From: Limisphaerales bacterium
Lineage (GTDB): Bacteria > Verrucomicrobiota > Verrucomicrobiia > Limisphaerales > UBA8199
Direction: 5' to 3'
NCBI GenBank assembly: GCA_003152225.1
Contig: PLZQ01000120.1
Coordinates: forward strand, 27,195 to 71,038
DNA length: 43,844 bases
Numbering within the stretch: the first letter of the stretch is position 1; each line of letters opens with the position of its first letter. A model generated the notes under the pieces. The model did no database searches, was not told where the DNA came from, and saw nothing but the letters and a program-made list of their open reading frames with translations. A program made the position numbers and the translations under genes. Shown here in pieces: positions 1 through 43,844 of this stretch.

Positions 1-753
1 CACATCATCCGCCTTATCCTGGACTCCCAGCACGTAAAGCAGCGGCAAGTAGTGTTCGGGGGTAGGCACCGCCAGACGAGCGGAGCGCCCGAGCTTGGAG
101 TAGCCGATGATCGCCTCATGGTCACCCGACTGGATCAAGCTTTTCAGCCGGGCGTCGAATTCCAGCGCCCAATCGTACGCCGTATCCTCCCACACGATCT
201 TGCGCAGGTTGTGGACGATGTTGCCACTGCCGATAAGGAGCACGCCCTTTTTGCGCAGTCCTCTCAGTTCCCGGCCCAGTTCGTAATGGGTGGCAGGTGC
301 CTTCCTCTGGTCCAGACTCAGTTGAACCACCGGAACATCGGCCTCTGGGAACATCCGGCACAGCACCGACCAGGTGCCGTGGTCCAGTCCCCAGTCCAAG
401 TCCAGTTCGATAGGTGCCTTTCGCGCAAGTCCCTGTGCCGACCGGGCCAAGTCCGGCGAGCCCGGCGCCGGGTAACGCTTCTCGAACAGCGCGGGCGGGA
501 ATCCAGAGAAATTATGGATCGTCTTCGACTGCTCCATGGCCGTGACACGGGTTCCCGCCGTTTCCCAATGCGCGGAGACGCAGAGGACGGCTTTGGGCTT
601 TGGTAGGGACCGGGCGACCTCAACCCACGCCCGGCTGAATTCGTTGTCCTCGATCGCGTTCATCGGACTGCCATGCCCAATGAATAGGGCTGGCATGGTC
701 GCCCCGGTATCGGGAGCCGCCGCGATCTTGCGAAGGATGGAGCTGGTTGCCAT
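1..753 (-). CDS. DODA-type extradiol ring-opening dioxygenase (YgiD-like), 3' end outside window
   Basis: The gene runs off the left edge of the window, with 251 codons visible and no stop, so probably only about 10 residues are missing. The N-terminal part has PALFIGHGSPMNA and SAHWET, and the C-terminal part has PTPEHYLPLLYVLG; these are hallmarks of the class III extradiol dioxygenase family that includes YgiD (4,5-DOPA dioxygenase). The expected metal ligands are the His in GHGSP, the His in SAHWE and the His in PTPEHY. The family cleaves catechol-type rings using Zn or Fe, in the cytoplasm. The ATG at 753 gives a natural N-terminus. It is the last gene of a minus-strand run with YceI, a WrbA-like flavodoxin and pirin, which suggests a role in quinone or catechol stress. 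The substrate is not determined. Confidence 0.88.
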   Translation of the reverse strand, partial: MATSSILRKIAAAPDTGATMPALFIGHGSPMNAIEDNEFSRAWVEVARSLPKPKAVLCVSAHWETAGTRVTAMEQSKTIHNFSGFPPALFEKRYPAPGSPDLARSAQGLARKAPIELDLDWGLDHGTWSVLCRMFPEADVPVVQLSLDQRKAPATHYELGRELRGLRKKGVLLIGSGNIVHNLRKIVWEDTAYDWALEFDARLKSLIQSGDHEAIIGYSKLGRSARLAVPTPEHYLPLLYVLGVQDKADDV

Positions 754-770
754 TTGCGGATGTAGCTCGT

Positions 771-1376
771 TTACTTATTCCCCGTCTGGCCTGCGGTTTC
801 CTTGACTGCCTCGGCGTTGATTTCGAGCTCGACCTCCTCACCCACGGCCAGAACGCCCGTTTCGATTACCTGGTGGTAGTTGATTCCATAGTCCTTCCGA
901 TTCAGTTTCGTCTTGGCTTCCAGTCCAATGCGGAGGTTTCCCCAAGGGTCTTTGCTTGGTCCGGCCAGCTTGGCAGGCAGTCGCAATTCCTTGGTGACAC
1001 CGCGCATTGTGAAATCGGAAATCATGGCGATCTGCCCTCCAGTCATCTCGATGCGCTTGGTCTTGAACGTGATCGTCGGGTAATTGGTGGCATCGAAGAA
1101 GTCCGCGGTTCGCAGATGGTTGTCCCGTTGCTGAACGCCTGTATCCACGCTCTTCACCTGAATCGTTCCTCTCGCCTCCGCGATTTTGCCGTCATCGAGC
1201 ACGATCGCTCCGGCAAACTCCTTGAACTGTCCCTTCACGTTGTTAAGCCCCAGGTGCCTCACGGAAAAGCCGATGCTCGTATGGGCCGGGTCTATGTTGT
1301 AGGTGTCCATCGCGGAGGCGACTGAACCGAGCAGCAGTGCCGCTGCGATCGGGGCCAATGTTCTTTTGATCTGCAT
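771..1376 (-). CDS. YceI family periplasmic protein
   Basis: This is a 201-aa protein with a Sec signal peptide (basic MQIKR, hydrophobic APIAAALLLGSVASA, then mature MDTYNIDPAHTS). The body matches the YceI lipocalin-like fold: YNIDPAHTSIGFSVRHLG at the start, the FDATNYPTITFKT strand region, the FTMRGVTKE motif and a GxxxKTKLNRKDYGI strand near the end. YceI proteins bind isoprenoid or quinone-like lipids in the periplasm or act in stress responses. It sits 17 bases upstream of the dioxygenase and 41 bases downstream of the flavodoxin, so co-transcription is likely. The ligand cannot be read from the sequence. Confidence 0.92.
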   Translation of the reverse strand: MQIKRTLAPIAAALLLGSVASAMDTYNIDPAHTSIGFSVRHLGLNNVKGQFKEFAGAIVLDDGKIAEARGTIQVKSVDTGVQQRDNHLRTADFFDATNYPTITFKTKRIEMTGGQIAMISDFTMRGVTKELRLPAKLAGPSKDPWGNLRIGLEAKTKLNRKDYGINYHQVIETGVLAVGEEVELEINAEAVKETAGQTGNK

Positions 1377-1417
1377 ATCTGTTTCTTTCTTCTTGTTTTG
1401 CGAAAGGTTGAAGGTGG

Positions 1418-1990
1418 TTACTTGTTAAGTTTTGCGGCGATGCTGGCGACCCGGCGTCCGAGGAGTTCCCCGGTGAGTTTGTCGGCGGCATTGGGCGCGA
1501 CGTCCGTGGGCTCCTGTCCGGCTTGCGCCATGACGCCGCTGTAGCTGCTCAGGCGGTTGATGCCCTTGTCGTTCATCGGCGTTTCGGGAAAGCCGACCCA
1601 AACCATCCCCTGCTGCATGGCCAGGGTGAAAAAGTAATGCAGTGTGCTCAGCTTGTCGCCGCTTGGGCCGCTAGAGACGGTGAAACCGGCCGCGACCTTG
1701 TCGCGCCACGCGCCTCGATACCACCGCTCGCCCGTGGCGTCGGCAAATGCCTTGAACTGCGCGGCTGGCCCGCCCATGTAGGTCGGGCTGCCAAAAATGA
1801 TTGCGTCGCTGGCGTCGAGTTGGGCGAGCACAGTCTCATTCGCATATCGCCCCTTGGCAATGTCCTCGCCCCTGATGGTGATCAGGTTCGTTTTCACACC
1901 CTCAACCGAAGCGCTGCCCTGGTTGACGGCTTCGGCCAGCTTCGTGGTGTGGCCGGTGCCCGAGAAGTAGATGATGGATACGGTAGTCAT
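1418..1990 (-). CDS. Flavodoxin / WrbA-like NAD(P)H:quinone oxidoreductase
   Basis: This 190-aa flavodoxin-fold protein opens with a FMN phosphate-binding loop (IIYFSGTGHTTKLAEAV). It continues with SDAIIFGSPTYMGGPAAQFKAFAD, the second FMN loop typical of WrbA and NAD(P)H-dependent FMN reductases, and then KVAAGFTVSSGPSGDK. The length fits the family. It probably reduces quinones by two electrons in the cytoplasm, avoiding semiquinones. The neighbours (pirin, YceI, extradiol dioxygenase, LysR regulator) fit a quinone or electrophile response cluster. The ATG at 1990 begins MTTVSIIYF with no useful alternative. Confidence 0.88.
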   Translation of the reverse strand: MTTVSIIYFSGTGHTTKLAEAVNQGSASVEGVKTNLITIRGEDIAKGRYANETVLAQLDASDAIIFGSPTYMGGPAAQFKAFADATGERWYRGAWRDKVAAGFTVSSGPSGDKLSTLHYFFTLAMQQGMVWVGFPETPMNDKGINRLSSYSGVMAQAGQEPTDVAPNAADKLTGELLGRRVASIAAKLNK

Positions 1991-2017
1991 TGTCTTGTTT
2001 TGGTTTAGTGGTGCTGT

Positions 2018-2734
2018 TTACTTGAGATCAAACAGGATCGCTTCCGTTGGCTCACTGGCGGTGAGCGTCAGGGTACCGGGTGTTTCGGTGCTCGCTCCGT
2101 CGCCGGTCGCCAGCGCGACCCCATTGAGGGCCAACGCCCCCTCCGCGATCTGCAGCCACGCCCCACGGCCCCGCCTGACCTGGTGTGTCACCGTCTGTCC
2201 GGGCTTGAGCCGGATGCGATAGATGTCCGCGTCCTGGTGAATCGTCGCCGAGCCGTCGCGACCGTCCGACGAAATGACGAGCACCTTGGCGGCGTCGGCG
2301 TGTTCGGTTGCCGGATGCCACTCCGTGTAGCTCGGCGTCAGCCCGCGCTCTCGCGGCTGAATCCAGATTTGCAGGAAATGGAGCGGGGTGGCCGGGGATG
2401 GGTTGAATTCGCTGTGGGTGATGCCCGAGCCCGCGCTCATCAGTTGAATCCGGCCCGGCTTGAGCTGCCGGCCGTTGCCCATACTGTCCTTATGTTCCAG
2501 CGTGCCTTCCAGCACATAACTGAAAATCTCCATATCACGATGCGGATGCGTCCCGAAGCCCTGCCCCGCAGCAACCCGGTCGTCGTTGATCACGCGCAGC
2601 GAACGAAAGCCCATGTGCGCCGGATCGTAGTAATCCGCGAAAGAAAAGGTGTGCTGCGAGTTGAGCCAGCCGTGGTCGGCATGGCCGCGTTCGTCTGCCC
2701 GTCGGATACTCAGTTCGGTCGTTGTCGTTTTCAT
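2018..2734 (-). CDS. Pirin family protein
   Basis: The reading frame is open further upstream, but the ATG at 2734 is chosen because GAGGG lies about 8 bases before it and the protein then begins with a pirin-like N-terminus. The cupin core is clear: GFGTHPHRDMEIFSYVLEG holds the metal-binding His pair and Glu, and GSGITHSEFNPS holds the next His. The final cupin half (LALNGVALATGDGAS) is also present, and at 238 aa the length fits. Bacterial pirins bind metal and some, such as YhhW, have quercetinase activity; others modulate enzymes. It is divergent to the LysR gene and is the first gene of the minus-strand redox cluster. The true activity is unknown. Confidence 0.92.
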   Translation of the reverse strand: MKTTTTELSIRRADERGHADHGWLNSQHTFSFADYYDPAHMGFRSLRVINDDRVAAGQGFGTHPHRDMEIFSYVLEGTLEHKDSMGNGRQLKPGRIQLMSAGSGITHSEFNPSPATPLHFLQIWIQPRERGLTPSYTEWHPATEHADAAKVLVISSDGRDGSATIHQDADIYRIRLKPGQTVTHQVRRGRGAWLQIAEGALALNGVALATGDGASTETPGTLTLTASEPTEAILFDLK

Positions 2735-2816
2735 GCCAACACCCTCGCCGCGTCCGGCAGGGGCGGCTAATGCCAAGTTCTTGGCCTGAGACTGCTTTTT
2801 GGTTATGGTGCCCGGC
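2735..2816. promoter_or_regulatory. Divergent pirin/LysR intergenic control region
   Basis: These 82 bases separate the pirin start (2734, minus) from the LysR start (2817, plus). LysR-type regulators usually bind the region between themselves and a divergent target, so this is the expected operator and promoter zone. I cannot point to a convincing T-N11-A site with confidence. Confidence 0.45.
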
Positions 2817-3707
2817 ATGGAACTCCGACAACTGCGCTACTTCGTGGCGGTGGCCGAACAAGGCAATATCAGCCGGGCCGCGAAAAGCATTTTCCTGACC
2901 CAGCCCGCCTTGAGCCGGCAGATCAAGGCGCTGGAGGAGGAAGTCGGCCAGTGCCTGCTGGAACGCCAAGCCCATTCGATCCGGCTAACACCTGTCGGGG
3001 AGGCACTGCTCCGCGAAGCCCACGACCTGCTGCTGCACGCCGAACAGGTGCTCGAACGGGTGCGCAGCACCGGAAGCGGGCCGCGCCTGCGCGTCGGTTA
3101 CGCACCCTCGCTCGCCGCCGGATTGTTGTCCGTCGCCGTCGGGAACTTCACCCAGGCGCACCCAAACACCCACGTAGAGCTATTCGACCTTTCGACCGCC
3201 GAAATGCTGGCCGGACTGGAAAGTGAGAAGCTGGATGTCGCGCTATGTGTCGGGCAACAGCGCCAAACGCGGGGATTAAAATGGACGCCGCTCGTCCGCG
3301 CGCCTTGGCGGCTGGCCGTGAACCGCAATCATCCGCTCGCCCGGCGGTCGCAAGTAACCCCTCAGCAAGTGGCAGGTGAATCCTTGCTCGTGTATTGCCA
3401 GCGCGACTATCCGGAGTATTGGGACACCATTACCGGTTGGCTGCATGACCACCGGCAACGGCCCAGAATCGCTGGCGAATACGACGGCGCGGAAAACCTC
3501 ATGGCGGCCGTCGAGTCAGGTCTGGGAGTCGCCGTCGTCACGACCCAGATGGCGCGGCTTTTCCCAAAACGTGTGCAGTTGATAACCCTGTCCTCCGCTC
3601 CGGAGCCGGTGTGCATCGCCGCCGGCCGTCGCGCCAATCGAGCGGACGATAAGCCGCTCGCCGTGTTCGTGGAAGAACTGCGCAAAGCCGCTCTGGCCTT
3701 CGGCTAA
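2817..3707 (+). CDS. LysR family transcriptional regulator
   Basis: The 296-aa product starts MELRQLRYFVAVAEQGNISR, the standard LysR winged HTH. The recognition helix region is LTQPALSRQIKALEEEVG and the wing is LLERQAHSIRLTPVGEALL. From about residue 90 (LRVGYAPSLA) follows a periplasmic-binding-like effector domain. I chose ATG 2817 over the open frame at 2799 because it places the HTH at residue 1. It lies divergent to the pirin-flavodoxin-YceI-dioxygenase run, the usual arrangement for a LysR activator of the adjacent genes. The inducer is unknown; an aromatic or quinone compound is plausible from context. Confidence 0.92.
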   Translation: MELRQLRYFVAVAEQGNISRAAKSIFLTQPALSRQIKALEEEVGQCLLERQAHSIRLTPVGEALLREAHDLLLHAEQVLERVRSTGSGPRLRVGYAPSLAAGLLSVAVGNFTQAHPNTHVELFDLSTAEMLAGLESEKLDVALCVGQQRQTRGLKWTPLVRAPWRLAVNRNHPLARRSQVTPQQVAGESLLVYCQRDYPEYWDTITGWLHDHRQRPRIAGEYDGAENLMAAVESGLGVAVVTTQMARLFPKRVQLITLSSAPEPVCIAAGRRANRADDKPLAVFVEELRKAALAFG

Positions 3708-3872
3708 ACCTCGCTCTGATACGAAGGGCCGATTTTTAAGGCTCCGAATTGGACACCGCACTAGCCTGACGCGGCTGTGAAGCAATGATAATCACTCGAA
3801 TGCGCCTTCAGGAAAGCAATTACACATTGGAAATCGCATGACCGCTGATCATGCTTAGTGTAAGAACTAAAG

Positions 3873-3947
3873 TGGCTCCAGAGGCAGGGCTCGAACCTGC
3901 AACATTCCGGTTAACAGCCGGACGCTCTACCATTGAGCTACTCTGGA
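3873..3947 (-). tRNA. tRNA-Asn(GTT)
   Basis: The minus strand folds as a full cloverleaf. The acceptor TCCAGAG pairs with CTCTGGA, the D-stem is GCTC/GAGC, the anticodon stem TCCGG/CCGGA encloses a loop with GTT, the T-stem is GCAGG/CCTGC with TTCGAGC, then discriminator G and an encoded CCA. The gene is 75 nt including CCA. It lies in an otherwise gene-free gap (3708-4231). Confidence 0.97.
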
Positions 3948-4231
3948 TCCCAGAGAAGGGCGCAATCTACAAAGTGGCCTGCGCTACGTCAAATGGATTC
4001 TGAATCCCAATACCCGCGCCGCTTCGGCGCTGCTCTTGGCGAGGATCAAAACCACCGCAGCCGCCTGGAGTTGCGGGAGCGGTGTAGCGCAGGCGAGGGG
4101 AGTGCCTTCGGGCTTGGCGCAACGTAGCGGGAAGACTGGAAGGCCGGCGGCGCGGCTCATTTGCACAAACCGTCCCGATGTGCAATTCTCTAATTGGTAA
4201 TATCACAAATTGAAATACGCGAAAGGGAGTC
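3948..4231. other. Gene-free stretch between tRNA-Asn and the lipoprotein gene
   Basis: I see no convincing gene here. The segment contains several GC-rich inverted motifs (for example GCGCCGCTTCGGCGC near 4017) and looks like degenerate repeat material. The last ~20 bases contain AAAGGGAG, a strong ribosome binding site for the lipoprotein starting at 4232. Confidence 0.4.
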
Positions 4232-4816
4232 ATGAAATACTTAAATACGGTGGCACTGGCCGGGGCGGTGGTTTGGCTGGCGGGATGCGCGTCGGCGCCG
4301 AGGGTGGTAGTGATCGAACCGGTTGGACCGGCACCCACGGGGACCGCTCAAGAAGAGGGCGACGGGTCACTGGTGATCTACTCGGCCCGAAAGCCGGCGG
4401 ACGTCGATGTGAATATGGCGGAGTGGCGGTATAACAACGACTTCGGGAAGAACGACTTCCTGTATGAACCGGCACATACCGACTACACGATCTACGCTCA
4501 GAACGGCGAAGTCTTCCAGCGTGTGCGCAATGCCCGCCGCCCGAACGACGAGACGCCGACGGTGGTGGCGCTCCCGGCTGGAGCGTATAAGGTCGAGGCC
4601 AAAGCGCTCAATTGTGACTCGATCCCGGTGACGGTCCTGATGACCGTGGTGATCAAGCCAGGGCAAACGACCATGGCGCACCTGGAGGGCGGCTGGAACC
4701 CGCTCAGCCAGGACAATGGGATTGCGTTGGCGAGACTGCCTTGCGGCCGGGCGATCGGCTGGCGCGCACCGGAAGCGGGGTTTGCGAGCAGCCAGGCAAG
4801 TTACCAAGCCAACTGA
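4232..4816 (+). CDS. Small putative lipoprotein of unknown function
   Basis: This 194-aa protein has a lipoprotein signal: MKYLN, a hydrophobic stretch, and LAGC with the lipidation Cys at residue 19. After a short linker rich in P, V and E, the mature domain (about residues 45-165) is predicted to be beta-rich and includes GDGSLVIYSARKPAD, LPAGAYKVEAKA and a VIKPGQTTMAHLEGGW strand pair. This resembles small Ig-like or transthyretin-like domains, but I do not recognise a named family. A strong Shine-Dalgarno (AAAGGGAG) precedes the ATG. It is convergent with the phosphoesterase gene that ends 29 bases away. Likely anchored in the cell envelope. Confidence 0.75.
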   Translation: MKYLNTVALAGAVVWLAGCASAPRVVVIEPVGPAPTGTAQEEGDGSLVIYSARKPADVDVNMAEWRYNNDFGKNDFLYEPAHTDYTIYAQNGEVFQRVRNARRPNDETPTVVALPAGAYKVEAKALNCDSIPVTVLMTVVIKPGQTTMAHLEGGWNPLSQDNGIALARLPCGRAIGWRAPEAGFASSQASYQAN

Positions 4817-4845
4817 TCGAGCCGAGGGGAAGAGCCGGGTCCGGC

Positions 4846-7632
4846 TCAGTCGTCGTCGCGGGCTGCGGTGACGGCCCAGGTGGGATAAGCGGCTTGCGAA
4901 CCTTTGAGCGCGTGCCAGAGGATGCGGTTGAGGGTGTCTTCGGGACACTTATCCGGCTCCTCTAACCGCAGCCGCGCGGACGCGTAGGCGTGCTTGCGCA
5001 GGAGCGGGTCTGAGATCTTCTTCGGTGCGGGGTTCATTTGGTCCAGGGGGATGTTGTTCGTCAGTGCCTGGAACGGGGCAAGGTCGGGCGTGTCGGTGAA
5101 GCACGCGGTCATGGGGGTGGCGGTGGCGTCCATTTGGTTCATCGGGGGCAGGCCGAGCATCAACTCTATCGTGCGCAGGAGACTGGTCTGATTGTATTGG
5201 GTGCTGACCACGGCGGAGCGCCGGGTATAAGCGCTGGCGACATAGCAGGTGGTCCGGTAGCCGCTGACGTGGTCCCAGCCGGCCTGCGGGTCGTCTTCAA
5301 TGGCGAAGATGCAGGTGTCCTTCCAGAACCGGCTCCGGCTGATGGCTTCCACGATTTGGCCGAAGGCCAGGTCATTATCGGCCACCATCGCGGCGGGGGT
5401 GGGGCAATTCGCCTTGGTGCCGCTGGTGTGGTCGTTTGGCAAGCTGATGATGCTGAGGTTTGGGAAATCCCCGGTCTGCTCGAACTGCCTCAGCTCTTTG
5501 ATGAACTGCGCTGCGCGGAAGACGTCGGGAATGTGCAATGCCCAGCCTACGGTGTTGGTGACCAAGTAGGGCCGTAGCGACTCGATGGACGGGCGGCAGC
5601 CAATCTCGATTGCCCCAGCCTGATCAACGAAGTCGCGGTAGTAGTCCAGGAAAACAGGTGCTTGGGTCTTTGACTTGTCCCGCCAATGCGATTCGGTGAG
5701 GGCAAATTCGCCGTAATCTCGCAGCGTCTTACCGTGCGCAATGACGTTGTCCCAGATGAAGCCGGCAGACGAATAGGCCAGCGCGTCAACGCCCTCTGTC
5801 CCACCGAAAGGATAGCTGCGCGGGAAGCCGGCGAATGATCGCTCCATGTAATCATTGGCCATGGCGCTGTCGGCCCATTGGTGCCCATCGGCACTCAAAA
5901 TGCCGGAGCAATAGGTGTTGTCGAGCAGGACGAATTCGCGGGCTACCTTATGATGGTTGGGGGTGATGTGCTCGTCGAAGACGCAGAGTGACGGGTCGCC
6001 GTTGCCCTGGCGGAGATCGCCGAGCACCTGGTCGTAGGTGCGGTTCTCCTGGATGATATAGACGACGTGCTTGAAGTGGCTGGGCTCGCCGACACGCTCG
6101 GCGACGGGACGGGCGGGCTGGCCCTGGCGCGCCGGCAGTTTGGCTTCTTGCAGCAAAGCGTAGCGGAGGTTAAGGAGGGCTGTCTGGGTCAGGCACGACA
6201 ATTCCCGCTCGTTCGGCACGGGCACCAGCGACAGGGTGCCGAAATACATATGCGAGCTGTATTTGGCGGGCTCACCGGGCTCGAGGTGCTTGGTGGAGCC
6301 GATGCCTTTGATGTTGGCGACGCAGAGCGCCTTGCGCGCCGGGTCGTAAGCGATGCCGCCGGGGAACCAGCCGACGGGGATCAGGCCGCGCAAGCTGGAC
6401 TGGCCGGGCTTGAAGTCAACGATAGCCACGGCGTTCTGGGTGCCATTGCAGACGAAGAGTTTGCCGCCGGACTTGTCGAACGCGAGCGCGTTGGGCTGCG
6501 CGCCAAACAAGTCCGCGGGATTCTGCCGCGCACAAATAGTCTCGATGATCTGGTCCGTGCGAGTGTCAATGACGCTGAGGGTGTCGCTGCCGGCATTGGC
6601 AACTACGACCCAGCGGCCGTTGGGAGCCACCGCCATGGCGCAGGCGTGCAGGCCGGTTGGGATTTCGGCCAGGGAGGCAACTGTCTCGACCATTTTGCCG
6701 GGCGTCTCACTCTCACTCGCTCCTCGGTCGGGACGCTCCGATGGCAGGCGAGACGCCTGCCCGACTATCTGCTGGCTAGCGGCCAAGTCGATGACCGATA
6801 CGGAACCTTCAGCGGCGACGTGGCGGACCGGGTCCACGCGCACCACGGTGCCGCGGCCAGCCGGGCCAGTGACGTCCTGACCCGCGGGCCGCCGGCCGCC
6901 CCAGTTGCTCACATAGGCCTTTTGGCCGGCCAGCGCCACGTCGTAGGGTGCGACGCCAACCTTCCAGAGCCGCAGCACGCGGCCGTTAGCGGCATCCAAC
7001 TCGGCGAGCCGATTGGATAGATTGAGCGCGACGTAGAGGCGCTTTCCGTCCGGCGACACGGCCATCCCGGCGGGAATCTCGATGGTGCGGTCCGGAACGT
7101 TCGCTGACGGGAGTGGAATGGAAAACAAGCCCACCACTTTGCCGTCCTTCTTGACGCCGAACACTTTGACGTTGCCCTCCACGTTCGCCAGGTAGATGCG
7201 GAAGCCGTCGGGGGAGAAGATCAGGCCCGTGAAACTGAGCTGGCCTCCCTTGTCCGGGCGCAGGATTTCCTTGGCGACCGAATCCGGATCGAGCTCGGAA
7301 TTGTTGCCGGACGGCAACGGCACGCGCTGTCGGATTGCGCCGGTGGCCGGGTCGATCACAACGAGGTCGTGGGTCTTGCCGGCGGTGACGAGCAGGCGGC
7401 CATTGGGGCTGAGAGCGATGCCTTGGGGCCGCATGCCCGGCAGTTCGACCTGGATGCCCACGGGGGTGAGGACTTGATTGGCGGGTGTGTAGTACCGGTT
7501 CGTCCCGATCTGGCCAACCGTTTCAAGGGTCGAGAATATTGGATCAGCGGGGGCCTGTCCTCGACACGCTAAAGGAATGACCGCAGCCGCTAATAGCAGG
7601 GGATAAGCAGCATGGCTCTTAACAAAACGCAT
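4846..7632 (-). CDS. Secreted YncE-type beta-propeller / phosphoesterase fusion
   Basis: The 928-aa product has a signal peptide (MRFVKSHAAYPLLLAAAVIPLA). About residues 40-480 form a YVTN/YncE-type propeller with repeated blades such as GIALSPNGRLLVTAGKTHDL, AVSPDGKRLYVALNLSNRL and AMAVAPNGRWVVVANAG. From about residue 520 comes a PF04185-like phosphoesterase domain: HFKHVVYIIQENRTYDQVLG, then LDNTYCSGILSADGHQW, then SLPNDHT and a FAIEDDPQAGWDHV segment that looks like metal ligands. The family hydrolyses phosphate esters outside the cytoplasm. The substrate is unknown. Oddly, one inter-blade loop (about residues 286-312) is encoded by a palindromic repeat insertion that keeps the frame. It appears monocistronic. 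Confidence 0.88.
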   Translation of the reverse strand: MRFVKSHAAYPLLLAAAVIPLACRGQAPADPIFSTLETVGQIGTNRYYTPANQVLTPVGIQVELPGMRPQGIALSPNGRLLVTAGKTHDLVVIDPATGAIRQRVPLPSGNNSELDPDSVAKEILRPDKGGQLSFTGLIFSPDGFRIYLANVEGNVKVFGVKKDGKVVGLFSIPLPSANVPDRTIEIPAGMAVSPDGKRLYVALNLSNRLAELDAANGRVLRLWKVGVAPYDVALAGQKAYVSNWGGRRPAGQDVTGPAGRGTVVRVDPVRHVAAEGSVSVIDLAASQQIVGQASRLPSERPDRGASESETPGKMVETVASLAEIPTGLHACAMAVAPNGRWVVVANAGSDTLSVIDTRTDQIIETICARQNPADLFGAQPNALAFDKSGGKLFVCNGTQNAVAIVDFKPGQSSLRGLIPVGWFPGGIAYDPARKALCVANIKGIGSTKHLEPGEPAKYSSHMYFGTLSLVPVPNERELSCLTQTALLNLRYALLQEAKLPARQGQPARPVAERVGEPSHFKHVVYIIQENRTYDQVLGDLRQGNGDPSLCVFDEHITPNHHKVAREFVLLDNTYCSGILSADGHQWADSAMANDYMERSFAGFPRSYPFGGTEGVDALAYSSAGFIWDNVIAHGKTLRDYGEFALTESHWRDKSKTQAPVFLDYYRDFVDQAGAIEIGCRPSIESLRPYLVTNTVGWALHIPDVFRAAQFIKELRQFEQTGDFPNLSIISLPNDHTSGTKANCPTPAAMVADNDLAFGQIVEAISRSRFWKDTCIFAIEDDPQAGWDHVSGYRTTCYVASAYTRRSAVVSTQYNQTSLLRTIELMLGLPPMNQMDATATPMTACFTDTPDLAPFQALTNNIPLDQMNPAPKKISDPLLRKHAYASARLRLEEPDKCPEDTLNRILWHALKGSQAAYPTWAVTAARDDD
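6716..6775. repeat. Palindromic (REP-like) element inserted in frame in the phosphoesterase gene
   Basis: The core GGCAGGCG-AGA-CGCCTGCC at 6743-6761 is a perfect 8-bp stem with a 3-nt loop, surrounded by GC-rich sequence unlike the rest of the gene. On the coding strand it gives the peptide VGQASRLPSERPDRGASES, low in hydrophobics and placed exactly between two propeller blades (after SVIDLAASQQ and before MVETVASLAE). A mobile palindromic element accepted as extra protein sequence is the simplest reading. Confidence 0.7.
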
Positions 7633-8069
7633 GAGCCAAACATGCCAGATGCCTCACCGCACAAGCAACCTGCGAGTGAGTTCGTGCATTTGATTATGGC
7701 CCCCCATTGCGCGCGGGTCAGGCCGCTGCAGCGGCAGCCCAGGACCCGATGGCGTCTGAGTTTCACCGGGCTAACGATAAGCACCCATTCCCCACCTGCT
7801 CAACCGGGCCGCCGCTGCAACAGCCAGCCATTACCTATAAACTTATACACTGTCTCCGCGTTCACTGTCTGTAAGGTCAATCGCGACTGTCTTTGTAGGC
7901 CTTTTCCCTACAGGCCTGGCACGGGGTTCGACGCAAGGTCCGGGCAGGCTGCGGATGATCTATGGCGCGCGGATAGCGGGTCCAGATATACGTTAGATGT
8001 GCTCGCCATATTGGCTAGTGTTCGTTTCTGTTCAGATGCGACTATGGCGGAGGGATTGAGTGGCAGAAC
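7633..8069. other. Gene-free stretch upstream of the phosphoesterase gene
   Basis: No convincing coding region on either strand. It must hold the phosphoesterase promoter on the minus strand. I see a small stem TGTAGG-CCTTTTC-CCTACA near 7892-7910 and three scattered ACTGTCT motifs around 7845-7895, none of which I can assign. Confidence 0.4.
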
Positions 8070-8111
8070 GGTCAATGGCAGATGACAGACGTTATATGGC
8101 CGATGGCTGAT
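8070..8111. repeat. Left heptad array (GGCNNAT-type) bracketing the phosphoketolase relic
   Basis: Six consecutive 7-bp units can be read here: GGTCAAT, GGCAGAT, GACAGAC, GTTATAT, GGCCGAT, GGCTGAT. The opposite orientation of the same motif (ATTTGCC, GTTTGCC, ATTTGCC, ATTAGCC) occurs at 8340-8367, so the two arrays form an inverted pair around the phosphoketolase relic. Confidence 0.6.
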
Positions 8112-8168
8112 GCCGGCAAAGGGCAAGCAGCTATCGTCCATTGCCAAACTTGTAAGGCTTCTCAGCGG

Positions 8169-8312
8169 TTAGGCTTTGCCGCGAGCGGTGGCTTTCGCTT
8201 GGGGCTGGCCCCATCGCCAATTCCGGATCTCCGGCATGTCCTGGCCGTATTTGTGGATGTAGGCCTTGTGGTCGATGAGCTTGTCGCGGAGGGCTTGCTT
8301 GACTTGTTTGTA
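8169..8312 (-). pseudogene. Relic of the phosphoketolase C-terminus
   Basis: The last 47 codons of this minus-strand frame read LRDKLIDHKAYIHKYGQDMP then EIRNWRWG, which is the conserved end of D-xylulose-5-P/fructose-6-P phosphoketolase. The rest of that ~790-aa enzyme is absent: upstream lies a short heptad repeat array and then the acetate kinase gene in another frame. Phosphoketolase commonly neighbours acetate kinase, because its product acetyl-phosphate is the acetate kinase substrate, so a deletion that left only the 3' tail is likely. There is no start codon of its own with a ribosome site. The assignment rests on motif recall. Confidence 0.75.
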
Positions 8313-8339
8313 TTCCGACAATTCGTATGTATTCCGACA

Positions 8340-8367
8340 ATTTGCCGTTTGCCATTTGCCATTAGCC
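8340..8367. repeat. Right heptad array, overlapping the acetate kinase stop codon
   Basis: Four 7-bp units ATTTGCC, GTTTGCC, ATTTGCC and ATTAGCC lie in opposite orientation to the array at 8070-8111. The acetate kinase stop codon (TAA, 8362-8364) lies inside the last unit, so the array appears to have replaced the original gene end and intergenic space. Just to the left, the motif TATTCCGACAATT occurs twice (8310-8343). Confidence 0.6.
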
Positions 8368-9633
8368 ATCTCGGCCTGTCGCGTCACCGGGCGTCTTGGC
8401 CGAAAGCCCCAACACTCGGCACACGGTCTTGGCGATGGTGACTTCTTCATCGGTGCGGATGACGCGCACGGTGACACGGCTGGCGCGGGTGGAGATGACC
8501 GGCGCGCTGGCCTTGTTCTTCCTGGCGTCCAGCTTGATGCCCAGGAATTGGAGGCCGTCACAGATCCGCGCGCGGACCTGGAATGCGTTTTCGCCAATCC
8601 CGCCGGTGAAGACGAGCGTGTCCAGCCCGCCGAGCGCCGCGGCATAGGCGCCAACCCATTTCTTCGCCTGGTAACAGAATAACGCGACGGCTTCGGCGGC
8701 GCGCACGTCTTTGGCTTCCCGGGCGAGCAGATCGCGCATGTCGGGGCTGATTTCGGAGACCCCCAGCAGCCCGGATTGGTGGTGGACCATTTCATGGAAC
8801 TGGTAGCCGGTCATCTGCTCCGTCCGCGCCAGGTACCAGAACAGTCCGGGGTCGAGGTCGCCGGACCGGGTGCTCATGGGGATGCCGGCCGCCGGAGTGA
8901 AGCCCATGCTGGTGTCGATGCTCTTGCCGTGGCGCACAGCGGCCAGGCTGGCGCCGTTGCCCAGGTGGGCCAGGATCAGGCGCCCGCGGACGGCGTTGGG
9001 GCCGGCCACTCGCTTCAGCTCTTCCATGAGGAACGTGTAGGAGAGCCCATGAAAGCCGAAGCGCTGAACGCCTTTTGCGTCGAACCGCCTTGGGATGGAC
9101 AGGAGTTTGGCCACCCGCGGCATGTCCCGGTGAAAGGCCGTATCGAAGCACGCCACTTGCGGCAGCCGAGGGTGGCGCTGATGGAACACCTCCATGAGCT
9201 GAATGCTCGAGGGCATGTGTTCGGGATCGTATGGGCTGATGCGGTGCAGTTCCTCAATCAGTTGCGGAGTAATGGGCTGCGCCTCGTTCAACTTCAGTCC
9301 ACCGTGGACGACGCGATGGCCGATCCCGGCCACGTTGGCAAACCCGACACGGCGTTCCAGCCAGCCAATCAGGAAATCCGCTGCGGCGCGGTGGTGGGGC
9401 GCGGTAATGAAACGGGGGGCGGCCTTCTGGGCGCCGTCCCGGACGGTCAGAGTTGGCTTGGGGAGGCCGATGCGCTCGATCTTGCCGGCGAGCAGCCGCG
9501 TGGTGGGCGAGTCCGCGTGGTAGAGGGCGAACTTAATGCTCGAGGACCCGCCGTTGACCGTCAGGACGACGCGAGCCTGCTCCTCAGCCACCTTGCGCCC
9601 GGGCGCCTTGGTTGGTAACGACGGGTTGGGCAT
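8362..9633 (-). CDS. ackA: Acetate kinase
   Basis: The 423-aa product shows the acetate kinase signatures: VLTVNGGSSSIKFALY (phosphate 1), GHRVVHGG, CFDTAFHRDMP with the catalytic Asp, RFGFHGLSY, LGNGASLAAVRHGKSIDTSMGF and FTGGIGENA (adenosine site). It interconverts acetate + ATP and acetyl-phosphate + ADP in the cytoplasm. The first ~23 residues are an extra N-terminal stretch. The gene begins 1 base after the PPK2 stop codon, so the two are an operon. Its last few codons (TGDATGRDG) lead into a heptad repeat that supplies the stop codon. Downstream is a phosphoketolase remnant, suggesting that this operon once supported the phosphoketolase pathway. Confidence 0.95.
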   Translation of the reverse strand: MPNPSLPTKAPGRKVAEEQARVVLTVNGGSSSIKFALYHADSPTTRLLAGKIERIGLPKPTLTVRDGAQKAAPRFITAPHHRAAADFLIGWLERRVGFANVAGIGHRVVHGGLKLNEAQPITPQLIEELHRISPYDPEHMPSSIQLMEVFHQRHPRLPQVACFDTAFHRDMPRVAKLLSIPRRFDAKGVQRFGFHGLSYTFLMEELKRVAGPNAVRGRLILAHLGNGASLAAVRHGKSIDTSMGFTPAAGIPMSTRSGDLDPGLFWYLARTEQMTGYQFHEMVHHQSGLLGVSEISPDMRDLLAREAKDVRAAEAVALFCYQAKKWVGAYAAALGGLDTLVFTGGIGENAFQVRARICDGLQFLGIKLDARKNKASAPVISTRASRVTVRVIRTDEEVTIAKTVCRVLGLSAKTPGDATGRDG

Positions 9634-9634
9634 G

Positions 9635-10516
9635 TCACGCCTTATTGATCGCCAACGCCGTGCGGGCGGCGGCTAATTCTTTGCGCTTCGCCGGGCTCAC
9701 CTTGGGATAATTCAATTGGAGCGACTCCAGGGCATGCACGACCACCTCGGACACGACCAGGCGTGTAAACCATTTATGGTCCGCGGGCACCACGTGCCAG
9801 GGGGCATAGTCGGTGGCGGTATGCCGGATCATGTTTTCGTACGCCTGCATGTAATCGCCCCACTTCTGGCGCTCCCGCAAGTCATCGAGCGAGAACTTCC
9901 AATGCTTCTCCGGCTGCTCCAGGCGTTTCAGCAACCGGCGCTGTTGTTCCTGTTTGGAGAAGTGCAGGAAGAATTTGCGCACGATCACACCATTGCGCGT
10001 GAGATAGCGTTCCAGGGCATTAATGTCCTCGAACCGTTCCCGCCAGAGGTCTTTAGTGACCAGTGCAGGGGGCAGCTTTTGGCGGTCCAGCAACTCGGGA
10101 TGCACCCGCACGACCAGCGTTTCCTCGTAATACGAGCGGTTGAAAATCCCAATGCGACCGCGTTCCGGCAAGCACTTAGTGGTGCGCCAGAGGAAATCAT
10201 GGTTCAGCTCCTCCGCCGATGGCGATTTGAAGGAGTACACTTCGCAACCCTGTGGGTTGACACCCGACATCACATGTTTGATGGTGCCGTCCTTGCCGGC
10301 GGCGTCCATCGCCTGGAAGATCAGCAGCACGGCCCACTGGTTTTGGGCGTAGAGCTTGTCCTGCAATTCGCTGAGCCGGGCGACTCCTTGCTCCAGCCAT
10401 TTCTGCGCCTGTTCTTTGGACTTCAGCTTCCACGTGTCGGCTGGATCAACGTCCGTCAACCGAAACCTTTTATTCTCGGCGATGCGATAGCGTGTAACCA
10501 ACTCTGTTCTTTTCAT
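9635..10516 (-). CDS. Polyphosphate kinase 2 family protein
   Basis: This 293-aa protein matches PPK2 throughout. The Walker A loop is FQAMDAAGKDGTIKHVMSG (about residues 68-86), the lid and catalytic region is RIGIFNRSYYEETLV (about 121-135), and KFFLHFSKQEQQRRLLKRL and WHVVPADHKWFTRL follow. The NRSYYEE form is like the PPK2 subgroup that uses polyphosphate to phosphorylate AMP or ADP. The gene is translationally adjacent to acetate kinase (1-base gap), pairing two routes that make nucleotide triphosphate from a phosphoanhydride. Cytoplasmic. Whether AMP or ADP is preferred cannot be read here. Confidence 0.9.
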   Translation of the reverse strand: MKRTELVTRYRIAENKRFRLTDVDPADTWKLKSKEQAQKWLEQGVARLSELQDKLYAQNQWAVLLIFQAMDAAGKDGTIKHVMSGVNPQGCEVYSFKSPSAEELNHDFLWRTTKCLPERGRIGIFNRSYYEETLVVRVHPELLDRQKLPPALVTKDLWRERFEDINALERYLTRNGVIVRKFFLHFSKQEQQRRLLKRLEQPEKHWKFSLDDLRERQKWGDYMQAYENMIRHTATDYAPWHVVPADHKWFTRLVVSEVVVHALESLQLNYPKVSPAKRKELAAARTALAINKA

Positions 10517-11096
10517 AGCTTCCTTGATCTGTTCTGCGGTGCCGGCAGAGCTTGAAGGCCGTAGCCGGATATGCGATGACTGTAACTCTCGCCGTTCCTG
10601 TAGGCAAGAATCAGCGGAGGACGGCCGCTATACTCCGAATTGAAGGGTTGGGACCTCAGGCGGTTGCGGTGCTGGCCGTGTGACGATGCCTTAGGCGACT
10701 GGTCTAACTGGCCGGGAATACCAAGGCGCCGGCGCCCAGGGCGAGCGGCCGGAGGAACGCGCTATTGGATCCAGAGCAGCGCCATTGTAGCGCCAGAGTA
10801 GCTCCGTGGTTGGAAGGTAGTTGCAGGCATGTTGCAAGCCTGTTGTAAGCTTGTTGGAAGCTCCTTTCCTTCTTTCTCCCGCCCGGTCTTCGGCCGGCTG
10901 CCCGGCGCGGGCCAGCCTTCGAGCGGTGGGGCGTCCCGAAATGCCCGGGTATAAGGTATAGACTCCAGAAGGTCTGGCCGGGTTACAGGAACTCGATGGA
11001 TTCCCTGCCGGCAATGCCCTGAGAGTGAATTGAACGTTGCTAAAGTAACCAAGCCTGCTTATAGAGTAGCCAATTCGAATTCGTCGCGAGGAACAC
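10517..11096. other. Divergent intergenic region between PPK2-ackA and the ABC exporter operon
   Basis: This 580-base region holds no gene I can support. It must contain promoters for both directions. Its only clear structure is the five-unit 11-bp tandem array at 10809-10863. Just before the downstream gene is GAGGAACACATG, a good ribosome binding site for the start at 11097. Confidence 0.5.
10809..10863. repeat. Five tandem 11-bp units (GTTGNAAGNNT)
   Basis: The units are GTTGGAAGGTA, GTTGCAGGCAT, GTTGCAAGCCT, GTTGTAAGCTT and GTTGGAAGCTC, directly abutting. The period is close to one helical turn, so each unit presents the same face of DNA. The array sits in the divergent region, about 230 bases before the ABC operon start and about 290 bases before PPK2. 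Confidence 0.75.
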
Positions 11097-13301
11097 ATGG
11101 CAGGGCATTCTGAATCCAGGCTCAGGTCGCAACCGGAGGCAGCGGGTTTTCGTCGTTTCGTGCTGGCGCTGTGGCTGCCGGCCTTTTGCGCCGCCGCGCT
11201 CACGTCGCAGGCGGTGATCCAGTTCGATGTGTTTCTCGGCTACGACTGGATCGTGCCGCAGGCGAGCTGGTTCCCGGTAGTGTGCGAGATCAAGAATGAC
11301 GGGGCGCCGTTTGTGGGCACAGTGGAACTGGACGGAGGGCGCTTTAATTCAGGGCAGTCGCGGCGCGCGGTGGTGGAGCTGCCAACCGGGACACTCAAGC
11401 GCTTTGTGATACCGGTATTTGCGACGCCCGGCGGTTTTGGGGGTTGGGACGTGCGTTTGCTGGATGAACGCGGGAAGGTGCGGGCGGAGCAAACGGGCTT
11501 GCAGGCGAAACGGCAGATCGCGCCCAACACACCCCTGATTGGCGCGCTGGCCCGGACCCCGGCGGGCATGCCGGTCATCCGGCCGATCCTGCCCCAGGAG
11601 GCCTTACTGCAGCCGGCGTCGGCCCGGTTTCTGCCCTCGGTATTTCCAGACAACCCGCTGGTGCTGGAGGGGATGGATTGTCTTTATCTAAACTCAGAGA
11701 GGGCACTGGACCTCAAGGTCAACCAGGTTAATGCCTTGTTCGACTGGCTCAACGGCGGCGGCCACCTGATCGTGGGCGTCGAGCAAATCTCCGACATTAC
11801 GGCGACGCCGTGGTTGCGTAGCGTGCTGCCCTGCGACCTGAACGATATCCGGGCGGTGCAGGAGCATCCCGAACTCCAGGAGTGGCTGAGGAACGCTAGC
11901 TGGTCCACAAATCTGGCCGGACTGGCCCGGAATCGGGGGGCCTCAAGACAAGGCGCATCTGAGCCGCGGCCCGGCGTAAGCGCCGCTGATCCTTTCAGCG
12001 ACCTGCCGGATGATCCGGCCTTTGAAACGGTGCCTTTGCAGGTTGCCATGGGCGCGTTGCGGGACGGGCGGGTGGTGGTGACGGCGGGCGACAAGCCGTT
12101 GATCGTCACGGCGAACCGCGGGCGCGGGCGAGTGACGCTGCTGCTGTTCAGTCCGGAGCGCGAGCCTTTCAGATCGTGGAAGAACCTGCCCACCTTCTGG
12201 GCGAAGCTGGCGGAGGTGCCTGGCAACTGGTACGTCGCCGCGGATTACCACCAGCAGGGCGGCTGGAGCAGCGACAGCATTTTTGGGGCGATGCTGGACA
12301 CGCGGCAGGTGCATAAACTGCCGGTGACCTGGCTCTTGCTGCTGTTGATTGTGTACCTGGTGGTCATTGGCCCGCTGGACCAGCGCTGGCTGAAGCGGAT
12401 TGGCCGGCCGATGCTGACGTGGATTACGTTTCCCTGCTATGTGGTGTTCTTCTCGCTGCTCATATATTTCATCGGCTACAAGCTGCGCGCCGGAGAATCG
12501 GAGTGGAACGAACTGCACCTGGTGGATGTGTTGCTTAAAGGCGAGCAGGCGGAACTGCGCGGGCAAACCTACGCCTCCGTCTATTCCCCGTCCAACCAAC
12601 GCTACCGGCTGGAGGGCCGGCAGGAGTTCGCGACGTTGCGGAGTGAATTCGCCGGCAGCTATAGCGGCGCGCAACCGGGAGAGAAGGCCACCATCCTGCA
12701 GGAGGGTGACGGCTCGTTCAAGGCGGAGATCTTCGTCCCGGTCTGGACCAGTCAATTGTTCGTGAGCGATTGGTGGGAACCGGCGCCGGTGCCGCTGATC
12801 GTCACCGTGGCCCCCCAGGGCGGACAGTGGCAAGTGAAAGTGGAGAACCGGACGGAGCGCGGCCTGGCCGACGCGCGTGTGGTCATCGATGACTACATCA
12901 TGACGCTGGGCGAGGTGCCCGCGCGGGAGGCTCGGACGTTCACGGTCTCCAAGGCGAAGGGCATGCGCTTGAGCGAGTTCGTCTTGCGATACGGCTCGAC
13001 GTTTCAATCCGCCGTGCGAGGGCGACAGCGAACCTTTGGCGGAAGTGAGGCCGGGCGAATTGACGATCTGCCCAACGGCACCATGGCCGCATCCTTCCTT
13101 TCACGCTTGAGCGAGGCGCAGGATTCCACGCGCCATTTCATCACCCCGCCCGGATTGGATTTATCGTCCGTGGCTGAGCACGGCAACGCGGTGCTGCTGG
13201 CCTGGGCGGGAGATTACTCACCGGTGAAACCGCTGCGCCAGTTCAACCCACGACGGAGCTCGAAGAACACGCTGTGGCGCGTCGCAGTCCCGGTCAAATA
13301 A
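11097..13301 (+). CDS. Large membrane-anchored protein of an ABC exporter operon (unknown function)
   Basis: The 734-aa product has an N-terminal membrane or signal segment (about residues 20-40), an extracytoplasmic domain, two strong transmembrane helices (about residues 407-427 and 439-463) and a second soluble domain of ~270 residues. The stretch MDCLYLNSERALDL then LFDWLNGGGHLIVGVEQ resembles the glutamine-amidotransferase-like fold found in GldG- and DUF4350-type proteins next to ABC-2 exporters. The stop codon is followed by a four-helix-bundle insertion and then the ATPase and two permeases on the same strand. A GC-rich hairpin (GGCG-TAAG-CGCC) lies within codons near 11975, in a poorly structured loop. 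GAGGA precedes the ATG. It probably works with the exporter in the cytoplasmic membrane; no reaction is assigned. Confidence 0.72.
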   Translation: MAGHSESRLRSQPEAAGFRRFVLALWLPAFCAAALTSQAVIQFDVFLGYDWIVPQASWFPVVCEIKNDGAPFVGTVELDGGRFNSGQSRRAVVELPTGTLKRFVIPVFATPGGFGGWDVRLLDERGKVRAEQTGLQAKRQIAPNTPLIGALARTPAGMPVIRPILPQEALLQPASARFLPSVFPDNPLVLEGMDCLYLNSERALDLKVNQVNALFDWLNGGGHLIVGVEQISDITATPWLRSVLPCDLNDIRAVQEHPELQEWLRNASWSTNLAGLARNRGASRQGASEPRPGVSAADPFSDLPDDPAFETVPLQVAMGALRDGRVVVTAGDKPLIVTANRGRGRVTLLLFSPEREPFRSWKNLPTFWAKLAEVPGNWYVAADYHQQGGWSSDSIFGAMLDTRQVHKLPVTWLLLLLIVYLVVIGPLDQRWLKRIGRPMLTWITFPCYVVFFSLLIYFIGYKLRAGESEWNELHLVDVLLKGEQAELRGQTYASVYSPSNQRYRLEGRQEFATLRSEFAGSYSGAQPGEKATILQEGDGSFKAEIFVPVWTSQLFVSDWWEPAPVPLIVTVAPQGGQWQVKVENRTERGLADARVVIDDYIMTLGEVPAREARTFTVSKAKGMRLSEFVLRYGSTFQSAVRGRQRTFGGSEAGRIDDLPNGTMAASFLSRLSEAQDSTRHFITPPGLDLSSVAEHGNAVLLAWAGDYSPVKPLRQFNPRRSSKNTLWRVAVPVK

Positions 13302-13336
13302 GTCTAAAGTCCAAAGCCCAAAGTCCAAAGCCCAGA
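13302..13336. repeat. Left heptad array of the four-helix-bundle element
   Basis: Five abutting 7-bp units: GTCTAAA, GTCCAAA, GCCCAAA, GTCCAAA, GCCCAGA. The array begins directly after the stop codon of the preceding gene and is the exact inverse of the array at 13763-13797. Confidence 0.85.
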
Positions 13337-13365
13337 CAACGAAGATCGTCAATGAAGGCAACGCT

Positions 13366-13755
13366 ATGAAGAGAATAGAGAGGTTCGAGGATATTATGTC
13401 CTGGCAGAAGGCACGCGAACTGACCAGGGAGATATACAAGTGCACACGAACAGGGGAGTTCGCGAGAGACTACGGGCTTAAGGACCAAATCCAGAGGGCG
13501 TCGGTTTCGACCATGGCCAATGTTGCCGAGGGGTTTGAGCGTGGGGGCGATAAGGAATTCATTCAGTTTCTATCCACCTCAAAGGGCTCCTGTGGCGAGG
13601 TGAGGTCGCATCTGTACGTGGCCTTGGACCAGGGATACCTCACCCAGCCTGGTTTCGATCACCTCTATGGTCAGGCTAGTGAAGTGAGCCGGTTGCTCTC
13701 GGGCTTCATGGCCTACCTGCGCGAATCAAACTTGCGCGGCCCCAAGTACCGGTGA
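13366..13755 (+). CDS. Four-helix-bundle protein (23S rRNA intervening-sequence type)
   Basis: This 129-aa protein matches the stand-alone four-helix-bundle family related to the protein of 23S rRNA intervening sequences. The motifs are MSWQKARELTREIYKCT, LKDQIQRASVSTMANVAEGF, EFIQFLSTSKGSCGEVRSHL and a final amphipathic helix. The family is related in fold to Avd of diversity-generating retroelements, but no reverse transcriptase is present. The gene is sandwiched between oppositely oriented heptad arrays and separates the first gene of an ABC operon from its ATPase, so it looks like a passenger that moved in without breaking the operon. The function of the family is not established. Confidence 0.88.
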   Translation: MKRIERFEDIMSWQKARELTREIYKCTRTGEFARDYGLKDQIQRASVSTMANVAEGFERGGDKEFIQFLSTSKGSCGEVRSHLYVALDQGYLTQPGFDHLYGQASEVSRLLSGFMAYLRESNLRGPKYR

Positions 13756-13762
13756 CGCGCAA

Positions 13763-13797
13763 TGACTTTGGACTTTAGACTTTGAACTTTGGACTAG
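13763..13797. repeat. Right heptad array of the four-helix-bundle element
   Basis: Five abutting 7-bp units: TGACTTT, GGACTTT, AGACTTT, GAACTTT, GGACTAG. They are the reverse complement of the left array (13302-13336). The array ends 9 bases before the ATPase start codon. Confidence 0.85.
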
Positions 13798-13806
13798 GAA
13801 GCACGT

Positions 13807-14763
13807 ATGTCTAACAATTCCGCACCACCCATCCCAGCGGTCCAGACCTTCGGCCTGACACGTCTTTACGGCAACATCACCGCGCTGGATAAACTGGACC
13901 TCACAGTCAACAAGGGCGACTTGTTCGGGTTCATCGGCTCGAACGGCGCGGGTAAGACGACCACGCTGCGCATGCTGGCGACGTTCCTGGCGCCGTCGGC
14001 GGGCTCCGCGCAGATTCTCGGACGCGACCTCCTGCGCGAGGCCGACGCGGTGCGCCATGTGATTGGTTACATGCCGGACTTCTTCGGCGTGTATAAGGAC
14101 ATGGAGGTGACCGAGTACCTGGACTTCTTCGGTGCATGCTACAAGATACCGACCGCGCAACGGGAGAAGACGGTGACCGACGTGCTGGAACTGGTGGGGC
14201 TGACCGAGAAAAAGGGAGCCCTCATCGGCGCGCTAAGCCGGGGCATGCAACAACGGCTCGGCCTGGCGCGGGTGTTGATCCACGACCCGCAACTATTGCT
14301 TTTGGACGAGCCGGCCAGCGGGCTGGACCCCCGGGCGCGCATCGAGATGATGGCCATCCTCCAGGAGCTTCAGCGGCTGGGCAAGACCATCATCATCTCC
14401 TCACACATCCTGAGCGAACTCCAAACCCTGTGTAACCGGGTAGCCATTATTGAGAAGGGCCGGCTGATCTACAGCGGCCCGGTGCAAGGCGTGCGGGACC
14501 AGATGTCGCAAGGCCAGGTGGTGTGGGTGCGCGTTTCGACCGAGCAAAGCCAAGCCATCACTCTGCTCAAAGCGCGGAAGGAAATTGCCGAGGTGGTCGT
14601 CGCCGATGGCGAGATCAAGGTGACGCTGGCCGGTCCGGACATCGAGCACAGCATTGTGGCGGACATCCTCGTCCACGGCGGCGCCAAACTGCTCGAATTG
14701 CGCGAGGACGAGATCGGGTTGGAGGAAGTCTTCATGCGCGTGACCCGCGGGGAGACGCAATGA
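13807..14763 (+). CDS. ABC transporter ATP-binding protein
   Basis: The 318-aa ATPase has Walker A GSNGAGKTTT (about residues 44-53), the Q-loop region YMPDFFGVYKDM, the signature LSRGMQQRLGLARV (about 143-156), Walker B LLLLDEPASGLDP (about 163-175) and the switch His in IISSHILSEL (about residue 199). The C-terminal ~90 residues form the accessory domain usual for ABC-2 exporters of the Nod/CcmA type. It hydrolyses ATP at the cytoplasmic face for the two permeases encoded next. It is separated from the first operon gene by the four-helix-bundle element and from the first permease by another heptad array. Confidence 0.95.
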   Translation: MSNNSAPPIPAVQTFGLTRLYGNITALDKLDLTVNKGDLFGFIGSNGAGKTTTLRMLATFLAPSAGSAQILGRDLLREADAVRHVIGYMPDFFGVYKDMEVTEYLDFFGACYKIPTAQREKTVTDVLELVGLTEKKGALIGALSRGMQQRLGLARVLIHDPQLLLLDEPASGLDPRARIEMMAILQELQRLGKTIIISSHILSELQTLCNRVAIIEKGRLIYSGPVQGVRDQMSQGQVVWVRVSTEQSQAITLLKARKEIAEVVVADGEIKVTLAGPDIEHSIVADILVHGGAKLLELREDEIGLEEVFMRVTRGETQ

Positions 14764-14774
14764 GAGGCGTGCTG

Positions 14775-14883
14775 ACTGGTGATCGGTGATTGGCCATTGG
14801 CGATCGGCCATAAGGGCTGGCCGGCCAACAGTCGCTAATCGCCAATGGTCAATGGCCAATCCCCAATCAACAATCATTCACCA
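14775..14883. repeat. Inverted heptad arrays without passenger, between ABC ATPase and permease
   Basis: The left half (14775-14816) reads ACTGGTG, ATCGGTG, ATTGGCC, ATTGGCG, ATCGGCC, ATAAGGG. The right half (14842-14883) reads CCAATGG, TCAATGG, CCAATCC, CCAATCA, ACAATCA, TTCACCA. The halves are reverse complements in consensus and could form a long imperfect hairpin. The next permease ATG (14884) abuts the last unit, leaving no clear Shine-Dalgarno sequence. Confidence 0.8.
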
Positions 14884-16467
14884 ATGACTGTCCTGCCCGT
14901 CATCGCACGTGAGTTGCGCGCCTCCGCGCGGCAGCCCTTTACTTATTACCTCCGGGTGGTGGGTGTGACGGTGCTGTTGCTGGCGAGCCTGCTGTTTGGC
15001 TTGCACTTTGGGTTCGAGCCGGCTTTGGGGCGCCCGTTGTTTGGCGCTCTCCATGGCACGCTCTTTAGCGCAATTTGGTTGCTCGTGCCGTTGCTCACCG
15101 CGGATTGCATCAGCCGGGAACGCCGCGAAGGAACCCTGGGGCTGCTATTTCTGACCCCCCTGACGGGGACGGACATTGTCGTGGCCAAAGGACTGGTGCA
15201 CGGATTGCGAGCGATAACGTTGTGGCTGGCCGTGCTGCCGGTGCTGACGGTCCCATTCTTAATGGGCGGGGTGAGTTGGTCACAGGCTGCGTTATCGGCG
15301 CTGGTAAATGCCAACGCGATCTGCTGGGCGCTTGCGGCCGGCCTGCTGGCCTCGGCGTGGAGCAAAGCGTGGCTGCGGGCGCTGCTGGTGGCAACACTGC
15401 TGGCCTGCGTCTTCCTGCTGCTTTTGTGCGCGGGGGCCGGCTGGTTTCTGCTGCATACCGTTAGTGCAGGCCGACCGGGTCGCTTCGAGATAAGCTGGGA
15501 CCGCTCGCTGGCTGCCGGGCTCTATATTCTTGCCAGTGTGAGCCAGGACTGGTCGAGTTACTTCATGTGGAGCTCCACCGGCAAAATGTTCTGGGCCTTT
15601 GGGCGAATAACCCTCGTGTCCTTGCTTGTGTTGGTGGCCGCAGTATGGGTAGCGGGCGCAAAGACCCGGCGCTCCTGGCAGGAGGAGCCCCCCTCGCGAC
15701 GAGTGGTTTGGGCGCAGCGGACTTTCTGCACGCCGGTTCTATGGGTCTCCTTCTTTCGCCGTTGGATGCGCCGGAAGCTGGAGCGCAATCCCATTGGTTG
15801 GCTGGAACAGCGCACCTGGAGCGGGAGACTGGTGACCTGGGGATGGCTTGCGGTGCTGATCTCGATCTACAGCGCGGTGTTGACGGATCGGCAGTTTCTT
15901 ATGAACGCCAATGGCCTGCAAGAGACTATGGCGTGGCTGCTGGCCGGCAGTATGGCCATGAGCGCGGCAGGGAGCTTCCGGCGCGAGCGCGACAGCGGCG
16001 TGCTCGAACTGCTGCTGGTTTCACCGCTGGGCGAGAACCAAATCATTTCGGGACGGCTGGGTGGCCTGTGGAGCCAGTTCCTTCCGGCTGCCGGTCTGCT
16101 CATGTCAGTCTGGGCGTACTGTTCAACCTTCCTGCCCAATGGCAGCAATGTCGGCGTGGGTTTGTTCTTTCTCGTGGCGTTCCTGACGGTGCCGGTGTTC
16201 GGGCTCTACTTTTCCCTGCGCTGCCGCAATTTCATCACCGCATTCCTGGCGGCGGTCGCGGTGGGGCTGCTGCTGCCCCTGGTCCTGCCCCCGGCGCTTC
16301 GGTCTTTGTGGTTGACTGTCTTCAACCCGAGCGAGGACTTCTCTTGGGCGCCACGCCCGTCCTGGGGAGCGGCGGCCTGCCAGGCGCTCCTTGCCATCGT
16401 CTGCTGGGACCGGCTCTGTGTCCGGCTAAGGGAACGGGCTTTTCCTTTGGGGCGGACCGAGGCATAG
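14884..16467 (+). CDS. ABC-2 type transporter permease (first of two)
   Basis: The 527-aa membrane protein starts MTVLPVIARELRASARQPFT, which is nearly the same as the next gene's start (MTFLPIVARELRIAARRPGT), so the two permeases are paralogues. Multiple hydrophobic segments are visible, including VVGVTVLLLASLLFGLHF, LHGTLFSAIWLLVPLLT and AAVAVGLLLPLVLPPALR. The motif SRERREGTLGLLFLTPLTGTDIVVAK, with its repeat later as RERDSGVLELLLVSPLGENQI, is the conserved cytoplasmic loop of ABC-2 permeases. ATG 14884 is chosen over the open frame from 14845 because that extra part is translated from the heptad repeat. Substrate unknown. Confidence 0.9.
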   Translation: MTVLPVIARELRASARQPFTYYLRVVGVTVLLLASLLFGLHFGFEPALGRPLFGALHGTLFSAIWLLVPLLTADCISRERREGTLGLLFLTPLTGTDIVVAKGLVHGLRAITLWLAVLPVLTVPFLMGGVSWSQAALSALVNANAICWALAAGLLASAWSKAWLRALLVATLLACVFLLLLCAGAGWFLLHTVSAGRPGRFEISWDRSLAAGLYILASVSQDWSSYFMWSSTGKMFWAFGRITLVSLLVLVAAVWVAGAKTRRSWQEEPPSRRVVWAQRTFCTPVLWVSFFRRWMRRKLERNPIGWLEQRTWSGRLVTWGWLAVLISIYSAVLTDRQFLMNANGLQETMAWLLAGSMAMSAAGSFRRERDSGVLELLLVSPLGENQIISGRLGGLWSQFLPAAGLLMSVWAYCSTFLPNGSNVGVGLFFLVAFLTVPVFGLYFSLRCRNFITAFLAAVAVGLLLPLVLPPALRSLWLTVFNPSEDFSWAPRPSWGAAACQALLAIVCWDRLCVRLRERAFPLGRTEA

Positions 16468-16475
16468 CAAATCCG

Positions 16476-18155
16476 ATGACTTTCCTGCCCATCGTTGCAC
16501 GGGAATTGCGCATCGCTGCGCGGCGGCCCGGCACTTATTGGGTGCGCAGCGGCGCGGCATTGGCAATCCTGGTCATTGGCACCTGGTTCTTCGTAATGAA
16601 TCAGCATAGACCGACGCAGGAGATCGCCCTGGGCTTGTTCTCCATCCTGACCGGCAGCGCGGTCTTGTACTGCCTGCTGAGCGGCGTGTGGTTCACGTCC
16701 GACTGCTTGAGTGAAGAAAAGCGCGAAGGTACCCTGGGCCTGCTGTTCCTGACCGACCTGAAAGGCTACGACGTAGTGTTCGGTAAACTGGTAGCCACCT
16801 CGCTGAACGGTTTCTACGCCGTGCTGGCGGCGGTGCCGATCCTGGCCCTGCCGCTCTTGCTGGGCGGAGTGACGGGAGGTGAATTCGGGCGCATGGCGCT
16901 GGTGGTGGTCAACACCCTCTTCTTTTCCCTCGCGCTTGGGATCTGCGTCTCGGCCATGAGCCGCTCGCCGCGCAAGGCGATGGTTATGGCAGTCTTGCTC
17001 ATTCTATTCTTTACAGCCGGCCTGCCGGTCTGCGGCGAATGGAGGTCGGTTGCGGCCAGGGTGCCGGTGCCCGCCAATGCGTGGCTGATGCCGAGCACCG
17101 GGTTTAGTTACTACCTCGCGTTCGATGCAATCTATAAGACTCGCGCGCTTGAATTCTGGTGGTCGGTGGCGGTCATTCACGCGCTGGGTTGGACGGCCCT
17201 GGCGCTGGCGAGCCTGATTGCGCCCCGCTCGTGGCAGGACCGGCCCGCAGGCGCGCAATCGCTGCGCTGGCGCGAGCGCTGGCGCGGGTGGAGCTACGGC
17301 AACCTGACGGAGCGCGCCGGGTTTCGCCGGCGCTTGCTGGACCGGAACGCCTATTTCTGGCTGGCGGCGCGGGCTCGAATGCGACCGGCCTATCTTTGGG
17401 CGGTGCTTGGGCTGGTGGCCTGCGGCTGGGTCTGGGGCCTGGCGCATTCAGGCCGTGACTGGCTCGACGAGATGACCTACGTCCTGACCGGCCTCCTCCT
17501 GAATGTGATCATCAAGGTCTGGTTTGCCTTGGAAGCCGGCCGGTCATTCGCCGAGGACCGCAGGCAAGGCGCGCTTGAACTGCTGCTGTCCACGCCGCTG
17601 ACGGAGCACGATATTCTGCGCGGCCAAATGCTGGCGTTGAAACGCCAGTTTGGGGGCCCGGTGATGGTGGTCCTGCTGGTATTCTTCCTTTTCGCGATGG
17701 CCGTCTCGTCCAATGCGCTTTCGAGCCAGGAGCCGCAGGACCGGATCTTATGGATTATCTTCTGGGCCGCGGCCATGGTGGTGCTGGTGGCGGACTTGGT
17801 GGCGCTTTATTGGGTCGGGATGTGGGCCGGGCTTACGGCTAAAAACCCAACCCGCGCCGCCGCGTCAAATGTGGGGCGCATCCTGGTCCTGCCGTGGGTT
17901 GCCCTGGGCTTCGGCGTCCTGGTAGCATCGGTTGCCTGGCCGAACGTGGACGACACGCAGGTGCTGAAGCTTTTCCTGGGCATGTGGTTCGGGCTGGGTT
18001 TGGTGGCCGACCTGGGCTTTGGCGCCTGGGCGAGGCACCGGTTGCTTGCGGACTTCCGCCTCGCCGCGACCCGAAGATATGAGACGCTCCCCGGTTTCTG
18101 GAAACGCGTGCTGGGCGCCGGGAGGCCAGGGAACACGACCTTGCAGCGGGGCTAA
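16476..18155 (+). CDS. ABC-2 type transporter permease (second of two)
   Basis: This 559-aa protein begins MTFLPIVARELRIAARRPGT eight bases after the preceding permease stop. The frame is open far upstream, but that portion overlaps the first permease and is not coding. The ABC-2 loop appears twice: SEEKREGTLGLLFLTDLKGYD near residue 80 and AEDRRQGALELLLSTPLTEHD near residue 360, matching the two-lobed layout of its paralogue. Many hydrophobic helices follow (for example AVSSNALSS neighbouring IIFWAAAMVVLVADLVALYW). With the ATPase and the 734-aa protein it should form one exporter. The last gene of the operon; convergent with the glycosyltransferase that ends 36 bases away. Confidence 0.9.
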   Translation: MTFLPIVARELRIAARRPGTYWVRSGAALAILVIGTWFFVMNQHRPTQEIALGLFSILTGSAVLYCLLSGVWFTSDCLSEEKREGTLGLLFLTDLKGYDVVFGKLVATSLNGFYAVLAAVPILALPLLLGGVTGGEFGRMALVVVNTLFFSLALGICVSAMSRSPRKAMVMAVLLILFFTAGLPVCGEWRSVAARVPVPANAWLMPSTGFSYYLAFDAIYKTRALEFWWSVAVIHALGWTALALASLIAPRSWQDRPAGAQSLRWRERWRGWSYGNLTERAGFRRRLLDRNAYFWLAARARMRPAYLWAVLGLVACGWVWGLAHSGRDWLDEMTYVLTGLLLNVIIKVWFALEAGRSFAEDRRQGALELLLSTPLTEHDILRGQMLALKRQFGGPVMVVLLVFFLFAMAVSSNALSSQEPQDRILWIIFWAAAMVVLVADLVALYWVGMWAGLTAKNPTRAAASNVGRILVLPWVALGFGVLVASVAWPNVDDTQVLKLFLGMWFGLGLVADLGFGAWARHRLLADFRLAATRRYETLPGFWKRVLGAGRPGNTTLQRG

Positions 18156-18191
18156 GGCTTGGTTTGCGCGAGGGGCCGTGTCCATCTGCGG

Positions 18192-19208
18192 TTACGCCGG
18201 ATTGGGACGGCTGAGCAGCGTCTCGTAGAGGCGCTTGAGCTGCTGTGCCACCTCCCGCCAAGTGAGAGGCCGGGGCGGCGGTTTGAGACCTGGCGCAGCG
18301 GCGTAGAACTGGCGCAAGTATGTGGCGGTCCGGGCTGCCGACGAAGTCACCGGGCAATAGCAGGCACTCTCCTGAAAGACCGTGGTGGCCCAGGGCAACC
18401 GGCTCAGCAAAAGAGGACATCCGCACGCGGCGGCTTCGAGGGCAGATAAGCTAAGACTTTCCATAGCACTCAGCAGCACGAACCCGCGAGCTTCGCGATA
18501 CGCTTGCGCCAGCTTCATTCGGTCCTCGATTGCCCCCTCGTAGCGCATGGTGGCGGGATGAGCTTTAGCGACGGCATAGAAGCGTTGCGCGTAGGGATCC
18601 GACTCCGCGTAAGGCTTGCCGATTACCCAAAGCGGGGTTTGGGCGAGCACGGCGGCTTCGGCGAGTTCGAGCACGCGCTTGCGCTCGGTAACGGTCGCTG
18701 TGCAGACCAGCCCCGGCCCGCGCTTCGCCGGTTGGCTGTTCAAGAAGGCGTCCTCGACACCGTTAGGCACGACGTGGACCCTGGCAGACGGGGCGCCATA
18801 CAAGGTCTTCATCAACAGGGCCTCCCATTCAGTCAAAGCCACGCAGGCGTCCGCCAGCCGGTAGGAATCCGAGTTGGATGCGCCGAGCAGGCGGCGGGGC
18901 AGCGGGCCTCCCATTGCTGCTCGAACCATCTTCTCCAACGCGAGTCGCAACCGGGATCGAGCGCCTTGCGCCGTAAGCAACTCGGCCTGCACGACCTTCA
19001 TTCCCTTGGCGTGCGCGGACCGAAGAATGTCTATGGGAACCCGTCCGAAGAAGTGCAGGATGTCCGCCGTTTGCTTCTCGTCATTCCAGCGCAGGAATTC
19101 AACCTGCACCCCCAGCGCCTGGAGCGCGCTACGCGATTGCAGGATTTGAATCTGCAGACCGCCGTGGGCAAGGGCAAATGGCGTCAGGTGATAGAACAGC
19201 ACTTTCAT
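18192..19208 (-). CDS. Glycosyltransferase (GT4-like), intact copy
   Basis: The 338-aa protein starts MKVLFYHLTPFALAHGGLQI, the N-terminal Rossmann fold of GT-B glycosyltransferases. The C-terminal donor-binding domain includes VVPNGVEDAFL, TERKRVLELAEAA, GFVLLSAMESLSLSALEAAA and CGCPLLLSRLPW, matching the GT4 E-x7-E pattern. Its ATG overlaps the stop codon of the upstream, closely related glycosyltransferase (ATGA), so the pair is coupled and arose by tandem duplication. The donor and acceptor are not known. Neighbouring acetyltransferase, FkbM methyltransferase and GT2 genes suggest surface polysaccharide synthesis. Confidence 0.88.
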   Translation of the reverse strand: MKVLFYHLTPFALAHGGLQIQILQSRSALQALGVQVEFLRWNDEKQTADILHFFGRVPIDILRSAHAKGMKVVQAELLTAQGARSRLRLALEKMVRAAMGGPLPRRLLGASNSDSYRLADACVALTEWEALLMKTLYGAPSARVHVVPNGVEDAFLNSQPAKRGPGLVCTATVTERKRVLELAEAAVLAQTPLWVIGKPYAESDPYAQRFYAVAKAHPATMRYEGAIEDRMKLAQAYREARGFVLLSAMESLSLSALEAAACGCPLLLSRLPWATTVFQESACYCPVTSSAARTATYLRQFYAAAPGLKPPPRPLTWREVAQQLKRLYETLLSRPNPA

Positions 19209-19381
19209 GCCGCCTTCGTCGCGTGTGGAGGGACGTCGGCGTAGGCGTCCCGCAGGATTTCCGCCACCTCCCGCCAACTGTAGAGCCGGACCTTGGGCGG
19301 CGGGGCGCTCTGACTTTGCTGGTAAAAGCTGCGCAGCATCGCCGCGGCCTGGGCGGCATCCTTTTTCGGGAAATAGGTGGC
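19205..19381 (-). pseudogene. Separated C-terminal end of the split glycosyltransferase
   Basis: These 58 sense codons plus a TGA follow the in-frame TAG at 19382-19384 in the same frame. They translate to ATYFPKKDAAQ, MLRSFYQQ and YSWREVAEILRDAY, which align residue by residue with CYCPVTSSAAR, YLRQFYAA and LTWREVAQQLKRLY of the downstream paralogue. The terminal TGA overlaps the next gene's ATG (ATGA). This is the original gene end, now behind a nonsense codon. Confidence 0.85.
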
Positions 19382-20218
19382 CTAATCGCCGAACTGCTCG
19401 CGCGACCAGGGAAGGTCCGGGAGCAGCAGGGGCAGGCCGCACGCGACCGCTTCATGCGCCGCGAGGCTCCAGTTCTCGAAGCGGCTGTTGAGGACGAACC
19501 CGCGCGCGCGCTGTAATAAGCCAATCATTTCCTGTTCGCTCGCCACATGCGGCTGGTGCCGGACATACTTGTTATCCACGAGTTGCCGAAACTGCTCCCA
19601 GTAGCTGTCGCCTGCGGCGAATGGCTTGCCCACAAAGAGCACCGGGACGTTGGCCTCGCTCGCCAGCCGCGCCAGCTCGACCGACTTCTTCACCGGCGCG
19701 ATGGTGCCGTGCGAGATCAGATAATCGCCCGTGCGCGGACCAGGGCCTGCCTTGAGGAATGGTTCTTTCAGGCCCAGCGGCACCAATCTAATTGAGCGCT
19801 CCTGGACACCATAGGAGCGGACGAGGATTTGCTTCTCGGCTTCGAGCGCGACTAACATCCGGTCGCACATTCGAAACGCGTGGAAGCGGGGCCTGAGGAG
19901 CTGGGGCAGCGGCGCGGCCATCGCGGTGCGGATCAGGACCCTGCGCCACAGCAGCGCCCGCCTGGGCCGGTTGCAGTTCTCGGAAAGCAGGATGGTGTTG
20001 ACGGCTTTCCAGCCCTTGTCATGAGCCTGCCGGATCGTCTCCTCGGGCAGCGCGCCGAAATGGTGGAGGATGTCGCCAGTCTGCCGGTCATTCCACCATT
20101 CCAGGTAGGCGGTTTCGACGCCGATTTGCTCGAGCGCGGCCTTGGTTTGCTCGATTTGGACCTGGGCACCGCCATGCGCCAGCATAAAAGGGACGTGGCA
20201 GTTAAAGAGGACCTTCAT
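19382..20218 (-). CDS. Glycosyltransferase (GT4-like), truncated by in-frame TAG
   Basis: The product begins MKVLFNCHVPFMLAHGGAQV, a clear paralogue of the next gene, and keeps the GT-B layout to CGLPLLLPDLPWSREQFGD. At codon 279 a TAG interrupts it. The same frame then continues for 58 homologous codons to TGA at 19205-19207, giving 337 codons, the same size as the 338-aa partner. The TAG falls where the paralogue has Ser in QESACY. Either this copy is a recent pseudogene, or the TAG is read through, or it is a base-calling error. The conserved donor-site residues lie before the stop, so partial function cannot be excluded. Confidence 0.8.
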   Translation of the reverse strand: MKVLFNCHVPFMLAHGGAQVQIEQTKAALEQIGVETAYLEWWNDRQTGDILHHFGALPEETIRQAHDKGWKAVNTILLSENCNRPRRALLWRRVLIRTAMAAPLPQLLRPRFHAFRMCDRMLVALEAEKQILVRSYGVQERSIRLVPLGLKEPFLKAGPGPRTGDYLISHGTIAPVKKSVELARLASEANVPVLFVGKPFAAGDSYWEQFRQLVDNKYVRHQPHVASEQEMIGLLQRARGFVLNSRFENWSLAAHEAVACGLPLLLPDLPWSREQFGD

Positions 20219-20518
20219 ACTCGATTAGACCGGCCCACCTTAACAGAGCCGCCCGCACGCTCAACGAGAATGTTGGCCGACGCGAGCCAACCGCCAGCCA
20301 CCTGTCGGCCCGTTGATAGCCGGCAATTGGAGGTACCGCGCCCCCTACCGTCCGCGCATCTCGCGGGAGGGTTTGGTGCAGGGTTGGAGGAACCGGGGGG
20401 CCAGCGGTCGATTGTGTGGGATGCTTTCTGCCATTGCCCGCGCAGCTTGCGCCGCTACCGTACGGACCAGCACCAGCTATATCAGGTTTCCAGAGTGACT
20501 CCGCTCAGGCGATTGCCT
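20219..20518. other. Gene-free spacer between acetyltransferase and glycosyltransferase genes
   Basis: These 300 bases separate the acetyltransferase stop from the glycosyltransferase start on the same strand. I see no gene with family resemblance or a ribosome binding site. It may hold a promoter for the glycosyltransferase pair. Confidence 0.4.
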
Positions 20519-20971
20519 TCAGTCGAGCGCGTAATGGCTTGGGTTGGATAGGAGGCGGTTGGCCCCAACGACGGTGGCGCCGGCGGGGACATCTTTAGTG
20601 ATCACGGCATTGGCGCCGACCGTCGCTCCCCGGCCAATTCGCACGCCGCCCAGAATCTTCGCGCCGGCGCCGATATAGACTCCGTCCTCGACCTGGGGCG
20701 CGGCGTTGGTGAAATCCCGGCCGCCCAGGGTAACCTGGTGGCCGATCACGACGTTGTCGCCAATTTGCGTGCCGCTGTGGATGACAATACCCATCGGATG
20801 CGGCAGGAACACAGTGCGAGGGAGCGCCAGGCCGATGTCACAGCCGAGGTAATACCCGAATAGACGGCTCACCGCCGGCACCCGGTGGCGCGTCAGGAAG
20901 ATAAGCATTCGGGCCGCGAGAGTATTCCTAATCCAGGGGTTTTTCGGGTGGCAGCGAGTGGTTGCGGTCAT
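20519..20971 (-). CDS. Hexapeptide-repeat acetyltransferase (serine O-acetyltransferase-like)
   Basis: This 150-aa protein shows left-handed beta-helix hexapeptide repeats from about residue 65: VIHSGTQIGDNVVIGHQVTL, VEDGVYIGAGAKILGGVRIG, GATVGANAVITKDVPAGATV and a VVGANRLL ending, as in serine acetyltransferases and sugar O-acetyltransferases. HPMGIVIH and GHQVTLGG carry the catalytic-type histidines. It lacks the long N-terminal helical domain of CysE, so a colanic-acid-type or SAT-like transferase acting on sugars is more likely. It is divergent to the FkbM gene and upstream of the tandem glycosyltransferases, which supports a polysaccharide decoration role. Confidence 0.86.
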   Translation of the reverse strand: MTATTRCHPKNPWIRNTLAARMLIFLTRHRVPAVSRLFGYYLGCDIGLALPRTVFLPHPMGIVIHSGTQIGDNVVIGHQVTLGGRDFTNAAPQVEDGVYIGAGAKILGGVRIGRGATVGANAVITKDVPAGATVVGANRLLSNPSHYALD

Positions 20972-21144
20972 GAGTCTGATACAGTTACATCTGCGCGTCG
21001 CACGGACCGTCCCTGCCTGGCGACGGTGACCGAAGAGTGCGGCAACCTCCCGAGCAAATCAAGCGCGGACCGAGTTTATTGGGTGGATGGCCCGGTGATT
21101 CGCCTTGAACAAGTCAGGCGTTCCGATAGAACAAGCCGGTCACT

Positions 21145-22029
21145 ATGAGAGTATCGGATTGCGTGGATAGCCTCCGGCGAGCATTGCGGAGTCCCGAAGT
21201 CCGCCACCACCCCATCCGGGCCATCTCCAGGAGGATGCGGTGGCGGTGGCACTGGGCGCACTCCGCCGGCACTCCTATTGTCATCAATCCCTGGTGGCGA
21301 AACTTGAAGATCGCCCTGCCTAACACCAGTAATGCCGCCCTGCTCTTTTATCGCACGCACTCCGACGAAAGCCTGGCGTGGCTGCTGCAGGCTCTCCTGT
21401 CCCCGCGCATGACCTTCCTGGACGTAGGCGCACATATCGGTGCGTTCACGCTGGTCGGTGCCAAAATGGTCGGCAACGAAGGCAAGGTTTTTGCTATCGA
21501 GCCGTTGCCTCCCTGCGCCGAGGCCATCCGCCGCAATGCGGCCATGAACGGGATGGATAATGTGAGAGTGTATGAAGGGGCTTTGTGCGAGCGCTCTGGC
21601 CGGATCGGCTTCCAGTCGGATAACCAGCGGAGCGGCGGCTGGATTGCAGCCAATCCAAGCGAGGCTGCCTTCGAAACCCCGTGTTGGACGCTGGATGATT
21701 TCCTGCGCTCTGCCGGGATCACGAGGGTGGATGTCATGAAGCTCGACGCCAGCGGCAACGAGATCGCCGCTTTGCGCGGTGGCGCGGAGACGCTTCGCAG
21801 TGGAAGACTCGGCGCCTTGGTAATGAAACTATACCACCCGAGCGTGACACAAGCGCGCTTTGGGTATGACTCGCGGGAAAGCCTTTCGCTCCTCCGCGAA
21901 TGGGGATTCCAATCGAAGCTCATCATTGGGCTCGAGGCCTTCCCCATCTTCCATCCGGAAGACCTGGATGGGTATTATGATCACCTCACCTATGCCCGCA
22001 CGTTGGTGGCAACTTATGGCTCTCAATAA
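21145..22029 (+). CDS. FkbM family methyltransferase
   Basis: The 294-aa protein has the SAM-binding motif FLDVGAHIGAFTLVGAKM (about residues 90-107) followed by KVFAIEPLPPCAEAIRRNAA (acidic end of strand 2), the ALCERSGRIGF stretch typical of FkbM, and TRVDVMKLDASGNEIAALRG, which corresponds to the VDxlKiDvEGxE motif of the family with E replaced by S. FkbM-type enzymes O-methylate sugars or polyketides. The nearby glycosyltransferases suggest a glycan target. The following PQQ-repeat gene starts only 8 bases after its stop. The Asp-Ala-Ser-Gly variant is worth noting. Confidence 0.9.
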   Translation: MRVSDCVDSLRRALRSPEVRHHPIRAISRRMRWRWHWAHSAGTPIVINPWWRNLKIALPNTSNAALLFYRTHSDESLAWLLQALLSPRMTFLDVGAHIGAFTLVGAKMVGNEGKVFAIEPLPPCAEAIRRNAAMNGMDNVRVYEGALCERSGRIGFQSDNQRSGGWIAANPSEAAFETPCWTLDDFLRSAGITRVDVMKLDASGNEIAALRGGAETLRSGRLGALVMKLYHPSVTQARFGYDSRESLSLLREWGFQSKLIIGLEAFPIFHPEDLDGYYDHLTYARTLVATYGSQ

Positions 22030-22036
22030 AGACGCA

Positions 22037-23170
22037 ATGCAACGAACTCTCCGCCTCATAGAAGCCCTGTCCTGCCTGATGCTGTCGCTTACGGCCGCTT
22101 CCGGGCTGGATATGCTTACGAACGATTGGACGCTGGACGTCCGCAGCGCCAGCGACTCGGCGCCTGCGATCGGGGCTGAGGGAACGATCTATTTCGGGAC
22201 ATGGAAGGGCAACCTCTGGGCGGTCAATCCGGATGGGTCGCGCAAGTGGGTCTTCCCGGCGGGAAACGAAATCAAGTCCGCGCCCGCCGTCGGCACGAAT
22301 GGCACGATCTATTCTGGCAGCCGCGACGGCGATTGCTACGCGGTGGACGCCGACGGAGCGCTGCGCTGGAAGTTCCACACCGGCGCCTGGGTGGACTCCT
22401 CGCCTGCCCTGGCACACGATGGCACCGTCTATTTCGGGTCGTGGGACAAGAATTTCTACGCGCTGAGCGCGGACGGCAAGCAGCTATGGAAATTCCCCAC
22501 ATCGGGGGAGATCGTCTCCTCGCCGGCCATTGGCCTCGACGGCACGATCTACTTCGGGTCGCACGACAGGAAGTTCTATGCGCTCGCGCCTAACGGTAAC
22601 AAGAAATGGGAGTTCACCACCGGCGGCCCCATCATCTCGTCGCCCGCGATGAACCGGGATCAGTGCCTTTACTTCACCTCCGTGGACGGCTGCCTGTACG
22701 CGCTCAACCTGGACGGCACCTTGCGCTGGCGCCTGCGCACGGGCGGCATGACCGAGTCCTCTCCGGTCATCGGCGCGGACGGCACGGTTTACGTGGGGGT
22801 TCTGCGACATCCCTGGGCGATCAGCGCCGACGGCAAGAAGAAGTGGGGGCGAGAGGGTGGCGAAGATTACGCGCTTGAAACCTCTCCCGTCGTGCTGGCA
22901 AGCGGCTCGATCTGCTTCGTTTCTCGTTATGGGATGCTGATCTATGTCAAGCCCGACGGGACCATGGAGTTGAAGTGCTACCTCTACGGCTACGGTTATG
23001 GCTCACCGGCAGTGGGGCCGACCGGGGCCATTTATGTGCCTGACCGTGGCAAGGATTTGGGATGCGGTTTCACCGCGCTGCGGGCCGGTGTGTCGTTGGC
23101 TCACACACCCTGGCCCAGGTTCCGGGGCAACGCGCAGAACACTGGCAACGCGCAAGACATCGCACCCTGA
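22037..23170 (+). CDS. Secreted PQQ-like beta-propeller repeat protein
   Basis: The 377-aa product has a signal peptide (MQRTLRLIEALSCLMLSLTAASG), which supports the ATG at 22037 even though the frame is open upstream. It contains eight tandem repeats of about 40 residues following the pattern SPAIGxDGTIYFGSxDxxFY, ALxxDGxxxWKFxTGGxI, so the DNA shows a ~120-bp periodicity. It ends WPRFRGNAQNTG, a common end in PQQ-like propellers. None of the catalytic residues of quinoprotein dehydrogenases is obvious, so it is more likely a structural or binding propeller, perhaps like BamB. It starts 8 bases after the FkbM gene, suggesting one operon. Confidence 0.85.
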   Translation: MQRTLRLIEALSCLMLSLTAASGLDMLTNDWTLDVRSASDSAPAIGAEGTIYFGTWKGNLWAVNPDGSRKWVFPAGNEIKSAPAVGTNGTIYSGSRDGDCYAVDADGALRWKFHTGAWVDSSPALAHDGTVYFGSWDKNFYALSADGKQLWKFPTSGEIVSSPAIGLDGTIYFGSHDRKFYALAPNGNKKWEFTTGGPIISSPAMNRDQCLYFTSVDGCLYALNLDGTLRWRLRTGGMTESSPVIGADGTVYVGVLRHPWAISADGKKKWGREGGEDYALETSPVVLASGSICFVSRYGMLIYVKPDGTMELKCYLYGYGYGSPAVGPTGAIYVPDRGKDLGCGFTALRAGVSLAHTPWPRFRGNAQNTGNAQDIAP

Positions 23171-23247
23171 CCGGCCGGGAACGAAAAGCCGGTCATGAAA
23201 GGCTTTTCAAATTGCTGGTGACCAGCGACGTTGCTACGCTCCCGCGC

Positions 23248-24084
23248 GTGAGAATCTCGATCGTCACCCCCAGCTTCCGTAACTCGGACTGGCTTAAGCT
23301 CTGCGTCGCCTCGGTGGCCGACCAGGCCGGAGTAGAGGTCGAACACATCGTTCAGGACGCCCTCTCGGACGACGGGACGCAGGAATGGCTTGCGCGGGAT
23401 CGGCGGGTGCAGGCTTATTTCGAGAAGGACGCGGGCATGTACGACGCCGTCAACCGGGGTTGGCGCCGGTCCAAGGGCGAAATCCTGGCCTACCTCAATT
23501 GCGACGAGCAGTACCTGCCCGGCGGGTTGCGAGCGGTCGAGGAGTTCTTCCGCCGGCGACCGCAGACCGACGTGGTATTCGCCGACACGGTGGTCGTGGA
23601 CAAGCAGGGCCAATTCATCTGCTGCCGCAAATCACTGGTGCCATGGAAGAACACGATGTGGGTCTATAACCCGGTGATCACCAGCTCGATCTTCATCCGC
23701 CGGCGGGTGCTGGACCAGCACGGCCTTTTCTTTGATACGCGCTGGCGCGACCTGGGCGACAAGGTGTGGACCCTAGAAATGGTGCGTCGCGGGCTGAACC
23801 TGGCGGTCTTGCGCACCTACACATCCTCCTTCGCGGACACCGGCGAGAACATGAACCTCAAACCAAACGCCATCCGCGAGCGCGAGTTGGTCATGGAAAT
23901 AGCTCCCGCCTGGGTGCGACGCGCAAAGTTCCCGCTGCACCAGCTCCACCGGCTACGCAGCTTGTGCCATGGCCTCTATTGGCAGAAGCCGTTCACTTAT
24001 TCAATCTATACGTTCAGCCAGCCAGACCGGCGCGTGGACTTCCATGTGGCCAAGCCGACCACGATTTGGTGGACTCGGCACTGA
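23248..24084 (+). CDS. Family 2 glycosyltransferase
   Basis: The 278-aa GT-A protein begins RISIVTPSFRNSDWLKLCVA with a downstream VEHIVQDALSDDGTQEWL, then the metal-site region ILAYLNCDEQYLPGGLRAVE, where NCDE takes the place of DXD. The middle matches GT2 (TDVVFADTVVVDK, SSIFIRRRVLDQHGLF). The start is placed at GTG 23248, directly before the first beta-strand; no strong Shine-Dalgarno is seen, so nearby alternatives remain possible. It is the last gene before the tRNA-Leu island, and fits the polysaccharide locus. Substrate unknown. Confidence 0.88.
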   Translation: MRISIVTPSFRNSDWLKLCVASVADQAGVEVEHIVQDALSDDGTQEWLARDRRVQAYFEKDAGMYDAVNRGWRRSKGEILAYLNCDEQYLPGGLRAVEEFFRRRPQTDVVFADTVVVDKQGQFICCRKSLVPWKNTMWVYNPVITSSIFIRRRVLDQHGLFFDTRWRDLGDKVWTLEMVRRGLNLAVLRTYTSSFADTGENMNLKPNAIRERELVMEIAPAWVRRAKFPLHQLHRLRSLCHGLYWQKPFTYSIYTFSQPDRRVDFHVAKPTTIWWTRH

Positions 24085-24137
24085 GCTGAAAGATGTTTAC
24101 ATTAGTTCGGACCACGACGAAAATGCCTCGGCAGTTC

Positions 24138-24177
24138 GGGCGCGTGGCGGAATTGGCAGACGCGAAGGACTTAGGAT
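24138..24177 (+). other. attL: orphan 5' half of tRNA-Leu(TAG)
   Basis: These 40 bases match the first 40 bases of the intact tRNA-Leu at 34462-34501 exactly and then diverge (TCA versus CCT). No 3' half follows, so this cannot fold into a tRNA. It marks the left junction of the island. A TTTACA...GAAAAT spaced 17 bases lies upstream (24096-24124) and may be the tRNA's old promoter. Confidence 0.9.
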
Positions 24178-24357
24178 TCAGAAAATTGCCCTTTTTAGTG
24201 GTTTCATGCGGTTGCTCGCGAAGTGTGTTTAACCCTTGATTCTATTGCATGAAATGCTGTTTTAGCCTGTCCAAACAGGGGGCGAGGTTGCGCATGTGCT
24301 ACTAGCACAAATACTAGCACAGAAGTCAAAGCACCTGACTCATAATTGACAAATCTG
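24178..24357. other. Left end of the island: stems and integrase arm region
   Basis: No gene is visible. The stretch contains an inverted repeat TTTCATGC (24202-24209) / GCATGAAA (24247-24254), a small stem CCTGT-CCAA-ACAGG, and the paired arm sites at 24301-24321. This is typical of an attachment-site flank. Confidence 0.5.
24301..24321 (+). repeat. Left integrase arm sites (two ACTAGCACA, 12-bp period)
   Basis: ACTAGCACA occurs at 24301-24309 and 24313-24321, 12 bases apart start to start. The same pair with the same spacing and orientation occurs at 34381-34401 near the right end. Direct repeats near both ends of a tRNA-integrated element are the expected arm-type binding sites of its tyrosine recombinase. 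Confidence 0.75.
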
Positions 24358-24734
24358 TTTTTCAGGAGTCCTCACACCTCATCCCGACCAATGTGTACAA
24401 GGGTTTCGTGAATTCACTGTCTGCCTGAATCAGCACGAATCTGCTCGAAAAATAGCAAACAGTATCAGATTGCAGTATCAGATTTGCCTTTCCCTGTCCC
24501 GAACTCCACCGCCGCAAATCCAGCTTGCAACCCCCCAGGAACTTTTCCCCATTCGCGTTCCCGTGTTGGGCATGGGACTTGCGAATAACTAAGGCCAAGT
24601 CCCATGCCCCGCACGCCAACGCTCACCCCATGAATGCCTGGTCGTGATCGGCTTTTGAAACCAGCACTGCGCCCCTTCTGCCCTCGCAGCACTGGTTTCA
24701 AAACCGACACCACCAGGTAGAATTACGCGCGACC
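24358..24734. repeat. Structured ~376-bp direct repeat, copy 1
   Basis: Copy 1 of a repeat found again at 28083-28457, roughly 90-94% identical over most of its length with the more variable end at the right. It contains two strong hairpins. Hairpin A is GGGCATGGGACTTG (24568-24581) with CAAGTCCCATGCCC (24596-24609). Hairpin B is TTTTGAAACCAG (24653-24664) with CTGGTTTCAAAA (24692-24703), extended by CTGCG/CGCAG. Together with copy 2 it brackets the RM cassette. An antisense frame of 85 codons runs through it, but the matching frame in copy 2 has an early TAA, so I do not call a gene. Confidence 0.9.
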
Positions 24735-24913
24735 GTGCGTCAACCGTTGGCGACCACCTGCCCCCGCGACCGCCCTTACTCCAAACCGCAGCCCTTATTC
24801 CACCCCCTGCCACAGTCACCCCGCCCCCTCGCCCAAAATCCCTTTCGCAAGCGCAATAGTTTAAACTCCTTCCACGGCCACCGCGGGCGCAATACCCTTC
24901 CTAATTGCGTCCG
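24735..24913. promoter_or_regulatory. Upstream region of the restriction endonuclease gene
   Basis: CGCAATAGTT at 24852-24861 is shared exactly with the upstream region of the methyltransferase gene (27489-27498). This is a possible operator half-site for the cassette's HTH protein. A second CGCAAT lies at 24888. No clear -10/-35 pair could be fixed. Confidence 0.45.
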
Positions 24914-25936
24914 ATGAAACTCGAAGACAAACTCCGTTCCGACATCACAGCGAAAAAGCTTCAGCGTCTTCCCATCGCGCTGCAAGGTATCACCAAGGAG
25001 CGAATCGCCGAAGTCCTCAAAGCCCTCGACCGCACATCCCGAGACCAAATTGACGCTGTCTTCGCGCTGCTCGACGACATAAACCCGAGCTGGTTCTACG
25101 AAGCTGTGGAAAAGGGCCTCAAGGTCTGTCACGGAGCATCGACGGCGCACATCGCTTGCCACGTCGGCGTACTCCAGCGCAACGGCGGGAAGCTCGATCG
25201 CGAAGGCCGCGACTATTGGCTCAAGCCGCTCTGGGAAATTGGAGCCTTCGAGAAAATCTACTTCGACTCAGAAACAGCCGAGTTTCTGCCAGGCCACCCA
25301 GTTCCGAAGTCGCCAAACTCCGCGTATCGAATCGCCCCGGCGTTCCTGCAAATCCTGAAAGCGTCCGACGCCGACCGCAAAGCCCTCCTGGCGGCGTGGG
25401 CCAGCAAAGACGCGATCCGAGCGCGCTTGCAAGTCCAGGCGGAGCTCGCCAAAGCCACCAGCGCCAAAATCGGGACCCCACACCAGGGCCTCATCACCGC
25501 CGCCTGCGAGGTTTACGTCCCAAACTTTCTCCCGGGCTTCGAGGTCTTGTACATAGACGCTACGGACGGCCAGCGAGTCACAGCAGAACAGGAACTCGCC
25601 CTCAAGAAGGCTGGCATTGCCATCGGTCTCGGCGACTCAATGCCCGACATCCTCCTCTGGAATCAGAAGACCGACGTCCTCTGGGTCGTCGAAGCAGTCA
25701 CGAGCGACGGCGAGGTTGACTCGCACAAGGTTCAGAGCCTCACCGCCCTTGCTAGCCGTTCCGGAAAAAAGAAAATCGGCTTCACGACCGCCTATGCCAC
25801 ATGGAGAGACGCCGCCTCTCGCCAGGGAAAACACAAGAATATTGCCCCGGGCACCTACATTTGGATTCGCGAAGACGGCGCGAAGCAGCTCAGTGTCGAG
25901 ACCTTTGAATCATCGCCTCAACGGCTGCATCAATAG
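24914..25936 (+). CDS. BsuBI/PstI-type type II restriction endonuclease
   Basis: The 340-aa protein starts MKLEDKLRSDITAKKLQRLP (ATG 24914; the frame is open from a TTG at 24905). The N-terminal ~140 residues are helical (LKALDRTSRDQIDAVFALLD). The C-terminal domain has AGIAIGLGDSMPDILLWNQK (PD at about residues 244-245) followed by LWVVEAVTSDGEVDSHKV and KIGFTTAYATW, the arrangement of BsuBI/PstI family endonucleases. Such enzymes cut CTGCAG, but specificity here is only inferred. Its 3' end overlaps the convergent methyltransferase gene by 47 bases, which fixes the two as one cassette. Confidence 0.85.
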   Translation: MKLEDKLRSDITAKKLQRLPIALQGITKERIAEVLKALDRTSRDQIDAVFALLDDINPSWFYEAVEKGLKVCHGASTAHIACHVGVLQRNGGKLDREGRDYWLKPLWEIGAFEKIYFDSETAEFLPGHPVPKSPNSAYRIAPAFLQILKASDADRKALLAAWASKDAIRARLQVQAELAKATSAKIGTPHQGLITAACEVYVPNFLPGFEVLYIDATDGQRVTAEQELALKKAGIAIGLGDSMPDILLWNQKTDVLWVVEAVTSDGEVDSHKVQSLTALASRSGKKKIGFTTAYATWRDAASRQGKHKNIAPGTYIWIREDGAKQLSVETFESSPQRLHQ

Positions 25937-27458
25937 CCGCCTGGTCATGCGCCCCGGTCCCGACGCTCGCCGCCAGCCGGCCGAACTCCTCCTTTGACGG
26001 ATACCGGAGACTGCGCAGATCGGTTGCATTGACTTGGGTGTGCCCGCTGAACTGCCGGAAATACGAGTCCACCACGGTCGAGTTCAGATACAGCGCCAAC
26101 CCTTCCGCCAGGGCCCCGTCCAGCGGCCGGCCCTTGCGGTGAAAGTAATTCAGGTGGTTCTCGAAGCCGACCGACGCGAAGTCGGCTAGGTTGCCCTCCG
26201 GACGGAACACCGTTGCCACGACGCGCCTCCGCTCCTCTTTGGCCGTGAACCTTTTCACCAGGACATAGACGCCATTGGGAACCAGCAACTCCTCTGTCTC
26301 CGGGACCGCCAGCAAAGCATTCGCCTTCCGCGACCCCGGACACGGCCAATGCACACACCCGCCATTGAAGTGCAGGGGGTAAATCAGCGGTACGGTGTGC
26401 TCTCCCGGATTCTTGCGTAAAAAGTCCCGCGCGCGGAAGTCCACCACCCGCCCGGTGGACACTTCAATTCCAAGCCCAGCCAGCGACGCCGGCAGCCCCA
26501 TGACCGCCAGCTTCACGTCATCATCAGCCACATCCAGCGCCAGGTGAACCACCCGGCTGGAGTCGGCCGGGTCCATCACGCGCGCGTACGGCACAGTGCG
26601 CGACCGTGCGGCTCCCGCTGGCAGACCATCGCTACTCGTCAGCATCACAGAGATCCGCCGTTTCCCGCTTCGCCGGGCGTACATGATCAGGTTCTCCTGC
26701 AGCACATCGTCGCCAGAGAAAAGAGCATCCCGCCGGTCGAAGACATGCAGCCGCTCCAGCGACATCAGGCCAAAGAAACACTCTCGGAATGGCAGGAAAT
26801 ACGGCCCGTTACAAAAACTTCGCGGGGTGATCGCCACCATCTGGCCCTCCGCCTCAAGCAGCCGCGCAACCAGCCAGAGAAACCCGGTGTACAGGTTGGA
26901 GGTCTCCAGGCCGGCCCGCCGCAACAACGACCTGGCCTCCGAATCCGTGTTTATCTTCCGGTACGGTGGATTCATGATGGCGTGCGTAAAGCCATGCCTC
27001 ACCCGCGACCCCTTGAAAAGATCATCCTCATCCAGTAGCGCCGCCCCGTCCTTGAGCATGTCCCCGTGGTTCAGCACGTAACTCGTCGGCACACCCGCCG
27101 CCCGGCCCGCCTCGACACACTCCTCCAGGACCTGCCTCAGCTTGCCAATAAACTCCGCTTCCGCTTCCCAAACCGTCAGATGCAGCGAACGCGCTTTCTC
27201 CTCGCGGCCAAGGACCTCCTCCACAAATGCGGCCGTCAAAGTCCCTACGCCCGCGCCCGCGTCCAGCAAGCGCACGTCGCCGACAGCCGATTCAAACATG
27301 CCCGCGAGCAGCCCCGCCACGCCCGGCGGGGTCAAAAACTGCCCCATCCCGCTCCGGTAATCAGCCTCCAGCGCGGCGCACCCCTCACCGCCCAGGCGCA
27401 CAGCCAGGGCCAGCGGCGATTCCGCCACCAAGCAACTGCCGTTTTCTGCCTGTCTCAT
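25890..27458 (-). CDS. N6-adenine DNA methyltransferase of the RM cassette (Eco57I/PstI-type)
   Basis: The 522-aa protein shows motif I as LLDAGAGVGTLTAAF (about residues 64-78), preceded by GQFLTPPGVAGLLAGMF typical of the Eco57I/TaqI group, and the catalytic NPPY in HAIMNPPYRK (about 163-166). A C-terminal target recognition region follows. It methylates adenine to protect the host from the neighbouring nuclease. ATG 27458 is used; an ATG at 27512 is possible and would translate the palindrome at 27478-27497. The HTH gene lies just upstream on the same strand. It converges with the endonuclease gene and overlaps its end. Confidence 0.87.
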   Translation of the reverse strand: MRQAENGSCLVAESPLALAVRLGGEGCAALEADYRSGMGQFLTPPGVAGLLAGMFESAVGDVRLLDAGAGVGTLTAAFVEEVLGREEKARSLHLTVWEAEAEFIGKLRQVLEECVEAGRAAGVPTSYVLNHGDMLKDGAALLDEDDLFKGSRVRHGFTHAIMNPPYRKINTDSEARSLLRRAGLETSNLYTGFLWLVARLLEAEGQMVAITPRSFCNGPYFLPFRECFFGLMSLERLHVFDRRDALFSGDDVLQENLIMYARRSGKRRISVMLTSSDGLPAGAARSRTVPYARVMDPADSSRVVHLALDVADDDVKLAVMGLPASLAGLGIEVSTGRVVDFRARDFLRKNPGEHTVPLIYPLHFNGGCVHWPCPGSRKANALLAVPETEELLVPNGVYVLVKRFTAKEERRRVVATVFRPEGNLADFASVGFENHLNYFHRKGRPLDGALAEGLALYLNSTVVDSYFRQFSGHTQVNATDLRSLRYPSKEEFGRLAASVGTGAHDQAAIDAAVEAMIQRSRH

Positions 27459-27477
27459 GCTGCGAGATTGTCCAAAC

Positions 27478-27497
27478 ACTATCGCATACGCAATAGT
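27478..27497. promoter_or_regulatory. Near-palindromic candidate operator before the methyltransferase gene
   Basis: ACTATCGCATACGCAATAGT pairs with itself at 8 of 10 positions and lies 20-40 bases upstream of the methyltransferase ATG, between it and the HTH gene. Part of it (CGCAATAGTT) recurs upstream of the endonuclease gene. This fits a controller-protein box that balances the two enzymes. Confidence 0.5.
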
Positions 27498-27501
27498 TAA
27501 T

Positions 27502-27705
27502 TCAAGCACCATTTCCGGGAGGCCGTCCGCCCTTTGGCCCGCTCCGGCGCCCATGCCGCTTGAACCGCTCCACTTCCCGATCCTGCAACAGGTGATCCCG
27601 ACCGTGCTTTTCCGCGGCCAACCGCCTTTCCTTGATTAACTGCCGCACCCGCACCGGCGTGACGCCCAGGATCTGAGCGGCCTCTTTCGTAGTGACCAGG
27701 CTCAT
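27502..27705 (-). CDS. Small HTH DNA-binding protein of the RM cassette
   Basis: The 67-aa protein starts MSLVTTKEAAQILGVTPVRV (ATG 27705), then RQLIKERRLAAEKHGRDHLL and QDREVERFKR with a basic Gly/Pro-rich tail. This is the helix_turn_helix_17 / excisionase-like fold (binding helix TPVRVRQLIKE, wing around AEKHGRDHLL). The gene is 43 bases upstream of the methyltransferase on the same strand. It is a candidate controller for the cassette; an excisionase role for the island is an alternative. Confidence 0.7.
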   Translation of the reverse strand: MSLVTTKEAAQILGVTPVRVRQLIKERRLAAEKHGRDHLLQDREVERFKRHGRRSGPKGGRPPGNGA

Positions 27706-28082
27706 CTCACCCAAAGTTGTACGCCCCGTTGGCAGATCAATCAACCGTATTCAGACCGCAAGGTGCCAGACGATTCCCCCGGCCAGCGCATCACCGGTCC
27801 TTGCTCCGGAAACACTCGCAAGCTCGCTGGCCTCCGCTGCGGCCCCGTCATGCGCTGGCCCCCAATATCAGTTTCACCTCTGGCCGTCCGTGTTCCGCCC
27901 TGGGCCTAACGGCTCGCCCTGGTACCCCCGAGCCACGGCCCAGGCCTCCACACTCCCGGCCAGAAGTGAAACCAGCGCGCCCTCCGCCACCCAACCCAAT
28001 AATCGGCAGTCTCCACGAACAGCCTCCGATCACCACCCCCCACAGATCGCCCGACATCTCCTCACTCGAAATTGCCGAACCC
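27706..28082. other. Gene-free, CT-rich stretch with an inverted repeat
   Basis: I do not support any of the open frames here. AGTTTCACCTCTGGCCG (27878 onward) and CGGCCAGAAGTGAAAC (27956 onward) form an inverted repeat of about 16 bases with one internal mismatch and a ~60-base loop. It lies just before copy 2 of the structured repeat. No promoter for the HTH gene could be fixed. Confidence 0.5.
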
Positions 28083-28457
28083 ATTTTTCAGGAGTCCTCA
28101 CACCTCATCCCGACCAATGTTTACAAGGGTTTCGTGGATTCACCGTCTGCCTGAATCAGCACGAATCTGCTCGAAAAATGGCAAACAGTATCAGATTGCA
28201 GTATCCGATTTGCCTTTCCCACTCCCGAACTCCGCCACCGCAAATCCAGCTTGCAAACCTCCAGGAACTTTTCCCCGTTCGCGTTCCCGTGTTGGTCATG
28301 GGACTTGCGAGCAACCAAGGCCAAGTCCCATGCCCAACCCGCGAACGCTCACCCCATGAATGCCTGGTCGTGTCAGATTTGCAACCAGCCCCGCGCCCCA
28401 CCCCCCGCTCGCGGAACTGGTTTCAAATCCGACACCACCAGGTAAACCTCGCGCGAC
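28083..28457. repeat. Structured ~376-bp direct repeat, copy 2
   Basis: Copy 2 of the repeat at 24358-24734. Hairpin A keeps CATGGGACTTG (28297-28307) with CAAGTCCCATG (28322-28332). Hairpin B is ATTTGCAACCAG (28377-28388) with CTGGTTTCAAAT (28417-28428) and upper stem CCGCG/CGCGG. Relative to copy 1, a T-A pair has become A-T at the base and a T-A has become C-G in the upper stem, so pairing is kept while sequence changes. The antisense frame of copy 1 is broken by a TAA here. Confidence 0.9.
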
Positions 28458-28561
28458 GAGCATCAACGATTTCCGGGCGGTGTCCTAATTTGGATTTTCG
28501 AGGGATTCTGGCGATTTTTGACCGTCCCGTTTGGGGTTGACGGCCAGAAAGGGGGTGAAAT

Positions 28562-30238
28562 ATGATCGCCGGAATGCTCTCGCAAAACATCCACATTACG
28601 CCAAAAACAATTGGGAAACTACTAAAAGAAGAGCGGTTGCAAGTGCCGCCAAGCCAACGGTCATACAGGTGGAAAGCAGAACATGTGGAGGACTTGATTA
28701 GAGATATTCGCACTGCAATGGATGACGGTGCGGACGAATATTTTCTCGGCTCGATTGTCAGTATTGAAACGGGTGGCCGGATATTGATTTACGATGGCCA
28801 ACAGCGTCTTGCCACGACCATGATTCTTGTCGCCGCAATTAGAAATGCGTTGCTCCTGCTTGGGAACGATAAAGACGCTGGAATTGCTGAAGCAAGTTAT
28901 TTGTTTTCTCAGCGCCGCGGCGAGGTTGATGCGGAACCACACCTGACACTGAACCTCGAAGATAGAGATTACTTTTTCAGGCGAATCCTTCCGCGACCAG
29001 ATGAACAAGCGAAAAAGACAACCTTCACGCGGATGCGGGATTCGTACAAGCGCATGGAGGCGGCTGCAAAATTCACAAAAACATTTGTCGAGGACAAGCT
29101 GGTTAAAGGCAGGAACACGAAAGACGCCGACAAGCAGCTTAACCTCTGGCTGGATTTTATTGAAGATTGCCTACAGGTAATATGGGTGCAAGTAGTGGAC
29201 GAGCGAACAGCGTTCACGATTTTTGAGACGATGAATGACCGAGGGCTGAAGTTGTCTGCCGCTGACCTTCTAAAGAATTATCTGCACGCCACGGCTGATG
29301 ACAAACGAGATGAAATTGTTCAGAAATGGGCCGCAATGACGGCGGTTCTTGAGACGGTGGAGGGGGAAGAAGAGAATGTTGTGGAATATATGAGGTGCTT
29401 TTGGGTATCGCGTTACGGCCATACCAGAACTCGCTACCTTTACGATAAAATTAAAGAAAAAACTACCAACAAAAGCAAGGCTCTTACATTGGCTTCAGAA
29501 TTGGAAAACTCTGCCCAGGATTACGCAGCAATTGTCATGGCATCGCACGAACGAACCACAGATCGTGGCGAAGCGGTAAAGGCAAATATCGAAACGCTGA
29601 AGGTTCTTGGGGTAACACAGCTTCGCCCAATGCTGCTGTCGGCATTTGTGAAATTCAAACCCGGACAGTTTGCAAAATTACTAGAACGATCAGTTTCGTG
29701 GTCTGTGCGCTTCATGGTAACGGGCACGCCCAGCGGCACAATTGAGGGATATTACGCAAAAATAGCAGTAGCTATCTGGGATAATAAAATTGCGACCGCA
29801 GAAGAAGCCACATCCGAAATAAAGCACCTAATTCCGAAAGACGATCCGTTTCGCGCGGCATTTACTGAACTTGAGGAATCAAAGCCCAGCATCGCCAGAT
29901 ATTATCTACACGCACTACAAAAGACAGCAGACGGAAGCACGCTAGATAAGGAGCTTACATTGGAACACATCTTGCCAACTAAGCTCGACGCCAAGTGGAA
30001 ATTTACAGAAGAGGAGCACACGACGCATCTCCACAGAATTGGTAATCTTGTCCTTCTAAAATACAACGAGAATGGAGCAATACAAGGAGCCGATTATGCG
30101 GCTAAAAAGAAGGTTTTTTTAGGAAAGGACACGTGCTCCTTAACGAAAGATGCCGCAAAATACGACGAATGGAGCACATCCACGATTGAGACGCGCCAGA
30201 AAGACCTCTCTGAAATTGCGGTCAAAACATGGGGGTGA
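28562..30238 (+). CDS. DUF262/DUF1524 (GmrSD-like) nuclease, probable defence protein
   Basis: The 558-aa protein has the DUF262 N-terminal module: LQVPPSQRSYRWKAEHVEDL (about residues 27-46), YFLGSIVSIE and ILIYDGQQRLATTMIL (DGQQR at 78-82). The C-terminal DUF1524 HNH-type module has LTLEHILPTKLDAKW (His at about 468) and HLHRIGNLVLLKYNENG (about 487-503). This pairing is the GmrSD/BrxU-type layout of type IV restriction and related phage-defence enzymes that use nucleotides and cut modified DNA. AGAAAGGGGGTG gives a good ribosome binding site. Base composition is clearly more AT-rich than the flanks, suggesting separate acquisition. A terminator follows. Confidence 0.85.
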   Translation: MIAGMLSQNIHITPKTIGKLLKEERLQVPPSQRSYRWKAEHVEDLIRDIRTAMDDGADEYFLGSIVSIETGGRILIYDGQQRLATTMILVAAIRNALLLLGNDKDAGIAEASYLFSQRRGEVDAEPHLTLNLEDRDYFFRRILPRPDEQAKKTTFTRMRDSYKRMEAAAKFTKTFVEDKLVKGRNTKDADKQLNLWLDFIEDCLQVIWVQVVDERTAFTIFETMNDRGLKLSAADLLKNYLHATADDKRDEIVQKWAAMTAVLETVEGEEENVVEYMRCFWVSRYGHTRTRYLYDKIKEKTTNKSKALTLASELENSAQDYAAIVMASHERTTDRGEAVKANIETLKVLGVTQLRPMLLSAFVKFKPGQFAKLLERSVSWSVRFMVTGTPSGTIEGYYAKIAVAIWDNKIATAEEATSEIKHLIPKDDPFRAAFTELEESKPSIARYYLHALQKTADGSTLDKELTLEHILPTKLDAKWKFTEEEHTTHLHRIGNLVLLKYNENGAIQGADYAAKKKVFLGKDTCSLTKDAAKYDEWSTSTIETRQKDLSEIAVKTWG

Positions 30239-30280
30239 GATGGTCAGAAAACAGAAGTAATGGAAATTGCCGTTTAACAA

Positions 30281-30316
30281 AGGCCCACTGGGTAAAACTG
30301 GTGGGCCTCTTGTTTT
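30281..30316 (+). terminator. Rho-independent terminator after the DUF262/DUF1524 gene
   Basis: AGGCCCAC (30281-30288) pairs perfectly with GTGGGCCT (30301-30308) across a 12-base loop and is followed by CTTGTTTT. It lies 43 bases past the stop codon. Confidence 0.8.
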
Positions 30317-30770
30317 ATCCAAATTTGCTCTTGGACCATCCCCACAGGCTGGCAGACTCGGCCTCTGAATCTCAGCAGGAAACAGCTTGCGATTCTTGGG
30401 GACATCGTGTCCGCGTGCATCGTGGCCGCGTGGTTCATCGGGGGGCGCAAAGGTGCTTAGACCCGATTGGCACGCACAACACGCCCCGGAACCGAACCGC
30501 TTCGCGCCCGACTCCGCTTCACTCCGTTGCGCTACGAGGGACGTCCGGCTTAAGCGCAGGGCGAGGCGTCTTGGAGTGTCCAGCCTTCAATTTCATCGGG
30601 GCATAGTTCATCTTCAAGCGAGCCCCTACCACCCCCGCCGCTGGCGCGGCGGGGGTGGTAGGGGCACCACTTGCATTATTTCACAGATGGCAGGTATGCC
30701 GCAGCCTGGGCAGCGCGCTATGGCCCTTCCCTTGACGTTTACGGCCCCGTCTGGGGCTGGCTTCAGCCGG
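30317..30770. other. Gene-free region beyond the Rep gene with strong hairpins
   Basis: No coding region is supported between the DUF262 terminator and the end of the Rep gene. It contains a 20-bp perfect hairpin at 30622-30665 and a smaller GCCCC/GGGGC stem near 30750. A GC-rich segment at 30540-30575 resembles intergenic repeat debris. It may hold the element's replication origin. Confidence 0.5.
30622..30665. repeat. Perfect 20-bp hairpin with 4-base loop, candidate origin
   Basis: The left arm GCCCCTACCACCCCCGCCGC (30622-30641) is the exact reverse complement of the right arm (30646-30665), with loop TGGC. No U-tract follows on either strand, which argues against a terminator. It lies about 105 bases past the stop codon of the HUH Rep gene, the kind of structure at which such nucleases nick. 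Confidence 0.6.
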
Positions 30771-31400
30771 TCAAGGGTCAAGAGGCGTGTGAACCGTTAT
30801 CGCCGGTCCAGTGACGCGCTCAGAAGGAGGCGCTTTGCTTACTCCGCTTTGCACTGTGCTCGACGCCGTGTCTGTCCCCCTCGTCTCGTGCCCACCAATC
30901 CCGCGCCAGCCGGATCGACTCCGATTGCCCAGGTATCGGCAAACACTCTTGGACAGCGTCACGTCGCACGAACCACCAAACTTTGACAGCTCGTGATAGT
31001 CGCCGGCCCACCGTGTGGCCTTTGACTCGGTCAAACCGCTCCCCTTCAAAATATAATCCAGTCCATCGAGTGAAGAATTATACACGCTGACCCGCGCAAT
31101 CCCCCCGCCCAAACGCTCCCATTGAGACATCAGGGCAAAGCAGTTGCGCCCACCAGCAGAAGGGGGCAGCCCCGCGATTACCGCATGTTGGTGCAATCGG
31201 CCCGTGGACTCGCCACTCTCCCGCCGAAGGCACCATAGTATTTCAGTGAAATGCACCCGGAAGCTCCGCGCCTGGATTCGCACCAACGCCACGAACATTT
31301 GCGGCCCGAACCTGGCACAATGCTTCTCGCTTCTGAATGAGAAGGTGCAGAAGTATTGCCAGTTGACCGCAGCCAAAGCGTGGAGTTCCGGATTGTGCAT
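30771..31400 (-). CDS. HUH-type rolling-circle replication initiator (Rep)
   Basis: The 209-aa protein shows the three Rep motifs in order. Motif 1 is YFCTFSFRS (about residues 16-24), motif 2 is GRLHQHAVIAGL (H70-Q-H72, the metal-binding pair), and motif 3 is LDYILKG with the catalytic Tyr at about 116 and Lys at 119 (YxxK). Only one catalytic Tyr is seen in motif 3. Such proteins nick one strand at an origin and start rolling-circle replication. The start is 3 bases after the ssDNA-binding gene stop, so they are co-translated. The last ~55 residues are basic and low-complexity. Family membership is inferred from motifs; exact relatives are not known to me. Confidence 0.72.
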   Translation of the reverse strand: MHNPELHALAAVNWQYFCTFSFRSEKHCARFGPQMFVALVRIQARSFRVHFTEILWCLRRESGESTGRLHQHAVIAGLPPSAGGRNCFALMSQWERLGGGIARVSVYNSSLDGLDYILKGSGLTESKATRWAGDYHELSKFGGSCDVTLSKSVCRYLGNRSRSGWRGIGGHETRGTDTASSTVQSGVSKAPPSERVTGPAITVHTPLDP

Positions 31401-31403
31401 GGA

Positions 31404-31685
31404 TTACCTTTCCTGCTTCCCAAACAGGCCCACGATCTTGCCCCGCGCCCGGAGCCGGCCACCGAACGGCAGCAGTTCCCGGATTCCCAGGTTAATCACC
31501 TTGTCTTGCAGCTTGCCGGCGTGAACCGGTTTTTCCTCCTCGCTCAGCGCGTACTCAATCGGCTGGGCCAATCGCTCGCCCGTTTCGCTCTGGTCCATCA
31601 CCGTGATGATTTGCTGCTTCACGAGGCCCTTTTTCCCGGTGTACTCATCCGGGCGGTCACTCATCACTAAGACTTTCACTGTCAT
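31404..31685 (-). CDS. Putative ssDNA-binding protein (inovirus gene V-like)
   Basis: The 93-aa protein starts MTVKVLVMSDRPDEYTGKKG after AAAGGAAATACA. It continues with VMDQSETGERLAQPIEYALS and LGIRELLPFGGRLRARGKIV. Size, beta-rich content and the position just before a Rep gene match filamentous-phage gene V-type ssDNA-binding proteins. It would coat displaced single strands during rolling-circle replication. Its ATG overlaps the stop codon of the 80-aa gene upstream (ATGA). I cannot confirm the family without a structure or profile search. Confidence 0.55.
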   Translation of the reverse strand: MTVKVLVMSDRPDEYTGKKGLVKQQIITVMDQSETGERLAQPIEYALSEEEKPVHAGKLQDKVINLGIRELLPFGGRLRARGKIVGLFGKQER

Positions 31686-31924
31686 TGTATTTCCTTTTGT
31701 TGTTTGCTGGCAGTTGTTCGCACGCACACTGCCAGCCGGTGTTCACATGCGCCGCGTTTGCCTGAACCCGCCCGGGCCGCGGAATGCCGGCGGGAAATCT
31801 CAAATATTGTTTCGAAACTCCAAACGAGCTGGCGATTCGTCGCCCCGCTGCGAACCGCACGGAAAACGCCACCCCCACCTCCTTGGCTCACCGTTTCTTT
31901 GCGTGGTTCCCCAGGGTAATTCAT
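31682..31924 (-). CDS. Unknown 80-aa protein coupled at both ends by ATGA overlaps
   Basis: This frame starts at ATG 31924, overlapping the stop codon of the upstream HTH gene, and ends with a TGA overlapping the ssDNA-binding gene start. GGAAAGAG lies before the start. Two exact ATGA junctions make it very unlikely to be a chance frame. The sequence is MNYPGEPRKETVSQ, then GGGGGVFRAVRSG, then a middle of Trp/Phe/Ile residues and a basic Arg/Ala-rich end with two Cys. I do not recognise it. It could assist replication initiation. Confidence 0.6.
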   Translation of the reverse strand: MNYPGEPRKETVSQGGGGGVFRAVRSGATNRQLVWSFETIFEISRRHSAARAGSGKRGACEHRLAVCVRTTASKQQKEIQ

Positions 31925-32172
31925 GGCGCGATCTCTTTCCGTGAAGGCACTTTGTGGACTTGCGCAAATTCTCCAGTAACAGCGCGACGGTTGAACTCTT
32001 CAATTGCTGCCTGCGTGAGGTACTGCCGCCCCGCGATGTTCACGGTCGTGAGCCAGCCCTTCTTGCGCCAACGCCACGCCGTGCAGGGCGTCACACCGAC
32101 CTGTTCCAGCCATTTGCACAGGCTTATGACCGCTTGGCCGATGGTTGCATCACGCTTTGTAGAAACTTGCAT
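31921..32172 (-). CDS. HTH DNA-binding protein, first gene of the replication operon
   Basis: The 83-aa protein (ATG 32172) contains CKWLEQVGVTPCTAWRWRKK then GWLTTVNIAGRQYLTQAAIE, an excisionase/MerR-like winged HTH that ends EFNRRAV. A TTG 12 codons upstream is less likely as a start. It heads the run HTH, 80-aa protein, ssDNA-binding protein, Rep. It faces the XRE regulator across two matched operators, so it may be the Cro- or Xis-like partner in a control switch. Confidence 0.75.
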   Translation of the reverse strand: MQVSTKRDATIGQAVISLCKWLEQVGVTPCTAWRWRKKGWLTTVNIAGRQYLTQAAIEEFNRRAVTGEFAQVHKVPSRKEIAP

Positions 32173-32265
32173 CGATGTTGTATTATGGTACTTCACATAC
32201 AATAGCAACCCCTCCTAGCTTTGTATTGTATTTTGAGTTGCATCATACAACACTTGGCAAATTCT
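32173..32265. promoter_or_regulatory. Divergent switch region with two TTGTAT-N13-ATACAA operators
   Basis: The region between the HTH gene (minus, start 32172) and the XRE gene (plus, start 32266) contains TTGTAT (32178-32183) paired with ATACAA (32197-32202), and TTGTAT (32226-32231) paired with ATACAA (32245-32250). Both pairs have exactly 13 bases between half-sites. Their centres are 48 bp apart. This is a classical dual-operator layout for a dimeric repressor. Confidence 0.8.
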
Positions 32266-33153
32266 ATGAAAACACGAAAAGATTCCGGGCCGTTGGTTGC
32301 TCAACTCCGTAAGACCATCGGGAAATCTCAATCCCAGTTTGCCGCGATGATTGGCGTCTCCAAACACACCATTATCAGCGTGGAAAATGGCCGCAACAAA
32401 CTGAGTAAGAATCTCGCCAGCAGAATTCAAATGGCTACCGGGGCGGAAATCTCCGACGAACGTTTAAGATTTCAACCCTTCATGGAAGGCCCCAGCAAAC
32501 TGACCCCAGAAGCGCGCAAATTCCTGCACACCCGTTGGGACGGCACCCGCAAATATGACAATCTGTATACCCGCCAGGACTTCGTCCAATGGCGCGATAA
32601 CTTCTACCCCAGCAATGATGAAACAGCGCGAAAGCTCTTTGATAAAATAAAAATGTGGGTTGAGTTTCTTTTCAGAGCTGCCGCAAAGCCGGGGGTTGCT
32701 CAAAACCGAGATCGACTCCCAGCCATTTATCAATCGCTGGTTCAATGGTTGAATGAGTCGCTCGAGAACTTCAAACTCGCAAGAGAGATTGATGATATGT
32801 TGGAACAGGAAACCCACGCTGTTGGGCAGGCTGCCTATGACATTTCTTGTCTCCGAACCGAGAAAGACCTCGACCGGGTCAAGGAAGAATTTGCTTCGTA
32901 TGGTTTTGATTATGACGAGGTGAAGAAAAGCTTCAAAAAGGCTAAGCCTGGTGACTGGATTGTCCTAGAAACGGAGATCAGAAGCTTATGGCATCCATTC
33001 AACGATTCTCTAGCCATTCCCTGTGCCACAAGAACGCTTCGCCCAAAGCCAACATTTTGGTTTGAAAACGGAATCGAATTATTCCGAAAAGCAGGCTTTA
33101 CAACAATGGTCGAGCCTCAAGCCGAAAGACGTTCATCTAAAATTCCGTCTTAA
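32266..33153 (+). CDS. XRE-type HTH regulator with a large C-terminal domain
   Basis: The 295-aa protein has an N-terminal XRE HTH: LVAQLRKTIGKSQSQFAAMI then GVSKHTIISVENGRNKLSKN (about residues 10-50). The remaining ~230 residues are mostly helical (ETARKLFDKIKMWVEFLFRA) and unknown to me. ATG 32266 is preferred over the open frame at 32221, whose extra residues overlap the operator. It likely represses the divergent replication operon by binding the TTGTAT-N13-ATACAA sites. Its 3' end overlaps the convergent integrase gene by 17 bases. Confidence 0.82.
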   Translation: MKTRKDSGPLVAQLRKTIGKSQSQFAAMIGVSKHTIISVENGRNKLSKNLASRIQMATGAEISDERLRFQPFMEGPSKLTPEARKFLHTRWDGTRKYDNLYTRQDFVQWRDNFYPSNDETARKLFDKIKMWVEFLFRAAAKPGVAQNRDRLPAIYQSLVQWLNESLENFKLAREIDDMLEQETHAVGQAAYDISCLRTEKDLDRVKEEFASYGFDYDEVKKSFKKAKPGDWIVLETEIRSLWHPFNDSLAIPCATRTLRPKPTFWFENGIELFRKAGFTTMVEPQAERRSSKIPS

Positions 33154-34372
33154 TACCCACCGGGCCAAACTTCACCCGTTGCGCTTGTTGCTTTTTATGG
33201 CTGTCCGCCAAATGACCGTACACTTTGCCAATTAGAATTCCGCCGTCTCTGTGTCCAACCCATTCGGCAATCGTCATGTAATCAATCCCGCTCATCACGC
33301 AATAGCTGATGAAATGATGCCGCAGATCATGGAACGCTTTGCTGTCCATCTTGGCGTGCGCCCGTACCAGCTTCAGGGACTCGCGAAAGCTTTGTGCGTG
33401 AATATCCTTGATGCCGCGCTGCGGTGAGGGAAAGAGCCAGTGCGAATCGGGCGCGCGGCGCTTGAACATTTCCAGCAAGTGCGCCCGCAGTTTGGGATTG
33501 AAGTCCACTGTGCGCCCGGTCTGATTCTTCGTGTCCCCACTCGCGCCGATGGTCAGTTGCTGGCGCTCAAGGTCCACGTCCTGCCACCGTAGCGCCAGCG
33601 CCTCTTGCTCTCGCGCCCCGCAGTAGGCCAGCAAGCGGATGTAATCACAGAACTGAAGCCAGTTCTTCGTCACTGGCGAGCCATCCTGCTTCTCGTCCAT
33701 CGCCGCAGTGCAAAGCCTCTCCAGGTCCTCACTGGTGAACAAGTCCCGCTTTGGAGTTGAGCATTTGAGCGGGCGCAGATTCTCAGTGGGCAGGCGCTTG
33801 ATCCACTCGTCATCAATCGCCCGGTTCAGAACGTTGCGAAGTATCACCACGTCAAGATTGACCGTGCGGGGACTAGCGCCCGCCTCCAAGCGCTTGGCGA
33901 TGTAGGCGTTGATATGCACCCTGCGTATCTTGTCCAGGTGGACGCCCCCCATGTGCTTTAGCCAGCCGTTAAGGGCGTATTCCTCTTTCTGTATCGTACG
34001 CGGCTTCTTGGTTCCGTCGCCGCTCTTAATGAATTCAAGATACGCCTTCACGTAATCGTTGAATTTCGGAGTGCGTGAGAGAACGGGCAGGTCGTTCTCA
34101 GACCGGCGGACCTTCAACCGGTTCATCTCCTCTACAGCCTGGGCGACGGTTTGAACGGAACTGCCCGCCTTGTCCACAAGGGCGACGCGCCGGGTCTTCT
34201 TCTCGCCGGTGTTGCCGTCCTCGAAAGTCAATTGCGCGTAGAATCGCCCGTTACGGACCCAAAGGCCGCGTATCGGCTGCTTGCGTCCATTCAAGACTTT
34301 GGTAAACTCAGCGGCATGAGATTGACTGTGGCTGTCAGTAGTTTGTTCGCTTTCTGTTGCGTCTCGTTTCAT
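33137..34372 (-). CDS. Tyrosine recombinase / integrase of the island
   Basis: The 411-aa protein has an N-terminal arm-binding part (residues ~30-90), a SAM-like core-binding domain (FNDYVKAYLEFIKSGDGTKK then MGGVHLDKIRRVHINAYIAK) and a catalytic domain. Catalytic residues are Arg in LLAYCGAREQEALAL (about residue 252), the HxxR of FHDLRHHF (about 345-350), the His of GHRDGG and Tyr in GKVYGHL (about 383). It integrates the island at the tRNA-Leu anticodon loop. Its ATG lies 90 bases from attR, next to the arm sites, which suggests that the integrase binds over its own promoter. It converges with the XRE gene. Confidence 0.92.
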   Translation of the reverse strand: MKRDATESEQTTDSHSQSHAAEFTKVLNGRKQPIRGLWVRNGRFYAQLTFEDGNTGEKKTRRVALVDKAGSSVQTVAQAVEEMNRLKVRRSENDLPVLSRTPKFNDYVKAYLEFIKSGDGTKKPRTIQKEEYALNGWLKHMGGVHLDKIRRVHINAYIAKRLEAGASPRTVNLDVVILRNVLNRAIDDEWIKRLPTENLRPLKCSTPKRDLFTSEDLERLCTAAMDEKQDGSPVTKNWLQFCDYIRLLAYCGAREQEALALRWQDVDLERQQLTIGASGDTKNQTGRTVDFNPKLRAHLLEMFKRRAPDSHWLFPSPQRGIKDIHAQSFRESLKLVRAHAKMDSKAFHDLRHHFISYCVMSGIDYMTIAEWVGHRDGGILIGKVYGHLADSHKKQQAQRVKFGPVGIKTEF

Positions 34373-34380
34373 GCCGCAAC

Positions 34381-34401
34381 ACTAGCACAACTACTAGCAC
34401 A
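34381..34401 (+). repeat. Right integrase arm sites (two ACTAGCACA, 12-bp period)
   Basis: ACTAGCACA occurs at 34381-34389 and 34393-34401, matching the pair at 24301-24321 in sequence, spacing and orientation; flanking bases (CAGAGTCAAA versus CAGAAGTCAAA) are also shared. They lie between the integrase start codon and attR. Confidence 0.75.
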
Positions 34402-34426
34402 GAGTCAAACTTTTCTTCGCAATTCA

Positions 34427-34455
34427 TTGAAAATAACTTGTTTTGCTAAGTAAAC
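34427..34455 (+). promoter_or_regulatory. Possible island-supplied promoter of tRNA-Leu
   Basis: TTGAAA (34427-34432) is followed 17 bases later by GTAAAC (34450-34455), six bases before the tRNA. The -10 is weak. Because this sequence lies inside the island, transcription of the intact tRNA must now start from island DNA or from read-through. Confidence 0.35.
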
Positions 34456-34461
34456 ATGGTT

Positions 34462-34546
34462 GGGCGCGTGGCGGAATTGGCAGACGCGAAGGACTTAGGA
34501 TCCTTCGGAGCAATCCTTGCAGGTTCGACCCCTGTCGCGCCCACCA
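34462..34546 (+). tRNA. tRNA-Leu(TAG), reconstituted at attR
   Basis: The sequence folds as a leucine tRNA. The acceptor GGGCGCG pairs with CGCGCCC, the D-arm is GCGG...AGACGC, the anticodon stem AAGGA/TCCTT has loop CTTAGGA (anticodon TAG), there is a long variable arm, and the T-stem is GCAGG/CCTGT; then A and an encoded CCA. The first 40 bases are duplicated at 24138-24177, so the 5' half here came with the island. Confidence 0.96.
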
Positions 34547-34570
34547 TCTTGCAGCTCAAATAAGATTCCT

Positions 34571-37135
34571 ATGGAAAACCTGATCTCCACACCAATATGG
34601 ACGCTAGCAATCGCGCTGTCGCTAGTCACGCCCTTGCGGGCCGCCAGTTCAACCACGAGCGCGGTGGATTTTCGTTACTCTCCGCCCGAGTGGCAAACTG
34701 CCACCTGCCTGCCGGATGATCCCCAAAAATCGCTCGTGAATCGCAGCGGTGAACTGCTCTACCATTACAACCAGGGCGGACGCGAGTTTGGCACTCGCAT
34801 CGGCGTCCAGGTAGTTGGCAACAGCGCATGGCAAAAGCAGGACCTGCACTCGCCGCGCGTGCCCATCGTGCGGACGCAACTTGCAGCCGACGAGCTGGAG
34901 ATAATCGAGGAAGCCTTCGCCATTACCGATCTGCGGCAATCCGAAAGGCCGACGACTGCCCTGCGGCGTGTGGATGGCGGCGGCGAGAATCGGAACTGGG
35001 CCAAGCCGCCTGCGGGCGCGGACCCGTCGCTCCAGGACATTGCCGTCCACATGGATGGCAACATCGCTTACGAAGTGACCGTGCCACCGGGTGGTTCGTG
35101 CCGTGTCGCGCTGGCCCTGTGCGAAGGTTGGTGGAGCGAGGCTGGGAAGCGCATCCAGGTTCTGCGTGTAGAAGGCGTTGCGCCGAAGACTGTGGATACC
35201 GTGACCGACCTGGGTAAGAACAAGCCAGGCGCATTCTGGTTCGACGCGAAGGACGTCAATCACGACGGCATCATCAATATCAGCATCGAGGCGGCTCCGC
35301 AGGGGGCGGACAAGAACACCATTCTCAACGGGCTTTGGGTGTTCGCGGCGAATGTGAAGCCCGACAGCGAGGCGCTACTGTCCGGCAAATTGAACTCGCT
35401 CGCCCTGGCGCGTTTGAACGTAACCAACCCCGGAGGCCCGGCGCGTAACGACCTGATCCTGGTGCACGTGAGGAACACCAGCGCCGTAACGCGCACGTTG
35501 CGCCCGCAGCTCGTGGTGGATACGACGCTGCCGTTTGCGTTCCAGCCTGAAACGCAGCGGGTGCAGGTAAACGATCATGAGACCATCACGGCTTCGTTGA
35601 AAATGACCGCGATGGCCGAGGAGCGAGGACCGCGGCGCTTGATTCAGCTTGAGGACTTGGCGGTCCGGGCGGGACAGAGCACCACATTCTTTGCGCTCTA
35701 CAGCGGGGGCGGCTCGCTGGTGATTCAGCCTCATACGCTCCAGCAGGCACTGGCCTGTCGCCAGCACGCCGTGACGTATTGGGGAAAGGCGCCCCTGCCC
35801 TACGATCGCGTGCAGGTCCCGGATGAGAGTGTTCAGGCATTGGTGGATTCGTCCATCCGCAACATCTGGCAGGCCCGCGAAATCAAGCAGGGGCTACCGG
35901 CTTTCCAGGTTGGCCCGACTTGCTACCGCGGCCTGTGGATTATGGACGGCGCGTTCCTGCTGGAAGCGGCGACGATGCTCGGGGCGGGCCAGCAGGCGCG
36001 TGACGGTGTCGCATACGAACTGACCCACCAGAAACCCGATGGCCGCATCGAAGTGATGCAAAACTACTGGAAGGAAAACGGTATCGTGCTGTGGACCTGC
36101 TCGCGCCACGCCCGGCTCACGCAGGACAAGGCGTGGCTCGAATCGGTCTGGCCGAAGCTGGAGCGGATCGCGGAGTTCATCAAGAAGCTCAGGCAGGACA
36201 CGCTGACGGACGCCTCGCCGCTGGACGACGGGCTGATGCCGCCCGGATTTCCCGACGGCGGCATTGGTGGCGTGCGGCTCGAATACACGAATCCATATTG
36301 GAACCTGACGGGGCTTCACGCATTCATCGAGGCGGCCCAATGGCTGGGTAAAGACGCAGAGGCCGCAGCGTGGCAGAAGGAATATGGCGATTTCATGGCC
36401 GCATTTCGTAAGGCGGCCGCGCGCGACCTGCGCACCGACGCACACGGCAACCGCTATCTGCCCATTCTCATGGGGGAAGAAGGCTCGAAGGAGCTGCCGC
36501 AACGAGCGCAGTGGGCCTTCTGCCAGGCCGTTTATCCCGGCGAGGTTTTCGCGCAGGACGATCCGCTCGTGGCCGGTAACCTGGCTATGCTCGAAGCCAC
36601 CGAGCGCGAAGGCATGGTCTATGGCACCGGCTGGGACGCGACTGGCATCTGGAATTACTTTGCCTCGTTCTACGGCCACGCCTGGCTTTGGGAGGGCAAC
36701 GGGAGGAAAGCAGCGCAAGTCCTGGCTGCGTTCGCCAACCACGCCGCGCCGACCCTGGTGTGGCGGGAGGAGCAGTCGCTGCGGGGCGAGGAGTTCAGGA
36801 AGGTCGGCGACATGCCGCACAACTGGGCCAGCGCGGAATTCATCCGCCTAACCATCCACCTCCTGGCGCTGGACCGGGGGGATGAACTGCACTTGCTTGA
36901 AGGCCTGCCGCGCGAGTGGACCAGGCCCGGCATGGTAACGCGCCTCAATGGCGTGGCTACTCCATTTGGTCCGCTGGACATGACGGTGCGGATAGACAAC
37001 GAGGGCACGAAGGCTACCGTCTCAGTCAAACCTCTGGCCCCCAACTGCAAAGCGATCATAGTGCATCTTCCCGATGGCCGTACAGAGCAGATTGCGCCGC
37101 GGCGGGGTGGTCACCTCACGTTCCCGGTCAAGTGA
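34571..37135 (+). CDS. Secreted six-hairpin (alpha/alpha)6 glycosidase, rhamnosidase-like
   Basis: The 854-aa protein starts MENLISTPIWTLAIALSLVT, a signal peptide ending near LRAASS. ATG 34571 is used, because an upstream frame from 34517 overlaps the tRNA. The first ~430 residues are beta-rich. From about 440 on is an (alpha/alpha)6 barrel: GPTCYRGLWIMDGAFLLEAA, MQNYWKENGIVLWTCSRHAR, DGGIGGVRLEYTNPYWNLTG, MVYGTGWDATGIWNYFASFY and NWASAEFIRLTI. This resembles GH78/GH63-like inverting enzymes with acidic residues in GLWIMDG and EGMVYGTGWDATG. The exact family and substrate are uncertain. It may share substrates with the GH2 and GH-A genes downstream. Confidence 0.75.
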   Translation: MENLISTPIWTLAIALSLVTPLRAASSTTSAVDFRYSPPEWQTATCLPDDPQKSLVNRSGELLYHYNQGGREFGTRIGVQVVGNSAWQKQDLHSPRVPIVRTQLAADELEIIEEAFAITDLRQSERPTTALRRVDGGGENRNWAKPPAGADPSLQDIAVHMDGNIAYEVTVPPGGSCRVALALCEGWWSEAGKRIQVLRVEGVAPKTVDTVTDLGKNKPGAFWFDAKDVNHDGIINISIEAAPQGADKNTILNGLWVFAANVKPDSEALLSGKLNSLALARLNVTNPGGPARNDLILVHVRNTSAVTRTLRPQLVVDTTLPFAFQPETQRVQVNDHETITASLKMTAMAEERGPRRLIQLEDLAVRAGQSTTFFALYSGGGSLVIQPHTLQQALACRQHAVTYWGKAPLPYDRVQVPDESVQALVDSSIRNIWQAREIKQGLPAFQVGPTCYRGLWIMDGAFLLEAATMLGAGQQARDGVAYELTHQKPDGRIEVMQNYWKENGIVLWTCSRHARLTQDKAWLESVWPKLERIAEFIKKLRQDTLTDASPLDDGLMPPGFPDGGIGGVRLEYTNPYWNLTGLHAFIEAAQWLGKDAEAAAWQKEYGDFMAAFRKAAARDLRTDAHGNRYLPILMGEEGSKELPQRAQWAFCQAVYPGEVFAQDDPLVAGNLAMLEATEREGMVYGTGWDATGIWNYFASFYGHAWLWEGNGRKAAQVLAAFANHAAPTLVWREEQSLRGEEFRKVGDMPHNWASAEFIRLTIHLLALDRGDELHLLEGLPREWTRPGMVTRLNGVATPFGPLDMTVRIDNEGTKATVSVKPLAPNCKAIIVHLPDGRTEQIAPRRGGHLTFPVK

Positions 37136-37185
37136 CTTCGGGCACTTACTCAAACTTCTGAGCATGAGGAGCGTGCCTTGGGAAA

Positions 37186-38781
37186 CTAATCTGACGTGAC
37201 CCCACTGTCCCAGCCAATCCGATGCGCATTGGCCATCACCGTCAGCGTAATGGTGGTGGCCGGGATGCTGGGCAGGATGCTCGCATCTACCGCGTGAATC
37301 CGCCGCCATCCCGAAGGGCGACCGCAGAGGTCGGTTTCGAAGGCGCCGGGATTGGCGCGCATGGGAAAGCTGCCGCCGGAATGGAAACTGCGGCCGGGCT
37401 TGCCCATTTGCAGGAGCATCGGCAATGGCACGACTCCCAGCCGGCGCGCCTGGCCCAGGAGTTTCCGGACCACGCGGCGGACGACGGTCTTGGCCGTGGG
37501 ATTCGCTTCGGCCTGCAACAGCAGGGTGTCCTTGCCGTCAGCGGGGTTCTTGCGCAGGGTGGCGACGATGCGGCTGGATTCCGCGGAGTGGATGAACCCT
37601 TGGATCAGGAGCAGCCTTCCCTCCAGCTCGCGCGCCAGGAAGGGCAGCCATTTGGCGAGAGGACCCATTGCACCGGAGACCGTTCTGCCGATCAGGTCGT
37701 TGTAGGTATAGACCTGCAAATGAACGGTGTAGGGGCTGACCTTCGGATCGAGGATTTCCAAGTAAAGCTGGCTGAGCGCATGAAGCGCTTCGTGGCGGAC
37801 ATTGGGGATGCGCTTGGCCAGTGCGACCGGCAGGAGGAAGTATTGACTGTCCTTGATGGGCACGGGCCGGTCGTAGGCCTGCAATGACCGGAGCAGTATC
37901 CCCGTGGTTGCAATAACCCCGCCTGCCAGATAGACCCGCTCCGCCTCGAACTCCAGCGGTTCGCGCGTGAGACGATGATAACCGCTGATTCTGACACCGT
38001 CGGCGCTCTCCTGCACCGCGCGGACAATCACATCCGGCTGGTAGCGAAAATCGCCGGCGCGTTTGAGCTGCGCCAAGGTCTGCTCGGAACTGTAGATGTA
38101 TCCGTAAGGGCAGCCATACATGCACATGCCGCAATACACGCAACCGGGTTCTTGCGGGCCACGGGCTGCCTTGATGGCGACGCGGGCGTGGCCGTGGTGG
38201 ATCTTTGCCTTGCGGAGCCCAGCGCGGTGACGGTCCATCGCGCGCAACATCGCCTGGGCCTGGCGGCTGGCTTCGAGGTGCCCGGGCGCATCCAAGTATA
38301 GTGGGAACAGGTCGGCGAGAGCGTCGCGTTCGGCGGACAAACCGGTCAGTTCCAGGACGGCTTGGTAGTGCGGCGCGAGTTGGGGCACGGAAACCGGCCA
38401 GTCGGTGACATCCCCTTCCCGGCACGGCAGCATGGAAGCGCCCCAAACCGTGCTGAATCCCCCCAGGGCCAGCGAAGCTTCGAGACCCACGCCATCGCAC
38501 GCCAGACCAAGGTGCTGCACGGCATCTCGATAGGGATAATCCGAGCCGAAGATGTGCTTTTGTGGGATGCCGGAGACGGCGGGGTCCATGCCCTCCTTGA
38601 GCCGCTGGACATCCTTCGGCGGCCATTGGTCGGGGGTGGTCTGGCTGAGCGCCTGGACTAAACGCGCCCGTTCCGGCTCAAGCTGAATACCGGCGTCCAG
38701 CATGCAAACCGATCGCCCACGCTTCAGCAAAGCCGACGCGCACGCCACAGCGGATGGACCTGACCCTACGATGCAATGCAT
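37186..38781 (-). CDS. GMC family FAD oxidoreductase with a CxxCxxCxxxCP cluster
   Basis: The 531-aa protein starts with the FAD-binding MHCIVGSGPSAVACASALLK then RGRSVCMLDAG. The C-terminal GMC domain has RSFHSGGSFPMR and VDASILPSIPATTITLTVMA then NAHRIG, with the active-site His (SFHSGG) and Asn (NAH) of the family. Between them is CVYCGMCMYGCPYGYIY, which reads as C-x2-C-x2-C-x3-C-P, the spacing of a [4Fe-4S] site. The fold should oxidise an alcohol or sugar, perhaps passing electrons to a cluster. It ends a four-gene operon with GH-A, four-helix-bundle and GH2 genes, so the substrate is probably a sugar released by them. Confidence 0.82.
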   Translation of the reverse strand: MHCIVGSGPSAVACASALLKRGRSVCMLDAGIQLEPERARLVQALSQTTPDQWPPKDVQRLKEGMDPAVSGIPQKHIFGSDYPYRDAVQHLGLACDGVGLEASLALGGFSTVWGASMLPCREGDVTDWPVSVPQLAPHYQAVLELTGLSAERDALADLFPLYLDAPGHLEASRQAQAMLRAMDRHRAGLRKAKIHHGHARVAIKAARGPQEPGCVYCGMCMYGCPYGYIYSSEQTLAQLKRAGDFRYQPDVIVRAVQESADGVRISGYHRLTREPLEFEAERVYLAGGVIATTGILLRSLQAYDRPVPIKDSQYFLLPVALAKRIPNVRHEALHALSQLYLEILDPKVSPYTVHLQVYTYNDLIGRTVSGAMGPLAKWLPFLARELEGRLLLIQGFIHSAESSRIVATLRKNPADGKDTLLLQAEANPTAKTVVRRVVRKLLGQARRLGVVPLPMLLQMGKPGRSFHSGGSFPMRANPGAFETDLCGRPSGWRRIHAVDASILPSIPATTITLTVMANAHRIGWDSGVTSD

Positions 38782-38807
38782 TTCTTGTTAGGCGCGAAGT
38801 GCCTTGC

Positions 38808-41279
38808 TTAGCCGCCTTTCCGCGACCGTAACAAAACCTCCGCCTTGCGCAAGCCATCGCTCGTTGCGGTCACCGGAATGGAGCCTCCTTTGCTTTCAGC
38901 GGCGCGCACGATGAGCATCGCCTTGCCGTAGAAGAGCGTGACGTGGTCCGCGTCGAATTCTGCGGGGAAATGGTGGTCGCCGTTGCCCACGCCCGCGATG
39001 GTTGCCGGGCCCGCCAAGTTGAATTGCACGTCGCTCATCGCCAGGGGACAGAGGTTGCCATCGCAGTCCACGGCTTCGACGAGCACGTAGCTCAAGTCCT
39101 CGCCGTCCGCCCTCAACGACTTTCGGTCGGGTGTGAGGCGCAGCTTTGCCGGCTCCCCGGCGGTGCGCATGACGTTACTGCCGAGCTTGCGGCCATTCTG
39201 GTAAGCGACCGCTTTCACTTCACCCGGCTCGTACGGGACATCGAGCCAGCGCAGTGCGTAGCGGTCACGGACCACTTCCGCGCCAGGGTCCTTGGTGCGC
39301 ATCCCTAGCGATTTGCCGTTCAGGAACAGCTCCGCCGAGTCGCCGCCGGTATAGACATAGATGGGCACGTTCTTGCCGACGCGTTCGGGCCAGTTCCAGT
39401 GCGGCAGGATGTGGATGGTCTTCTTTCCTGGCGCCCAATGGCTGCGATAGAGGTAATACCGGTCCTTGGGAATACCCACCAGGTCCACAATGCCGAACGA
39501 GCTGATTCGGGATTCCTCGTCTTTCGCAAGCTTGCGCTTCGCGAAATGGCCCCAGCCCTCCGCTATGAACGGCACCGGCTCGCCGATGTAGTCGAACCCC
39601 GTCCACACGAACTCGCCGGCCACGAATCGGTCCTGCTCCATCAGCGCAAACTCCACATCCGCCGGGTCCGAATACCACGCCGAATTGTGGTCGTACGAAC
39701 TGATGCGCGCCGTGCTCGGGTAATCGTCCTTCCTGGCGGGCATAGGGAAGTCGTCGAAGTAACCGCGGGTGCTAAAGGCGGAGGCGGATTCACTGTAAAC
39801 GATCGGGAGGTTAGGCCACCGCTCGCGCGAAATGGCGTACCGCCGGGCGTAATTCCAACCGGTGACGTCCAGCGCGGCGGGGAGCTGGGACTTCGCCGAT
39901 TCCGGCACGCACTGGGCCAAGCCAACCGGGCGTGTCGTGTCGAGCGCCTTAACGAAGCCGACCATCGTCTTCAACAAGCCGGGCGCATCGGGATATTTGA
40001 GTCCTTCGAGGTCCCAGATCTCATTGCCGACACTCCAAACCACGACGCAGGGATGGTTGCGGTCGCGCCGGACGAAGTTGGTGTATTGCTTCTTGCCGTG
40101 TTCAGGAATCGAGACTCCCTTGGGCAGCGTGGCCGTGCCGTCCCATTTGTCGAAGGCCTCATCCCAAACCACGATGCCCATCCGGTCGCACAGGTCGAGC
40201 AACTCGGGCGCGGGCGGGTTGTGGCTGGTGCGGACGGCGTTCACCCCCATGTCCTGCATGATCTGCAATTCCCGCTCCATCGCCCGGGTATTGAAGGCCA
40301 TGCCCAGCGGGCCAAGATCGGAATGCAGGCAGACCCCGTGCAGTTGCACGCGCCGGCCGTTGAGATGAAAACCGTCGTTGGCGGTGAACTCAAACGTGCG
40401 GATGCCAAAAGGCGTCTCGGTCGCGTCCACGAGCTTGCCGGCGACCCACACACGCGTGACGGCGGTGTAGAGCCGCGGCGTTTCGATGTCCCAAAGCTGA
40501 GGTTTGCGCAGAGTGATCATCGCCACGCCCGGCTGCGAACCGTTGGCCGGCACGGCGAAACTCATCCGCAGCTTTGCAACCTCTTTGCCCTTCGGATCGA
40601 GCAGCGTGGTTTCCACTTCCGGCTCGACAGCCGAGACGGTGTGGTTTTCCAGTGTGGTTTCCACACGGATCGTGGCCAAGTCGCTGGCTACCTGAGGCGT
40701 CGTCACGAATGTCCCCCACTGTGCGACATGCACGGGCCCGTTCACGACGAGCCGCACCTTGCGATAGATGCCCGCGCCCGGATACCAGCGCGAGTTGTGC
40801 TGACGCGTGTCCACGTGGACGGCCACGACGTTGCGCTGCCCGGCCTTCACGAAATCCGTCGCGTCCACACGGAACGACATGTAGCCGTAGTCCCAGCCGC
40901 CAGCCTTCTGCCCGTTGACATACACGGTCGGCATCGCCATCACGCCGTCAAAGTCGAGATACACGCGCTGGCCCGCATCGGCGGCGGGCAGGGTGAACGA
41001 TTTCCGATACCAGCCTTCGCCGCGCCACGGGAGCTTGCCGGTGTTCGCATCACCCTGCGGTTCGTAGGGACCGCTGATGGCCCAATCGTGCGGCAGCCGC
41101 ACCGGCAGCCAGGCTGAGTCGTTGAACTCCATCGCCTCGGCGCCGGCTTGCGCCCCCCGGGCGAACTTCCAGTCACGATTAAAGTTCTCTACCCGGCGCG
41201 GGGCCGAATCGGCTGCGAAGGCAACCGTGGCCATCAAGAAAACCAGCAAGGCTACTAGGCGTAAGTTTTGGTTGTTCAT
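38808..41279 (-). CDS. Glycoside hydrolase family 2 (beta-galactosidase-like), secreted
   Basis: The 823-aa protein has a signal peptide (LRLVALLVFLMATVAFA). It then follows the GH2 layout: a jelly-roll domain (VENFNRDWKFARG, RLPHDWAISGP, GEGWYRKSFTLP, HNSRWYPGAGIYRKVRLVVN), an Ig-like domain, and a TIM barrel. The barrel holds GVCLHSDLGPLGMAF, AVRTSHNPPAPELLDLCDRM, the acid/base in VVWSVGNEIWD (Glu) and the nucleophile in PIVYSESASAFSTRGY (Glu). C-terminal Ig-like domains follow. It acts on beta-galactosides or related glycans outside the cytoplasm; GH2 members vary widely. Its start overlaps the four-helix-bundle stop (ATGA), so the two are coupled. Confidence 0.93.
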   Translation of the reverse strand: MNNQNLRLVALLVFLMATVAFAADSAPRRVENFNRDWKFARGAQAGAEAMEFNDSAWLPVRLPHDWAISGPYEPQGDANTGKLPWRGEGWYRKSFTLPAADAGQRVYLDFDGVMAMPTVYVNGQKAGGWDYGYMSFRVDATDFVKAGQRNVVAVHVDTRQHNSRWYPGAGIYRKVRLVVNGPVHVAQWGTFVTTPQVASDLATIRVETTLENHTVSAVEPEVETTLLDPKGKEVAKLRMSFAVPANGSQPGVAMITLRKPQLWDIETPRLYTAVTRVWVAGKLVDATETPFGIRTFEFTANDGFHLNGRRVQLHGVCLHSDLGPLGMAFNTRAMERELQIMQDMGVNAVRTSHNPPAPELLDLCDRMGIVVWDEAFDKWDGTATLPKGVSIPEHGKKQYTNFVRRDRNHPCVVVWSVGNEIWDLEGLKYPDAPGLLKTMVGFVKALDTTRPVGLAQCVPESAKSQLPAALDVTGWNYARRYAISRERWPNLPIVYSESASAFSTRGYFDDFPMPARKDDYPSTARISSYDHNSAWYSDPADVEFALMEQDRFVAGEFVWTGFDYIGEPVPFIAEGWGHFAKRKLAKDEESRISSFGIVDLVGIPKDRYYLYRSHWAPGKKTIHILPHWNWPERVGKNVPIYVYTGGDSAELFLNGKSLGMRTKDPGAEVVRDRYALRWLDVPYEPGEVKAVAYQNGRKLGSNVMRTAGEPAKLRLTPDRKSLRADGEDLSYVLVEAVDCDGNLCPLAMSDVQFNLAGPATIAGVGNGDHHFPAEFDADHVTLFYGKAMLIVRAAESKGGSIPVTATSDGLRKAEVLLRSRKGG

Positions 41280-42109
41280 ATTATTGGGCGTTCCTGTCCT
41301 CTGTTCTTTCTGCGTCCGTCAGACTGGTCCGGCTTCTCTGGCGGACTTACCTCCAGCGTGCCCTTGCAGTCGGGATAGCCGGAGCAGCCCCAGAATGGTT
41401 GGTTGGCTTTTGGCCCTTTCCGTGCAAGGCGCTGGACCATGGGCTGGCCACACCTCGGGCAAGCAGGTCCGCCCTCGTTGTCAGACTTGTCCGACTTGTC
41501 CGACCTGTCGGACCGTCTCCCCTGACTCCGCGCGCCATACAGTTTCTCGGTAAACCCTCCGCTCTCAACAAACATCTGGCCCTGGCTTTCGAGTTGGCGC
41601 TTCAGCAGGTAGGCGGCTTGGTTCACGACACAGACCATCGCGTTGGCGGCTAGCTCCGGCGCAGCCCGTTCCACAAATTCCGACAGCCCGGCCAGCCCCT
41701 GCAACCGTACCCGGCCGGCAGGCGCGGGCGGAAGATCGGGCGCGTGGTCGCTTGCCAGACGCGCCCGCATCGCCAGCGCCTCCCGCGAATCCTTGGGCCA
41801 CACCCGCAGGCCGTTCTGCACGAGGAAACTCTCGTAATCCCGCAGCAACTCGTCGGACAAACTCGCGCGGGCCACGTTTGTGAGCTTCATCTCGCTCTTG
41901 CGCGACGTGGCCGCCGCGCCGCTGCCCTCGCTGATGTTCCGCACTCCGCTGCGCGCCGCCTGCACCATCTGACCGCTCATGCGGCGGTCCTGCGCGTAGA
42001 ACCGCCGGCAGAACACCACTGTGGCGTCATACACCGCCTCCGCGACTTTGTAACTCCGCAGTTTTCGGTAGCCGCCGTGCGGCAGCAAGGGGCTGTCGGG
42101 TGTGTTCAT
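41276..42109 (-). CDS. Four-helix-bundle protein with C-terminal topoisomerase-type zinc ribbon
   Basis: The 277-aa protein begins with a four-helix-bundle module (LRSYKVAEAVYDATVVFCRR, SGQMVQAARSGVRNISEGSG, ARASLSDELLRDYESFLVQN), related to the 13366-13755 protein. Its middle is helical. It ends with CPRCGQPMVQRLARKGPKAN then QPFWGCSGYPDCKGTLEV, a four-Cys zinc ribbon of the topoisomerase I C-terminal type (CxxC...CxxxxxxC). A 9-bp minisatellite gives an in-frame RSDRSDKSDKSD linker at about residues 198-212. Located between two glycosidase genes, with an ATGA overlap to GH2. Function not known; nucleic-acid binding is a guess from the ribbon. Confidence 0.8.
   Translation of the reverse strand: MNTPDSPLLPHGGYRKLRSYKVAEAVYDATVVFCRRFYAQDRRMSGQMVQAARSGVRNISEGSGAAATSRKSEMKLTNVARASLSDELLRDYESFLVQNGLRVWPKDSREALAMRARLASDHAPDLPPAPAGRVRLQGLAGLSEFVERAAPELAANAMVCVVNQAAYLLKRQLESQGQMFVESGGFTEKLYGARSQGRRSDRSDKSDKSDNEGGPACPRCGQPMVQRLARKGPKANQPFWGCSGYPDCKGTLEVSPPEKPDQSDGRRKNRGQERPII
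41478..41513. repeat. In-frame 9-bp minisatellite encoding SDK repeats
   Basis: The units TTGTCAGAC, TTGTCCGAC, TTGTCCGAC, CTGTCGGAC abut. On the coding strand they give SDRSDKSDKSD between the bundle and the zinc ribbon. The length being a multiple of three keeps the frame. Confidence 0.75.
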
Positions 42110-42120
42110 GGCACGGGACG

Positions 42121-43656
42121 TTACTCCAGCGGGGCCACCTCAGACAAGCCCGACTCGTTCAGACTCAAGCGGTCAACCAGCAGCACCGGCGGCGCCATTT
42201 TGCTTTCGCCGAGCAAATGGATTCGCAGGTGCTCGTTAGTGACGGCCATTACATTCTCAGTGCCGTCGATCAGAACAGCCCTGACTTGCTTGCGCAGGGT
42301 GGGCAATTCCACTTCGGCATCACCGGTGCCGGCGGTGGCCCACAGGACCCAGACGCGACCGGCGTCGGCGTTGGTGTTATCCAGGTGACAAAAGACGACC
42401 GGACTGCCGCTCAGGACCTTGACTCGATCATTGGCGCGCTGCATGGGAAAAGGATTGGGCAGGACGCGGATGTAAGCACAGACGGCGGTTTGCTCCGCCC
42501 GGGAGGCATCCATGACCATCGCCTTGCGGACGCCGGCAGCGAAGGCACGCGTGAGAAACTGAACGCGCCAGGCCGCGCGGCGCTCGCGGGATAGGACGCC
42601 GAGGAAATCGAAGTTGCCTTCGGTATGCCAATACTCCTCCTTGCGCGGGTAAGTGAAGCCGGCGGCACGGTTCTGCCAGCGCTCGAAGACGTCGCGCACC
42701 TCACTGAAGGCAACCTCGATGGTTCGGTCCTTTCCCGCGAAGGCGGTATCGAGTCCTTCGTAAATGTGAAAAGAGACCACGTCCAGGGCTGGACCAATCG
42801 AATACGGTTGGCCGCGCTGCCGGAACTCGGGCGAGCCGCGCATGGCTGGCGCGTCCAGCGTGGATTCGATCCAGGCCAGCGACTCGCTGCCAATGTTGGC
42901 GGCTGGTCCGACGATGACCGCCTGCGGGTCCACCTGCCGGATGGCGGCCGCCACTTTGGTGACGAACTCGGCGTAATCCGCCCCTTGGTCTTTCCAATAC
43001 GTCAGATAGCCGTTGGGTTCGTTGTCCAGTTCCCATGCCCTAACGCCGTAGCGCTGCTGCCAGCCTTCCCGGGTGGCCAGCGTGCCGCCCGGTGCATAAC
43101 GGGCGGCGAGCTTTCCGGTAAAGGCGGCGGCGGCATCCATGTTGACGGGGGCGGATTTGCCTTTTTCGCGGCGACCAGCCCAAGCGGGTGGACCGCCGGC
43201 ATTGCCGCCGATGACGGGCGCCTGCATCAATACATTGAGCTTTCGCTGGTGAGCCGCGATGATGAAAGCGTCGAGGGCGCGCCAGGCGGGCGGAGTCTCT
43301 TTGGCCAGGTCAACAGGCAGTTCCGGTTCCAAAGCCCGCCAGTAAACCGGCATGAAAGTCCAGCGGAGGCCCATATCCAGCTCCTTATCCAGGTCCTTGG
43401 TCTTTGGCCAGCCGCCCATCGCGCCGCCCTTGCCATCCCAACTGCCGGTGTGGCCAAGGTAAGGCGAGTCGAAACCGTCAAGCCCGCCGCCGGGCGAATG
43501 GCCGGGCGAAGGCGGGGGCAGGGGATTGGCGGCCGGCGGGTAAGTCTTTGGCACGCGGTTGAGAAAGACGAACACCGCCGCCACGAGCCCCAGAAGAACC
43601 AGGGCCAGGCAGCCGCATCCCCATTTTGCCGGTTTGAGACAGCCACTGCGTCGCAT
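42121..43656 (-). CDS. Clan GH-A glycoside hydrolase (GH39/GH5-like), membrane-anchored
   Basis: The 511-aa protein has an N-terminal membrane anchor (MRRSGCLKPAKWG, then LALVLLGLVAAVFVFLN), a Pro/Gly linker, and a (beta/alpha)8 barrel. The acid/base is in AWELDNEPNGYLTYW (Glu at about 213) and the likely nucleophile in EYWHTEGNFDF (Glu at about 346), with SFHIYEGLD between, as in GH39 and related families. A C-terminal beta-sandwich follows (about 400-511). It heads the operon with the four-helix-bundle, GH2 and GMC genes (11-base gap to the next). The substrate is unknown. Confidence 0.78.
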   Translation of the reverse strand: MRRSGCLKPAKWGCGCLALVLLGLVAAVFVFLNRVPKTYPPAANPLPPPSPGHSPGGGLDGFDSPYLGHTGSWDGKGGAMGGWPKTKDLDKELDMGLRWTFMPVYWRALEPELPVDLAKETPPAWRALDAFIIAAHQRKLNVLMQAPVIGGNAGGPPAWAGRREKGKSAPVNMDAAAAFTGKLAARYAPGGTLATREGWQQRYGVRAWELDNEPNGYLTYWKDQGADYAEFVTKVAAAIRQVDPQAVIVGPAANIGSESLAWIESTLDAPAMRGSPEFRQRGQPYSIGPALDVVSFHIYEGLDTAFAGKDRTIEVAFSEVRDVFERWQNRAAGFTYPRKEEYWHTEGNFDFLGVLSRERRAAWRVQFLTRAFAAGVRKAMVMDASRAEQTAVCAYIRVLPNPFPMQRANDRVKVLSGSPVVFCHLDNTNADAGRVWVLWATAGTGDAEVELPTLRKQVRAVLIDGTENVMAVTNEHLRIHLLGESKMAPPVLLVDRLSLNESGLSEVAPLE

Positions 43657-43844
43657 AAGTCGCCTACTCGACGGGACGGTGGAAGTATGGCGCAGTGTGG
43701 ATGGATCCCTGCTTGGACATCACGGCCCATCGTGCCACGGAGGTGGAAGAAAACGCAAGGCGGGAAGCGAGGCGGCGAATCGGCAGCGCATCCCCAGGTT
43801 GCCGGTGACATTTTGGACCGCGGTGGCAAGCGAAGCGCGACACC
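43657..43844. other. Upstream region of the GH-A operon, to window end
   Basis: No gene is supported here. The region should hold the promoter of the minus-strand carbohydrate operon. I could not fix -35/-10 elements. Confidence 0.35.

Follow-up and report, generated by a model that had tools for sequence, protein, structure and literature searches.

Direct repeats around a restriction-modification set in a Limisphaerales bacterium as probable left ends of tRNA-targeting integrative elements

Genes and repeats at the locus

The window, i.e. the 43,844-nt stretch of Limisphaerales DNA analyzed here, carries two copies of a repeat on its plus strand, at positions 24358-24733 (copy 1) and 28084-28457 (copy 2). 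The copies lie in direct orientation, 3726 bp apart, with 90% identity across 374-376 nt, and are the sole copies in the 8.4-Mb source assembly, which is fragmented (89.8% complete, 5.9% contamination). The only genes between them are type II restriction-modification (R-M) and HTH genes, without integrase or transfer genes. They encode (i) a BsuBI/PstI-type restriction endonuclease (24905-25936, plus strand; PF06616); (ii) an Eco57I-type DNA methyltransferase (25890-27554, minus strand; PF07669, PADLOC MTase_II); and (iii) an HTH_17 protein, possibly the controller (27502-27744, minus strand; PF12728). An initial annotation had described two direct repeats flanking exactly these three genes. 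The repeats and the bracket were borne out; a structured stretch not listed there (CD; 27771-28058, fold z = -5.4) also lies between the copies, directly before the core of copy 2. The CD stretch is 86% identical to a solo insert in a congeneric genome (G001:C769) and had matches in 12 of 196 genomes.

Each copy folds into two long hairpins, as had been described (whole-copy fold z = -6.9 and -6.3). Of the compensatory changes reported between the copies, the T-A to C-G change is clean and the single such case (T24668-A24688 in copy 1, C28392-G28413 in copy 2). The other pair reads G24651/A24703 against A28377-T28428, and a different alignment is needed to obtain T-A to A-T. Pairing is lost at one additional base pair in copy 1 and at one in copy 2. 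The 96 paired columns hold only 6 of the 33 differences between the copies. Each copy is a composite, with an integrase attachment-site end in its 5′ third and a two-hairpin element in its 3′ half.

A complete element at tRNA-Leu(UAG)

Both copies sit inside a larger element that has its own att repeats, arm-type sites, and integrase and carries the R-M set together with a GmrSD-type gene. It spans about 10.3 kb (24138-34546, plus strand), with a GC content of 0.56 compared with 0.62-0.63 in the flanks. The intact tRNA-Leu(UAG) gene (34462-34546, plus strand) marks the attR side. On the attL side lies a displaced tRNA-Leu 5′ half in the same orientation (24138-24177, plus strand), whose 40 bp are identical to 34462-34501. 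A tyrosine integrase gene (33137-34372, minus strand; PF00589, PF24624; also placed by the integrase tree) is located inside, beside one end, and reads away from the tRNA. This arrangement of intact tRNA, same-orientation fragment, and internal integrase is that of a tRNA-gene integrative element. Arm-type pairs (ACTAGCACA x2) are present on the left (24301-24323) and, as a 96% copy, on the right (34381-34403), both on the plus strand, and the same geometry was found in other genomes. Since the tRNA-Leu repeat, the integrase, and twin ACTAGCACA at both ends coincide, we regard 24138-34546 as one element with both ends recognizable.

Directly after copy 2 follows a GmrSD-type restriction protein (28562-30238, plus strand; PF03235, PF07510, PADLOC HEC-06). 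Two further genes on the minus strand encode a small HTH protein, excisionase-like by position (31921-32208; 74% identity to an ORF beside the related integrase in locus L041, no Pfam match), and a putative HUH-type Rep (30771-31400; 27% to the Rep of L170), a weak assignment made by motifs read from the sequence (FCTFSF, RLHQHAVI, LDYILKG). We also noted a perfect 20-bp inverted repeat with a 4-nt loop at 30622-30665, between the GmrSD and Rep-like genes.

The motif CTAGCACAnnnnCTAGCACA occurred 28 times in 18 of 293 genomes of the order, compared with three occurrences of the reversed control. In fetched loci it was found 70-80 nt before intact tRNA-Leu genes, usually together with an integrase related to that of the window (44-64% per matched stretch). 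At other fetched sites it lay 123-135 nt after tRNA 5′ halves, mostly of tRNA-Leu and once of tRNA-Met. A few fetched sites were without a recognized tRNA, one of them adjoining a 41% integrase.

The 5′ part of the repeat as an attachment end

Homologues of the first 128 nt of the repeat lie downstream of truncated tRNA genes in other genomes. Copy 1 contains the twin arm-type motif CAGTATCAGATTGCAGTATCAGAT (CAG motif) at 24460-24483, and copy 2 contains it with one mismatch at 28186-28209, both on the plus strand. Searched alone, the motif was detected in 39 of the 293 genomes, with the reversed control at zero everywhere. Spacing was measured for the 76 unique CAG sites in fetched DNA, comprising 34 right ends, 30 left ends, and 12 sites that were neither. 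At 33 of the 34 right ends, the motif was positioned 74-78 nt upstream of nucleotide 1 of an intact tRNA. At left ends it followed a truncated tRNA 5′ half at 125-128 nt (17 sites), 112-115 nt (12 sites), or 138 nt (one site). In total, 62 of the 76 sites showed a nearly fixed tRNA distance (33 at 74-78 nt and 29 at 112-128 nt); as a control, any tRNA-like match was present in 134 of 1500 random contexts from the same loci. The tRNAs at these ends were those for Ser, Arg, Met, Lys, Pro, and a few others. The 12 sites with neither tRNA relation include copy 2 of the window and the G001 solo insert. It may be added that the two left-end spacing classes (112-115 and 125-128 nt) differ by about 12 nt, roughly one helical turn.

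Copies 1 and 2 are laid out like left ends: an anticodon-loop-like core, followed about 114 nt later by the arm motif. The core is GCACCTGACTCATAATTGA in copy 1 (24331-24349, plus strand; aligned with tRNA-Ser/Met fragments at left ends) and CCTCACTCGAAATTG in copy 2 (28060-28074, plus strand). Compared with typical left ends, these tRNA-like cores are shortened to about 15-19 nt and differ from each other.

Divergent tyrosine integrases adjoin most right ends. In a tree of the integrases, CAG-arm (22) and CTA-arm (7) integrases fell into separate clades (two changes, the minimum), with moderate support for the CAG-arm clade (82/91). Such coupling of clade and arm type is the behavior that arm-type binding sites would be expected to show. 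Taken with the near-fixed tRNA spacing and the divergent integrases, the tree favors the earlier proposal of a recombination site or module boundary as far as the 5′ part is concerned, and the assignment of this part to the attachment end of a tRNA-targeting element family is well supported.

Left and right CAG ends were also seen on one contig in three cases (G114:C300, G119:C28, and G222:C55), suggesting whole elements of about 11, 42, and 43 kb. A different sequence inside the repeat, CCCGACCAATGTTTACAAGGGTTTCGTG (28103-28136), recurs after the 3′ ends of intact tRNA-Pro and tRNA-Cys genes (L025 and L026) and may be another type of attachment site.

Exact arm motifs were found in 41 stretches among 84,980 named genomes, mostly labeled Verrucomicrobia(ota), subdivision 3, or Limisphaerales; among metagenome contigs with the motif, a few are labeled otherwise. 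The arm motif was missing from IMG/VR and the repeat from phage and plasmid records, so a phage or plasmid origin was rejected. No paper describing these elements was found in the literature searched.

The two-hairpin element

The two-hairpin element occupies 24547-24731 in copy 1 (hairpin A 24555-24622, hairpin B about 24638-24717) and 28273-28455 in copy 2 (hairpin A 28281-28348, hairpin B about 28363-28442), both on the plus strand. A covariance model (R1) built from nine homologues scored them at 184.7 and 198.8 bits, respectively. Searched across 293 genomes of the order, the model detected the element in 25; a search with a covariance model of the two copies had been proposed in the initial annotation. 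An independent set of 388 genomes from the phylum, screened under stricter filters, gave a match only in the genome of the window itself. The matches were thus restricted to the order, and the homologues contained paired changes. An alignment of 43 matches, in which a single copy is sometimes represented by both strands, was fitted to the model, which favors structure; in it, 36 of 47 pairs showed changes on both sides and 91% of cells paired. None of 500 shuffles reached this number of double changes, and no slide came near it. In the unfitted alignment of nine sequences, ten pairs had changes on both sides. Covariation is therefore much stronger across homologues than between the two copies of the window, and it supports, for the 3′ part, the proposal that a folded structure is under selection. 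The element had no Rfam match above the gathering score, and a known ncRNA was rejected on this ground.

Placement was analyzed for 26 hairpin copies examined closely. In ten of them, a same-strand tRNA 5′ fragment lay no more than 600 nt upstream (control, 76 of 2000); fragments downstream or on the opposite strand were found once each. An arm or near-arm motif accompanied 13 copies (one or two of these motifs being weak). About half of the copies were thus situated just inside such ends. The remaining half lay away from recognized att ends, so that the hairpin part is not limited to the link with cargo that had been suggested. The hairpin element is linked to element ends, yet it also occurs at ordinary intergenic places. 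No widely shared partner gene recurred near the hairpins: the output of a cluster comparison consisted mostly of ORFs read through the hairpin itself, plus RHS-type genes beside a divergent subfamily. Members of this subfamily lie a few hundred nucleotides downstream of genes for RHS-type proteins (L184, L186, L189, L191, and L192).

Defence genes at other ends

Examples of cargo were picked by eye from about 30 left ends. They comprise (i) Cas9 (L177 and L038); (ii) an N6 methyltransferase (L113); (iii) AbiE pairs (L046 and L115); and (iv) AAA-type defence candidates (L051 and L093). Several other ends had no recognized defence gene. The question raised earlier, whether other copies flank other defence genes, can thus be answered positively for att ends, some of which adjoin Cas9, AbiE, and AAA-type genes. 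The genes for the Cas9-like proteins lie near left ends of tRNA elements at 6732-9815 of L177 and 12388-16146 of L038, and the former starts about 120 nt after the hairpins.

Origin of the bracket around the R-M genes

Both ends around the R-M set are left-type with differing cores, and no CAG-arm right end precedes copy 2. Within the window, homology switches at 27766/27771 between two sources, both in the congeneric G001 genome; to the left, R-M homology extends as far as 24838. One G001 contig carries relatives of the endonuclease (79%) and of the HTH gene; no att end or hairpin was found on it. Copy 2 with its 313 nt upstream forms the solo insert on a separate contig. Given these separate sources and the switch in homology, the locus is a mosaic that combines an R-M block with left-end blocks. 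In two other genomes, the relatives of the R-M genes lack both att ends and hairpins. On the R-M contig of G001 (L292, G001:C251), the window methyltransferase had no detected relative. The composite at copy 1 (tRNA-Leu fragment, ACTAGCACA arms, and Ser-like core) recurs in L041, in another family, where the integrase is 62% identical. At L049, a right arm, a tRNA-Ser 5′ half, and a left arm follow each other in a row, which indicates tandem elements.

As part of the overall explanation given below, the R-M set is probably CIME-like cargo that accreted between two left ends of a second element family. Because the assembly holds no CAG-family integrase site beyond copies 1 and 2, the segment may be a relic. 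A plain segmental duplication appears unlikely; here, homologous or illegitimate recombination would have copied one left end, tandem site-specific integration would have played no part, and the R-M bracket would be accidental. Such a duplication would account for the left type of both ends, for the R-M relatives that carry no ends, and for the 90% identity of the copies to each other compared with only 85% between copy 2 and its G001 counterpart. However, tandem accretion is directly visible in L049, the region upstream of copy 2 is conserved as a block and has a history of its own (the G001 solo insert), and copy 1 is preceded by the end of another element, so that the copies share no common upstream flank.

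Possible roles of the hairpins

For the function of the hairpin element, our leading guess is a single-strand origin or transfer site, prompted by the G2P-type HUH Rep genes of several related elements; we hold it tentatively, with readings as an RNA or as a MITE about as likely. Most likely, yet still well short of an even chance, the element would be a strand-specific folded site on single-stranded element DNA, serving as a Rep-dependent origin, in transfer, or as a lagging-strand start. A G2P-type Rep (PF23343) was clear in L041 and L173 and below the cut-off in L170; L041 has the Rep and no hairpin match. Among 22 Rep matches in 60 genomes, about eight share a contig with arm sites or hairpins at a distance of about 5 kb or less, according to a comparison of coordinates. 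Profile comparison of the two Rep groups, with three to four sequences each, gave nothing, and AlphaFold models of the Rep-like and SSB-like proteins of the window were poor (pLDDT 43 and 40). Raw fold energy prefers the minus strand in 24 of 24 cases, z-scores in only 14 of 24, so this preference was not taken as proof of strand specificity.

Alternatively, the hairpin element could be an independent, non-autonomous MITE-like repeat that landed beside left ends since mobile DNA tolerates insertions, a reading to which we give appreciable weight although we do not favor it. Several copies per genome occur in G268, G270, and G116, many of them at ordinary intergenic spots; copies share a start near TTCCCC and an end near GGCCGCGA, and arm and hairpin are separated by anywhere from 7 to 199 nt. 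Against this, copies per genome are few, no recurrent transposase was found near them, and those close to tRNA fragments sit downstream on the same strand (ten, with one and one elsewhere).

An ncRNA gene or a leader RNA upstream of cargo genes is a rather doubtful explanation. Strong covariation and restriction to the order would suit an RNA, and genes for the endonuclease, GmrSD, Cas9, and a methyltransferase lie downstream in the orientation of the hairpins, with starts within about 60-175 nt. However, besides the missing Rfam match, the plus strand of the repeat has more A·C mismatches (43) than G·U pairs (24), opposite-strand genes follow several hairpin copies, and the case includes no promoter or terminator signals.

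An integron-type attC or an IS91/ISCR end exchanging cargo is very improbable: L173 (G221:C456) and L175 (G268:C60) do show a tRNA-fragment left end and hairpins, behind which lie an integron-type integrase, cassette-like genes, and GCCTAA-type boxes, but such box-like motifs lie beside L172-L175 only, the window copies have no R boxes and the window element no integron-type integrase, and Y2 transposase (Y2_Tnp) was not matched on any contig with a hairpin copy, the sole trace being a truncated IS91-type start at the end of L175.

Discussion

The repeats are probably two copies of the left end of integrative elements that target tRNA genes and form a family within Limisphaerales. In each copy, a crossover core resembling an anticodon loop would be followed by arm-type sites for the integrase (twin CAGTATCAGATT) and by a distinct two-hairpin element. 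The tyrosine integrase of the element would bind these sites and recombine within the anticodon loop of the tRNA gene. At its integrase end, the element would supply a new tRNA 5′ half, and the old 5′ half would remain as a fragment at the other end; the element would presumably excise and be mobile. In the window, a segment of this family, consisting of core, arms, hairpins, R-M genes, and the CD stretch, forms a tandem with another left end, behind which GmrSD lies. The whole tandem sits within the complete 10.3-kb element of a sister family, with its ACTAGCACA-arm integrase, at tRNA-Leu(UAG).

With the Islander tRNA-gene islands (PMC4383910), these elements share the intact tRNA plus displaced fragment, the integrase by one end, and crossover in the anticodon loop. 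In the Islander set, the displaced piece is the 5′ half in 159 of 3919 islands (PMC4383910). Here it is the 5′ half that is displaced, so the element supplies the tRNA 5′ half and the upstream region; in addition, arm motifs and integrases belong to two lineage-specific families. The nearest known concepts are CIMEs and tandem accretion (PMC5704250; for the Dehalococcoides ssrA islands, PMC3146451), where integrase-less cargo also lies between att ends beside an integrase-bearing element. In contrast to CIMEs, both ends here are left-type with degenerate cores, each with a two-hairpin element, and mobilization is putative. Rolling-circle origins of HUH Reps (dso/sso; PMC5714925) likewise are long folded DNA sites, and related elements carry Rep genes; for the hairpins, a nick site and an origin function would be putative, and the window gene is only weakly assigned as a Rep. 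Integron attC sites are also folded repeats beside exchangeable cargo, and an integron-type integrase is present at L173 and L175; here, however, there are two separate hairpins, and R boxes and IntI are lacking from the window copies and the window element, respectively.

Possibly, though this is the more speculative form of our reading, a lineage-specific tRNA-targeting family carries an undescribed two-hairpin device just inside one end, which would act on single-stranded element DNA or as RNA and would mark a dock for the exchange of R-M, GmrSD, Cas9, and AbiE genes. The two-hairpin element, with its strong covariation, is undescribed and lacks an Rfam entry, and an element that supplies the tRNA 5′ half together with the upstream region represents a rarer configuration among mapped islands. 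The repeats have the look of recombination ends, belonging to elements that carry defence genes and occur in one order of soil and freshwater bacteria. Two integrase families, their arm sites, near-fixed tRNA distances, and defence cargo can now be traced in this order, whose members are mostly uncultured.
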